48,351 nt of DNA from Prevotella sp. (GTDB lineage: Bacteria > Bacteroidota > Bacteroidia > Bacteroidales > Bacteroidaceae), in assembly GCA_017458125.1 (NCBI GenBank), contig JAFTGB010000067.1, positions 1 through 48,351 on the forward strand. The letters are read 5' to 3'. A program made the translations under genes and the position numbers. Position 1 is the first letter of the stretch. Every line of letters starts with the position of its first letter. The notes beneath the pieces are model-generated. The model did not search any database, had not been told where the DNA came from, and worked only from the letters and a program-made list of their open reading frames with translations. Shown in pieces: positions 1-48,351 of this stretch.

Positions 1-132
1 AGACCGCATCATTTTGTAACGAAAATGGAATCATACGCCTTTTCGCTACATCAAAATCCGTTGCTTCAGCCCTCAAAACAAAGAAAATGAAGCTTCTTAA
101 CATTTATTAAGTGCCTCATTCTTGGTTTTATC

Positions 133-900
133 TTAGAAATCTTTTAGTCCTTCTGGTAAAAAAATGGAAGTCAAGTTAGAACAATCTTGAAATGCATAAT
201 CATTTATTTTCTCTATTGTGCCTTGAATATTTACAGAAGCCAAACTGCCACAACCTGCAAATGCATATTCAGAAATACTTTTTAATTCTTGTGGAAGTGT
301 TATTGAAGAAAGAGTGCTACAATTCTGGAATACATTATTACCAATTTCTGTAAGACTTTTAGGAAGTACTACAGAAGTAAGGCTACTACAACCCTTAAAT
401 GTGGCGTCTTGTAATAACGTTACTCCTTCAGGAATAGTAATTGATGTTATACTGCTACAATTTTCAAATGCAGAAGAGCCTATAGAAGTAATACTATTGG
501 GTAAGGAAACAGAAGTAGCTTTTGTACATCCTGAGAAGGCACTAGAACCAAGTTCTTTTACTCCTTCTGGAATAACAATTGAGGATAGAGATGAACAACC
601 GGAAAATGCAGAACTGCCAATTGCAGTTACACTTTGTGGAATAGAAACTGATGTAATATTACAAGACTTAAATGCATTGGCTGTAATCTGAGTTACTTTG
701 AAAACCTTGTCCCGAAACATAACAGTTTCAGGAATTACTATGTCACCAGTGTATTTACTTGTTCCAGAAGTAACTCCAAGTTCATCTGTGGACAATCGGT
801 TATAATAGATGCCGTCAACCTCGCAGTCGAAAGCAAAAGCACTTGTACAAGACAAAAGTACAAATAACGTCGTGATTAGAAATTGATTTATCTGTTTCAT
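133..900 (-). CDS. Secreted BspA-type leucine-rich repeat protein (LRR_5)
   Basis: The 255-residue protein has a clear N-terminal signal peptide (hydrophobic to about residue 23, ending SAFA). About eight repeats of roughly 23 residues follow, built on AF.(G/N)CSSL.SI.IPEGV, which is the LRR_5/BspA pattern of Treponema and Bacteroidales surface proteins. Known family members are exported and bind host or bacterial surface ligands; the ligand here is unknown. The chain stops inside a repeat (IFLPEGLKDF) with no C-terminal cap or sorting tail, so it may be a shortened member. Only 28 bp separate it from the unknown gene upstream on the same strand, which suggests cotranscription. The DNA is AT-richer than the core genes to the right, as in the rest of this accessory patch. 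Confidence 0.85.
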   Translation of the reverse strand: MKQINQFLITTLFVLLSCTSAFAFDCEVDGIYYNRLSTDELGVTSGTSKYTGDIVIPETVMFRDKVFKVTQITANAFKSCNITSVSIPQSVTAIGSSAFSGCSSLSSIVIPEGVKELGSSAFSGCTKATSVSLPNSITSIGSSAFENCSSITSITIPEGVTLLQDATFKGCSSLTSVVLPKSLTEIGNNVFQNCSTLSSITLPQELKSISEYAFAGCGSLASVNIQGTIEKINDYAFQDCSNLTSIFLPEGLKDF

Positions 901-928
901 AAGGAAATAATTAAATTAAAAGCAGTAC

Positions 929-1381
929 TTACATGGCATTGGCAAACCTTTTAGTATCAAGACACGTATCTGTCATAATGATTTGCATATCTCGTAGATT
1001 GGAGTTGTTCAAGACTTTACCTAATTGTTTACTGTCTGAATGAACATAAATGTAGATCTGTCCATGTGTTATATTATTAAGGACTTTCTTCAGATTCTCA
1101 GCCGTTTCTTTATAAAAGCGCTCCTTTTGGGGACCATCTATGTTCTTTATCCAAATGATGAACGGAACATCATCAAAATAAACAAGGTCTGTAAATCTTG
1201 ATTTATCAAAAATGAGTTTGATTTGCTTGATAAGCTTGTCGTACTCAGGAACCTGGTCAAAGATGAATCTGATAGCAATGTTACAGAGATTTTTGAATTC
1301 ATCTTCACCGATAGTCACTTCAGGTTGAGTAAACTCGTTAGGGTCACAATCATCGAATACTTGACACATTATCACAAACAT
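929..1381 (-). CDS. Hypothetical protein, no family recognised
   Basis: A 150-residue acidic, soluble-looking protein with no signal peptide or membrane segment. The start is ambiguous: the first ATG gives MFVIMCQVFDD, and a second ATG four codons later (MCQVFDD) is equally plausible. I recognise no domain. The alternation of hydrophobic strands (VPFIIWI, QIYIYVHS, MQIIMTD) suggests an alpha/beta fold, but that is only an impression. It lies directly downstream of the structured RNA region at 1405-1707 and upstream of the LRR gene, all on the minus strand, so the three may form one transcription unit. Confidence 0.55.
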   Translation of the reverse strand: MFVIMCQVFDDCDPNEFTQPEVTIGEDEFKNLCNIAIRFIFDQVPEYDKLIKQIKLIFDKSRFTDLVYFDDVPFIIWIKNIDGPQKERFYKETAENLKKVLNNITHGQIYIYVHSDSKQLGKVLNNSNLRDMQIIMTDTCLDTKRFANAM

Positions 1382-1404
1382 TTTGTGCCTATAGCCACCC
1401 AGAT

Positions 1405-1694
1405 TCAGCGGTTAGTAATTTGTTATACGGAAAGACGTGGGTGCTCTACTTCGCTTATCCCATCGTCGGGCTCTCGCATTGCCTTGCATCAGGATAAGCA
1501 ACTCGATAGCCCACGCCGAGATATATTGACATTGTCCAAAGAACAGGACAGAGTACAATACACCCAAAGTGGACGCTCCGGTTGCGTATCTTCTGATGCT
1601 TTGATTTGCGAGATCTGACGATAGAAGATAACGTTCGTAAACGTCCTTTTTCCACTAAGATTCGACCCACCAACCCTTGCGGGCTACCTGAGTC
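1405..1694 (-). ncRNA. Structured RNA candidate (Bacteroidales ncRNA or long 5' leader)
   Basis: An exact TATATTTG -7 box lies at 1707-1700 on the minus strand, so transcription should start near 1694. The next ~290 nt have no convincing ORF but many local stems. AGCCC/GGGUU closes a GCAA tetraloop at about 1684-1671. ACGUU/AACGU closes a UACG loop. UAUCUUCU pairs with AGAAGAUA, UGUCC with GGACA, and GCUUAUCC with GGAUAAGC. A 3' segment ACGUCUUUCC can pair back to GGAAA..GGACGU near the 5' end. GNRA and UNCG loops on short stems are typical of functional RNA. It could be the Rfam Bacteroidales-1 type RNA, but I could not verify that name. It lacks recognisable RNase P, SRP or tmRNA cores. No U-tract is seen at the 3' end, so it may instead be a leader for the gene at 929-1381. 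Both ends are estimates. Confidence 0.6.
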
Positions 1695-1699
1695 GGTTG

Positions 1700-1707
1700 C
1701 AAATATA
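1700..1707 (-). promoter_or_regulatory. -7 box (TATATTTG) of the structured RNA
   Basis: Exact match to the Bacteroidetes TAnnTTTG element on the minus strand, 5-7 nt before the predicted 5' end of the RNA. No good TTTG -33 box is found at 19-21 bp spacing. Confidence 0.55.
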
Positions 1708-1838
1708 CAAAAAAGTTAGCACATTGTGCATGCTTTTACGAATAATCTTCATAATTCGTTGCAAATTTCAAGATAAAGCACTATTTTTGCAGAAAATATC
1801 GATAGAATAATGGGGACTCTGCTGATCCATTTGGAGAT

Positions 1839-2306
1839 ATGGCAAAAAAGGAAAACAACGACTTAGAGAAAAGAAATCAAGCATTCTTGATTTATCAAGA
1901 TGAAAACGGAATAGCTCGAGTTAATGTGCGATTCGAGGGTGAAGATGTATGGCTCAATGTGGAGCAGATGATGGAACTGTTTGATGCTTCGCAGCAGGAT
2001 ATTAGCTATCATATCAATCAAATATATGCCGAGAATGAGCAAGACCCAGAACGAACTCACAAAAAATTTTTGTTAGTTCGGCAGGAGGGAAATAGAAGTG
2101 TCCGTAGAAACATGAGTCACTACAATCTGGATATGATTATTGCTGTGCCTATTAAGGTTACTCACGCTCTCTATTTAGATATGGGCAGAGGTTGGAACTA
2201 TGCCTGGTATCGAGATAAAGACGGAGTAGCGAAAGAGGTCTTCCCTGAAAGCAAGTTGGCTCCAAGTTACAAGTATAGGACTAATTGGATTACCTTCTAT
2301 AAGTGA
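1839..2306 (+). pseudogene. RhuM-family protein remnant, chimeric C-terminus
   Basis: Residues 1 to about 105 match the N-terminal part of RhuM (virulence-protein/Fic-associated) proteins: FLIYQDENGIARVNVRFEGE, a WLNVEQMMELF segment, DISYHINQIYAE, and then a YNLDMIIAV stretch. Normal RhuM proteins continue with GYRV.S.R.TQFR and are over 300 residues. Here the sequence switches after LDMIIAV to an unrelated ~50-residue tail (PIKVTHALYLDMGRGW to ITFYK), probably the end of a different gene. The join at about 2150 looks like a deletion breakpoint. The ORF is still open and may be expressed from a TATTTTTG box at 1782-1789, but it is unlikely to keep RhuM function. RhuM genes travel with restriction-modification and mobile islands. 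Confidence 0.65.
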
Positions 2307-2432
2307 CAAAAAGCGATAAAATGCAGAGAGAATAACGATATACGGAATAAAAGCATTAACTTTGCAAACGAAATTTGGCTGAAAGATGTCGGATGTGTAT
2401 GAAGTCTGATGGCTGATGTGAAATATAATATG

Positions 2433-2440
2433 TATCTTTG
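2433..2440 (+). promoter_or_regulatory. -7 box (TATCTTTG) that fixes the downstream start
   Basis: An exact TAnnTTTG box sits 11 bp before ATG 2451. It excludes the upstream in-frame ATG at 2409 as the start for this transcript. A similar box, TAACTTTG at 2357-2364, is followed by a closely related sequence (CTTTGCAAACGAAAT versus CTTTGCAAGCGAAAT). The promoter region therefore seems partly duplicated. Confidence 0.5.
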
Positions 2441-2450
2441 CAAGCGAAAT

Positions 2451-3950
2451 ATGAATATGGACGAGAAAACGATAAAGGAAGCACTGCTCAAAGGCGAGCG
2501 TGTAACTTTGGAGTGCAAGAAGGCTAAGTCTGAAGTTCCCAAAGAACTTTGGAATACGTACTCTGCCTTTGCAAATACTATCGGCGGCTTAATACTGCTT
2601 GGCGTAGAGGAACATCGGAAAGAGACTGATCCTGCCAAACGCTTTGAGATAATAGGTGTTGACAATCATCAGAAGATTCTGACGGACTTCTGGAACACCC
2701 TCGACAGCGACAAGGTGAATGAGAACATCCTTCTTGACAACGATGTTGAGGTGGTGAATATGGATGGAGCACAGATTGTTTGCATTCGTGTTCCTCAGGC
2801 AGACTGGAGAGCAAAGCCTATCTATCTGAACGGCAATGTATATAAAGGTACATATAGGCGCAACAATGAGGGTGACTATCATTGTACAGAGGCTCAGGTG
2901 AAAGCGATGATACGTGATTCAAATGTGGATGGCAACGATAGCATCCTGATAGAGTACTATGGCATGGATGATATTGATCCCGATTCCTTGCGTCAGTACC
3001 GTACCGAGTTTAGGCAGGAGAATAGTACCCACGTTTGGAACAGGGTTGACGATAAGACTTTCCTCAGAAATCTTGGTGGCTATACTGAGGACAGACAGAC
3101 TGGCAGAGAGGGATTGACGCTGGCCGGACTGATGATGTTTGGCAAGGGACTTGCCATCAGAGACCGTTTTGCAAACTTCCGCATGGACTATTTAGACATG
3201 AGCCATCTGGTGGGTGATGAGCGGTATCATGACCGACTGACATACGATGGACTATGGGAGAACAACCTGTATCAGTTTTTCCGCATCGTATCACCAAAGG
3301 TTCAGTTTGACCTGCCGAGACCTTTCAAATTGGAGAAAGGCGGCAAGAGAAATGACGACACACCTCAACATGAGGCTGTTCGTGAAGCCTTTACCAATGC
3401 CATTATCCACTGCGACCTGATGATGGATGCTGGCATTCTGAGAATAGAGAAGCATGATGACCGTCTATGTTTCCGCAATCCTGGACTATTGAAGTTGCCA
3501 GTAGAGGCCATCTATCGAGGCGGTAACTCAAAGGCTCGTAATCCAAAGATTCAGAATATGCTTCGGATGATTGGCTTTGGTGAGAATGTCGGTTCTGGCT
3601 TCCCCAAGATTATCGCAGCGTGGAAAGAAACGAATTGGGGTGAGCCTCAGCTGATGAATAAATTGGATGTTGACGAAGTTGAACTGATACTACCTGTGCC
3701 TTCACCTAAGTCAAATAGTACTGGGGTGTCCGAAGGGGTGTCTAATAGGGTGCCTAATGGGGTGTCTGATACTGCGAAGGCTATATATTCTCATATTCAA
3801 GCAGATCCTAATATCAGCAGAAACGAGTTGGTTAACCTTACAGGAATTTCGCTCAAAAACGTTCAGAAGCATATAAATAGGCTCAAAGAGTTAGGGTTAA
3901 TACGGCGAATCGGTTCAACAAGGTTTGGCTATTGGGAGATAATAGAGTGA
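2451..3950 (+). CDS. AlbA_2 (Schlafen-like) ATP-binding transcriptional regulator
   Basis: About 499 residues from MNMDEKTIKEAL; ATG 2457 is an alternative. The N-terminal 130 residues form the AlbA_2/divergent AAA-4 domain (KGERVTLECKKAKSEVPK, then FANTIGGLILLGVEE). A GHKL-like HATPase_c_4 region follows (HEAVREAFTNAIIHCD, RNPGLLKLP, GFGENVGSGFPKI). The protein ends in a winged helix (SRNELVNLTGISLKNVQKHI). Family members are annotated as ATP-dependent helicase-like or regulatory proteins and are common in defence and mobile islands; their biochemistry is poorly defined. Four tetrapeptide repeats (GVSE GVSN RVPN GVSD) link the ATPase and HTH parts. The next ORF is a second copy of the linker plus HTH. 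Confidence 0.8.
   Translation: MNMDEKTIKEALLKGERVTLECKKAKSEVPKELWNTYSAFANTIGGLILLGVEEHRKETDPAKRFEIIGVDNHQKILTDFWNTLDSDKVNENILLDNDVEVVNMDGAQIVCIRVPQADWRAKPIYLNGNVYKGTYRRNNEGDYHCTEAQVKAMIRDSNVDGNDSILIEYYGMDDIDPDSLRQYRTEFRQENSTHVWNRVDDKTFLRNLGGYTEDRQTGREGLTLAGLMMFGKGLAIRDRFANFRMDYLDMSHLVGDERYHDRLTYDGLWENNLYQFFRIVSPKVQFDLPRPFKLEKGGKRNDDTPQHEAVREAFTNAIIHCDLMMDAGILRIEKHDDRLCFRNPGLLKLPVEAIYRGGNSKARNPKIQNMLRMIGFGENVGSGFPKIIAAWKETNWGEPQLMNKLDVDEVELILPVPSPKSNSTGVSEGVSNRVPNGVSDTAKAIYSHIQADPNISRNELVNLTGISLKNVQKHINRLKELGLIRRIGSTRFGYWEIIE
3723..3770 (+). repeat. 4 x 12-bp tandem repeat encoding G-V-S-x linker
   Basis: Four 12-bp units based on GGGGTGTCTAAT encode GVSE, GVSN, RVPN and GVSD inside the regulator gene. 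A diverged set of four 12-bp units recurs at 3968-4015 in the neighbouring ORF. Changes in unit number would keep the reading frame. Confidence 0.75.
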
Positions 3951-4195
3951 ACTGTAGGTTGCTTGAAGGGTTGTCTATAAGGTTATCTAAAGGGTTGTCT
4001 AAAGGGTTATCTGAAACTGCCGCTAATATATATAAGATGATATATGCAGATAATTATATTACAAGAAGTGAGATTGCGAATAGAATCGGAATATCTGTGA
4101 CAGCAGTCCAAAAGCATATAAACAAGCTAAAATCCCTGAAATTCCTTGACCGTGACGGATCTACTGGTCATGGTAGTTGGATAGTAATAGAGTGA
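3932..4195 (+). CDS. Free-standing winged-helix ORF, duplicate of upstream C-terminus
   Basis: An 87-residue ORF overlapping the end of the regulator gene by 19 bp in the -1 frame. Its sequence from GLSI RLSK GLSK GLSE through an HTH (TRSEIANRIGISVTAVQKHI) to GSWIVIE aligns end to end with the C-terminal ~80 residues of the preceding protein (from GVSE to GYWEIIE), including the tetrapeptide linker. This is a tandem module duplication that has diverged at the protein level and lost the frame. It could be a small independent DNA-binding protein, a module joined by -1 frameshifting, or a decaying relic. No canonical slippery heptamer is seen just before the TGA at 3948-3950. The start codon is uncertain. 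Confidence 0.55.
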   Translation: MGDNRVNCRLLEGLSIRLSKGLSKGLSETAANIYKMIYADNYITRSEIANRIGISVTAVQKHINKLKSLKFLDRDGSTGHGSWIVIE

Positions 4196-4197
4196 GA

Positions 4198-4440
4198 TAA
4201 TCGACATGTCATTACGGTAGAGGGATGTAGCCTAATACGCACTTTTCTGGCAGGTGCCATATAAGATGCCACAGTGATTGCAGAAACAGAGAGGTTTCGA
4301 CTACTTTTAGCGATCTTTTGTACATAAACACCACATAACCTCGACTTAAATTCAAGTCATAAGTTCGACTAAATGGGGGCATATAACGATGCGTCATATC
4401 GGATTATCCTTTGTTACTGCACCGCAAGCCTTGCGGAGAT
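4198..4440. other. Intergenic stretch, nothing recognised
   Basis: About 240 bp between the HTH ORF and the promoter of the next gene. Short ORFs on either strand have no recognisable content. It marks the change from the AT-richer accessory patch to the core-like region. Confidence 0.4.
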
Positions 4441-4471
4441 TTTGCGATGTGCGGAAAGTTTGGTATCTTTG
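4441..4471 (+). promoter_or_regulatory. Promoter of the unknown gene-ftsZ operon
   Basis: TTTG at 4441-4444, a 19-bp spacer, and TATCTTTG at 4464-4471. This is a full match to the Bacteroidetes sigma-ABfr consensus, 30 bp before the ATG at 4502. Confidence 0.75.
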
Positions 4472-4501
4472 CAGTCGCTTACCGTAAAACCGTAAGATGT
4501 A

Positions 4502-5083
4502 ATGATGACAGAAACGCAACAGACATACGACGAGAAGGCGCAGCAACTGAGGCGGCTGACCCAGGAACTGGTGGCTGCCGGCAGGCGCGACCTGTTGCTG
4601 AAAGCCATCGGTGTGCCGCTGTTGGAGGAACTTCGCATCGAGGCTGCCAGAGGTAAACTGTCGAGGCTGGTCATCACAAAGGACTACCGCTTTTGGCTGG
4701 CCGACTACGGCAAGGAGGTGGAGCTGCAGCCCGTACACAAAGCGGTGTACCTGCTGTTTCTGGCTCATCCCGAGGGAATCGAGTTCAAACAGCTGGCCGA
4801 GTACAGGGATGAGCTGACGCGCTATTACCTGCAGACAGCACGCTGGATGGATAGGGAGAAGGTCGTGGAGAGCGTCGGCCATCTGGTGAACCCGTTGGAC
4901 AATGCCATCAACGAGAAGTGTTCGCGCATCAAGAAGGTGCTGACTGAGCTGATGGATGAGTATTCGGCCAGCTACTACATCATCAGCGGACATACGAAGA
5001 AGCATATCGCCGGGCGTGTGTGGTACGAGCGGCTGAAGGTCATCACGCTGCCGAGGGAATTAGTAATCGACGAAACAAAATAG
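4502..5083 (+). CDS. Hypothetical protein in operon with ftsZ
   Basis: A 193-residue soluble protein with a charged, probably helical N-terminus (about residues 5-60) and no signal or membrane segment. It starts MMTETQQTYDEK, and either of the two adjacent ATGs could be used. I recognise no domain. The middle (HKAVYLLFLAHPEGIEFKQL) resembles the helix-turn pattern of small winged-helix folds, but I would not assign one. It is preceded by a strong promoter and separated by only 6 bp from the FtsZ gene, so the two are almost certainly cotranscribed. A role linked to that FtsZ (partner or regulator) is inferred from position alone. Confidence 0.75.
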   Translation: MMTETQQTYDEKAQQLRRLTQELVAAGRRDLLLKAIGVPLLEELRIEAARGKLSRLVITKDYRFWLADYGKEVELQPVHKAVYLLFLAHPEGIEFKQLAEYRDELTRYYLQTARWMDREKVVESVGHLVNPLDNAINEKCSRIKKVLTELMDEYSASYYIISGHTKKHIAGRVWYERLKVITLPRELVIDETK

Positions 5084-5089
5084 AAGGTT

Positions 5090-6367
5090 ATGGGAGAAGA
5101 GAATACTTTGCTGGAGTTTGCAGTGCCTATAGAAGATAAGATGCAAGGCATCATCAAGGTCATCGGTGTCGGCGGAGGCGGTTGTAACGCTGTCCGCAAC
5201 ATGTATAACGAGGGCGTGAAGGGCGTGACGTATGCCGTGTGCAACACGGACAGCCAGTCGTTGTCGCGCTCGCCGGTGCCAGTGAAGCTGATGCTTGGCA
5301 AGTCGGGCTTGGGTGCCGGTGCCAATCCGGAACTGGGCAAGAGCGAGGCCGAGACGAACAGGGAGGACATCAAGAAACTGTTGTCGGACGGTACGAAGAT
5401 GGTGTTTGTCACGGCTGGCATGGGCGGTGGTACGGGCACGGGTGCCGCCCCTGTCATAGCCGGTATAGCCAAGGACATGGGCCTGCTGACGGTGGGTGTG
5501 GTGACCATACCTTTCTATTTCGAGAAACGGCGCAAAATCATCAAGGCACTGAAGGGTGTGGACGAGTTGCGCAAGAACGTCGATGCCATATTGATAGTGA
5601 ACAACGAGCGGCTGTGCGACGTGTATGCCGACGCTGACATCTCGCTGCCTGAGGCCTTCCAGCGTGCCGACAACATTCTGGTGGATGCCGTAAAAGGCAT
5701 CTCGGAACTTATAACGATGCCCAGCGACGGGGGTATCAAGAGTGACTTCCGCGACGTAGAGACCACTATGCGCGACGGCGGCGGAGCCATTATGGCTATG
5801 GGGCGCGCCAGCGGTTCCAACCGTGTGGAGAAGGCTATCATCACAGCCTTGGACTCACCGCTGCTCTATGGCAACGACATCGGCAAGGCCAAGCGCATAC
5901 TGTTTAACATCTATGCCAGCAGCGAGCACCCCATCTTCGTGCGTGAGTTGCAGGAGATTGACGATTTCTTCGACCAGCTGGACCCTAATATCGACGTCAT
6001 CTGGGGTACAGCCACTGACGACTCGTTAGGCGAGGATGCCAAGGTGACCATTCTGGCCACCGGACTGGAGTCCGATCTGAAACAGGAGGTGAAAGCCAAC
6101 ATCCACCGCAACGACGACGAGGCTTACGAGGAACTGATACCCCTGTTGTATAAACCTACGGAGCGGCATACGCCGTCGGACGTTTTGATGCCTGAGCCGC
6201 CATTCACTGTTGAGCTTGCACCGGAGGAGGAAGAGGACAGCAAGATAAACATGGTGCCAGCCCCTGATCCAGTTGAGAATGAAAGGGTAGGAACCAGCGA
6301 GGAACCGACAGCAGTAGACAAGCTGAAGGGCTGGTTGTCGCGAATGGTCAAAGAGGTGGCAGAGTAG
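5090..6367 (+). CDS. ftsZ: FtsZ-family tubulin GTPase (divergent)
   Basis: 425 residues. The GTPase domain is clear: VIGVGGGGCNAV (24-35), NTDSQSL (52-58), the tubulin signature GGGTGTG (112-118), the E145 nucleotide contact, and LITMP before the T7 loop. The T7 loop reads IKSDFRDV (216-223), keeping both catalytic acidic residues (D219, D222) but replacing the usual Asn with Lys217. The segment after E145 (EKRRK) has Lys where FtsZ normally has the nucleotide-contacting Arg. Residues ~345-405 form an acidic linker. The C-terminus (KLKGWLSRMVKEVAE) is a basic amphipathic helix rather than the usual short FtsA-binding peptide. The gene lies outside a dcw cluster, beside trpA, so it may be a second FtsZ. 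It converges on trpA with 8 bp between them. Confidence 0.9.
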   Translation: MGEENTLLEFAVPIEDKMQGIIKVIGVGGGGCNAVRNMYNEGVKGVTYAVCNTDSQSLSRSPVPVKLMLGKSGLGAGANPELGKSEAETNREDIKKLLSDGTKMVFVTAGMGGGTGTGAAPVIAGIAKDMGLLTVGVVTIPFYFEKRRKIIKALKGVDELRKNVDAILIVNNERLCDVYADADISLPEAFQRADNILVDAVKGISELITMPSDGGIKSDFRDVETTMRDGGGAIMAMGRASGSNRVEKAIITALDSPLLYGNDIGKAKRILFNIYASSEHPIFVRELQEIDDFFDQLDPNIDVIWGTATDDSLGEDAKVTILATGLESDLKQEVKANIHRNDDEAYEELIPLLYKPTERHTPSDVLMPEPPFTVELAPEEEEDSKINMVPAPDPVENERVGTSEEPTAVDKLKGWLSRMVKEVAE

Positions 6368-6375
6368 GGCAGTGC

Positions 6376-7155
6376 CTATTTGGACAGTGCCTCGAACAGC
6401 CGGTTGAGGGCTTCGTCGCAGTCGCCGTCAGCCTCGTCGAGCAGGGTGACGAACTTGGAGCCGATGATGGCTCCGGCGGCATTGTCTTGTGCCGCCTTCA
6501 GTGTCTGGGCGTTGCTGATGCCGAAACCTATCATGCGCGGGTTGCGCAGCTGCATCTGGTCGATGCGGCGGAAATACTCCTGCTTTTGTTCGTCGAACGA
6601 CTTTTGTGCACCGGTGATGGCTGCCGAGCTGACCATGTAGATGAAGCCGTCGGTGTGCTGGTCGATGAAGCGGATGCGCTCCTCCGAGGTCTCGGGGGTG
6701 ATGAGCATGATGATGCGCAGGTCGAAGCGGTCGGCGACGGGCTTGACCTGCGTTAGGTAGTCGTCGAAAGGCAGGTCGGGGATGATGAGACCCGACACGC
6801 CGGCTACGGCGGCATCCTGACAGAAGCGTTCGATGCCGTAGTGCAGGATGGGGTTCAGGTAGCCCATGAGTATGAGGGGGATGGTGACCTCGTCCTTGAT
6901 GGCCTTTAACTGCTGGAGCAGCAGGCTGACGGTCATGCCGTTCTTCAGTGCCTTGGTGGCGGCTGTCTGGATGACGGGACCGTCGGCCAGCGGGTCGCTG
7001 AAGGGGATGCCCACCTCGATGAAGTCGATGCCTCGGCGCTGCATGGTCTTGATGACGTCGGCGGTGCCGTCAAGGGTGGGGCTGCCGGCACAGAAGTATA
7101 GTGAAAGGAACTTGCTGTCGCCACGCTGGGCGAAAAGGGTGTTAATCTTGTTCAT
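6376..7155 (-). CDS. trpA: Tryptophan synthase alpha subunit
   Basis: 259 residues, normal family length. It cleaves indole-3-glycerol phosphate to indole and glyceraldehyde-3-phosphate and channels indole to TrpB. The catalytic acidic pair is visible in [14 protein letters not shown] as Glu47 and Asp58, with the phosphate loop near GFGISNAQT. It is the last gene of the trpBEGDCFA operon; trpF ends 3 bp upstream of its start. It converges on ftsZ with an 8-bp gap, so both transcripts must end in or over each other. No clear intrinsic terminator was found there. Confidence 0.97.
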
Positions 7156-7158
7156 TGT

Positions 7159-7755
7159 TTATATCTTTTTGATAAATACACTTAATTTTTCTACGTCTTT
7201 CAGTCCCGGCTCCAACTCGAAGCGTGAGTTGAGGTCGATGCCGATGCAACGGGGGTGGTTGAAGGTGCGGACACGGTTGGCATCGTCGGGGCCTATGCCG
7301 CCAGAGAGTAGAAAGGGCGTCAGCCCATTGTAGGCCGTGAGCACCGTCCAGTCGAACTGTTCGCCGTTGCCTCCGACGGACTTCCCTTTGGTGTCGAAAA
7401 GGAAATAGTCTACGACGCCCGCGTAGTCGGCGGTCTGTCTGAGGTCGTCGGTAGTGGCGATGTTGAAGGCCTTGATGACTTGCCACTCCTTCAGCTGCCG
7501 GGCGTAGTCTGCTGACTCGTGGCCGTGCAGCTGGATGATGTCGAGGGCGAAGTCCTCAGCCGTCTGCCTCACCGTCTCGATGGCTTCGTCGACGAACACG
7601 CCCACGCGTTTGCAGTTGCAGGGCAGATATTCAGGACGCTTGCTGACGAAACGGGTGGAGCGGGGCCAGAAGATGAACCCCATCCAGCTGACGCCGAGTG
7701 CTTCGACGGCGCGGATGTTGTCGGCATCGCGCATGCCGCAAACCTTGATGGTCAT
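7159..7755 (-). CDS. trpF: Phosphoribosylanthranilate isomerase
   Basis: 198 residues, a single TIM barrel. It performs the Amadori rearrangement of phosphoribosylanthranilate to CdRP. The family start KVCGMRDADNI carries the conserved catalytic Cys (Cys6). The second catalytic acid lies in the DTKGKSVGGNG stretch, and LSGGIGPDDA is the phosphate-binding loop. The gene is free-standing rather than fused to trpC as in enterobacteria. It sits 15 bp after trpC and 3 bp before trpA. Confidence 0.96.
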   Translation of the reverse strand: MTIKVCGMRDADNIRAVEALGVSWMGFIFWPRSTRFVSKRPEYLPCNCKRVGVFVDEAIETVRQTAEDFALDIIQLHGHESADYARQLKEWQVIKAFNIATTDDLRQTADYAGVVDYFLFDTKGKSVGGNGEQFDWTVLTAYNGLTPFLLSGGIGPDDANRVRTFNHPRCIGIDLNSRFELEPGLKDVEKLSVFIKKI

Positions 7756-7770
7756 TTTTTCGGTGTTCTG

Positions 7771-8535
7771 TTAAGTTAATTCCTTTATTCTTCTGATGAA
7801 CGACGCCAGGGCCTGGCCGGGGTCAGGCTCCCGCATGAACGTCTCGCCGATGAGAAAACCATGGAATCCGGCCTGACGCAAGTCGCTGACGGTCTGCGGA
7901 TTGCTGATGCCGCTTTCGCTGACTTTCACCGCGTCCTTTGGCAGCAGTTCGGCCAACCGGAAGCTGTTCTCCACATCGGTATGGAACGAGCCGAGGTTGC
8001 GGTTGTTGATGCCGCACAGGTCGGGACCTAATGCCGCATATTCCAGTTCGGCCTCGCTGTGCATCTCTAACAGCACTTCCAATCCCAAACTGTGTGCCTT
8101 GGACAGCAGTGCCGCACACTCCTGCTTGGTCAGACAGGCGGCGATGAGCAGCACCGCCGAGGCACCGCAGAACAGTGCTTCGTAGAGTTGCAGTTCGCTG
8201 ACAACGAAGTTCTTGTAGAGCACAGGCAGGGTGACACCGCTCTGGCGTGCCGTGCGGATGAAATCGTCGTGACCGCCGAAGTAGTGCTTGTCGGTCAGGA
8301 TGCTGAGGGCGGCGGCACCGTTCTGCTGGTAGCTCAGCGGGATGATGTCGGCACGGCCCTCCTCCTTAATCCAGCCCTTAGAGGGTGAGCGGCGCTTGAA
8401 CTCGGCGATGATGCCCGTTGTAGATGCTAACAGGGCCTCGCGCATGGACGGCTTTTTGGCTGTCATGCGCTCCAGCTCCACTTGCTTCGTGGCAATGATG
8501 TCGTGGAGGATGTCGGGAGTGGGTGATGTGGGCAT
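7771..8535 (-). CDS. trpC: Indole-3-glycerol phosphate synthase
   Basis: 254 residues. It closes the indole ring from CdRP. Diagnostic motifs are IIAEFKRRSPSKGWI with the catalytic Lys, SILTDKHYFGG, LYKNFV, LEMHSEAE, GINNRNLGSF and SESGISN. Single-domain form, matching the separate trpF. It begins 6 bp after the trpD stop, so it is translated within the operon. Confidence 0.97.
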   Translation of the reverse strand: MPTSPTPDILHDIIATKQVELERMTAKKPSMREALLASTTGIIAEFKRRSPSKGWIKEEGRADIIPLSYQQNGAAALSILTDKHYFGGHDDFIRTARQSGVTLPVLYKNFVVSELQLYEALFCGASAVLLIAACLTKQECAALLSKAHSLGLEVLLEMHSEAELEYAALGPDLCGINNRNLGSFHTDVENSFRLAELLPKDAVKVSESGISNPQTVSDLRQAGFHGFLIGETFMREPDPGQALASFIRRIKELT

Positions 8536-8541
8536 GGTGGG

Positions 8542-9552
8542 TTATGAGTTCAGTTCAACGAATTTCTTGAACGTGCGCAGGGCGGCACCGCTGTCTATCG
8601 ACTCGCGGGCTATCTGGATGCACTCCTCGATGGACTTTTCGCCGCGCTCCAGCACCTGGATGCCAAAGGCGGCATTGGCCAGCACGATGTTCTTCTGGGC
8701 GGGCAGCGAGCGGTTCTCCAACACGGCGTCGAAGATGTTTTTGGCCTCGACCTCGGTGGCACCGGCTACCAGCTCCTCAGGCCGCGCGGTGGCAAAGCCG
8801 ATGTCGGCAGGACTGAAGATGCGCTCGTACTGGTTGGTAGTAACCTTGAAGTCGCCGGTCAGCGAAATCTCATCGTAGCCGTCAATGCTGTTGACGATGC
8901 CGTAGTCAATGCCTAACCGCTGGTAGACCTGGTGGTAAAGGCGCATCTGGTCCAGGTTGGCTACACCGAGCAGCTGACAGCTGGGCTGGCTGGGGTTGAC
9001 TAACGGTCCCAACAGGTTAAAGATGGTGGGGAAGGGCAGGGCCTTGCGGATGGGACCTACGAACTTCATGGCCTTGGCAAACAGCTGGGCGTGCAGGTAG
9101 ACGATGCCAGCCTCATGCATGCAACGTTTCAACTGGTCGATGTCGTCGGTGAAGCGTACGCCATGCTGGGCGATGACGTTCGAGGCTCCGCTGGTCGATG
9201 TGGCGGCGTAGTTGCCGTGCTTGGCCACCTTGTAGCCTGCTCCGGCAATGACGAAGCAGCTGGTGGTAGATATGTTAAAAGTGTTCTTGCGGTCGCCGCC
9301 CGTGCCAACGACGTCGATGTAGCGGTCACAGTCCAAGGGTACGGGGACGCCCGTTTCCAAGATACCGTCGCGGAAGCCTAACAGTTCGTCGACGGTGACG
9401 CCACGCATCTGCAGGGTGGTGAGCAGAGCGGTAATCTGTTCGTTGGGGTACTCGCTCTGCGTGATTCCAATAAGGATTTGTTTCATTTCTTCACGAGACA
9501 GCTGCTCGTGGTTCAGCATCCTGTTCAGGATGTCTTTCATCGTCTGTGCCAT
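8542..9552 (-). CDS. trpD: Anthranilate phosphoribosyltransferase
   Basis: 336 residues, the usual length for the free-standing enzyme. It joins anthranilate to PRPP. The PRPP-binding loop VGTGGDRKNTFNIST is at residues 82-96, with KHGNYAATSTSGASN after it. LLGPLVNPS and the downstream acidic DE motif (GYDEISL) for magnesium are present. No glutaminase domain is fused; that function is the separate trpG upstream. Confidence 0.97.
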   Translation of the reverse strand: MAQTMKDILNRMLNHEQLSREEMKQILIGITQSEYPNEQITALLTTLQMRGVTVDELLGFRDGILETGVPVPLDCDRYIDVVGTGGDRKNTFNISTTSCFVIAGAGYKVAKHGNYAATSTSGASNVIAQHGVRFTDDIDQLKRCMHEAGIVYLHAQLFAKAMKFVGPIRKALPFPTIFNLLGPLVNPSQPSCQLLGVANLDQMRLYHQVYQRLGIDYGIVNSIDGYDEISLTGDFKVTTNQYERIFSPADIGFATARPEELVAGATEVEAKNIFDAVLENRSLPAQKNIVLANAAFGIQVLERGEKSIEECIQIARESIDSGAALRTFKKFVELNS

Positions 9553-9586
9553 TGTTTTTTTGTTTTTGTGGGTGTTGTGGGTGGAT

Positions 9587-10150
9587 TTAGAGGAACAGCC
9601 AGTTCTGTAGCATCTTCTTGCCGTCAGGGGTCAGGACACTCTCGGGGTGGAACTGGATGCCGCGGACGTTCAGCTCGCGGTGGCGCAGGGCCATGATGTA
9701 GCCCTCGTCGCTGACAGCCGTGACCTCCAAACAGGAGGGTAGGGCGTCTGCTGACACTACCCACGAGTGGTAGCGCCCTACGGTGATGTCGCTGTCGAGA
9801 CCGCTGAAGATGGGGTCGTCGGCCACGATGTGGCAGGGTGTGGCTACGCCGTGGAACACGTCGCTGAGGTTTTCGAGCTTGGCACCGAACACCTCGCCGA
9901 TGGCCTGATGGCCTAAGCATACACCAAGGATGGGCTTGCGGCCGGCGTAGGTGCGGATGACGTCGAGCAGCAGTCCTGCTTCAGACGGTATGCCGGGACC
10001 CGGCGAGAGGATGATTTTGGAGTAGTCCTCCAGGTCGTCTATGTTGAACTGGTCGTTGCGCACGACTGTTACCTCTGTGCCTAACTCGCGCACTAAGTGG
10101 GCCAGATTGTAGGTGAACGAGTCGTAGTTGTCGATGATTACTATCTTCAT
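9587..10150 (-). CDS. trpG: Anthranilate synthase component II (glutamine amidotransferase)
   Basis: 187 residues, a class I glutaminase that feeds ammonia to TrpE. The oxyanion strand SPGPG (49-53) and nucleophile elbow GVCLGHQAIGE with Cys78 are visible, and the catalytic His-Glu pair is in IQFHPES. It follows trpE with a 6-bp gap, consistent with a stoichiometric complex. In some bacteria this subunit also serves PabB; no pabB is visible here. Confidence 0.96.
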   Translation of the reverse strand: MKIVIIDNYDSFTYNLAHLVRELGTEVTVVRNDQFNIDDLEDYSKIILSPGPGIPSEAGLLLDVIRTYAGRKPILGVCLGHQAIGEVFGAKLENLSDVFHGVATPCHIVADDPIFSGLDSDITVGRYHSWVVSADALPSCLEVTAVSDEGYIMALRHRELNVRGIQFHPESVLTPDGKKMLQNWLFL

Positions 10151-10156
10151 AACGTT

Positions 10157-11569
10157 TTACATTTTTTCTGCCATGGTGATGGCGCGCCGCAGTGCGCCCA
10201 GTTTGTTGTTCACTTCCTGCAACTCGTACTCTTCGTTGCTCTTGGCTACGATGCCGCCACCGGCTTGGAACCACAGCTCGCCGTTGCGTGAGACGAAGGT
10301 GCGGATGGTGATGGCTTGGTTGAGCGAGCCGTCCAGGCCGATGATGCCGATGCAGCCGCCATAGGCACCGCGGTTGTGCGGCTCATACTCAGAGATGAGC
10401 TGCATGGCTCTGACCTTGGGTGCACCGCTCAGCGTGCCGGCGGGGAAGGTGTCGATAAATGTCTTGACGGGGTCGGCATTGGTGTTCAGCTCTCCGCTGA
10501 CGCGGCTGACTAAGTGGATGACGTGCGAGTAATACTGTATGTCTTTGTAGAAGTCCACCTTCACGTCGTGGCAGTTGCGCGACAGGTCGTTGCGGGCCAG
10601 GTCGACCAGCATGACGTGCTCGGCATTCTCCTTGGGGTCGTTGCGCAGAAATTCTGCTCCCTTCTTGTCTGTCTCGGTGTCGCCCGTGCGCTTGGTGGTT
10701 CCGGCAATGGGGTCGATGTATGCTTTCCGGCCTTCTATCCTACAGTGTGTCTCGGGCGAGGAGCCGAAGATGCGGAAACCGCCGAAGTCGAAGTAGAACA
10801 GGTAAGGGCTGGGGTTGATGCTGCGCAGGGCGCGGTACAGTTTGAAGTCGTCGCCCTCGTAGGGCTGGATGAAACGGCGTGAGAGCACTATCTGGAACAC
10901 GTCACCTCTCAGACAGTGCTGTATGCCGCGGCGGATGTTGGCCTTGTGCTCGTCGTCGGTCAGCGTCGACCGCACGTCGCCCACGGGGTGGAAGTCGTAG
11001 GCTTTGACGTTGTCACGGTTCATGGCTTTCAGTATGGTAGCCAAAGCGTCTGCTCCACTGACGGCCTCCGAGGAGGACTCCAGCGCGATGACCCGCAACA
11101 GGTTGTTGTGGTGGTCGAACACGATGACCTCCTTATACAGGATATACAGCAGGTCGGGGGCGTCGTTCTTGTTCTGCGTCTCGTCCTTGACGGCGATGTT
11201 CTCGAAGTAGCGTACGGCGTTGAACGACGTGTAGCCGAAGAGTCCGCAGTTGTCGGCATCGTCACCCTCCACCTGTATGCAGTCGATGAGGGCATGGATA
11301 GCCTCTGCCGTGCCGAAGTCGGCAGTGAGCTTGAGGCGAAGGTTGGTGCCGTCGGGGTAGCTGACGGTGGCTATGCCGTGGCCCACGGCTACCGATGCTA
11401 TGGGATGTATGCCAATGAACGAGCGCGAGTTGGCGGGGTCGTGGTAGTCCGAACTCTCCATCAGTGCTGACTGCGGGTAGAGGTCGCGCAGTCGCATGTA
11501 GACACCTACTGGCGTGTAAAGGTCGGCCAGTATGGTTTGCGATATGGTGTTGTATTTAAAGGTATTCAT
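10157..11569 (-). CDS. trpE: Anthranilate synthase component I
   Basis: 470 residues. With TrpG it converts chorismate and glutamine to anthranilate. The chorismate-binding core shows FGSSPETH, DPIAGTTKRTG, ENAEHVMLVDLARND, TFPAGTLSGAPKVRAM, GAYGGCIGI and FQAGGGIVAKSNEEYE. Near the N-terminus, LMESSD (37-42) corresponds to the LLES-type motif of the tryptophan feedback site, so allosteric inhibition by Trp is likely in addition to attenuation upstream. Confidence 0.97.
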   Translation of the reverse strand: MNTFKYNTISQTILADLYTPVGVYMRLRDLYPQSALMESSDYHDPANSRSFIGIHPIASVAVGHGIATVSYPDGTNLRLKLTADFGTAEAIHALIDCIQVEGDDADNCGLFGYTSFNAVRYFENIAVKDETQNKNDAPDLLYILYKEVIVFDHHNNLLRVIALESSSEAVSGADALATILKAMNRDNVKAYDFHPVGDVRSTLTDDEHKANIRRGIQHCLRGDVFQIVLSRRFIQPYEGDDFKLYRALRSINPSPYLFYFDFGGFRIFGSSPETHCRIEGRKAYIDPIAGTTKRTGDTETDKKGAEFLRNDPKENAEHVMLVDLARNDLSRNCHDVKVDFYKDIQYYSHVIHLVSRVSGELNTNADPVKTFIDTFPAGTLSGAPKVRAMQLISEYEPHNRGAYGGCIGIIGLDGSLNQAITIRTFVSRNGELWFQAGGGIVAKSNEEYELQEVNNKLGALRRAITMAEKM

Positions 11570-11599
11570 AATTTTCAGTCTTCATATTTCTTTCAACAT

Positions 11600-12802
11600 T
11601 CAGAACGCTCCATATTCTCCGGCCAGCTCCTTGTTGTTCAGGTAGGTCTCCACGTCCTTGTCGCCGCGGCCGCTGACCGTCAGCACCACCACGTCGTCCG
11701 GTCGGAACTTCATCTTCGACAGGGCGGCAATGGCGTGGGCGCTCTCTATGGCAGGGATGATACCCTCCATGCGTGTCAGCTCGTAGCCGCCACGGATAGC
11801 CTCGTCGTCGTTGATGCTCAGCACTTTGGTACGTCCCTGCCGTGCCATGTTGCAATGCATGGGCCCCACGCCGGGGTAGTCGAGTCCTGCCGAGATGGTG
11901 AAGGCTTCCTGTATCTGGCCGTCGTCGTCCTGCATTACCAGCATCTTGGCACCGTGCAGGATGCCCACCGTGCCGCGGTGGATGGTGGCTGCCGTGTAGT
12001 CGGTGTCCCAGCCGTGGCCGCCGGCTTCGGCCAGCACTATTTTTACGCGTTCATCGTCCATGTAGTGGTAGATGGTGCCTGCCGCATTGCTGCCGCCGCC
12101 GATGCAGGCCACTAAGTAGTCGGGATAGTTGCGGCCTACCTTCTCTTCGAGCTGCCATTTGATTTCCTCCGAGATGACGCTCTGCATGCGTGCCACTAAG
12201 TCGGGGTAGGGGTGCGGTCCCATGGTTGAGCCGACAATGTAGAAGGTGTCGGCAGGGTGGCAGCACCAGTCGCGGATGGCCTCTGAACAGGCGTCGCTCA
12301 GCGTCATGTTTCCTGTGCGCACGGGATGTACCGTAGCCCCCAGCATCTTCATGCGCTCCACGTTGGTGTGTTGCCGTTCCACGTCGGTGGCACCCATGAA
12401 TATTTCGCACTGCATGCCCATCAGGGCACACACTGTGGCTGTGGCCACGCCGTGCTGGCCGGCCCCCGTCTCGGCGATGATGCGTGTCTTGCCCATCTTG
12501 CGGGCCAGCAGTATCTGTCCGATGGTGTTGTTGATTTTGTGCGCTCCCGTATGGTTGAGGTCTTCGCGCTTCAGGTACAGCTGACAACCGTACTTCTGGC
12601 TCATGCGGCTGGCATAGTAGAGCGGACTGGGCCGGCCCACGTAGTCGCGCAGCAGGGCGTGGTATTCGCGCTTGAACTCGTCCGTCTCAATGATGCCAAG
12701 GTACTGCTCCTGCAGGTTGCGCACCGTGGCGTAGAGAATTTCTGGCACGTAGGCTCCGCCAAATTCTCCGTAAAATCCTTTCTCGTCTACTTGGTAGTTC
12801 AT
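11600..12802 (-). CDS. trpB: Tryptophan synthase beta subunit
   Basis: 400 residues from MNYQVDEKGFYGEFGGAYVP, the usual Bacteroidetes TrpB start. An in-frame extension up to 12895 overlaps the attenuator and is rejected. PLP-dependent condensation of indole with serine: the Schiff-base lysine is in HTGAHKINN (Lys89), the phosphate loop is GGGSNAAG, and ETGAGQHG lines the active site. It is first in the operon (order B-E-G-D-C-F-A), far from its partner trpA at the end. A 30-bp spacer separates it from trpE. Confidence 0.96.
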   Translation of the reverse strand: MNYQVDEKGFYGEFGGAYVPEILYATVRNLQEQYLGIIETDEFKREYHALLRDYVGRPSPLYYASRMSQKYGCQLYLKREDLNHTGAHKINNTIGQILLARKMGKTRIIAETGAGQHGVATATVCALMGMQCEIFMGATDVERQHTNVERMKMLGATVHPVRTGNMTLSDACSEAIRDWCCHPADTFYIVGSTMGPHPYPDLVARMQSVISEEIKWQLEEKVGRNYPDYLVACIGGGSNAAGTIYHYMDDERVKIVLAEAGGHGWDTDYTAATIHRGTVGILHGAKMLVMQDDDGQIQEAFTISAGLDYPGVGPMHCNMARQGRTKVLSINDDEAIRGGYELTRMEGIIPAIESAHAIAALSKMKFRPDDVVVLTVSGRGDKDVETYLNNKELAGEYGAF

Positions 12803-12835
12803 ATTGTCTGTTGTTATGTTGGATATTCTGCTGTT

Positions 12836-12875
12836 AAAAGAAAAGAGGACCGCCGCGTTACCGACGAGCCCTCTT
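12836..12875 (-). terminator. trp operon attenuator hairpin
   Basis: On the minus strand AAGAGGGCUCGUCG pairs with CGGCGGUCCUCUU (about 13 bp with one bulged C, loop GUAACG), followed directly by UUUCUUUU. It lies 42 nt after the leader-peptide stop and 34 nt before the trpB start. This is the position and form of a transcription attenuator controlled by translation of the Trp-rich leader. Confidence 0.85.
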
Positions 12876-12916
12876 ATCTTCATGACAACATGCAATGGCT
12901 TCGTACCCCGCGACTG

Positions 12917-12964
12917 TTACTGTCTCGAGCTGCGCCACCACCAGATGTTGTTCATTGTTGTCAT
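12917..12964 (-). CDS. trp leader peptide with three tandem Trp codons
   Basis: A 15-codon ORF reads MTTMNNIWWWRSSRQ and stop. Three consecutive TGG codons lie at 12943-12935. The promoter is immediately upstream and the attenuator hairpin downstream. When charged tRNA-Trp is scarce, a ribosome stalled at WWW should prevent terminator folding. This arrangement corresponds to the Bacteroid-trp RNA described from comparative genomics of Bacteroidetes trp operons; the family match was made by layout, not by a search. Confidence 0.85.
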   Translation of the reverse strand: MTTMNNIWWWRSSRQ

Positions 12965-12997
12965 TGTGTTGTCTAGTTTTGTTTTGATTTACGGTTG

Positions 12998-13028
12998 CAA
13001 AATTACATGTTTTCTTTTAATCTGCAAA
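12998..13028 (-). promoter_or_regulatory. trp operon promoter
   Basis: On the minus strand TTTG (13028-13025), a 19-bp spacer, and TAATTTTG (13005-12998). This is a full Bacteroidetes consensus, about 34 bp upstream of the leader-peptide ATG. Confidence 0.85.
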
Positions 13029-13099
13029 CTTTTTTGCTTTTTTTTTATAATTCTGTAATAAAAGTTGCTTCAAAACTTGCATTTTCAAACTAAAATGTT

Positions 13100-13107
13100 T
13101 ATATTTG
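13100..13107 (+). promoter_or_regulatory. -7 box (TATATTTG) of the candidate sRNA
   Basis: Exact TAnnTTTG on the plus strand with CTTG at 13076-13079, a near match to the -33 TTTG at a 20-bp spacer. No protein gene follows on this strand for more than 1 kb. Confidence 0.5.
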
Positions 13108-13112
13108 CCACC

Positions 13113-13192
13113 GATAAGCCTTTTGAGACAGTTGTCCAATGGCTTATCAGATTTTTGTAGAGGTTGGTAGCGTCCTGCACCAACCTCTTTTC
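13113..13192 (+). ncRNA. Candidate intergenic small RNA
   Basis: It starts just after a TATATTTG box and contains GATAAGCC...GGCTTATC (8-bp perfect stem). A second stem, AGAGGTTGGT/ACCAACCTCT (13159-13168 with 13179-13188, loop of 10), is followed by TTTTC, an intrinsic-terminator layout. The ~80-nt product has no credible ORF. It sits between the trp promoter and the glucokinase 3' end, opposite in strand to both. A second, stronger hairpin lies at 13198-13234 with a U-rich tail. The second sRNA stem could alternatively act in termination of glucokinase transcripts on the other strand, but there it lacks a U-tract. Confidence 0.45.
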
Positions 13193-13197
13193 AATAA

Positions 13198-13250
13198 AAT
13201 GAGGAATGAGAGTTGTCATTTCTCATTCCTCATTTCTTATTTTTTATTTC
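13198..13250 (+). terminator. Strong hairpin with U-rich tail
   Basis: AATGAGGAATGAGA pairs perfectly with TCTCATTCCTCATT (14 bp, 9-nt loop), followed by TCTTATTTTTTATTTC. As a terminator it fits the plus strand best, backing up the candidate sRNA. The arms are made of the ATGAG-type spacer repeat seen elsewhere in the window, so it may be a mobile spacer sequence used as a terminator. Confidence 0.45.
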
Positions 13251-13261
13251 TTATTTTCTTT

Positions 13262-14245
13262 TTAGATTTCCCAGCCTATGGCCGAAGCACCCAGCACAGC
13301 AGCCGACGCACCGTCCAGACCGCTGACCAGGAACTGGGCCTTGCCGCGGAAGATAGGTAGCACATGCTCGTCGTACGACTTCTTGATGGGGTTCATAATC
13401 AGGTCGCCGGCCTTGACCATGCCGCCGAAGAAGATGAAGGCTTCAGGACTGCTGAAGGCTGCAAAGTCGGCGCAGGCCTCACCCAGCATCTTGCCAGTGA
13501 ACTCGTATATCTCCTTGGCCAGCTCGTCGCCCTTGCCGGCAGCGATGGACACGTCGAGCGACGTGATGTCTTCGGGGTTCATCTCGCGCAGAATGCTGGG
13601 ACGCTGTGTCGTCGACAGCAGCTCGCGGGCAGTGCGGGCCACACCCGTTGCCGAGCAGTAGGCCTCCAAACAGCCTGTGCGTCCGCAACCGCAGCTGCGT
13701 CCTTCGGCACCGCGCACCATGGTGACGTGTCCCAGTTCACCGGCGAAACCGTCGTGACCGTACAGCAGCTGTCCGTTGACGACGATGCCCGAGCCAACGC
13801 CCGTGCCCAAGGTGATGACGATGAAGTTCTTCATGCCACGGGCCACACCATACACCATCTCACCGATGGCGGCGGCATTGGCGTCGTTGGTCAGTGCCAC
13901 GGGGATGCCGTTCAGGCGTTCGCTGAACAGCTGTGCCAGAGGTACCACGGTGTCGTGTGCCCAAGGCAGGTTGGGAGCCTTCTCAATGGTGCCCTTGTAG
14001 TAGTTGCCGTTAGGAGCGCCGATACCCATGGCTTTGATCTTCTCTATGCCTCCTACCTGTTCGATGATGGGTTGCAGGGCCTCTACCGACGCCTTCACAT
14101 AGTCCTCGGCAGAGGTGTAGCCGCCCGTCTTGATGGCTGTTGTTGCCTTGATTTCTCCACGTGCGTCCACGATACCGAAGACGGAGTTAGTGCCTCCTAA
14201 GTCCAAGCCGATGACATACGGCTTAATTCCTTGTTGTTCAATCAT
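13262..14245 (-). CDS. glk: ROK-family glucokinase
   Basis: 327 residues from MIEQQGIKPYVIGLDLGGTN; the longer in-frame extension runs through the promoter and is rejected. It has the phosphate-1 ATP motif GLDLGGTNSVFG, the sugar-binding NDANAAAIGE, GTGVGSGIVVNGQ, and the ROK zinc-site signature (CGCGRTGCLEAY) with the GELGHVTMV histidine stretch. It likely phosphorylates glucose in the cytoplasm; other ROK sugar kinases (mannose, N-acetylmannosamine) or a ROK fold without HTH cannot be excluded. It is monocistronic, with its own consensus promoter at 14290-14320. Confidence 0.9.
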   Translation of the reverse strand: MIEQQGIKPYVIGLDLGGTNSVFGIVDARGEIKATTAIKTGGYTSAEDYVKASVEALQPIIEQVGGIEKIKAMGIGAPNGNYYKGTIEKAPNLPWAHDTVVPLAQLFSERLNGIPVALTNDANAAAIGEMVYGVARGMKNFIVITLGTGVGSGIVVNGQLLYGHDGFAGELGHVTMVRGAEGRSCGCGRTGCLEAYCSATGVARTARELLSTTQRPSILREMNPEDITSLDVSIAAGKGDELAKEIYEFTGKMLGEACADFAAFSSPEAFIFFGGMVKAGDLIMNPIKKSYDEHVLPIFRGKAQFLVSGLDGASAAVLGASAIGWEI

Positions 14246-14289
14246 GATGTTGTTATGTTTTAAGTTGTAAATAGCTCGGTTGTGAGGCA

Positions 14290-14320
14290 CAAAGTTATGA
14301 AAAAAGCGTGATAAACCAAA
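14290..14320 (-). promoter_or_regulatory. Glucokinase promoter
   Basis: On the minus strand TTTG (14320-14317), a 19-bp spacer, and TAACTTTG (14297-14290), 45 bp before the ATG. Full consensus. Confidence 0.8.
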
Positions 14321-14359
14321 GATTTGAGCAAAAAAACTCATTATTTCGCATAAAAATTG

Positions 14360-14367
14360 TAACTTTG
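14360..14367 (+). promoter_or_regulatory. -7 box (TAACTTTG) next to the LysE start codon
   Basis: An exact TAnnTTTG box ends 8 bp before ATG 14376. The expected start point (about 5-7 bp after the box) leaves almost no 5' UTR. No TTTG -33 box is seen at the usual spacing. Confidence 0.5.
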
Positions 14368-14375
14368 CAGCCGAT

Positions 14376-15038
14376 ATGCTGTTCCCAATACATATTAATA
14401 TTGTAGACCTTGTCTTCAAAGGCATGCTGATAGGCGTGGTGGCCTCTGCACCTATGGGGCCTGTCGGCGTGTTATGCGTGCAGCGCACGCTGAACAAAGG
14501 ACGCTGGTATGGTTTCGTGACTGGTGTCGGGGCTGCTGTCAGCGACATCATCTATGCTGGTATCACGGGTTTCGGCATGGCTTTTGTGATGGACTTTATC
14601 AGCAACGAGCAGAACAAGTTCTACTTGCAGATTATAGGCAGCCTGCTGCTGCTGGCCTTCGGCATTTTCACATGGCGCAGCGACCCCACGCGTAACATGC
14701 ACCAGTCGGGACTGCACAAGGGCTCGCTGTGGTATAACACGTGGACGGCTTTCATCGTCACTTTCTCCAATCCGCTCATCGTCTTCCTCTTCATGGCACT
14801 CTTCGCACAGTTTGCCTTTGTCATTCCTGACCGGCCTTTCGAAATGGTGGTCGGCTTTGCCAGCATAGTGGGCGGAGCCCTGTTGTGGTGGTACGGCCTG
14901 TCGTGGCTGGTGGACAAGATTCGGGCGAAGTTCGACGAGAATGGTATCCGTCTCATCAATCAGATCATAGGTGTTGCGGTTATCATTGGCAGCGTTGTCA
15001 TGCTGCTGGGTACAACAACCAACCTTTTGCGCTGGTAG
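14376..15038 (+). CDS. LysE-family amino-acid exporter
   Basis: 220 residues with about six hydrophobic segments. The family N-terminus is clear: FKGMLIGVVASAPMGPVGVLC, followed by QRTLNKGRWYGFVTGVGAAV. Homologs export lysine, homoserine, threonine or other amino acids; the substrate cannot be told from sequence. The start is supported by the usual spacing from the N-terminus to SAPMGPVG. It opens a long plus-strand run of housekeeping genes and is divergent from glucokinase. Confidence 0.88.
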   Translation: MLFPIHINIVDLVFKGMLIGVVASAPMGPVGVLCVQRTLNKGRWYGFVTGVGAAVSDIIYAGITGFGMAFVMDFISNEQNKFYLQIIGSLLLLAFGIFTWRSDPTRNMHQSGLHKGSLWYNTWTAFIVTFSNPLIVFLFMALFAQFAFVIPDRPFEMVVGFASIVGGALLWWYGLSWLVDKIRAKFDENGIRLINQIIGVAVIIGSVVMLLGTTTNLLRW

Positions 15039-15086
15039 TGAATTAGAAATAGTAAATCGTAAATCGTTAAATAGTAAATTATCAAG

Positions 15087-15629
15087 GTGTTTATTGCACA
15101 GGAGTTACGCAAGTCCAACATCGCCGAATACCTGCTCTACATGTGGCAGGTAGAGGACACCATACGGGCCTTCGGTTGTTCGCTATCGAGAATACGCCGA
15201 GAGTACATAGACCACTTCGACTATACCGAAGAGCAGAAAGAGGATGAGGCCGACTGGTTTGGCAATCTCATCCGCATGATGAATCAGGAAGGCTGCCGAG
15301 AGCGCGGCCACCTGCAAATCAACAAGGTTGTCATGATGCAGTTGCAGGAGTTGCACCAGCAACTGCTCTCCTCGTCCAAGTTCCCATTTTACAATAGTGA
15401 GTATTACAAGGTGCTGCCCTACATCGTAGAGCTGCGCAACCATGGTGCCGACAAGCAGGAGAACGAGATAGAGACGTGCTTCAACTCGCTCTACGGCGTG
15501 ATGATGCTCCGTCTGCAGAAGAAGGAGATTACGCCCAACACGCAACATGCTGTAAAGGAGATATCGACGTTCATCGGCATGCTGAACGACTACTATTTAA
15601 AAGACAAGCAAGAACCCTTGGAGTTTTGA
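15087..15629 (+). CDS. DUF4924 family protein
   Basis: 180 residues from a GTG start (MFIAQELRKSNIAEYLLYMWQVEDTIRAF, the usual DUF4924 N-terminus, which fixes the start). Mostly helical and soluble with no known function. The family is restricted to Bacteroidetes. The stop is immediately followed by the rfbD ATG, so the two are probably translationally coupled. The upstream spacer carries AAATCGTAAATC-type repeats. Confidence 0.8.
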   Translation: MFIAQELRKSNIAEYLLYMWQVEDTIRAFGCSLSRIRREYIDHFDYTEEQKEDEADWFGNLIRMMNQEGCRERGHLQINKVVMMQLQELHQQLLSSSKFPFYNSEYYKVLPYIVELRNHGADKQENEIETCFNSLYGVMMLRLQKKEITPNTQHAVKEISTFIGMLNDYYLKDKQEPLEF

Positions 15630-16493
15630 ATGAATATGAAAATACTGGTAACGGGCTGTAACGGCCAATTAGGAAACGAGATGCAACTGCTGGAGAAGGA
15701 TTATCCCCAGCATCAGTGGTTTAACACCGACGTCGCAGAGCTGGACATCACCAACCAGCTGGCCGTCGAGCAATTTGTGGCTGAAAAGCAAATAGACGGC
15801 ATTGTCAACTGTGCCGCATATACCGCAGTCGACAAGGCAGAGGATAACAAGGAACTGTGTACCACGCTGAACACGGTGGCTCCGTCCTATCTGGCCTCTG
15901 CCGTCGAGAAGCGTGGTGGCTGGCTGATACAAATCAGCACCGACTACGTCTTCAACGGCACCAAGTTCACACCCTACGTAGAGACGGACACGCCGTGTCC
16001 GGACAGTGTTTATGGCTCCACCAAGCTGGCTGGCGAACTGGGCGTGACGAAGTTCTGCAAGCGTACGATGATTATCCGTACAGCATGGCTCTACAGCACA
16101 TTCGGCAACAACTTCGTGAAGACCATGATCCGGCTGGGACGTGAGAAGCAGGAGTTGGGAGTCATCTTCGACCAGGTGGGCACACCCACCTATGCCCGTG
16201 ACTTGGCGCATGTCATCATGGTGGCTATCGAGAAGGGTGTCAAACCTGGCGTCTACCACTTTTCTAACGAAGGCGTCACGTCGTGGTACGACTTTACTAA
16301 AACCATCCACCGGTTGGCCGGCATCACCACATGCCGCGTCCGTCCGCTCCACACTGCCGAGTACCCCACGCCAGCCCACCGTCCGCACTACAGCGTGCTT
16401 GACAAGACGAAACTCAAGCAGACCTACGGCATAGAGGTACCCTATTGGGAGGAGTCGCTCGAAGTTTGTGTGCACAAACTTCTGAATGAGTAA
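15630..16493 (+). CDS. rfbD: dTDP-4-dehydrorhamnose reductase
   Basis: 287 residues, last step of dTDP-L-rhamnose synthesis. SDR features: the NAD(P) loop VTGCNGQLGNE near the N-terminus, NCAAYTAVDKAE, ISTDYVFNGT, and the catalytic YGSTKLAGE (Tyr-x3-Lys). C-terminal RPHYSVLDKTKL is typical of RmlD. The cognate rfbA lies 9 kb away on the other strand, and rfbB/rfbC are not in the window, so the pathway genes are dispersed. It starts at the base after the DUF4924 stop. Confidence 0.94.
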   Translation: MNMKILVTGCNGQLGNEMQLLEKDYPQHQWFNTDVAELDITNQLAVEQFVAEKQIDGIVNCAAYTAVDKAEDNKELCTTLNTVAPSYLASAVEKRGGWLIQISTDYVFNGTKFTPYVETDTPCPDSVYGSTKLAGELGVTKFCKRTMIIRTAWLYSTFGNNFVKTMIRLGREKQELGVIFDQVGTPTYARDLAHVIMVAIEKGVKPGVYHFSNEGVTSWYDFTKTIHRLAGITTCRVRPLHTAEYPTPAHRPHYSVLDKTKLKQTYGIEVPYWEESLEVCVHKLLNE

Positions 16494-16514
16494 TGAGAAA
16501 TGAGATGTTAAGAA

Positions 16515-18104
16515 ATGGTTAATCAAGAGATAGAACGTAGAAGAACCTTTGCGATTATTTCGCACCCTGATGCCGGTAAGACCACGCTGACCGAGAAGTT
16601 CCTGCTGTTTGGCGGACAGATACAGGTGGCCGGAGCCGTCAAGAACAACAAGATTAAGAAGACTGCCACCAGCGACTGGATGGACATCGAGAAGCAGCGC
16701 GGTATCTCCGTGTCGACCTCAGTGATGGAGTTCGACTATACGCCCGGCGGTTCTGACGTGGAGTATAAGGTGAACATCCTTGACACCCCTGGTCACCAGG
16801 ACTTTGCCGAAGACACGTACCGCACGCTGACTGCTGTCGATTCGGCCATCATCGTCGTCGACGGTGCCAAAGGTGTCGAGGCGCAGACGCGCAAGCTGAT
16901 GTCGGTATGCCGTATGCGGAACACTCCCGTCATCATCTTCATTAACAAGATGGACCGCGAGGGCCGCGACCCTTTTGACCTGTTGGACGAGTTGGAGCAG
17001 GAGCTGGAAATCAAGGTGCGTCCGCTGTCGTGGCCGATCAATCAGGGAGCCAAATTCAAGGGCGTCTATAATATCTACGAGCAACAGCTCAACCTCTTTA
17101 CTCCTGACAAACAGCGTGTAACCGAAAAGGTCACCGTGGAGCTCGACTCCGTGGATCTGGACAATAAAATCGGTGAACAAGACGCTGAGAAACTGCGTGA
17201 AGACCTGGAGCTGGTCGACGGCGTCTATCCGCCCTTTGACGTAGAGACCTACCGTTCGGCAGAGGTGGCTCCCGTTTTCTTTGGTTCGGCGCTCAACAAT
17301 TTCGGTGTGCAGGAACTCTTGGACTGCTTTGTCGAGATAGCGCCCAGTCCCCGTCCCACCAAGGCCGAGGAGCGCATGGTGCAGCCCGGTGAGCCTAAGT
17401 TCACGGGGTTCATCTTCAAAATTACTGCCAACATCGACCCTAACCACCGTTCGTGCATTGCCTTCTGCAAGGTGTGCAGCGGTAAGTTCCAGCGCAACCA
17501 GCCCTACCTGCATGTGCGACAGGGCAAGACGCTGCGCTTTTCCAGTCCCACGCAGTTTATGGCACAGCGCAAGTCGACCATCGACGAGGCCTGGCCGGGC
17601 GACATCGTTGGACTGCCCGACAATGGCATCTTCAAGATTGGCGACACGCTCACCGAAGGCGAGCAGCTCCATTTCCGCGGTTTGCCCTCGTTCTCGCCGG
17701 AGCTGTTTAAATATATCGAGAACGATGACCCTATGAAGTCAAAGCAGTTGCAGAAAGGCATCGACCAGCTCATGGACGAGGGCGTGGCTCAGCTGTTTGT
17801 CAACCAGTTCAACGGCCGCAAGATTATCGGCACCGTGGGTCAGCTGCAGTTCGAGGTCATCCAGTATCGCTTGGAGAACGAGTACAACGCCAAGTGCCGC
17901 TGGGAGCCCGTCCACTTGTATAAGGCTTGCTGGATAGAAAGCGACGACGACAAAGAGTTGGAGAATTTCAAAAAGCGCAAGTATCAGTACATGGCCAAGG
18001 ACAAGGAAGGCCGTGACGTCTTCCTTGCTGACTCCGGCTACGTGCTCTCGATGGCGCAAGAGGACTTCAAGCACATCAAGTTCCATTTCACCAGCGAGTT
18101 TTAA
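16515..18104 (+). CDS. prfC: Peptide chain release factor 3 (GTPase)
   Basis: 529 residues, normal RF3 length. It recycles RF1/RF2 from the ribosome using GTP. GTPase motifs: [10 protein letters not shown] (G1), [10 protein letters not shown] (G2), DTPGHQDF (G3), NKMDREG (G4). The C-terminal half carries RF3-specific segments ([25 protein letters not shown]-like region). The leading spacer contains ATGAGAAATGAG-type repeats. Confidence 0.97.
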
Positions 18105-18140
18105 CAAATTGTAAATACTGAAATCGTAAATCATATTCTG

Positions 18141-18722
18141 GTGACAAGAGAAGAAGATATAAAAAATGCCGTTGAGGTGCTGCGGAGGGGTGGGGTTATC
18201 CTCTATCCCACCGACACCGTGTGGGGTATCGGCTGCGACGCCACTAACGCTGAGGCCGTACGCCGTGTCTATGACATCAAACAGCGGGACGACTCCAAGG
18301 CCCTCATCTGCCTTGTTGACAGCGACGCCCGTCTGCAACGCTACGTGCGCCAGGTGCCCGACGTGGCCTGGCAACTCATTGACAGTCTGAAGGACAGTGG
18401 GGCCAAGCCCACGACGCTGATCCTCGACGGTGCTGTCAACTTGGCACCGAACCTTGTTGCTGACGATGGTTCGATAGCCCTGCGCATCACCAGCGAGTTG
18501 TTCTCCCGCGAACTGTGCTACCGCTTTCAGAAGGCTATCGTGTCTACATCGGCAAACATCAGCGGGCAGCCCGCTGCACAGAACTACTGCGACATAGCCC
18601 CCGAGCTGTTGGAGGCTGTCGACTACGTCTGCTGGAGCCGCCGTCAGGAGCACAAGCCCCACCAGCCCAGCAGCATCATCCGCCTGCGTCAGGACGGCCA
18701 GGTGGAAATCATCAGGAAATAG
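18141..18722 (+). CDS. Sua5/YciO/YrdC protein (threonylcarbamoyl-AMP synthase)
   Basis: 193 residues from a GTG start. YrdC-fold motifs: YPTDTVWGIGCDATN, the KALICL nucleotide-binding stretch, ALRITSE and STSANISGQP. The likely role is making threonylcarbamoyl-AMP for the t6A37 tRNA modification. It is the short TsaC-like form without a Sua5 C-terminal domain, so YciO-type paralogy cannot be ruled out. An AAATCGTAAATC-type spacer lies upstream. Confidence 0.88.
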   Translation: MTREEDIKNAVEVLRRGGVILYPTDTVWGIGCDATNAEAVRRVYDIKQRDDSKALICLVDSDARLQRYVRQVPDVAWQLIDSLKDSGAKPTTLILDGAVNLAPNLVADDGSIALRITSELFSRELCYRFQKAIVSTSANISGQPAAQNYCDIAPELLEAVDYVCWSRRQEHKPHQPSSIIRLRQDGQVEIIRK

Positions 18723-18743
18723 TTTTTAATATTCAACAGGCTT

Positions 18744-18824
18744 ATGGATTGGCTTCACATCATTGCTGTGGTTATCCTCGTCGTTGCCGGCGTGGTCATA
18801 TATCTGAAAAAGAGAGGCGAATGA
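18744..18824 (+). CDS. 26-residue single-span membrane microprotein
   Basis: ATG 18744 to TGA 18824 encodes MDWLHIIAVVILVVAGVVIY followed by LKKRGE: one hydrophobic segment with a basic cytoplasmic end. It ends 4 bp before the ClC channel start, in the same direction, which suggests translational coupling. The composition is far more membrane-like than expected for a random 27-codon ORF. Function unknown; a small ClC-associated subunit is only a guess. Confidence 0.55.
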   Translation: MDWLHIIAVVILVVAGVVIYLKKRGE

Positions 18825-18828
18825 CGCG

Positions 18829-20628
18829 ATGACGGAAAGAAACGTACTTCCCCAGTGGGTCGCCCGTCTGCATGAATGGCGTGTCCGGCATGTGAGCGAC
18901 AAGATGTTCCTGCTCATACTGGCATTTCTGGTAGGACTGCTATCGGCACTGGCCGCCTTTGTGCTGCACGGACTCATCAACCAGATTGTGGCTCTGCTGA
19001 CAGGTCACTTCCAGACGGACTCGTACAACTGGCTCTATCTGGTCTATCCTGTCGTGGGCATCTGGCTGACGTCGCTCTTCGTGCGTTACGTGGTCAAGGA
19101 TAACATCTCACATGGCATCACCCGCATCCTCTATGCCATATCGTCAAACCGCAGTCGTCTGAAAGCGCACAACACATGGTCGTCGGTCATAGCCTCGGCC
19201 ATCACCATCGGCTTTGGTGGCTCCGTGGGTGCCGAGGCTCCCATAGTGCTGACCGGTTCGGCCATAGGCTCCAACTTGGGACGCCTGTTCCGTCTGGACA
19301 ACAAGACGCTGATGACGCTCGTAGGCTGCGGGGCCGCCGGAGCCATCGCAGGCATCTTCAAGGCACCCATAGCCGGACTGGTGTTCACCCTCGAAGTGCT
19401 GATGATTGACCTGACCATGGCCTCGCTGCTGCCCATTCTGGTCAGCTGTGTTACGGCCACCTGCTTTACCTATATCCTGCTGGGCGATGCCGCCCTCTTC
19501 TCCTTCCACTTGGACAGCGGTTGGACGGTAGAGCGCGTGCCGGCCTGCGTGCTGCTGGGTGTTACCTGCGGACTCGTCAGCCTCTACTTCATCCGTACCA
19601 TGAACGCCTGCGAGGATATGTTCAGCCGTTTCAAAGACAAGCCCTACGTGCGGTTAGTCATCGGCGGTGCCATTCTCTCGACGCTCATCTTCCTGTTTCC
19701 CTCGCTTTACGGCGAAGGCTACCGCAGCATCAATCTGCTGCTCAACGGCAGGACAGAGGCTGACTGGAACCAGATGTTGGACGGCTCTCTGTTCTATGGA
19801 CATTCCGAATACCTTATTATATATATAGGGCTTGTGCTGCTCACCAAGGTGTTTGCCACCAGTGCCACCAATGGCGGCGGTGGCTGTGGTGGTACGTTCG
19901 CCCCCTCGCTGTTCATCGGTTGTCTGACGGGTTTCCTTTTCTCACGTTTGTGGAACATTCATCAGGTGGGTGTCTATGTGCCAGAGAAGAACTTTGCTCT
20001 TTTGGGCATGGCCGGTGTCATGTCGGGTGTCATGCACGCCCCGCTGACGGGCATTTTCCTCATTGCCGAAATCACCAGTGGCTACAACCTGTTCATGCCG
20101 CTGATGATAGTCTCCGTGGCCAGTTATCTGACCATCATCATTTTTGAACCGCACAGTATCTACGGCATGCGGCTGGCCCGGCAGGGAAAGCTGGTCACCC
20201 ACCATACCGACCACGCTGTGCTGACGCTGATGAGCCTTGACTCCGTCATCGACCGCGACTATCAGGCTGTGGACCCTGACATGGAGTTAGGGCAGATGGT
20301 GCACCGCATCAGTCGTTCGCGCAACTCGGTGCTGCCCGTCACCGATGCCGCAGGAGTGCTGTTAGGCGAAATCAACATCCTGAAGATTCGCCACGTCGTG
20401 TTCCGCACCGAGTTGTACCATCACTTCACGGCCAGCCAGCTCATGGTAGAGCCCGCCGCCACGCTCAGCGACGATACCCCGATGAACCAGGTGATGAAGA
20501 CTTTCGAGCGCACTCAGGCAGACTGGCTTCCCGTGCTCGATAGCTCGCGTCACCTCAAGGGTTATATCTCACGCCGCCGCATGTACGACATGTACCGCAA
20601 GATGGTGCATGACATGAGTCAGGATTAA
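18829..20628 (+). CDS. ClC-family chloride channel/transporter with CBS domains
   Basis: 599 residues: about ten hydrophobic segments to residue ~440, then two C-terminal CBS domains (about 460-590: LMSLDSVIDRDY and SQLMVEPAATL regions). ClC signatures are GGSVGAEAPIVLTG (with the gating Glu) and NGGGGCGGTFAPSLFIG (GxFxP). It moves chloride or another anion through the inner membrane, possibly coupled to protons; the CBS pair may sense nucleotides. It follows the microprotein ORF closely. Confidence 0.93.
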   Translation: MTERNVLPQWVARLHEWRVRHVSDKMFLLILAFLVGLLSALAAFVLHGLINQIVALLTGHFQTDSYNWLYLVYPVVGIWLTSLFVRYVVKDNISHGITRILYAISSNRSRLKAHNTWSSVIASAITIGFGGSVGAEAPIVLTGSAIGSNLGRLFRLDNKTLMTLVGCGAAGAIAGIFKAPIAGLVFTLEVLMIDLTMASLLPILVSCVTATCFTYILLGDAALFSFHLDSGWTVERVPACVLLGVTCGLVSLYFIRTMNACEDMFSRFKDKPYVRLVIGGAILSTLIFLFPSLYGEGYRSINLLLNGRTEADWNQMLDGSLFYGHSEYLIIYIGLVLLTKVFATSATNGGGGCGGTFAPSLFIGCLTGFLFSRLWNIHQVGVYVPEKNFALLGMAGVMSGVMHAPLTGIFLIAEITSGYNLFMPLMIVSVASYLTIIIFEPHSIYGMRLARQGKLVTHHTDHAVLTLMSLDSVIDRDYQAVDPDMELGQMVHRISRSRNSVLPVTDAAGVLLGEINILKIRHVVFRTELYHHFTASQLMVEPAATLSDDTPMNQVMKTFERTQADWLPVLDSSRHLKGYISRRRMYDMYRKMVHDMSQD

Positions 20629-20658
20629 AGGGTTAAACTTTTATCATTAAGCATTGAT

Positions 20659-21642
20659 ATGCGTAAGGAAGATTTAAGAATAGTATTTATGGGTACGCCA
20701 GAATTTGCGGTGGAGACACTGCGCATGCTGGTGGAGAACGGATATCGTGTGGTGGCCGTGGTGACGCAGCCCGACAAGCCGGTGGGACGGCATGGCTCGG
20801 TGCTGCAGCCGTCGGCGGTCAAGCAGTATGCTGTGCAGCACGGGCTGCCCGTGCTGCAGCCGGTGAAGATGAAGGATGCGGAATTTGTGGAGCAGCTGCG
20901 CTCGTACGAGGCCAACTTGCAAGTGGTTGTGGCGTTCCGGATGCTGCCCGAGGTGGTGTGGGCCATGCCCGAGTACGGCACGTTCAACGTCCATGCCGCC
21001 CTGTTGCCGCAGTACCGAGGCGCCGCCCCCATCAACTGGGCCGTCATCAACGGCGAGACGGAGACGGGTGTGACCACGTTCTTCCTGGACCACGACATCG
21101 ACACGGGCCGCATCATCATGCAGAAGCCCTTTGCCATTCCCGACGACGCCGACGTGGAGTACGTCTACGACGGGCTGATGCACTTGGGGGCGCAGCTCTG
21201 CTTGGACACCTTGGACGCCATCATCGCCGCTGACGGGCACCCCCGGACCGTGGCGCAGGATAGTTTTGAATGCTCATCTCTCACCTCTCACCTGAAAAGC
21301 GCTCCCAAGCTTTTCAAGGCGACGTGCGAGATCAGGTGGACGCAGACGGCCAAGCAGGTGTACGACTTCGTGCGCGGTCTGAGTCCCGTGCCGGGCGCGT
21401 GGACTACGCTGGTCGGTGCCGACGGTAAGGAGACGGTACTGAAAATCTACAAGACACGCAAGACCGGGCGGCCGGCCGGGCAGGGCAGTGGCCGGCTGGC
21501 TGTCGCTGGCAAGGCGCTCTGCATAGCCGCCGCCGACGAGTGGCTGGAGGTGGTGGAGCTGCAGCTTGCGGGCAAGAAGCGTATGGCTGCCCGCGACTTC
21601 CTGAACGGGATGAAGGACGTGGAGGCTTGCCGGGTGAAATAA
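20659..21642 (+). CDS. fmt: Methionyl-tRNA formyltransferase
   Basis: 327 residues. It formylates initiator Met-tRNA. Motifs: RIVFMGTPEFAVETL, the catalytic NVHAALLPQYRGAAPINW with SLLP-like ALLP, DHDIDTGRII, and FVRGLSPVPGAWT linking to the C-terminal OB-like domain. An unusual stretch SFECSSLTSHLKSAPKLFK replaces the usual charged segment before APK(I/L)FK. Its DNA (21273-21293) matches the CTCACCT spacer repeats of Bacteroidales, suggesting a small in-frame insertion. Confidence 0.95.
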   Translation: MRKEDLRIVFMGTPEFAVETLRMLVENGYRVVAVVTQPDKPVGRHGSVLQPSAVKQYAVQHGLPVLQPVKMKDAEFVEQLRSYEANLQVVVAFRMLPEVVWAMPEYGTFNVHAALLPQYRGAAPINWAVINGETETGVTTFFLDHDIDTGRIIMQKPFAIPDDADVEYVYDGLMHLGAQLCLDTLDAIIAADGHPRTVAQDSFECSSLTSHLKSAPKLFKATCEIRWTQTAKQVYDFVRGLSPVPGAWTTLVGADGKETVLKIYKTRKTGRPAGQGSGRLAVAGKALCIAAADEWLEVVELQLAGKKRMAARDFLNGMKDVEACRVK

Positions 21643-21713
21643 TTTTTCGGCATAGGGATAATAAACGCGTGATTATAGCGTTTCATTAGTAGAAACATTA
21701 ATCATAATTGCCT

Positions 21714-21851
21714 ATGCAAAATTTTACCCAAGACGATTATCGCCCCAATGCATCCACCATCCTGTTTGTCAAACAGTTTGCGCGTATGTATAACACAATG
21801 AAGAAACAAGAGAATGGCTACCATAGTATCTCCGTCGCTGCTTGCTGCTGA
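21714..21851 (+). CDS. 45-residue small protein, uncertain
   Basis: ATG 21714 to TGA 21851 encodes MQNFTQDDYRPNASTILFVK and 25 more residues, rich in polar residues and ending CC. It overlaps the rpe start by 38 bp in another frame. The N-terminal pattern NFT.DDYRP..ST resembles small unannotated Bacteroidales ORFs I believe recur, but I could not check this. It fills the only sizeable gap between fmt and rpe. Confidence 0.4.
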   Translation: MQNFTQDDYRPNASTILFVKQFARMYNTMKKQENGYHSISVAACC

Positions 21852-22464
21852 CTTTCTGCACTTGGACAGCGAGATAGACATGATAAACCGCAGCGAAGCG
21901 GACTGGTTGCACTTAGATGTCATGGACGGCGTCTTCGTGCCCAACATCTCGTTTGGCTTCCCCGTGTTGGAGGCCGTGGCGAGCAAGTGCAAGAAACCGT
22001 TAGACGTGCACTACATGATAGTGCACCCCGAGCAGTATATCCGCCAGACGGCCAAGTTAGGTGCGATGATGATGAACGTGCATGTGGAGGCCTGTACCCA
22101 TTTGCACCGTACCGTACAGGAAATCCACGATGCCGGCATGAAGGCCGCTGTGACGCTGAACCCTTCGTCGCCCGTGTCGCTGTTGGAAGACATCATCTGC
22201 GACGTGGACATGGTGCTGCTCATGAGTGTCAACCCCGGATTCGGTGGTCAGCGCTTCATTGAGAACACCATTCAGAAGGTGCACCGCCTGCGCCGGCTGA
22301 TAGACGGCAGCGGGTCGAAGGCACTGATAGAGGTGGATGGCGGTGTGCAGGCCGAGACCGCTCCGCGCTTGGTTGAGGCCGGAGTGGACGTGCTGGTCAG
22401 TGGCAGCTATGTATTCAAGAGCCCCACGCCTGAAGAGACTATTCGTGAGCTTCGCTCACTGTAG
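21814..22464 (+). CDS. rpe: Ribulose-phosphate 3-epimerase
   Basis: 216 residues, a TIM barrel of the pentose phosphate pathway (Ru5P to Xu5P). Signature elements: SPSLLAADFLHL, LHLDVMDGVFVPNISFG (metal His/Asp), VHYMIVHPE-like DVHYMIVHPE, MSVNPGFGGQRFI (phosphate loop), and IEVDGGV. Convergent with the sigma factor gene, 16 bp away. Confidence 0.96.
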   Translation: MATIVSPSLLAADFLHLDSEIDMINRSEADWLHLDVMDGVFVPNISFGFPVLEAVASKCKKPLDVHYMIVHPEQYIRQTAKLGAMMMNVHVEACTHLHRTVQEIHDAGMKAAVTLNPSSPVSLLEDIICDVDMVLLMSVNPGFGGQRFIENTIQKVHRLRRLIDGSGSKALIEVDGGVQAETAPRLVEAGVDVLVSGSYVFKSPTPEETIRELRSL

Positions 22465-22480
22465 CCACATTACACATTAA

Positions 22481-23080
22481 TTATAGTTCCAAGCTAAGTT
22501 GCATGCTGTGCTGCTTAGCCATGCGGCGCATGTTGATGAGCGCATAGCGCATGCGGCCTAACGACGTGTTGATGCTGACACCCGTCATCTCGGCAATCTC
22601 CTTGAACGACAGTTCCTGGTAGAAGCGCATGTAGACCACTTCGCGCTGGGCGGCGGGCAGTGCCTGCATGATGTGGCGCACGTCGCTCAGCACCTGAGTG
22701 TTGACGTACTCGTTCTCGCGGTTGATGTCCATGAGCTCCTCGCTGCTCAGGTTGCTCAGGTCGTTGTCCTCGGTGGGTTCCACGATGCGCTCGCTCTTCA
22801 TCTGCCGGAAACTGTCCATGATGACGTTGTGGGCTATGCGCATGAGCCAGAACGAGAACTTGCCCGAGTTGGTGTATTTGCCCTCCTGCAGCTTGACGAT
22901 GACCTTGACGAACGTGTCCTGGAACACGTCGTTGGCCATGTCGGGGTCGCGCACGACAAACAAAATGTAATTATAGAGCTTCTGCTGATTGCGAGCTAAT
23001 AACTCATCGAACGCCCTATTGTCTCCTTCTACGTATTGCAAGGCCAACATTTCGTCGGTCATGCCGTTGTATTTCTTCAT
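22481..23080 (-). CDS. ECF RNA polymerase sigma factor
   Basis: 199 residues with region 2 (FDELLARNQQKLYNYI, DVFQDTFVKV, FWLMRIAHNVIMD) and region 4 (LPAAQREVVYMRFYQELSFK, then IAEMTGVSINTSLGRMR). It resembles the widely conserved stand-alone ECF factors of Bacteroidales. No anti-sigma gene is adjacent: its 3' side converges on rpe and its 5' side is a divergent promoter region. Control may therefore be transcriptional or by a distant partner. Confidence 0.92.
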   Translation of the reverse strand: MKKYNGMTDEMLALQYVEGDNRAFDELLARNQQKLYNYILFVVRDPDMANDVFQDTFVKVIVKLQEGKYTNSGKFSFWLMRIAHNVIMDSFRQMKSERIVEPTEDNDLSNLSSEELMDINRENEYVNTQVLSDVRHIMQALPAAQREVVYMRFYQELSFKEIAEMTGVSINTSLGRMRYALINMRRMAKQHSMQLSLEL

Positions 23081-23170
23081 TTTTTTTGTTGTTTTTATGA
23101 AGTAGAGCTTGCGTCGATAGGCAATAGGGTTTTAATGTTTTGTTATTAACTTTTGTTACTAAATCGCCTG

Positions 23171-23202
23171 CAAAAGTATATAAAAAACTCAATTCGACCA
23201 AA
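23171..23202 (-). promoter_or_regulatory. Sigma factor gene promoter
   Basis: On the minus strand TTTG (23202-23199), a 20-bp spacer, and TACTTTTG (23178-23171). The 5' UTR is about 85 nt. Confidence 0.7.
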
Positions 23203-23216
23203 TATTTCTTTCAGAA

Positions 23217-23248
23217 TTTGCAAAAAACGGGGATTTTATGTACCTTTG
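23217..23248 (+). promoter_or_regulatory. Promoter of the kinase-nucleotidyltransferase fusion
   Basis: TTTG at 23217-23220, a 20-bp spacer, and TACCTTTG at 23241-23248. It overlaps the upstream in-frame ATG at 23238, so translation must start at 23283. It is back-to-back with the sigma factor promoter, 14 bp apart. Confidence 0.8.
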
Positions 23249-23282
23249 TGCATCTTTAAAGCAAAAAAGAAACATTACACAG

Positions 23283-25217
23283 ATGGTAAAACTTTTTGTA
23301 CCAGGCCGTTTGTGCCTGTTTGGAGAACACACAGACTGGGCAGGTCATTACAGGACGATGAATGCCGACATACTACCGGGCATGTCCATCGTGACGGGTA
23401 TTGAACAGGGCATCTATGCCGAGGTGGAGAAATCGCCCATCTTCGAGCTGTATAGCGACGCGCCCGAGATTGCCGGCGTGTGGCACGACTTCTCGTGCCG
23501 CATGAGCGAGAGCGAACTGAAGCGCGTGGCCAAGTCGGGTTCCTTCTTCTGCTATTGCGCCGGCGTGGCCTCCTACATGCTGGAGTGGTACAAGGTGGGC
23601 GGTGTACGCATCCGCATCACGGACATGACGCTGCCCATGAAGAGCGGCCTGTCGTCGTCGGCAGCCATCTGTGTGCTGGTGGCCCGCGCCTTCAACCTGC
23701 TCTATAAGCTGAACTTGAATACGTTGGGCGAGATGAACATCGCCTACTTGGGCGAGTTGCGCACGTCGTCGCGCTGCGGCCGTCTGGACCAGGCCTGCGC
23801 CTTCGGCGTGAAGCCTAACCTGATGACCTTCGACGGCGACGAGATAGAGGTCAAATCGCTCAATGTCAAGAAACCCCTGCATTGGGTGTTTGCCGACCTC
23901 TGTGCCGACAAGGACACCATCAAGATACTGTCAGACCTGAACAAGGCCTACCCCTTTGCCTCCACTGAGCAGGAGCGCAACCTGCACAAGGCACTGGGCG
24001 AGTGGAACCACGACATCGTCAACCGCGCCATCAGGTACATGGCGGAAGGCGACGCGGAAGCCCTCGGACACCTGATGACCGAGGCCGAGGAGATGTTCGA
24101 CAAGCACATCACGCCTTTGTCGGCAGCTTTGCATGCGCCCAAGCTGCACAAGGTGCTGCACGACCCGCAGATACAGCCCATGGTCTACGGCGGAAAGGGC
24201 GTCGGTTCCCATGGCGACGGCTCCGTGCAGTTCTTAGCCCGCAGCGAGGCCGACCAGCAGCAGCTGGCCGACTACCTCAACGCCCAGGGCATGCATGCCT
24301 ACACACTGACGCTGCACCCGGTGCATACCGTGCGCAAAGCCATTATTCCCGTAGCCGGTTTCGGCACGCGTCTTTACCCGGCCACCCGGTCGCTGAAGAA
24401 AGACTTCTTCCCCATACCCTGTGCCGACGGCATGGTGCGCCCCGTCATCCTCATCCTGTTGGAGGAGTTGGTCAAGAGCGGCATCGAGGAGATATGCTTG
24501 GTGTTAGGCTCCGAGGAGGAACGCCTGCTATACACCGACTTCTTCGAGCGCCCGCTCAGCGAGGAGCATCTGCACAAGCTCAACGCAGAGGCACAGGAGT
24601 ACGAGAACCGCATCCTTTCCATCGGCAAGCGGCTGCGCTACGTCTACCAGCAAGAGAAGCGCGGCTTCGGCCACGCTGTCTATCAGGCTGCCGACTTTGC
24701 CGGCGGCGAACCCGTCATGCTGTTGCTGGGCGACACGCTCTATCGCAGCCACTCCAACAAACCTTGTGCGCTACAGTTGGTTGAAGAGTACGAACGCTAC
24801 AACCAGCTTATGGTCAGCATCCACAATGTTCCTCTGGCCGATGTCAGCCACTATGGCATTCTGAGTGGCGTGTGGGAAGACAAGGAGCACACCGTCCTCA
24901 GCGTCTCCACCATGAACGAAAAGCCGAAGTCCAGCTATGCCGAGGAGTTCTTAGGTGTGCGCAATGCCGAGGGCGAGAAGGAGTATTACTCTGTCTTCGG
25001 ACAGTACATCCTGACCAAGGAAGTCTTCGACCAGTTGGGTGCCGACATTCGGCGTGCCGACGAAGACAATGACATGGAGCGCGAGATAGAACTGACTGCC
25101 GCTCTTGAGGCTGTTCGCCAGAAGAGCGGCATGGTGGGTGTCCGTTTGGACGGCGAGATGTTCGACATGGGCAATCCCGAGGCCCTGCGCCGTTGCGTGC
25201 AGCGCTTTGCAGAATAG
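23283..25217 (+). CDS. Fused GHMP sugar kinase and GalU-like sugar-1-P nucleotidyltransferase
   Basis: 644 residues. Residues 1-345 are a GHMP kinase: motif 1 VPGRLCLFGEHTDW (6-19), motif 2 PMKSGLSSSAA (118-128), RLDQACAFG with a likely catalytic Asp169, and motif 3 GGKGVGSHGDGSVQF (303-317). Residues 351-644 are a GalU/RmlA-type transferase: KAIIPVAGFGTRLYPATR (352-369), then LKKDFFPI and LLLGDTLY. The pairing implies phosphorylation of a free sugar at C1 and conversion to an NDP-sugar in one polypeptide, a salvage logic like Fkp (fucose) but with a galactokinase/glucuronokinase-like kinase in front and a GalU-like rather than fucose-type transferase. The sugar is unknown; galactose or glucuronate are candidates. 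Confidence 0.88.
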   Translation: MVKLFVPGRLCLFGEHTDWAGHYRTMNADILPGMSIVTGIEQGIYAEVEKSPIFELYSDAPEIAGVWHDFSCRMSESELKRVAKSGSFFCYCAGVASYMLEWYKVGGVRIRITDMTLPMKSGLSSSAAICVLVARAFNLLYKLNLNTLGEMNIAYLGELRTSSRCGRLDQACAFGVKPNLMTFDGDEIEVKSLNVKKPLHWVFADLCADKDTIKILSDLNKAYPFASTEQERNLHKALGEWNHDIVNRAIRYMAEGDAEALGHLMTEAEEMFDKHITPLSAALHAPKLHKVLHDPQIQPMVYGGKGVGSHGDGSVQFLARSEADQQQLADYLNAQGMHAYTLTLHPVHTVRKAIIPVAGFGTRLYPATRSLKKDFFPIPCADGMVRPVILILLEELVKSGIEEICLVLGSEEERLLYTDFFERPLSEEHLHKLNAEAQEYENRILSIGKRLRYVYQQEKRGFGHAVYQAADFAGGEPVMLLLGDTLYRSHSNKPCALQLVEEYERYNQLMVSIHNVPLADVSHYGILSGVWEDKEHTVLSVSTMNEKPKSSYAEEFLGVRNAEGEKEYYSVFGQYILTKEVFDQLGADIRRADEDNDMEREIELTAALEAVRQKSGMVGVRLDGEMFDMGNPEALRRCVQRFAE

Positions 25218-25228
25218 CGCCGGTATGT

Positions 25229-26113
25229 TCAGGGCTTGTATTCGTCAGCGCGACGCATCAGGTACTGGCCGTAGTCGTTCTTAATCATAGGCTCGGCCAG
25301 CTTCTTCAGCTGTTCGCTGTCTATCCAGCCGCGCTTGTAGGCTATCTCCTCTAAGCACGCAACCTTCAGTCCCTGACGCTTCTCGATGACCTCAATGAAT
25401 GTGGAGGCCTCCGACAGCGAGTCGTGCGTACCCGTGTCGAGCCAGGCGAAACCGCGCTGCAGCGTCTGCACGTGCAGGTTGCTTTGCTCCAGATAGACTT
25501 GGTTGACGGTGGTGATTTCCAGTTCGCCGCGTGCCGACGGCTTGATGTTCTTGGCTATGTCGACGACACTGTTGGGGTAGAAGTAGAGACCCACAACGGC
25601 GTAGTTCGACTTGGGCTTCAGAGGCTTCTCCTCAATGCTCAGGCAGTTGCCTTCAGCGTCGAACTCAGCCACGCCGTAACGCTCGGGGTCGTTCACCCAG
25701 TATCCGAAGACGGTGGCCTTCTGCTCCTGTTCCGCACGCTTGACGGCATCCTTCAGCATACCCGTAAATCCGCTGCCATAGAAGATGTTGTCGCCCAACA
25801 CAAGGCAGGCGCAGTCGTCGCCAATGAACTGTTCGCCGATGATGAAGGCCTGAGCCAGTCCGTCGGGTGACGGCTGCTCGGCGTACTCGAAGTGTACGCC
25901 CAGTTCCTCGCCGGTGCCTAACAGTCGCTTGAACCCCGGCAGATCGTAGGGTGTCGAGATGATGAGAATCTCGCGGATGCCGGCCAGCATCAGCGTGGAG
26001 ATGGGGTAGTAAATCATGGGCTTGTCGAAGATGGGAATGAGCTGCTTCGACACGCCTTTCGTGATGGGGTAGAGGCGGGTGCCGCTGCCTCCGGCTAAAA
26101 CGATACCTTTCAT
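25229..26113 (-). CDS. rfbA: Glucose-1-phosphate thymidylyltransferase
   Basis: 294 residues. First step of dTDP-rhamnose synthesis. Motifs: the nucleotide loop [18 protein letters not shown], the [11 protein letters not shown] sugar/phosphate region, VLGDNIFYG with the metal Asp, [16 protein letters not shown], and [10 protein letters not shown]. It converges on the kinase fusion (11-bp gap). A TAACTTTG box at 26153-26146 on the minus strand is the likely -7 element. Confidence 0.96.
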
Positions 26114-26171
26114 AATTCTGAAGACTTTGTTTGTTCTTTCGGCGGCAAAGTTACAACTTTATTTGAAAACA

Positions 26172-26203
26172 TTTGGTGTTTTTCGTGAAATTATCTAATT
26201 TTG
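26172..26203 (+). promoter_or_regulatory. Promoter of the secreted hydrolase pair
   Basis: TTTG at 26172-26175, a 20-bp spacer, and TAATTTTG at 26196-26203, 40 bp before ATG 26244. Confidence 0.75.
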
Positions 26204-26243
26204 CACCGTTATTTAGGCATTTATACAGCAAAACGGAAAAGAA

Positions 26244-27395
26244 ATGAACAAAATACAACAGTTGCTGACCGCCATGCTGCTCTGTCCGCTTGCCTTGCTG
26301 GCCCAGACGGAGCAGTTGCGTGTGGCTACGCTCAATGTGGACGGGCTGCCGAAGAAGATACTGGTGTTCAATGTCAATGCCAACGGTTCCGGTGACGAAG
26401 GCACGTCGCGTATAGGAAAATATCTATACAAGAAGAGCTACGACATCGTCTGCATGCAGGAGGACTTCAACTACCACGGCGTGCTTCAGCCCTGGCTGGA
26501 GGACGACTATCAGTTCGACGCGTGGACGGGAGCCGTAGGTATCGACCTTCCCGGCAAGCGCTTTGACTTCCTCCATGCTCAGAACGAGCAGTTCGAGTGC
26601 GACGGTCTGGGCACGTGTTGGAAAAACAGCATCCAGCTTACTGACAGCAAGCGCGTGGCGTGGAAGCAGTCTTTCGGCAAGTTCAGCCATGCCCTTGACG
26701 AGCTGGTGGCGAAGGGCTATCGCCGCAGCGAACTGACGCTGGCCAGCGGTGCACGCATCATCGTCTACAACATGCACATGGATGCCAGCGACCTGGCTGA
26801 CGAGAAGGAGGGCAAGGACATGCCCGACCGTGCAGCCCGCCTGTCGGAGTGGCGGCAGCTGTTGGACGACGTGCTCGACCATCTCGACACGCGGCCCATC
26901 ATCATCATGGGCGACTTGAACAGCTACTACTGCCGCGACCAGATCAAGGCGGAGTTCATCGACAAGATAGCTGCCTCGGGTAAGGGCACGGCCTCCGACG
27001 TGTGGGTGGAACTGCAGCGGGCAGGCCAGTACCCCGAAGCCAAGGACGGCATCGTCTATACCGAGGATGATTTCAATATTCTGGACGGCGAGACGCTTGA
27101 CAAGATTATCTATGTCAATCCCACTAACGGCACACGCCTGAAGGCGGTAGCCTTTAACATTGATAAGGAGGGCTACACCACCGACGGCAAGGCCTTGGGC
27201 GACCACTATCCAGTGTCGGCCACCTTTGAGGTGCTGGACGGCAGGAAGTCGCAGACAGCCATTGATGCTCCTGCAACCGCTGCTGAACAGCCTGCCGAGT
27301 ATTACAACCTGAACGGCCGCCGGGTCATCCCCATCGGCAAGGGTGTCTACATTGAGCGTCAGGGGCAGGACAGCCACAAGCGTATTATCAAATAA
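26244..27395 (+). CDS. Secreted endonuclease/exonuclease/phosphatase-family hydrolase
   Basis: 383 residues with a signal peptide (to about LLAQ, residue 20). EEP fold: LRVATLNVDGLP, DIVCMQEDF, VYNMHMDASD, IIMGDLNSYY and DHYPVSATF supply the metal and catalytic residues. The nearest functional classes are sphingomyelinase-like and inositol phosphatase-like secreted enzymes, so a lipid or phosphodiester substrate is likely. The last ~25 residues (YYNLNGRRV, then GKGVYIE) form a tail common on secreted Prevotella proteins. It starts a two-gene unit with the alpha/beta hydrolase 19 bp downstream. Confidence 0.85.
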   Translation: MNKIQQLLTAMLLCPLALLAQTEQLRVATLNVDGLPKKILVFNVNANGSGDEGTSRIGKYLYKKSYDIVCMQEDFNYHGVLQPWLEDDYQFDAWTGAVGIDLPGKRFDFLHAQNEQFECDGLGTCWKNSIQLTDSKRVAWKQSFGKFSHALDELVAKGYRRSELTLASGARIIVYNMHMDASDLADEKEGKDMPDRAARLSEWRQLLDDVLDHLDTRPIIIMGDLNSYYCRDQIKAEFIDKIAASGKGTASDVWVELQRAGQYPEAKDGIVYTEDDFNILDGETLDKIIYVNPTNGTRLKAVAFNIDKEGYTTDGKALGDHYPVSATFEVLDGRKSQTAIDAPATAAEQPAEYYNLNGRRVIPIGKGVYIERQGQDSHKRIIK

Positions 27396-27414
27396 GGAAA
27401 AGGAGGCTACAGGA

Positions 27415-29055
27415 ATGATGAAAAGAATAATGACAACAGCCCTCGTGCTGACGGCCATGGTGCTGACGGCAGGGGCTCAGGACGCTTACCGCATACTGCA
27501 CCAGGCCGACACCACGGTGAAGGCCAAATTAGAGGGCATCACGTTAGGCTCGCGCGACGTGCGCTACTACCGCTACGAATATCCGTCCACCGACAGCGAC
27601 GGCAAGGCTGTCACCATCAGCGGTGTCGTCATGGCGCCGTCCGACATCGTCGACGGCTCAGTGCCCTGCGACGGCATTGTGCTCTACAACCATCCCACCA
27701 TTGGCGACCCCTCGCAAGCCCCCTCGCAGAACGGGCTGACGGAAGCCTGTGCTATGCTGGCCAATCCGCTGCGCCCCAACTACATCATCGTCATGAGCGA
27801 CTACATAGGCTACGGCTCGTCCATCGACCACCCCATCTGTTATCTGGCTGGTGACACCAACGCCCGCAACTCGCTTGACGGACTGCTGGCGGCGCGCAAG
27901 CTGCTGGACGACCACCGCATAGCGCAGGGCAAGTACCTCTTCAACGTGGGTTTCTCGCAGGGAGCCACCGAGAGCATGTATGCGGCCAAGCTGCGCGACA
28001 TGGAGTACAAGGACAAGGGCATCACCTTCGACAAGACCTTTGTCGGAGGCGGCATGCTGGACTGCGAGAAAGCCTACACCGAGTTTGTGAAGAAAGACGA
28101 GTGCGACAACATCAACGACGTGGCCATGTTCCTCATCTCCGTCAACGAGAACTTCCACCTCGGCATCAAGTACAGCGACCTGTTCAAGGAGCCGTTAGCC
28201 TCGCGTGTGCAGGAGGTCATCAAGTCGAAGGACAAGGGTGTGCTCTCCGACATCGGTGTCAGCCGCATGGAGTATCTGCACGAACTGCTGCAGCCTGCCT
28301 ACATGGACCTGGAGAGCGAGCAAGTCAAGGCCTTAATGGCCAAGCTGGCCGAAATCAAGATAACCAACGGCTGGGAGCCCGACCTGACGCAGCGCTTCTA
28401 CATAGAGCACAGCCGTCACGACAACTACGTGCCCGTACAGTGCGCACGTGCCCTCGTGACATGGCTCAGGGAGAAAGGCTTCACTGCCAGTCTGGTGCCG
28501 GGCAAGACCAACCTGCAGACCTGCATGGTGGTGTTCAAGCTGAAACACCAGCAGTCGGGCATCGTCTGGGCCATACAGACCATCGCCGCCATCCAGTTCT
28601 GGTCTGTGCTCTACTATGAGGGCGACCAGAACCGCTACTACCGTGACCAGGTGAAGGACCTCGACATCATGAAGGTACTTACCACCTTGGAGAAGTTGGG
28701 ACTCGACGTGCGTAAAGTGGTCAACCTGAAAGCACCGAAGCGTCAGAACAGGGCCAACCTGGGTCCGCTGTTCAGTCTCATCCCGGGCATCAAAGAAGCT
28801 CTGGCCAAGGTCGACCTGACACCTGACGACCTGTCGGAGATGCTTGAAGACTCGGGCATCACCGAGAAGGACGTGGCACGCGTGGCCGTCTACCTGCTGG
28901 GCTTCGGCGGAGCGGCACCGGCAGAAACTGCGGAGACCTTCACCGACCTCTACCGCCAGCAGTCCGCCCAATCCCTCTTCCTCCTGCGTCTCTACGAGCA
29001 GACGCTTTCCGACTGGTTCCGTCTGGCCGGCTATGACGTGGAAGTGGATGATTGA
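27415..29055 (+). CDS. Secreted alpha/beta hydrolase (lipase/esterase-like)
   Basis: 546 residues from MMKRIMTT; the in-frame extension back to 27343 overlaps the previous gene. Signal peptide to about GAQ (residue 22). The nucleophile elbow GFSQGA places Ser181; DYIGYGSS precedes it, and a late His lies in the EHSRHDNYVPVQCA region. This resembles secretory-lipase/prolyl-peptidase-type hydrolases. The last ~170 residues are helical and not typical of the fold, perhaps a lid or accessory domain. Likely cotranscribed with the EEP hydrolase, which suggests joint breakdown of a lipid-like or ester substrate. Confidence 0.78.
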   Translation: MMKRIMTTALVLTAMVLTAGAQDAYRILHQADTTVKAKLEGITLGSRDVRYYRYEYPSTDSDGKAVTISGVVMAPSDIVDGSVPCDGIVLYNHPTIGDPSQAPSQNGLTEACAMLANPLRPNYIIVMSDYIGYGSSIDHPICYLAGDTNARNSLDGLLAARKLLDDHRIAQGKYLFNVGFSQGATESMYAAKLRDMEYKDKGITFDKTFVGGGMLDCEKAYTEFVKKDECDNINDVAMFLISVNENFHLGIKYSDLFKEPLASRVQEVIKSKDKGVLSDIGVSRMEYLHELLQPAYMDLESEQVKALMAKLAEIKITNGWEPDLTQRFYIEHSRHDNYVPVQCARALVTWLREKGFTASLVPGKTNLQTCMVVFKLKHQQSGIVWAIQTIAAIQFWSVLYYEGDQNRYYRDQVKDLDIMKVLTTLEKLGLDVRKVVNLKAPKRQNRANLGPLFSLIPGIKEALAKVDLTPDDLSEMLEDSGITEKDVARVAVYLLGFGGAAPAETAETFTDLYRQQSAQSLFLLRLYEQTLSDWFRLAGYDVEVDD

Positions 29056-29117
29056 CAGTTAACAGTTGAAAATCAATAAATCGAAAATCGTAAACAGTCA
29101 AATCGTAAATATAAAAG

Positions 29118-29738
29118 ATGAATATTTTTAGTAAGTTATTCGGAAAGAAGGAAGAAGAACAGAAAGTCGGCGGCATGGAAGACTTCATGACACTGATACG
29201 TGTGTATTTCCAGGCCGTCATGGCTGCTGACCTCGGCATTACCAACCTGGCAGCACTGCCCGACCTGCGTGTGTTCAAAGCCACGCTGAAAGTACCCACG
29301 CAGAACAACCGCTTAGGACTGGCCGAGAAGGCTAAGTGCAAGAAGATGCTCAAGGAACTCTACGGCATGGACGACGACTTCACCCGCGAGATAGAACAGA
29401 GCATCCGCAAGCGTTGCAAGAAACCGCAGGACATCCAGAACTACATGTATCAGTTCTCGGGCTTCACTCAGGACCTGATGATGCTCACGGGCAACCTGAT
29501 GAAGTTCAAGCTGCGCGTGCCCGGATTCTTCAAGAGTGCCATCCGCACCATGACCGAGAAGACCGTCAACGACATCTTCAACAAGAACGACTTCAGCGAC
29601 CCCGCTGTCATGAAGACCGTCGTGGCCATCCGCCAGTATGCCCAGAAGCTCGGCTTCTCGCAGCAGTGGACCACCAACTTCGTCCATAAGGTTGTATTAT
29701 TGGCCAAAAAAGAGCCCAGAGTAAAGAATGACGATTAA
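29118..29738 (+). CDS. Hypothetical protein, conserved-looking
   Basis: 206 residues, starting MNIFSKLFGKKEEEQK, then a mostly helical, basic, soluble protein with no signal or membrane span. I recognise no domain. The charged N-terminal amphipathic stretch (NIFSKLFGKK) could act as a membrane anchor; this is inference. It is preceded by a spacer dense in AAATCGTAAAT repeats and followed by the promoter of the zapA-rny operon. Confidence 0.7.
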   Translation: MNIFSKLFGKKEEEQKVGGMEDFMTLIRVYFQAVMAADLGITNLAALPDLRVFKATLKVPTQNNRLGLAEKAKCKKMLKELYGMDDDFTREIEQSIRKRCKKPQDIQNYMYQFSGFTQDLMMLTGNLMKFKLRVPGFFKSAIRTMTEKTVNDIFNKNDFSDPAVMKTVVAIRQYAQKLGFSQQWTTNFVHKVVLLAKKEPRVKNDD

Positions 29739-29807
29739 AAAATCTTAATTTCTCGCGCTGAATTGTTAATTATCAATGGCCGATGGCCAATTGTCAATTA
29801 TAATAAC

Positions 29808-29815
29808 TACCTTTG
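29808..29815 (+). promoter_or_regulatory. -7 box (TACCTTTG) of the zapB-like/zapA/rny operon
   Basis: Exact TAnnTTTG, 18 bp before ATG 29834. No TTTG is seen at 19-21 bp spacing. The sequence just upstream is an imperfect AATTGTTAATTATC / CAATTGTCAATTA inverted spacer repeat. Confidence 0.55.
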
Positions 29816-29833
29816 TCACAAAAGTGAAGTGGT

Positions 29834-30133
29834 ATGACGCCTAATGAGCGAACACTGGCAACGTTTGAGACCCGCCTGCGGCAGATGATTCTCCGTTTTC
29901 AAGAACTGAAGAAGGAGAATCAAGACCTGTACGACATGCTGGAGAAGAACGAGCAGGAGCTGAAGCAGCTGCGCGCCAGGTTAGATCAGCAGCAGAACGA
30001 TTACCAGTCGCTAAAGATGGCCAAGATGATGGAGATTACCGACGGCGACCTCAGTGGTGCCAAGGACCGTCTGTCAAGGCTTATCCGTGACGTCAACAAG
30101 TGTATTGCCATCCTCAGTGATGAAAATCAGTAA
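29834..30133 (+). CDS. ZapB-like coiled-coil protein
   Basis: 99 residues, strongly coiled-coil over residues 10-65 (heptads in LRQMILRFQELKKENQDL), then a short helical tail. It lies 15 bp upstream of zapA in the same operon. Its size, coiled coil and position suggest a ZapB-type FtsZ-ring linker, but sequence identity to ZapB was not established. Confidence 0.65.
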   Translation: MTPNERTLATFETRLRQMILRFQELKKENQDLYDMLEKNEQELKQLRARLDQQQNDYQSLKMAKMMEITDGDLSGAKDRLSRLIRDVNKCIAILSDENQ

Positions 30134-30148
30134 CAGGAGAACAATTCC

Positions 30149-30460
30149 ATGGCAGAACAGAACAAGGACAAACTACATATCAGGCTGCATGTCTACGATG
30201 AGGAAATCGAAGTCGTCATCAACCGTGACGACGAAGAATACTACCGTAGTGCCGCCAAGCTCATCACCGAGCGCTACAATGCCTATGCACAGGCATACAA
30301 GGGGCGCAAAAGTGATCACATTATTGCGCTGATGACGCTGGTCGACATCTCGCTGATGTACCAGAAGGAGCGCACCCACAACGACACATCGCCCTATGAT
30401 AATGTTCTCGCCAAGTTGACAAAAGAGATAGAGGAAGCCCTCGTCGAGCGCAAGCCTTAA
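30149..30460 (+). CDS. zapA: Cell division protein ZapA
   Basis: 103 residues. The ZapA pattern is visible: [20 protein letters not shown] with the [16 protein letters not shown] helix and a C-terminal coiled coil ([15 protein letters not shown]). It binds FtsZ polymers at midcell and promotes bundling. It lies between the ZapB-like gene and rny. A divergent FtsZ occurs 24 kb away in this window, so more than one FtsZ system may share these partners. Confidence 0.88.
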
Positions 30461-30491
30461 GAGAACATTAACTCAATATACAAACAGATTT

Positions 30492-32033
30492 ATGAACATT
30501 ATTGTTGCTATTATCCTAATCGCAGCGGCCCTGATAATAGGCGGCCTCTGCGGGTTTATGATTTTCCGCTATGTTATCAAAGGAAAATATAACGAGATGG
30601 TAGATGCCGCCAAAAAGGAGGCAGAAGTAATCAAAGAGAAAAAACTACTCGAAGTCAAGGAGAAATTCCTCAACAAGAAAAGCGAGCTGGAGAAGGAAGT
30701 GCAGCAGCGCAACCAGCACATCCAGCAGAGCGAGAACAAGCTGAAGCAGCGCGAGATTTCGCTCAACCAGCGTCAGGAGGAACTGGGACGTCGCAAGAAC
30801 GAGCTTGACAGCCAGCAGACCCGCATTGACAACGAGAAGAAGATGCTCAGCATGCGTCAGGAGGAGTTGGAGAAGATGCAGCTGCAGGAGCGTGCCAAGC
30901 TGGAAGAGCTCTCCGGACTCTCTGCCGCCGAGGCTAAGAGCCGACTGGTGGAGTCGCTCAAGGACGAGGCTAAGACCGACGCCGCCGCCTACGTCAACGA
31001 GATTATGGACGAGGCCAAGCTCAACGCCAACGCCCAGGCCAAGAAAATCATCATCCAGACCATACAGCGCGTGGCCACCGAGACCGCTGTGGAGAACAGC
31101 GTCAGCGTCTTCCATATCGACAACGACGACATCAAGGGACGCGTCATCGGACGCGAGGGACGCAACATCCGAGCCTTGGAGGCTGCCTGCGGCGTGGAAA
31201 TCGTCGTCGACGACACCCCCGAGGCCATCGTCATCTCTGCCTTCGACCCCATCCGCCGCGAGACCTGCCGACTGGCATTGCACCAGTTGGTGGCCGACGG
31301 CCGCATACACCCCGCACGCATCGAGGAAGTGGTGGCCAAGGTTAAGAAGCAGTTGGAGACCGAAATCATCGAGACCGGTAAGCGCACCACCATCGACCTC
31401 GGCATACATGGCCTGCACCCCGAGCTCATCCGTATCATCGGTAAGATGAAGTACCGTTCCTCCTACGGTCAGAACCTGCTGCAGCACGCCCGCGAGACGG
31501 CAAACCTCTGCGCCGTCATGGCTTCCGAGTTAGGCTTGAACCCCAAGAAGGCCAAGCGCGCCGGACTGTTGCACGACATCGGCAAGGTGCCCGACGAGGA
31601 GAGCGAGCTGCCACACGCCATCTATGGTGCTAAGATTGCTGAGAAATACAAGGAGAAACCCGACATCTGCAACGCCATCGGCGCCCACCACGACGAGATG
31701 GAGATGCAGACCCTGCTGGCACCCATCGTTCAGGTGTGCGACGCCATCTCCGGTGCCCGTCCTGGTGCCCGTCGTGAGATTGTCGAGGCTTACATCAAGC
31801 GTCTGAACGACCTGGAAGCCATAGCCATGAGCTATCCTGGCGTCACCAAGACCTATGCCATCCAGGCCGGCCGTGAGCTGCGCGTCATCGTCGGTGCCGA
31901 CAAGATGGACGATGCCGAGACCGAGGCACTCAGCGGACAGATAGCCTCCAAGATTCAGAACGAGATGACCTATCCCGGACAGGTGAAGATTACTGTTATC
32001 CGCGAGACCCGCAGCGTGGCATACGCCAAGTAA
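30492..32033 (+). CDS. rny: Ribonuclease Y
   Basis: 513 residues: one N-terminal membrane span (1-25), a long coiled coil (about 28-160), a KH RNA-binding domain ([15 protein letters not shown]), and an HD domain with HDIGK and the GAHHDEMEM region. A membrane-anchored endoribonuclease that starts mRNA decay. Last gene of the zapB-like/zapA/rny operon; a perfect hairpin terminator follows the stop. Confidence 0.96.
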
Positions 32034-32050
32034 ACGTTACGCGGTATAGA

Positions 32051-32086
32051 CAAAAAAAGGATGAGCACGAAGCTCATCCTTTTTTC
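32051..32086. terminator. Bidirectional intrinsic terminator (rny / tRNA-Val)
   Basis: AGGATGAGC (32058-32066) pairs perfectly with GCTCATCCT (32072-32080) around a 5-nt loop. It is flanked by seven A on the left and a T-run on the right, so it should stop rny on the plus strand and tRNA-Val on the minus strand. Confidence 0.9.
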
Positions 32087-32089
32087 GTT

Positions 32090-32167
32090 TGGTAGGGACG
32101 CCCGGGTTCGAACCGGGGACCTCTTCAATGTGACTGAAGCGCTCTAAACCAGCTGAGCTACGCCCCT
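32090..32167 (-). tRNA. tRNA-Val (anticodon CAC)
   Basis: Cloverleaf on the minus strand: acceptor AGGGGCG/CGTCCCT, D-arm GCTC..GAGC, anticodon stem CTTCA/TGAAG with loop GTCACAT (U33, anticodon CAC for GUG), and T-arm CCCGG TTCGAAC CCGGG. The 3' CCA is encoded. Confidence 0.93.
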
Positions 32168-32280
32168 CTCTTTCCAAAAGCGCTGCAAAATTACGAAAAA
32201 CTATTCAGATACGCAAATATTTCTCCATGTTTTTTACTTTTTTTAATCTGATGCCTCCTCGCCACGGGATACCGGAGCCG

Positions 32281-32344
32281 TTTTTTTTCTGTTTGTTTCC
32301 CCCAGCCGCTTATATATAGCGGCAAGGGAAACGAACGGAAAAAA
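32281..32344. repeat. Long perfect-arm hairpin / inverted repeat
   Basis: The outer arms (T-run + CTGTTTGTTTCCC with GGGAAACGAACGG + A-run) pair over ~19 bp with two G.U pairs. Inside them GCCGCT/AGCGGC (32305-32310 with 32318-32323) forms a second 6-bp stem around TATATAT. It lies between tRNA-Val and the downstream end of the minus-strand aminotransferase gene. It lacks a clean U-tract beyond the stem on either strand. Confidence 0.75.
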
Positions 32345-32368
32345 CCGGATAATATCCCTTTGCAGAAC

Positions 32369-32478
32369 GGAACGGCTTCTTCCATCGGACGGAGCGGCTT
32401 CCTTTTTCGGATGGAGCGGCTTCCTCTGTCGGACGGAGCGGCTTCCTTTGTCGGACGGAGCGGCTTCTTCTGTCAGAC
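32369..32478 (+). repeat. 5 x 22-bp direct tandem repeat
   Basis: Five contiguous 22-bp units based on GGAGCGGCTTCCTTTGTCGGAC, plus a partial sixth. There are no spacers, so this is not a CRISPR array. It lies just downstream of the aminotransferase gene end (minus strand). An open frame across it translates to low-complexity repeats and is not supported as a gene. Confidence 0.9.
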
Positions 32479-32502
32479 GAAGCGTCGGGATGTAAGATTG
32501 TT

Positions 32503-33606
32503 TTATTCGTTAAAAGCCGCTAATCTCTCCACCACATACTCCGCGTCAGCCATCGTGAGGACAGGACTGATGGGGAGGCTGAGCTCCTGCTGATGGATGC
32601 GCTCGGTGATGGGGAGGGAGAGCGTGGACCAGCGGTTGTAGCACTGCTGGCGGTGGGGCGGGATGGGGTAGTGGATGAGCGTCTCGATGCCGTTGGCTGC
32701 CAGATACTGCTGCAGCCGGTTGCGCCGGTCGCAGAGCACGGGAAAGAGGTGGTAGACGTTCTGTGTGTCAGCCAGTCGGCGGGGCAGCTGTATCAGCGGG
32801 TTGCTGATGTGGTCGTAGTAGTAGGCTGCAATCTGCTGGCGACGGCTGTTGTCGTCGTCCAAGTGATGCAGCTTGACGCTGAGAATGGCGGCCTGCAGCT
32901 CGTCCAAACGGCTGTTGCGGCCGCGGTAGCGGAAGACATACTTGCGCTCAGACCCGTAGTTGGCCAGTGCGCGTATGCAGTCGGCCAGATTGCTGTTGTC
33001 GGTGGTCACCGCACCGCCGTCGCCCAGTGCTCCGAGGTTCTTTCCGGGGTAGAAGCTGTGTCCGGCGGCATGTCCCAACGAGCCAGTGCGACGCTGGCCG
33101 AAGCGGCAGCCGTGAGCCTGGGCGTTATCCTCAACGAGTTTCAGGTTGTGCTTGCGGCATAGCTCGCCGATGCGCTCACTGTAGGCACAGCGTCCATAGA
33201 GGTGTACGAGGAGTATAGCGCGGGTACGTGGGGTGATGTGCCGTTCTATGAGGCTGTCGTCCAGCTCCAGTGTCGTCCAGTCGGGCTCCACCAGTACGGG
33301 TGTCAGCCTGTTCTCCGTGACGGCCAGTATGGAGGCAATGTAGGTGTTGGCCGGCACGATGACCTCGTCGCCCTCTTTCATGAACCCTAACTCCATGTAG
33401 GCGCGGAAGATGAGGGTCAGGGCGTCCAGGCCGTTGGCTACTCCTACGCAGTGGGTGGTGCCGATGTAGCGGGCGTAGTCCTCCTCAAACTGCTTGGTGG
33501 CCTTGCCTAACAGGTACCACCCGCTGTCTATCACCTCTGCTGCCGCCCGGTGTATCTCGTCGGCATACTGTGCGGTCACCGCTTTCAGGTCTAAGAACGG
33601 TATCAT
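32503..33606 (-). CDS. DegT/DnrJ-family sugar aminotransferase
   Basis: 367 residues, PLP-dependent. Motifs: [32 protein letters not shown] (acidic cofactor contact), and [15 protein letters not shown] with the Schiff-base Lys189. Closest in style to FdtB/QdtB-type dTDP-3-oxo-6-deoxyhexose 3-aminotransferases, so it probably supplies an amino sugar to the polysaccharide made by the neighbouring cluster. The sugar is inferred. It follows the VanX-type gene by 27 bp on the same strand. Confidence 0.88.
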
Positions 33607-33633
33607 GCTGCTGTGGGTTAGCGTGCCGGCTGT

Positions 33634-34428
33634 CTACTGTTTCAGCTGACGGACGGGGAAGGTGAAGTAAGTGTCGGGGAAGGGTTCGTCCTTCAGGGTG
33701 AAGTGCCACCACTCGCTCACCATCGGCTTGAAGCCGTGAGCCAGCATGGCGCGGCGCAGCACCATGCGGTGCTCGAACTGCTGTTTGGTGATGCTGCGGC
33801 CCTGTGGACTCTTGCTGTTGTCGCCGGTATATTCGCCGGTCTCAGGATTGCCGCAGAAGTCGGGGTGGCTTTCGGGGCCGAACCAGTCGAAGGTGCCTCC
33901 CATGTCCAGTTCCTTCTCCGTCTGCATGTCGAAGAGCGTCAGGTCTACCGTAGAGCCGCGCGAGTGTCCGCTCTTCTCGGCGATATAGTCTTCTTTGAAC
34001 AGTCGCGCCTTGTCGTCGATGTCGGGATAGAAGTAGGACTTCATCGCGGTGTCGTTCATGTCGGCCCCCCAGCGCATGAAGTGGTCGACAGCCTTCTGCG
34101 GGCGGTAGGCGTCATAGATTTTCAGCCGGTAGCCCTGCTGTTTCACGTCGTCGCTTACGGCTTTCAGTACCTCTGCGGCCTGCTTGGTGATGAGAGCCGT
34201 GGGCTCCTCGTAGCCGTCAATGCGCTGTCCCACGAAGTTGTAGGTGCTGAAGTAGCGTATCTCTAAAATGGCGTCGGGCACGGCGTCAGTCAGTGTTACA
34301 AACTGGCTTGTGTCCTCGGCAGGCAGTATGGCCACCGGGGCGTCATTGCTGGAATAACAGGTCGTCACGCATATCCCGCAGACGACAGCCACTACGGCGA
34401 CAATCATCAATAGTTTTATTCGTCTCAT
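33634..34428 (-). CDS. VanX-type D-Ala-D-Ala dipeptidase (M15D)
   Basis: 264 residues. The N-terminal hydrophobic segment (1-20) ends GIC, so a lipoprotein or membrane anchor is possible. The zinc site is visible as SGHSRGSTVDL (His155, Asp162) and SEWWHF (Glu239, His242). DAYRP supplies the conserved Arg109. Family members cleave D-Ala-D-Ala; outside vancomycin operons they recycle peptidoglycan. No vanHA genes are here, so resistance is not indicated. It shares a transcription unit with the sugar aminotransferase. A TAACTTTG box at 34462-34455 is the likely promoter. Confidence 0.85.
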   Translation of the reverse strand: MRRIKLLMIVAVVAVVCGICVTTCYSSNDAPVAILPAEDTSQFVTLTDAVPDAILEIRYFSTYNFVGQRIDGYEEPTALITKQAAEVLKAVSDDVKQQGYRLKIYDAYRPQKAVDHFMRWGADMNDTAMKSYFYPDIDDKARLFKEDYIAEKSGHSRGSTVDLTLFDMQTEKELDMGGTFDWFGPESHPDFCGNPETGEYTGDNSKSPQGRSITKQQFEHRMVLRRAMLAHGFKPMVSEWWHFTLKDEPFPDTYFTFPVRQLKQ

Positions 34429-34454
34429 TTCAGTCTTTTATTTGTTATTTGCTG

Positions 34455-34462
34455 CAAAGTTA
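34455..34462 (-). promoter_or_regulatory. -7 box (TAACTTTG) for the VanX-aminotransferase unit
   Basis: Exact TAnnTTTG on the minus strand, 26 bp before the start codon. No TTTG -33 box at the expected distance. Confidence 0.5.
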
Positions 34463-34574
34463 CGGAAAAATATCCAATATAGTATGGTTGGTGTATAGAA
34501 AAGTCGGCATATTATTATTTCTTTCGCACAATATAGTTTTGTTGTTGTGCGTTTTAATAGTAAATATCTCATTA

Positions 34575-35330
34575 GTGAAAGTTTCTATAGTAACTGTAAC
34601 ATATAATAGTGCCCGGACAGTGGGCGATACCATGAAGTCTGTATTGAGCCAGACCTACGGCGATATAGAGTATATCGTTGTTGACGGAGGGTCGACGGAC
34701 GGGACGCAGGATGTGATACGCCATTGGGAGCCTGAATTTCGTGGGCGCCTGAGGTGGCTGTCAGAGAAGGACAACGGCATCTACGACGCCATGAACAAAG
34801 GTATCGGCATGGCTACGGGCGACGTGGTGGGCATACTGAATTCTGACGACTACTATACGAGCCCTGACGTGGTGGAGCGGCTTGTGGCCGCATTCGGTAC
34901 TGATGTGGATGCCGTCTATGGCGACATCCATTTCATACATGACGGCGAGCCAGACAAAATCGTGCGCTATTACAGTTCCAAGCGGTTCAGCCCTAAGTGG
35001 TTGCGCTTTGGCTTCATGCCTGCCCATCCTTCGTTCTACTGCCGACGTGAGGTGTTTGCCAAGGCCGGCCTTTACAAGACAGACTACGCCATAGGCTCCG
35101 ACTACGAGATGATGGTGCGCTTGTTCAAAGTGCACGGAATAAAAGCCAAGTACATCCCCATGGATTTCGTCACCATGCGTACCGGCGGTGCCAGCACGCG
35201 CAACGTGAGAAGTCGTCTGCAACTTATCAAGGACGACGTGCGCGGCTGTCGCGAGAATGGTGTCTACACGAACAGCCTGATGATAGCCTTGAAATTTCTA
35301 TACAAGATTTTCGAGGTCAAAATAGTGTAG
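34575..35330 (+). CDS. Family 2 glycosyltransferase
   Basis: About 251 residues from GTG 34575, giving MKVSIVTVTYNSARTV, the standard GT2 start. The much longer in-frame extension crosses the divergent promoter region and is rejected. GT-A motifs: VVDGGSTDGTQ, EKDNGIYDAMNKG and the DxD-like NSDDYY. C-terminal half YCRREVF..AGLY...GSDYEMMVRL is typical of putative colanic-acid-like GT2 enzymes. It converges on the TIM-barrel gene (11 bp). Confidence 0.85.
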   Translation: MKVSIVTVTYNSARTVGDTMKSVLSQTYGDIEYIVVDGGSTDGTQDVIRHWEPEFRGRLRWLSEKDNGIYDAMNKGIGMATGDVVGILNSDDYYTSPDVVERLVAAFGTDVDAVYGDIHFIHDGEPDKIVRYYSSKRFSPKWLRFGFMPAHPSFYCRREVFAKAGLYKTDYAIGSDYEMMVRLFKVHGIKAKYIPMDFVTMRTGGASTRNVRSRLQLIKDDVRGCRENGVYTNSLMIALKFLYKIFEVKIV

Positions 35331-35341
35331 GGTACCTTGAG

Positions 35342-36553
35342 CTATTGCAGCCTGAAGGTCATCATGTCGCCGCCCGCAATGTGGTATGATGGTGCTACGG
35401 CGTGCTCCTGCAGTTTCTTGTCAAGCATGACCACCTGCTTGCTGGCTTTGATTTCTAATGCCAGTTTGTTGCGGTAGTCTTTGTTGACAATGGCCAAATA
35501 GAGGTGCCCGTTGTTGCTGAAAGTAGAGACAATGCAGCCCTTGGCACCCTTGATTTTCAGTTTCCGGATGTTTTTAGGCCGTTGTGAGGCTTTGACAGTG
35601 CCTTGTGGGATGTCCAGCAAGTGGCTGACAGAAAAGTTGACGGCTCCGTCGAACAAGGGCAGTATGCGATGCAGTTCCTGGTTCATCTGCTTGACCAGAT
35701 TGTAAGTCTTGGTGCGCTTGCCGTCAAAGCTGATAGGGGCATTGTGGAAGTCGTAGATGTCATAGGATGCAGGTGTCCAGTAGGTGAAATACTGTATGGC
35801 CTGTGCGCCGTAAGCCAGGTTAGAGTATATCTGCAGTCTCAGCATGCCCATGTCGGGCTGAGGATAATCAGCGTGTGGGGTGCAGAGCACGAAGGCCCAG
35901 AAAGGCTTGCCGGTGCGAAGGCTCTCGCGTCGTATGTCTTCCAGATTGGAGTACCAAGTGTCTCTGATGGCAGTGCCGATAATGGGGTAGTGGTCGAAGG
36001 AGATGATGGGGAGGTCCAGAGCTGTGGAGGCCTGTTTGAGGTAGCTCTTGTAGGAGCTGATGCCTAACTCCTTGCGTGAGCCTTCCCCGTAGTCGGGAAG
36101 CAGGTTGACGTAGCAAGGCTTGACTTTGTCCCACTGGCGGACAGTGCGCAGCATGTGCTGTAGGTTCTTGAAGTCTGCAGGCTTAGGCTCGTCGCCCAGC
36201 ATGTAGCCGTAGAGTGCGGGGTGCTTCCTGATGCGTGGTATGACCTGTTGTGGCTTAGCCAGCAGCTGATGGCTGAACATGAGGATGCGGACATGAGCCT
36301 TATCGGCTTTGTCGAGGATGCTGACTAAAGAGTCGACGGGTAGCGACTCGTAGTTGAATAGTGAGATGTCGAAACCAGCATCTTTGAACTCTTGAAAACG
36401 CTCGACGGTAGAATACGCCGGGGGTACGCCGTAGAACGCTATGACGGGTATGTCGGCCCGCAAGCTGTTGCACAGCAGCACGGTCAGGACGAGGGTACAG
36501 CAGCGGTGTGCGTTGGAAAGTCGGTGTAGGAAGGTGACTATTTGTCGGAACAT
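35342..36553 (-). CDS. Secreted TIM-barrel protein (glycoside hydrolase-like)
   Basis: 403 residues from MFRQIVTFLHRLS; an in-frame extension to 36613 overlaps the -7 box TACCTTTG at 36587-36580. N-terminal signal segment ends near LRADIP. A (beta/alpha)8 pattern is suggested by strands IPVIAFYGVP, ISLFNYES, RILMFSHQ, GYMLGDEP (possible catalytic acid), IISFDHYPI and FWAFVLCTP, and a C-terminal beta domain carries RKLKIKGAKG. It resembles GH42/GH-A-type proteins but I cannot name the family. Its place in the locus suggests polysaccharide trimming. Confidence 0.65.
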   Translation of the reverse strand: MFRQIVTFLHRLSNAHRCCTLVLTVLLCNSLRADIPVIAFYGVPPAYSTVERFQEFKDAGFDISLFNYESLPVDSLVSILDKADKAHVRILMFSHQLLAKPQQVIPRIRKHPALYGYMLGDEPKPADFKNLQHMLRTVRQWDKVKPCYVNLLPDYGEGSRKELGISSYKSYLKQASTALDLPIISFDHYPIIGTAIRDTWYSNLEDIRRESLRTGKPFWAFVLCTPHADYPQPDMGMLRLQIYSNLAYGAQAIQYFTYWTPASYDIYDFHNAPISFDGKRTKTYNLVKQMNQELHRILPLFDGAVNFSVSHLLDIPQGTVKASQRPKNIRKLKIKGAKGCIVSTFSNNGHLYLAIVNKDYRNKLALEIKASKQVVMLDKKLQEHAVAPSYHIAGGDMMTFRLQ

Positions 36554-36647
36554 GTTGTTGGCTTTTTGTTTTTCCAATGCAAAGGTAACAAAAAAATATA
36601 ATATCTTTGTCATTTATACGTTAATAATATGATAAAGCAGCATGCAG

Positions 36648-37724
36648 ATGAAGTTGGTTCTTGATAACATCGTGTTTGACTTGCAGCGTTCAGGCGGCAT
36701 TTCCGTTGTCTGGTACGAACTGTTGAAGCGCCTGCATGGTCAGCCGCAATGGGATGTGAGCTACATAGACAATCATGCTACGAGCAACCACTACAGGCAA
36801 CTGCTTGACATCGGCGAAAACCAAATAGCAGGCACGGACAGCTATGTTCCCTTGATGCGCTATCGGCAGGTTGGCATCCCAGCCAGAGAGCCTTTCCTGT
36901 TCCATTCGTCGTATTACAGGTACTGTCCGTCGTCGTATGCTGTCAACATCACCACTGTCCATGACTTCACCTACGAGCACTTTCGGCATGGACTGCGCAG
37001 GTGGGTACACAGTTGGCAGAAGCAAAATGCCATCAGACATTCCGATGTCGTGATATGCGTCTCGGAAAATACAAAGCGCGACCTGTTGGACATGATGAGG
37101 GATGTAGATGCAGATCGGGTGCGGGTCGTCTATAATGGTGTCTCTGAGGATTACCATGTCTTGGAACAAAAGGTAATGGCCGACGAGTTGCCGTTTAGTC
37201 CTCAGTCTTATGTCGTCTATGTCGGCGACCGTTCAGAATACAAGAATTTTCCCCTTTGCGTCCAGGCGCTGAAACACACCAGTTATAATCTGGTTATCGT
37301 CGGACGAACGCTGCAGGAGATGGAGAGAGCCTTCATCCAGCAGCATCTCCCGCCGTCGCGTTTCCACGATGTGGGATATGTGACCAACGAACGTCTGAAC
37401 ATATTGTATAACCATGCAGCAGCCTTGGTCTACCCCTCTGTCTATGAAGGATTCGGAATACCAGTGGTAGAGGCTCAGAAGGCTGGTTGTCCTGTCGTTG
37501 CCTTTGATGGTTCCTCCATACCCGAAGTGGCCGGCAGTGACGTTCTGCTCATGAAAACGCTGACGGTGGCATCGCTGGTTGAAAAGTTGCGGTTGCTGTC
37601 TGATGCAGCACTCATGGCTCAGGTGCGCCATGATGGGTTGGCGCGTGCCGCCCAGTTTACTTGGGACAAGATGGCAAGTCAGTATTTTGCCATTTACGAA
37701 GAAGCATTAAAGTCAAGGAAATAA
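36648..37724 (+). CDS. Family 1/4 glycosyltransferase
   Basis: About 358 residues from MKLVLDN; ATG 36642 two codons upstream is also possible. GT-B fold: SGGISVVWYELLKRL near the start, VHDFTYEHF, CVSENTKRDLL, the nucleotide-binding VYVGDRSEYKN, and the C-terminal PSVYEGFGIPVVEAQKAGCPV (E-x7-E motif). Likely adds a sugar to the growing repeat unit. Followed by the flippase gene 2 bp downstream of its stop. Confidence 0.88.
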   Translation: MKLVLDNIVFDLQRSGGISVVWYELLKRLHGQPQWDVSYIDNHATSNHYRQLLDIGENQIAGTDSYVPLMRYRQVGIPAREPFLFHSSYYRYCPSSYAVNITTVHDFTYEHFRHGLRRWVHSWQKQNAIRHSDVVICVSENTKRDLLDMMRDVDADRVRVVYNGVSEDYHVLEQKVMADELPFSPQSYVVYVGDRSEYKNFPLCVQALKHTSYNLVIVGRTLQEMERAFIQQHLPPSRFHDVGYVTNERLNILYNHAAALVYPSVYEGFGIPVVEAQKAGCPVVAFDGSSIPEVAGSDVLLMKTLTVASLVEKLRLLSDAALMAQVRHDGLARAAQFTWDKMASQYFAIYEEALKSRK

Positions 37725-37726
37725 GC

Positions 37727-39265
37727 ATGTCAACAGTAAATAGCGATAATATGAGGATAGCCAGGAATACCATTGTAGTGTATTTCAGACTTGTGGTCAC
37801 TGCTGTTATCGGACTGTTGACTTCCAGGTATGTGTTGCAGATTTTAGGGGCTTCCGACTTCGGACTCTATTCTGTCATAGGTGGTGTGATAGCCATGTTC
37901 ACATTCATCTCGGCCTCTTTGCAGTCCACTACGGTGCGTTTCATCAACTACGAGATAGGACGGTTGGAAGGAAACCTGAACAGGGTGTTCAATATAGCTC
38001 GTCAGATTCATATCTTCTTTGCTATTGTCATCCTAATAGCAGGCGAGGTCATTGGCGTGTTCTATATGCAGCACTATCTGAATGTGGAACCGGGGAAGAT
38101 GGACGATGCCTATTTCGTCTTCCATGTGTCCATAGCCGCAGCCTGTCTGGGGCTTGTTAATGTGCCCTATCAGGGGTTGCTTGTAGCCCATGAGAAGTTT
38201 GTGCAGGTGGCCTGTATCGACATCTTGAATGTGGTGTGCAAACTGCTGATGGTGTTGTCGCTTTTCTTGTGTGAGGGCAACGTGCTGCGTCTCTATGCCG
38301 TGGGCATGAGTCTGCTGACAGTGATGTCGTTTGTGCTTTATCTGCTGCTGTGCTGGCGTTACTGGCCGCAAGTGGTGAAATACCGCATGGTAAAGGGAAT
38401 GGCCCAGTACCGTGAGATGCTGATATTCAATAATTACACTTTGCTGAGTGCAGCTTCGCTGATGGGGCGCAATCAGGGAAGTAATCTGCTCATCAACTAT
38501 TTCTTCGGCACAATTGTCAATGCAGCTTATGCCATATCGAATACCGTTCATGTCTATGTGAACATTTTTGCCGGTAGTTTCGACCAGGCTTCAGCGCCTC
38601 AGATTACTCAAAGTCTGAGCCGTGGCGACAACGAGCGTGCCATCTATTTGGTTACGCACACTTGCAGAATATGTATTCTGCTGGTGGAGGTGGTCTATTT
38701 TGCATTCTTGTATAATATGGACGACATTCTCCATTTGTGGTTGGGAAAGAACGTACCCGAGGGGACTACCGCCTTTTGTCAGTTGACACTGCTGTTGGCT
38801 GTGGTCTCTGCCACGTCGGGCGGACTGGCTCAGTATATTAGTGCGTTGGGCAGACTGAAGTGGTTTTCCGTCATCATGACGTTACTCTATCTGGTAGCCT
38901 TATTGGTAGGTGTTGTGCTCTATAGAAATGGTGCTGTTCCCTACAGCATTGTAGCCCTGTTTATACTGGCCGATTCCATCAACAGAGGGTTTCAGTTGCT
39001 ACTCTTGAGGCGAATGGCCAAATTTCCAGTCCTGCGCTTTCTGAGAGAAGCCTACTGGCGTCCGGCAGTAGTGTTCCTGATAGGTATGGTCGTGGTGTAT
39101 TTGGGTTGGCAGTTGAACCTTCATACGGTGGGTGCGCGCATGGCAGCCATGGTTGTAGTGGCCGTGCTGATGAGTGTGGTTGTTTTCTATATCGGTTTGT
39201 TCAAAGTAGAACGAGACAAAATATTATCCAATACAATTTCTAAATCAAATGCGTTTTATGATTAA
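37727..39265 (+). CDS. Wzx-type polysaccharide flippase (MATE/MOP superfamily)
   Basis: 512 residues from MSTVNSDNMRIARNTIVVYF, with about 12-14 hydrophobic segments through the whole length. The N-terminus (VVYFRLVVTAVIGLLTSRYV) followed by LGASDFGLYSVIGG matches the polysaccharide biosynthesis/O-antigen flippase family in Bacteroidales. It likely translocates lipid-linked repeat units across the inner membrane. Its 3' end overlaps the next gene by 17 bp, so they are translationally coupled. Confidence 0.88.
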   Translation: MSTVNSDNMRIARNTIVVYFRLVVTAVIGLLTSRYVLQILGASDFGLYSVIGGVIAMFTFISASLQSTTVRFINYEIGRLEGNLNRVFNIARQIHIFFAIVILIAGEVIGVFYMQHYLNVEPGKMDDAYFVFHVSIAAACLGLVNVPYQGLLVAHEKFVQVACIDILNVVCKLLMVLSLFLCEGNVLRLYAVGMSLLTVMSFVLYLLLCWRYWPQVVKYRMVKGMAQYREMLIFNNYTLLSAASLMGRNQGSNLLINYFFGTIVNAAYAISNTVHVYVNIFAGSFDQASAPQITQSLSRGDNERAIYLVTHTCRICILLVEVVYFAFLYNMDDILHLWLGKNVPEGTTAFCQLTLLLAVVSATSGGLAQYISALGRLKWFSVIMTLLYLVALLVGVVLYRNGAVPYSIVALFILADSINRGFQLLLLRRMAKFPVLRFLREAYWRPAVVFLIGMVVVYLGWQLNLHTVGARMAAMVVVAVLMSVVVFYIGLFKVERDKILSNTISKSNAFYD

Positions 39266-40166
39266 TTTTATTAAACATCCCCGTCTTTCGCTGTTTCATT
39301 TCATCAACAATCATGTGCCGCAGCTTATTCCTGACAAGGCATTTGTAAAGTTCCAATATGCAGAGAATATGGGTGCCAAACTCAATTTGGAGCATCCCAC
39401 CCTTTTCACTGAAAAGTTGAACTGGATGAAGTTGTATGGTCGTAACCCCCTTTATACGCGTATGGTAGACAAGTTTGAAGCCAAGGGTTATGTGGCAGAA
39501 AAGATAGGTAGTGAGCACGTCATACCGGCCTACGGTGTATGGCACAGTTTCGACGAGATAGACTTTGACCAGTTGCCCGACCAGTTTGTGCTGAAGTGCA
39601 ACCACGACAGCGGCAGCTATGTCATTTGCGAGGACAAGAGCACCTTTGATAAAGACAGAGCCCGTTCTATCCTGGAGCCCGCCCTCCGTAAAAACTATTA
39701 TTGGATGTTCAGAGAGTGGGCTTACAAGAATGTGGATCGGCGCATTTTAGCTGAGCAGTACATCCCCTCCTTGGGTAAGAAGGATAGTGTGGAATACAAA
39801 CTCACATGTTTCAATGGTGAGGTTAAGGTTATCACCGTGTGCAGTGGTATTCCACATCAGGCTTTTGAGTTAAGACACAACGATAACTACAGTCGCGACT
39901 GGAAACGCCAGAACTGGTATGCTTACTATAAACCGACGGGCAAGGACTTTCAGAAACCTGCTGAGATGGACGAGATAATTGCGTTGAGCGAAAAGCTGTC
40001 TGAGGGTATTCCTCAGGTGCGGGTGGACTGGTACATCGTCGATGGTAATATTTACTTTGGCGAGTTTACCTTCTACACCTGGGCAGGATACATTACGTTT
40101 GAACCTGAGGAATGGAACCGGGTAATGGGTGACTGGATGACGCTGCCTGCCCAGAAGCAGCAGTAG
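39249..40166 (+). CDS. TupA-like ATP-grasp protein
   Basis: 305 residues. It matches the ATP-grasp family related to teichuronopeptide biosynthesis TupA: FTEKLNWMKLYGRNPLYTRM, VDKFEAKGYVAEKIG, FVLKCNHDSGSYVICEDK, EQYIPS, YKLTCFNGEVK and the C-terminal RVDWYIVDGNIYFGEFTFY. ATP-grasp enzymes form amide or similar bonds by acyl-phosphate, so this one may attach an amino acid or other carboxyl-linked group to the polysaccharide. The substrate is unknown. It starts inside the flippase gene. Confidence 0.8.
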   Translation: MRFMINFIKHPRLSLFHFINNHVPQLIPDKAFVKFQYAENMGAKLNLEHPTLFTEKLNWMKLYGRNPLYTRMVDKFEAKGYVAEKIGSEHVIPAYGVWHSFDEIDFDQLPDQFVLKCNHDSGSYVICEDKSTFDKDRARSILEPALRKNYYWMFREWAYKNVDRRILAEQYIPSLGKKDSVEYKLTCFNGEVKVITVCSGIPHQAFELRHNDNYSRDWKRQNWYAYYKPTGKDFQKPAEMDEIIALSEKLSEGIPQVRVDWYIVDGNIYFGEFTFYTWAGYITFEPEEWNRVMGDWMTLPAQKQQ

Positions 40167-40179
40167 GGCTTATGTTTCT

Positions 40180-40929
40180 ATGAACAACAAAGTAATCTAT
40201 ACTTGTCTGGTTGGTGGCTACGATGACTTGTTGCAGCCTAAATTTGTAGATGCGGACTTTGACTATGTCTGTTTCACAGACCATGTGTCCAAAGGGAATG
40301 TTGGTGTGTGGCAGATGCGAAAGATACCGCCTGTTACCGGCAGTCTCACAAGGCTCTCCCGTTATCCCAAATTACTGCCTCATGAGTTGCTGCAGGACTA
40401 TGAGTATAGTGTGTATATGGATGCCAATGTGCAGATAGTGCGTCCTGAATTCTACGAGGTTGTCAACGAAAAGATACGCTCTGGCTGTCTCGTGGCACAG
40501 GTCTGGCATGTGCTGCCGCCGGTGGATTGCATCTATGACGAGATAGGTTATGCCTACAAACTGAACAGGGTGACGTTCAGGCAGGCTTGGAAGCAAAGCC
40601 GTTACCTGCGTCAAAAACATTTTCCCCGCCATTATGGACTGTTTGAGAACAATCTGCTGTTTCGCAGACATCTTGACCAGAAGGTCATCACCATGTCGAA
40701 GCAGTGGTGGGACGAATACAATCGTCATGCGCCAAGAGACCAGTTCTCGCTGATGTTTGTCTACTGGCAAAATGGGTACATGCCGGATGATTTTTTTGAC
40801 GAGGGCATTTGTACGAGAAACTGTCCGTGGCTAAGCTATCATCAGCACCACTGGGAACAGCAAGCCAGCGTGACATTTCTGGACCGCATACATTGGCACG
40901 CCTATCCTTTCGTAAAACGGTTGCTGTAA
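40180..40929 (+). CDS. DUF616 glycosyltransferase
   Basis: 249 residues. It opens NKVIYTCLVGGYDDLLQPK and contains YVCFTDH, KLLPHELL and the acidic YSVYMDANVQI, typical of DUF616 (PF04765-like, plant TOD1/MUCI70 relatives), a GT-A type transferase group. Probably adds a sugar to the repeat unit. It is the last plus-strand gene of the locus and converges on the next gene with a 6-bp gap. Confidence 0.8.
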   Translation: MNNKVIYTCLVGGYDDLLQPKFVDADFDYVCFTDHVSKGNVGVWQMRKIPPVTGSLTRLSRYPKLLPHELLQDYEYSVYMDANVQIVRPEFYEVVNEKIRSGCLVAQVWHVLPPVDCIYDEIGYAYKLNRVTFRQAWKQSRYLRQKHFPRHYGLFENNLLFRRHLDQKVITMSKQWWDEYNRHAPRDQFSLMFVYWQNGYMPDDFFDEGICTRNCPWLSYHQHHWEQQASVTFLDRIHWHAYPFVKRLL

Positions 40930-40935
40930 GCGGGT

Positions 40936-42072
40936 TCACTTATGGTCGTCCAGATAGGCGGATAGCCGTTTGACGATAGTAGTCCAGTCGTATTCGTTGA
41001 GTTGGGTGGTGTCGACGGTGGTGTGACGTTCCACAGCTTGCAGAATGGCCTGTTGCCAGTCTACGGGGTTGTAGCCCTCAACAGTGATGGCTCCGCTTTT
41101 CCCTTCGGCCACTTCAATCATGGCAGTGTTATGTGCGGTGACTACGGGACATCCACACAGTAAAGCCTCAAGCTGAGGCATGCCGAATCCTTCCATCAGT
41201 GCTGCGGACACAAAGCAGTCGGCTGTGTTGTAGAGCATGGAGAGTTCTTGGTTGTTGACATAACCGCAAAAGATGGTAGAAGCTTTGGGGAACGACTCTG
41301 ACTCGACGATGTCCTTCAGCATGGAGTTTTTCCACCCTTTTCCTCCAACCACCACCAGTTGAATGTGGTGTGAACGATAGAGTTCAGCAATGACTTTGAG
41401 CAGGAACTGCAGGTTTTTGCGTGGTTCCAGTGAACCGACAAAGAGTGCGAAACGATTATCGATGCCATAATGTTTTCTGACCTGTGTCTTTTCTTCGTCG
41501 GAAAGGTTTCGCTGAAAGAAGGTCTTGCGGTCGACGGCTGCTCCAACAAAAATCTCAACACTTTTCCTAACGGGGAAATACTGCTCAACTTTCCCTTTGG
41601 TGTAGCGTGAGTTGCACCAGATGTGGTCGGCCCGTTTGATGGCTTGTCCGAAGAAGAAACTGCTGGCCATCCTGTTAGTCCACGACATGGTGCCCGGCAT
41701 TTCTATGTTGACCACATCATGTACGGTGACGAGTGTGCTCACTGATGTAGGAAGCAGATAGGGAATGTGGGGAACAGGTGCGTAGTACAGGCTGATGTGT
41801 AGTCTGCGGCACAGATACGGCACTAACAGTTGTATGATGATGATGTTAGGAATCTTGCGGAAGAAGTGGCTTCCATAGTCAAGCAGCATGAGGTTCTTGT
41901 GGCACTTGTCTATGTTGATGGTCTTATCCAGTCCCTTGGGCAGCAGGATGTAGAAGCGACAGTCAGGCCATTGCGGAACCCATGCTGAAAGCACGCCGCT
42001 GAGAAACATGGATACCCCGGCAGAGTTTCTGGACCACGCTCTTCCGTCTATCAGTATGTTTTTATATCTCAT
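40936..42072 (-). CDS. GT4-type glycosyltransferase
   Basis: 378 residues from MRYKNILIDGRAWSRNSAG; an in-frame extension to 42144 lies inside the upstream gene. GT-B features: VTVHDVVNIEMPG, CNSRYTKGKVEQ, FVGSLEPRKNLQ (donor site) and ALMEGFGMPQLEALLCGCPV (E-x7-E). The ATGA overlap with the upstream GT2 stop shows coupling. Mannosyl- or rhamnosyl-type transferases have this form; specificity unknown. Confidence 0.87.
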   Translation of the reverse strand: MRYKNILIDGRAWSRNSAGVSMFLSGVLSAWVPQWPDCRFYILLPKGLDKTINIDKCHKNLMLLDYGSHFFRKIPNIIIIQLLVPYLCRRLHISLYYAPVPHIPYLLPTSVSTLVTVHDVVNIEMPGTMSWTNRMASSFFFGQAIKRADHIWCNSRYTKGKVEQYFPVRKSVEIFVGAAVDRKTFFQRNLSDEEKTQVRKHYGIDNRFALFVGSLEPRKNLQFLLKVIAELYRSHHIQLVVVGGKGWKNSMLKDIVESESFPKASTIFCGYVNNQELSMLYNTADCFVSAALMEGFGMPQLEALLCGCPVVTAHNTAMIEVAEGKSGAITVEGYNPVDWQQAILQAVERHTTVDTTQLNEYDWTTIVKRLSAYLDDHK

Positions 42073-42965
42073 AATTTGATGCGTACGAAAAGTTGTTTGA
42101 CGAAAGTCCACTTGTCTGCCAGCGATACGTGAGGGTTCAGCCATACCGTCTGTCGCAATATGGGGTGGACAATGCGGTACATGACATATTTCCAGTATGG
42201 TTCGGTAAGACGGAAATAGATGTATTCGCTCTTTTGTTGGCGGTAGGTGTCACGTAGAAACTTTGAGGTTTTGCCGTCGTTGCTGCCTTCACCCTCCAGA
42301 TGAATAATCCTTGGACCACGGACAATGACGTTATCGTAGCCGTGCTGGTGGAAACGGTGCTGTAGTTCGGACTCCTCGAAATACATGAAGAAGGCAGGAT
42401 GAAAGGTGCCGCACTCCTCCAAGACATGGCGGCTGACCAGCATGTCGGCACCCGTGACGTAGTCAACTCTTAACCAGGTGTCGGGGTAGACCGTCTCTGC
42501 CTCCTTGTAGATGTGCAGTGCTTTTTTGATGGGTATCCAGACGAGCTTTTTCCAATCATAGCTCATCGTGGGGAATGGGCCATAGGAGTGAATAGCATTG
42601 CCCTTGGTGTCTTCCAGTACGCATCCTAATGCTCCTAACCGGCCATTGTATTGCGTAGCGAAGTCAAAGAGCATTTTCAGAGCGTTGTTCACCAGCAGTG
42701 TGTCAGAGTTGAGGAAAAACAGCAGGTCGCCCTTTGCATGTTTTATGCCGATGTTGTTGGCTTTACCGAAGCCAAGGTTTTCTCCAGTGGCGATGAAACG
42801 AATTCTTGGGTCTGAAGACAGCTGTTCTGCAGACCCGTCGGTAGAGCCGTTGTCCACCACAATGATTTCGTAGCTGACATCGTGTGTTAAGGTCACAATG
42901 CTCTCTATGCAAGGCTTGATGACGTGCAGCGTGTTGTAGTTGACAATGATGATGGAAATGTCCAT
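42069..42965 (-). CDS. Family 2 glycosyltransferase, rhamnosyltransferase-like
   Basis: 298 residues. The GT-A core MDISIIIVNYNTLHVIKPCI, VVDNGSTDGSAEQL, GFGKANNIGIKHAKGDLL and the DxD-like LNSDT are clear. YVTGADMLVSR and FFMYFEESELQ..F are typical of the WbbL-type rhamnosyltransferase group. This agrees with dTDP-rhamnose genes in the window, although donor use is inferred. Overlaps the downstream GT4 gene by 4 bp. Confidence 0.88.
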   Translation of the reverse strand: MDISIIIVNYNTLHVIKPCIESIVTLTHDVSYEIIVVDNGSTDGSAEQLSSDPRIRFIATGENLGFGKANNIGIKHAKGDLLFFLNSDTLLVNNALKMLFDFATQYNGRLGALGCVLEDTKGNAIHSYGPFPTMSYDWKKLVWIPIKKALHIYKEAETVYPDTWLRVDYVTGADMLVSRHVLEECGTFHPAFFMYFEESELQHRFHQHGYDNVIVRGPRIIHLEGEGSNDGKTSKFLRDTYRQQKSEYIYFRLTEPYWKYVMYRIVHPILRQTVWLNPHVSLADKWTFVKQLFVRIKL

Positions 42966-42977
42966 GACTTTTTAGTT

Positions 42978-44033
42978 TCAGGTAAAATACTCTGCAGCTA
43001 TCATGTTGTATATCAGCATGTAGAACCCTATGGCAGCTATGCCGGCTTTAGCCAGAGGCAGGGGCTTGATGACATACAGGCAGAAGGTAAAGACGATACA
43101 GTCCACAATGCCGTAAAGGTCGCTGATGCGGCTTGCCACTACAGGAATGGTGGACATCAACATTAGGAAAAGGATGCTGGAGGCAAAGAGATTGATGAGC
43201 AGTGGTGCCAGAGGCTGGCGTTTGACGATGTAGTCGTAGAAGTACAGGCATAGGTATAGCATGGCGCACTTGACCAGGAAGTACACGTTCTTGTATAATA
43301 TGGTCAGCTCACCCCATGCTCCCCGTTCTGACGATTGCTGGTAGAAGTCCAGTTTCCCTTCCGTTAGACTCGCCGGTATAAGTGAGAACATATCCTTCTT
43401 CATCAAGTACAATACAAAGCAGGCCGGAACGGCTATAGCCAAGGCTATGCGCAGGCTTTGGTTCAACTTACGGTTGCCGATGAAGAGGAAGGGCAGAAAA
43501 CTGGCAGCAGAGTAGTGGAACATGATGCCGCCAGTCATCAGCAATGTCGCTTGAAGGTATTGCTTCTTTGCGAGAGGTATGAGCGAGGCAAGCAAGAAGG
43601 CTGCCGCTGCTGCAACCCTGATTTGTACCATGTCGTGTAACTCGAAGTACACGGGGATGTAGATGGTCAGCGCGGTGAACACGTAGGGGGTCAGCTTGCT
43701 GAGAGTCTTCAGCTTGGTAGGAATGGCTATAATGGCATATATGAAGAACATGACAGCTATCGTTCCACCGCATGCCAATACTATTCTGCTCAGATGGATG
43801 TAGGTTGGCTCAGTGGCTATCTCAACGAGAGGGTCATCGTTGTTGTAGAACATGAGGACGTAGTTCTCTGCGTCAGCCGTATGTTCAATGTCCTTGACAG
43901 TGGCCAGCGTCACCATAACTATGGCATACATAGCGAGTATAATCAGTTTGTGTGTCTCTTTCAGCCGGTCTTCCATAAATGCCAGAAGAACCGTGATAGC
44001 AAACAATACTGATATGATGAGATGCATGACCAT
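42978..44033 (-). CDS. EpsG/Wzy-type polysaccharide polymerase
   Basis: About 351 residues from MVMHLIISVLF; ATG two codons later is possible, and the in-frame extension to 44093 runs into the upstream Wzz gene. Roughly nine or ten membrane segments. Loop DAENYVLMFYNND and the HDMVQIRVAAAAAF stretch fit the EpsG family of repeat-unit polymerases. Its partners (flippase, co-polymerase, export protein) are all in the locus. Confidence 0.8.
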   Translation of the reverse strand: MVMHLIISVLFAITVLLAFMEDRLKETHKLIILAMYAIVMVTLATVKDIEHTADAENYVLMFYNNDDPLVEIATEPTYIHLSRIVLACGGTIAVMFFIYAIIAIPTKLKTLSKLTPYVFTALTIYIPVYFELHDMVQIRVAAAAAFLLASLIPLAKKQYLQATLLMTGGIMFHYSAASFLPFLFIGNRKLNQSLRIALAIAVPACFVLYLMKKDMFSLIPASLTEGKLDFYQQSSERGAWGELTILYKNVYFLVKCAMLYLCLYFYDYIVKRQPLAPLLINLFASSILFLMLMSTIPVVASRISDLYGIVDCIVFTFCLYVIKPLPLAKAGIAAIGFYMLIYNMIAAEYFT

Positions 44034-44056
44034 AGGAGGCGGACCCTTTTTGGTGT

Positions 44057-45109
44057 TTACGCGTGCTGCTTGTCCTCTTTCATCAGCAGCCATCCTGTCA
44101 ATGCAAAGAACGACAAAAGCATGATGGCAATGGAGATGAGCATACGTTTGGGACCGGCAGGCTTGATGGGGATGGAGGCACTTTCGATGACGGTGAAGGC
44201 GGGAGTGGCCTCTTGCAGTTTTGCTGCGGCAGCCTGCATTTGGGTGTTCATGGCTGTGTAGACGTTGTATTTAGCCTGCATCTCATTCTCCAAACTCTCG
44301 ATGTGTGCCTGATAGGTGGCTAACACGGCATTGCGGTTGGCATCAGAGTTTGTTGCATACCGTTGGAGTGCATTCTCATATTCCTTCTTACTATTCTCGC
44401 AAAGTTTCTTGTAGTATTCATAGTCAATGCGGGCCTTGTTGGTGCGGTAGTTGATGATGAACTCTTGCAGCTTCTGGCATGTGGCATTGGCAATGGTGGC
44501 ACTGACCAGTGGGTTCTGGTCGGTCACCGTTATGGAGACAATGTCGGTCTTTTTGTCAACGGTACATTTTATCTTGCTTTTTGCCAGTCCGAATATGTCG
44601 GACTGAACCTTGCTGAGATTGAAGATATCGAGTTTGGTCTTGCCGTCATAGTTGTCTTTGCTGGGCGTTTTAAACAGGTTGATAATCTTGTCCTTCACCC
44701 ACACCCACCATGCAGACTTCTGCTTGTCGCGCAGATAGACATAGTAGCTGATGGGCTTTTCGTCTTGTTGCGTTTTGACTTCCACTGACATCAGATCAGC
44801 TAAGAAGTTCTTTGAGCTTATAACGTCAGGGTATATCTCGGAGTAGATGGCATCTTCGGAATTGAGCTTGCCTAAGGTGTTGCCCAGTCCGAACGAGGAT
44901 GCCAGCGAGCCTAATGAACCAGCCATAGACGCCCCTGTAGCTTCAGGAGCCAGACTGACGTTACTGTTATAGTAGCGTGGTATGCAGACGATAACCAAGT
45001 AAGAGATGACGAGTGTCGCTCCCATTACCTTGACATACTTTCTCCTGTATGGCCACAATTTTTTTGCTATACTGATAAAGTCTATAGTCTTGATTTCTTT
45101 TTCTTCCAT
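44057..45109 (-). CDS. Wzz-type chain-length determinant
   Basis: 350 residues: N-terminal membrane segment (about 28-46), a periplasmic coiled-coil region (200-300), and a C-terminal proline-rich segment and membrane span (IPIKPAGPKRMLISIAIMLL). No tyrosine kinase domain follows, so this is a polysaccharide co-polymerase of the short type. It sets the length of chains made by the EpsG-type polymerase and lies directly after the export gene (6-bp gap). Confidence 0.9.
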   Translation of the reverse strand: MEEKEIKTIDFISIAKKLWPYRRKYVKVMGATLVISYLVIVCIPRYYNSNVSLAPEATGASMAGSLGSLASSFGLGNTLGKLNSEDAIYSEIYPDVISSKNFLADLMSVEVKTQQDEKPISYYVYLRDKQKSAWWVWVKDKIINLFKTPSKDNYDGKTKLDIFNLSKVQSDIFGLAKSKIKCTVDKKTDIVSITVTDQNPLVSATIANATCQKLQEFIINYRTNKARIDYEYYKKLCENSKKEYENALQRYATNSDANRNAVLATYQAHIESLENEMQAKYNVYTAMNTQMQAAAAKLQEATPAFTVIESASIPIKPAGPKRMLISIAIMLLSFFALTGWLLMKEDKQHA

Positions 45110-45115
45110 ACGCTT

Positions 45116-47659
45116 TTATTTCTTCAACAGGTTGGCAATGGTGGCGAACATGGTACCGAGCGATGCGGCGCTGGTGCCTATGCTTAGCCATTCGGTGATG
45201 CCTAAGCCGCGGCCTCGGCGTTTGGTGGGTACTACTATCTGGCACCCTGGTGCAGGTTTGTGCTTGCGGTCGGCACGAGCCACCATGCCATTCATATAGA
45301 TGATGATGGTCTGGCTCTTCTTGGCTGTCGACGTGGTGCCGCCGGCCAAGTTGATGTAGTAGTCAGCATCCTTGCCCTCCTTGAAGTAGACGGTATTGGG
45401 GTAGAGCACTTCGCCATTGATTTTCACCGTGCCGTCATAGCGGGGCACCACGATGCGGTCACCCTCACGCAGGGTGGGGTCGTCATCGCTGCCGGGGTTC
45501 TTCAGTGCTTTGTCTAACTCTATACCCACAGGGTAGTTGGCATTGGTCACGAGTTTCTTGACGTCGATGGAGTCATTGCCGGAGTTACGCTGAGCGGTGC
45601 GCAGCATGGTCTCCATCTGGTCGCGCTCGTCCTGAGTCATCAGTCGCAGCAGCTTGGCTCCCTTGGGGTAGGCACGCTTGGTCAGTCCGCCGGCTTGCTT
45701 GATGAGGTCGCTCAGGTGCTGGCCTTTGTTAGCTAAGGCGTAGGTGCCCTCGAACTGTACTTCGCCTTCGATGGTGACATTCTGCTGCTCGGAATAGTTG
45801 GGGCTGCGGCGCACATATACTTCATCGAAGGGCTGCAGCTTGAAGTCAGGCTGGTCGGCTATCGAGAAGTCGGGAGAGAGCTTGAAACTGAAGGTCTGGG
45901 CTATCTGGTCCTCGGCCTCCATGGCCATGGGGTTGCTGACGCGGCGGGCCACGTCGACCTTCACTAACGAGGCCGCGTCAGTGGGACCGCCAGCCTGTAG
46001 GATGAGGTCTTCCACCGTTTCGTTCTCTGCAAACCGGTAGACACCAGGATAGAGCACCTCTCCGCTGATGGTGACGGTCTGCTGTTCGTTGCGCTCCTCG
46101 CGGCTGGCGATGTAGATGACGTCTTCATTCTTCAGCGGAACATCCGGTGTGGTGCCTTCCAAAATGCCGCGTATGTCGAGGCTCACCACCTCCAGGGTGC
46201 GGTCTGCACGCATGCGGTGCATGACGGCATGCTGTCCTATGGCTCCTTCGGTGAGTCCGTCGGCGGCTTCCACCAGCGTTTTCACGGAATTGATGTTACC
46301 GCCCACATGGTACATGCCGGGACGGAAGATGGCACCCTTGATTTCCGCCATGTTCTGGTAGCGGTTCAGGGTGGAGTCGACGCTCACCGAGTCTTCGTCC
46401 ATCAGTTTGAAACTGTTCAGGTCGAACTCGCCGACGCTGAATACCGAGTATTGGCTGCCGGCCTTGCGGTTGATGCGGATGGCTTTGGTATAGGCATCGC
46501 CAGTGAAGCCGCCAGCATAGCGCAACAGCGTGGAAGCGGTTTCTGACTTTTTCATCTCGTAGAACATGGGGCGCTTCACCTTACCCGTGATGTTGACCAG
46601 CGACTCGTAGGGACCCACGCTGACCACGTCGTTGTCCTGCAGGCGCACGTCGCCGCTCAGCTTGCCGTTGAGCAGGAAGTCGTAGACGTCGACGTTCGAG
46701 AGCAGGCGGCCACGGCGATACACCCTGACATTGCGCAACGTACCAATCTCGTTAGGACCACCAGCCATGTATAGGGCGTTGTAGACAGTGGCAAAGGCCG
46801 ACATGGTGAAGGTGCCCGGTGTCTTGACTTCACCGATGACGCTGATGGTGATAGTACGCGACTGTCCTAAGGTCAGGTCTATCTGCGACCCTTGGTAACG
46901 CGGCCCCAGCACGCTGCGCAGCCGACTCTTGGCCTGACTCACTGACAGACCGCCTAACTGTACGACACCAATGCCTTCGATGGTGATGGTACCGTCGGGC
47001 GAGATGGTTTCGGTGACGCTCTCTTGCGAGGCTCCCCAGATGTCGACGTTCACTTCGTCGCCAGGTCCCAGCCGGTAGTTCTGCGGTGTTGCCAGGTTCA
47101 TGGAACTTTCAAAGGTCAGCTTCTTGTTATTGAACACGTCGTGTCCGAATATCTTGCGCTTGGGCTCTTTCTCTTTGTCCAGCTCTTCGTCCTCATAGTA
47201 ATACTTCAGCGAGTCGGGCATCATGAAGTCCATGGCATCGTCCATCTCCATGTAATCGGCATCCTCCTCGTCATAGGAGTGTTTCTGTATCTGGTTGCGT
47301 TTCTTCGTGTCTTTCATGCGAAACTGCGAGGCACGTTTCTTATCCTGCGTCTTGCGCTCCTGACGCTTCTCGCCGTTCGACTCGCGCATGCGTGTCTTGA
47401 CCTCCTTTGAACCGGCCGTGATGTCTTTGGCTCCCAGTCCCTTGCTCTTCATCTGGCGCTGGTATTTCTTCTGTATCCGGCGAATCTGCTCAATGGTAAC
47501 GCCGCGCTGCATCAGCTGGGTTACTATTTGCTGGCGTGACACGCCGCGTTCGTTCTGCTCGACCACAAAATCCATGACCTGATTGTCCGTCATGCCTGTT
47601 TGAGCCCATAGAGAAACGACAAGCACGAGACCTGTCACCATGGTAAAAAGTCTTTTCAT
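45116..47659 (-). CDS. SLBB-domain polysaccharide export protein (Wza-like, long form)
   Basis: 847 residues, more than twice the usual Wza length. Signal peptide to about residue 19 (SLWAQ). Residues 25-165 form a basic then acidic low-complexity helix-rich region (KSKGLGAKD..., RQERKTQDKKRAS). The Poly_export domain starts at YRLGPGDEVNVDIWGA, followed by about six SLBB units (ISVIGEVKTPGTF, VNITGKVKRP, AEIKGAIFRPGMY, VTISGEVLYPGVY, VTIEGEVQFEGTY, VKINGEVLYPNTVYF). A C-terminal hydrophobic segment (ITEWLSIGTSAASLGTM) may anchor it. Outer-membrane export of the finished polysaccharide is the likely role. Confidence 0.9.
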   Translation of the reverse strand: MKRLFTMVTGLVLVVSLWAQTGMTDNQVMDFVVEQNERGVSRQQIVTQLMQRGVTIEQIRRIQKKYQRQMKSKGLGAKDITAGSKEVKTRMRESNGEKRQERKTQDKKRASQFRMKDTKKRNQIQKHSYDEEDADYMEMDDAMDFMMPDSLKYYYEDEELDKEKEPKRKIFGHDVFNNKKLTFESSMNLATPQNYRLGPGDEVNVDIWGASQESVTETISPDGTITIEGIGVVQLGGLSVSQAKSRLRSVLGPRYQGSQIDLTLGQSRTITISVIGEVKTPGTFTMSAFATVYNALYMAGGPNEIGTLRNVRVYRRGRLLSNVDVYDFLLNGKLSGDVRLQDNDVVSVGPYESLVNITGKVKRPMFYEMKKSETASTLLRYAGGFTGDAYTKAIRINRKAGSQYSVFSVGEFDLNSFKLMDEDSVSVDSTLNRYQNMAEIKGAIFRPGMYHVGGNINSVKTLVEAADGLTEGAIGQHAVMHRMRADRTLEVVSLDIRGILEGTTPDVPLKNEDVIYIASREERNEQQTVTISGEVLYPGVYRFAENETVEDLILQAGGPTDAASLVKVDVARRVSNPMAMEAEDQIAQTFSFKLSPDFSIADQPDFKLQPFDEVYVRRSPNYSEQQNVTIEGEVQFEGTYALANKGQHLSDLIKQAGGLTKRAYPKGAKLLRLMTQDERDQMETMLRTAQRNSGNDSIDVKKLVTNANYPVGIELDKALKNPGSDDDPTLREGDRIVVPRYDGTVKINGEVLYPNTVYFKEGKDADYYINLAGGTTSTAKKSQTIIIYMNGMVARADRKHKPAPGCQIVVPTKRRGRGLGITEWLSIGTSAASLGTMFATIANLLKK

Positions 47660-47663
47660 AAAG

Positions 47664-47677
47664 ATATACGCGTATAT
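47664..47677. promoter_or_regulatory. Perfect 14-bp palindrome ATATACGCGTATAT before the export gene
   Basis: A self-complementary 14-mer ends 5 bp from the start codon of the SLBB export gene, where the ribosome-binding region would be. It could be an operator or a translation-blocking hairpin. No TAnnTTTG box was found just upstream, so the promoter of this large operon is not identified. Confidence 0.35.
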
Positions 47678-47766
47678 ATTTTTATATATAACCTTCTTTT
47701 ATCTGATATTATTGCATGAAAGCATGTTTTTTTCAGAAAAAAGCAATGATGTTCGGATTTTATTTG

Positions 47767-47774
47767 TACCTTTG
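47767..47774 (+). promoter_or_regulatory. -7 box (TACCTTTG) of tmRNA
   Basis: Exact TAnnTTTG, 25 bp before the mature 5' end of tmRNA. No clear -33 TTTG at 19-21 bp. Confidence 0.6.
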
Positions 47775-47799
47775 CACCCGATTACGACATCTTTCATCT

Positions 47800-48196
47800 G
47801 GGGGTGACTGGATTTGACGGCAAGTCGAGATGGTACGTAAGCATGCGGAGCGACGGCTGTGGGCTCCATAATCTCGTCGGTCGAACAATTAATTGGCGAA
47901 ACAAAGTACGCTCTCGCTGCCTAATCGAAGTACAGTAGATTACTGGCTTTATCCTCTTACAAGGTAGGAGGACGAGACATCGCTCCAAGGATGTTGTTCC
48001 GAATCTGAGGGTTCAGCGGTGCAGGTTAATCGGGAATAGTCTGGGAGACGCTCCGGCTCCTTGATGAAACTTTAGGAGATAAGGCCGTGATTGGTGGCTT
48101 GGGTCTTGTCACGGCACGAAAATGAAGGCCAAGATAAGCATGTAGAAAGCGTATGGTTTCCTTGTGCGGACGAGGGTTCGACTCCCTCCACTTCCA
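47800..48196 (+). ncRNA. ssrA: tmRNA
   Basis: The 5' end GGGGGTGACTGGATTTGACGG and 3' end GGTTCGACTCCCTCCACTTCCA form the alanyl-tRNA-like half (GGGGGTG with CACTTCC). The tag frame at 47895-47924 reads GETKYALAA and stop, one residue from the Bacteroides tag GETNYALAA. CCA is not encoded. It rescues stalled ribosomes and tags products for proteolysis. Confidence 0.95.
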
Positions 48197-48210
48197 CTGG
48201 AAAAGCAAAA

Positions 48211-48350
48211 GAGGGTGTGTCAAAATGGGCTAATTAATTCCTCCCCTTGGAAAGGGGAGGTTAGGAGGGGTTGATTTCATCGACGAATATGTTATATTTA
48301 CCTGCGAATTATCAACCACCCCCCGCCCCTCCTTTCCAAGGAGGGGAGTT
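48211..48350. mobile_element. C/G-rich inverted-repeat element (MITE/REP-like), partial context
   Basis: CCTCCCCTTGGAAAGGGGAGG, then a TTAGGAGGGGTTGAT tail (48240-48275), is mirrored imperfectly by ATCAACCACCCCCCGCCCC, then TCCTTTCCAAGGAGGGGAG (48311-48349). The arms are ~38 bp around a 35-bp AT-rich core, and each arm is itself palindromic. Just before it, GAGGGTGTGTCAAAATG at 48211 resembles insertion-sequence ends. No transposase is visible before the window ends. Confidence 0.6.
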
Positions 48351-48351
48351 A

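Follow-up and report, generated by a model that had tools for sequence, protein, structure and literature searches.

A second FtsZ of Prevotella, encoded with a winged-helix partner in an apparently mobile two-gene cassette with a putative operator

The ftsZ gene is usually viewed as essential, present in one copy and part of a conserved cluster. Z-filaments that sit on the membrane and consist of one protein are known mainly from engineered FtsZ. Elsewhere in the tubulin family, the TubZ-TubR-tubC partition systems combine a tubulin family protein with a winged-helix protein and a DNA site. Direct membrane binding by a natural FtsZ has been described for OdinFtsZ1 of Odinarchaeota, which uses an N-terminal amphipathic helix, and the FtsZ proteins of Mycoplasma and chloroplasts are cited as membrane-binding in the same article (PMC12583498). 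FtsZl1 and FtsZl2 are presented in another study as members of the FtsZ superfamily that are unlikely to be standard division FtsZ, with FtsZl1 residing in vWA-type operons (PMC2875224). Among the open-licence literature matches listed on an additional FtsZ in Prevotella or other Bacteroidota and on related ideas, the clade described below was not found, nor was it in the accessible parts of PMC9871819, PMC12583498, PMC2875224 and PMC13423816.

The window analyzed here is the whole 48,351-nt stretch of a contig (JAFTGB010000067.1) from a Prevotella sp., a bacterium of the gut or rumen. On its forward strand, a gene for a 193-residue protein (4502-5083; hereafter the partner) is followed, 6 bp downstream, by a gene for a 425-residue protein (5090-6367). 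The product of the latter contains the Pfam domains PF00091 and PF12327 (FtsZ_C) and scores above the curated FtsZ cut-off (TIGR00065, 320.6 bits versus 295.2). The genome assembly (88% complete, 86 contigs) has one other tubulin-family match. This is the canonical ftsZ, located directly 3′ of a gene that reads as ftsA; its T7 loop is INLDFNDV and its tail IVQGTIRFA. Since the canonical ftsZ lies elsewhere in the genome, the gene at 5090-6367 codes for a second FtsZ, which we call FtsZ2. An initial sequence-only reading of this DNA had proposed just such a second tubulin-family gene, and the gene is indeed not the sole ftsZ of its genome. The same reading placed it outside a dcw cluster, which also holds: dcw genes are absent beside ftsZ2, and the adjoining genes, judged by reading the open reading frames (ORFs) alone, form a convergent tryptophan operon. 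Two long other-frame ORFs overlap the gene pair (4394-5005 on the reverse strand and 5239-5637 on the forward strand) and have the appearance of codon-bias shadows. On sequence grounds FtsZ2 is an FtsZ-family paralogue, to be filed apart from the canonical division FtsZ.

Several residues of FtsZ2 had been considered unusual. The T7 loop region (residues 211-222; 5720-5755, forward strand) has an insertion at 211-212, a lysine at 217, and the catalytic Asp219 and Asp222. The segment GGIKSDFRDV is present as claimed, but Lys217 had to be rejected as a family hallmark, the position being occupied by Lys in only 15 of 61 FtsZ2 sequences (Asn in 32, Asp in 10, Gln in 3 and Met in 1). Both catalytic aspartates are retained in all 61. 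The inserted position 212 is occupied in 44 of the 61 and in none of 31 canonical FtsZ. Lys149, aligned with Arg143 of PDB chain 2vam (B. subtilis FtsZ), had been regarded as a special change of a nucleotide-contacting Arg. That idea was dropped, as Lys is found here in 61/61 FtsZ2 and also in 31/31 canonical sequences compared. Past the FtsZ core there is an extra helix with a YEELIPLLYKP motif (residues 342-354; 6113-6151, forward strand), which is conserved in FtsZ2 and was not seen, by eye, in 11 canonical FtsZ of the genus aligned alongside. This helix was also considered as a partner-binding site and rejected, because a version of it is present in FtsZ2 proteins without a partner as well. 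FtsZ2 has the GTP-binding signature and the catalytic aspartates and most likely forms filaments.

The C-terminus, DKLKGWLSRMVKEVAE, agrees with the sequence-only reading, which described a basic amphipathic helix: residues 408-424 (6311-6361, forward strand) are predicted to form an FtsA-like amphipathic helix in place of the tail of canonical type, which is absent. With a single moment threshold, such a helix was detected in 52 of 60 FtsZ2 of the genus, in 13 of 19 further clade members and in 0 of 57 canonical rows. When scored against shuffled helices, the respective numbers are 58/60, 16/19 and 4/57; one sequence is entered twice among the 57 canonical rows, and a score of zero was given to tails lacking a proline-free window. 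A similar C-terminal helix, ending in SKLGRWLKRAATEIVKEDD, is found in an FtsA-like protein encoded by this genome. Ten of 11 tails selected for their likeness to FtsA exceed the moment threshold, although the selection motif itself favours tails of this kind and one of the 11 probably belongs to another protein. Direct attachment of FtsZ2 to the membrane is a prediction well supported by this conserved helix.

Within the genus, at least 60 of 150 genomes encode FtsZ2 (61 genes among the matches listed). Excluding the window's own protein, FtsZ2 sequences are 59 to 81% identical to it, and the canonical FtsZ among the matches listed about 50 to 57%. Across 301 genomes of the family, partner matches above 290 bits are restricted to the window's genus and two other genera, represented by G208 (three matches) and G304, and the FtsZ2 matches agree with this distribution. 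Among 395 genomes of the phylum, no FtsZ from outside the family was found at E 1e-100. The partner is also present in records of Xylanibacter brevis ATCC 19188 and, on two contigs, of Prevotella ruminicola KHT3. The single close match in the plasmid collection comes from Segatella hominis; in strain HDD12 the gene pair resides on a replicon of 317 kb, with parA and repB close by.

We used a phylogenetic tree of 82 FtsZ (31 of the 60 full FtsZ2, 20 canonical FtsZ of the genus and 31 others; midpoint root, several long branches) to position the group. A branch with 100/100 support unites FtsZ2 with single paralogues of several genera of the family (51 rows) and separates them from the canonical sequences (31 rows). 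The row labeled G208can belongs to a deep paralogue (contig C76) rather than to a canonical FtsZ; a separate, higher-scoring FtsZ of G208 is on C71. That FtsZ2 is part of a deep paralogue clade spanning genera of the family is thus a well supported reading of the sequences. Genome G208, of another genus, codes for five FtsZ in total: three in FtsZ2 cassettes (L384, L385 and L386, all on short contigs), one deep paralogue and one further FtsZ. Separately, weak tubulin-domain matches (E 2e-7 to 6e-4) were noticed in the genus, in ORFs of about 470-530 residues (G144:C28, G118:C14, G117:C1, G108:C35, G035:C3, G061:C1 and G102:C11).

The two genes of the window belong together. The partner lies within 475 bp of FtsZ2 in 56 of 61 loci. 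In these 56 loci FtsZ2 comes first in 43, the partner comes first in 4 (the window included), and the genes are divergent in 9, one of which was scored as convergent and corresponds to an overlap of start codons. Mirror-tree analysis of 53 loci gave a correlation (rho) of 0.80 between FtsZ2 and the partner and of 0.28 between FtsZ2 and the canonical FtsZ, with a partial correlation of 0.78; every correlation exceeds 500 shuffles. This analysis leaves out 8 of the 61 rows, in which the partner or the canonical gene is absent or FtsZ2 is not full-length, and includes G071 twice with the same canonical gene. From the contrast between 0.80 and 0.28 we conclude that the two genes have mostly moved together and that some vertical signal is left. 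Clustering of the neighbours of the window and 20 further loci showed that only the pair itself is generally shared, and that some related loci are syntenic. In seven of eight relatives' loci, trpA is followed not by the gene pair but by an ORF of about 440-480 residues (alike and pectinase-like by eye), and three of those seven genomes (G007, G035 and G020) have the pair elsewhere. An insertion boundary was not found in the comparison with the eight relatives' trpA loci. Decayed copies also occur, such as that in G125, where the partner is split in two beside a shortened FtsZ2. On these genome comparisons, we regard FtsZ2 and its partner as a mobile two-gene cassette. Phage origin was considered and rejected: identity to FtsZ on viral contigs does not exceed about 45% in the core region, barring two short partial matches, FtsZ from a phage collection (records mostly unannotated) is less than 60% identical, and the partner has no confirmed locus on viral contigs.

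The partner model reveals two parts. Residues 9-50 (4526-4651, forward strand) form a two-helix hairpin specific to FtsZ2 partners; over residues 9-52, identity is 55% among 55 partners versus 15% with the 8 paralogues aligned. The hairpin is a candidate FtsZ2-binding or dimerisation part. The remainder (residues 53-190; 4658-5071, forward strand) is predicted to be a winged-helix DNA-binding domain with an OmpR-type fold (53-186), and the model has the OmpR/PhoB winged-helix fold when tested for it. The earlier suggestion of a dedicated partner stands, given the adjacency and the mirror-tree result, though this partner is probably not a filament subunit: the predicted fold and the association with a palindrome (below) point, with high probability, to a regulator that binds DNA. 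FtsZ2 relatives in other genera also adjoin winged-helix proteins (L392:2519-3304, L393:7777-8535 and L391:1837-3072), which have differing N-terminal parts and no Pfam match.

Upstream of the pair, the promoter claimed previously was found at 4441-4471 (forward strand) as TTTG (4441-4444), N19 and TATCTTTG (4464-4471), in agreement with TTTG-N19-TAnnTTTG, the Bacteroidales promoter consensus. TTTG-N17-22-TAnnTTTG is present in 25 of 54 cassette upstream regions, with 0.38 expected from shuffles. Just before the promoter lies the palindrome GCAAGCCTTGC (4424-4434, forward strand), contained in a longer perfect palindrome CCGCAAGCCTTGCGG (4422-4436). The sequence GCAAG(C/G)CTTGC is common to the upstream regions, its core 8-mers occurring in 47/54 versus about 1 expected. 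In a looser search, CAAGnCTTG was found near 54 of 60 cassettes (G123 is left out of this count), that is, near 54 of 56 with the partner and 0 of 4 testable ones without it (Fisher p 3e-5, kinship of genomes ignored). The cassettes lacking it are the partner-less ones of G126, G024, G030 and G064, the divergent one of G102 and that of G121, where the contig begins at the gene. A separate search found no relatives of the partner in the four partner-less genomes. The spacing is nearly fixed: from the end of the palindrome to TAnnTTTG there are 29 bp in 42 of 54 regions, 28 bp in one and 36-37 bp in seven, the outliers being G110 (2 bp), G050 (21 bp, also 29) and G111 and G071b (47-48 bp).

The association extends to additional sequences. 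Among 66 further loci (taken from the best 80 of 275), coding for proteins 72 to 97% identical to the first set, the palindrome is found anywhere in the locus in 65, at 28-29 or 36-37 bp. A recount with strict proximity gave 63/66; the three misses are L288, at a contig end, and two loci where the search pattern missed the partner ORF. For 19 more FtsZ2-clade genes (from other genera, G154 and Segatella hominis), the palindrome accompanies 8 of 9 with a winged-helix neighbour and 0 of 10 without one (Fisher 1e-4); G221, counted as lacking it, has a ACAAGGCTTGT site 1.45 kb from its own FtsZ. Among these additional loci G208 was entered three times, and two of its copies, nearly identical and on 3.5- and 4.5-kb contigs, are perhaps one copy assembled twice. 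Inspection of 18 loci with exact copies revealed 4 cassette sites and 14 others. Thirteen of the 14 have no TAnnTTTG within 60 bp on either side, and in the remaining one (L447), situated about 3 kb away from a G004 winged-helix paralogue, the spacing to TAnnTTTG is 36 bp. The window's own genome contains two exact sites, the second inside an ORF and without a promoter. For comparison with Noc or SlmA nucleoid occlusion, where many binding sites are spread over the chromosome, exact matches were counted in 23 other genomes: the 14 that have a full cassette contain 0 to 17 each (mean 5.0), and the 9 others contain 0 to 8 (mean 3.0). Exact GCAAGSCTTGC is often commoner than its reversed control, even in genomes lacking FtsZ2 (G026, 8 versus 1). 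Taken together, co-occurrence and nearly fixed spacing make the palindrome a probable, still putative, operator of the partner.

A second class of sites, ACAAGSCTTGT, was observed 36 bp before TAnnTTTG (L099:7765, L101:4013, L103:14062, L104:12749, L108:12583, L112:4387, L113:6901 and L100:8290). Of these eight sites in cassette loci, seven are accompanied by a generic winged-helix paralogue, none being in view for G099. Partners of the FtsZ2 type go with GCAAGSCTTGC, mostly at 29 bp. This division suggests that protein subtype and site subtype are paired, and that a broader network of winged-helix regulators and operators exists in Prevotella.

The surroundings of the cassette are varied. Pfam and PADLOC searches with 132 of 146 neighbour proteins returned a mix of ordinary and defence-like families among the first 25 of 161 and of 79 families; as this survey had no control set, we claim no enrichment of defence genes. 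Eight of 36 winged-helix paralogues are located about 5 kb or less from a cassette (binomial 4e-11, with the 36 counted by hand and 19 kb per 3.3 Mb assumed). Near some cassettes we noticed a gene group of DUF6939, DarT, a PP2C-like protein and DUF1810 fused to a winged helix (L096:2688-6879, L112:220-4374 and L108:12631-18615), with families assigned by searches in L096 and by clustering in L112 and partly L108; it is possibly a conflict module of its own. Within the window, 2409-3950 codes for an AlbA_2/Schlafen-type protein ending in a C-terminal winged helix, and the small ORF overlapping it (3932-4195) contains a second winged helix, by appearance a tandem duplication. A short RhuM-like ORF (1839-2306; PADLOC PDC-S05, E 8e-32, Pfam RhuM under cut-off) is probably a truncated copy.

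We favour, with a probability of about 0.6, a mobile cassette in which FtsZ2 forms a membrane-anchored filament and the partner is a winged-helix autoregulator acting at the palindrome. The cassette would move together with its own operator and promoter. To judge from its sequence, FtsZ2 would reach the inner membrane by its C-terminal amphipathic helix, without FtsA. The partner would occupy the palindrome beside the -33 box and so autoregulate the cassette, as co-occurrence and the nearly fixed spacing suggest. Its FtsZ2-specific N-terminal hairpin would probably sense FtsZ2 and couple expression to FtsZ2 assembly. In the least certain step, which we consider somewhat less likely than not, FtsZ2 would serve as a conditional accessory filament that would modify, back up or block the normal Z-ring under stress or genetic conflict. 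The sequence-only reading had anticipated neither the mobility nor the operator nor the deep clade of paralogues.

Other explanations deserve consideration. FtsZ2 might be the effector or bait, and the winged-helix protein the regulatory half, of a phage defence or toxin-antitoxin-like pair, either poisoning division by mixed polymers or soaking up phage inhibitors of FtsZ and thereby triggering or sparing the cell. The cassette is patchy, mobile, sometimes multi-copy and decaying, as such a pair might be. The eight nearby winged-helix paralogues, some grouped with DarT, DUF1810, zeta toxin or a PIF1 helicase, and the AlbA/Schlafen and RhuM-like neighbours in the window point the same way, and FtsZ-based immunity has a precedent in CapRel, which senses a Gp0.4-FtsZ complex (PMC13423816). 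However, many of the neighbours (among the first 25 of 161 families) are ordinary, PADLOC defence models give both proteins only weak partial matches, and the partner lacks a confirmed viral-contig locus. We consider this role possible but rather unlikely. A more elaborate form of it is more doubtful still: a tubulin-based mobile conflict system with self-anchoring FtsZ2 as bait or effector against attackers of division, where the partner would detect FtsZ2, whether free or captured, and turn on the cassette through a dedicated operator, within a wider set of Bacteroidales winged-helix modules that each have a matching CAAGSCTTG operator. Nevertheless, the DarT, zeta toxin, AlbA/Schlafen and winged-helix neighbourhoods, together with the use of FtsZ as a sensor in CapRel immunity, give a conflict role the greatest interest among the readings still open.

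It might also be argued that FtsZ2 is a vertically inherited ordinary ftsZ duplicate serving normal division next to an unrelated neighbour. The deep, fully supported clade across genera of the family, some common synteny and the weak but real correlation with canonical FtsZ would fit. Such an origin is improbable in view of the patchy distribution (at least 60 of 150 genomes), the largely discordant trees, the linkage of the partner in 56/61 loci and the tie between palindrome and partner. Partition of the TubZ-TubR-tubC type, with an FtsZ2 filament, the winged-helix protein as adaptor and the palindrome as centromere, would account for the presence of a tubulin, a winged-helix protein and an upstream site, and for the Segatella hominis replicon with parA and repB nearby. 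Yet the palindrome is single rather than an iterated array, with one site near the cassette in most loci; the 321 bp upstream contain one pair of 12-nt direct repeats and no inverted repeats; the cassette is chromosomal in the single-contig genomes G045, G024 and G154; and the family score, the FtsZ_C domain and the membrane helix denote FtsZ, not a TubZ-type protein. We judge partition highly improbable. Finally, the palindrome could serve the upstream gene as a terminator, or form a hairpin close to the promoter, instead of being a partner operator, given the strong folding in the window (z -4.46) and a T run after it in some loci. This is hard to credit when the core letters are conserved and the flanks are not, 29 bp separate it from the -7 element in 42/54 regions, and it is missing where the partner is missing, both in the genus and in the stretches checked outside it.

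In the favoured reading, that of a mobile cassette with a self-anchoring filament and an autoregulator, FtsZ would be encoded by an accessory gene travelling from genome to genome together with its regulator and a conserved operator, and would bear an anchor of the FtsA kind. If filament formation and membrane binding are true, FtsZ2 would be a natural one-protein Z-filament on membranes, of which PMC12583498 gives a few natural cases. It would also offer a handle on division control in rumen Prevotella, and the apparently matched regulator/operator pairs constitute a directly testable regulatory code.

Compared with known systems, the cassette combines features found separately elsewhere. OdinFtsZ1 has its membrane-binding helix at the N-terminus and FtsZ2 at the C-terminus; a mobile cassette, a winged-helix partner and an operator were not found in the available part of PMC12583498. 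Relative to TubZ-TubR-tubC, the FtsZ2 cassette has a single operator-like site, an FtsZ-type sequence and a membrane helix. FtsZ2 does not belong with FtsZl1/FtsZl2 either, being an FtsZ equivalog match with only the winged-helix partner generally conserved alongside. The partner shares its predicted fold with OmpR/PhoB regulators but differs in having no receiver domain, an FtsZ2-specific hairpin ahead of the winged helix and a palindromic site. Like canonical FtsZ, FtsZ2 has the GTP-binding signature, the catalytic aspartates and the predicted fold; unlike it, FtsZ2 has no canonical tail, carries its own amphipathic helix and, in most members, a T7 insertion, and resides in an apparently mobile cassette with a regulator and a putative operator. 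The helix itself is similar in make-up to the membrane-targeting helix of FtsA, but here it is on FtsZ itself.
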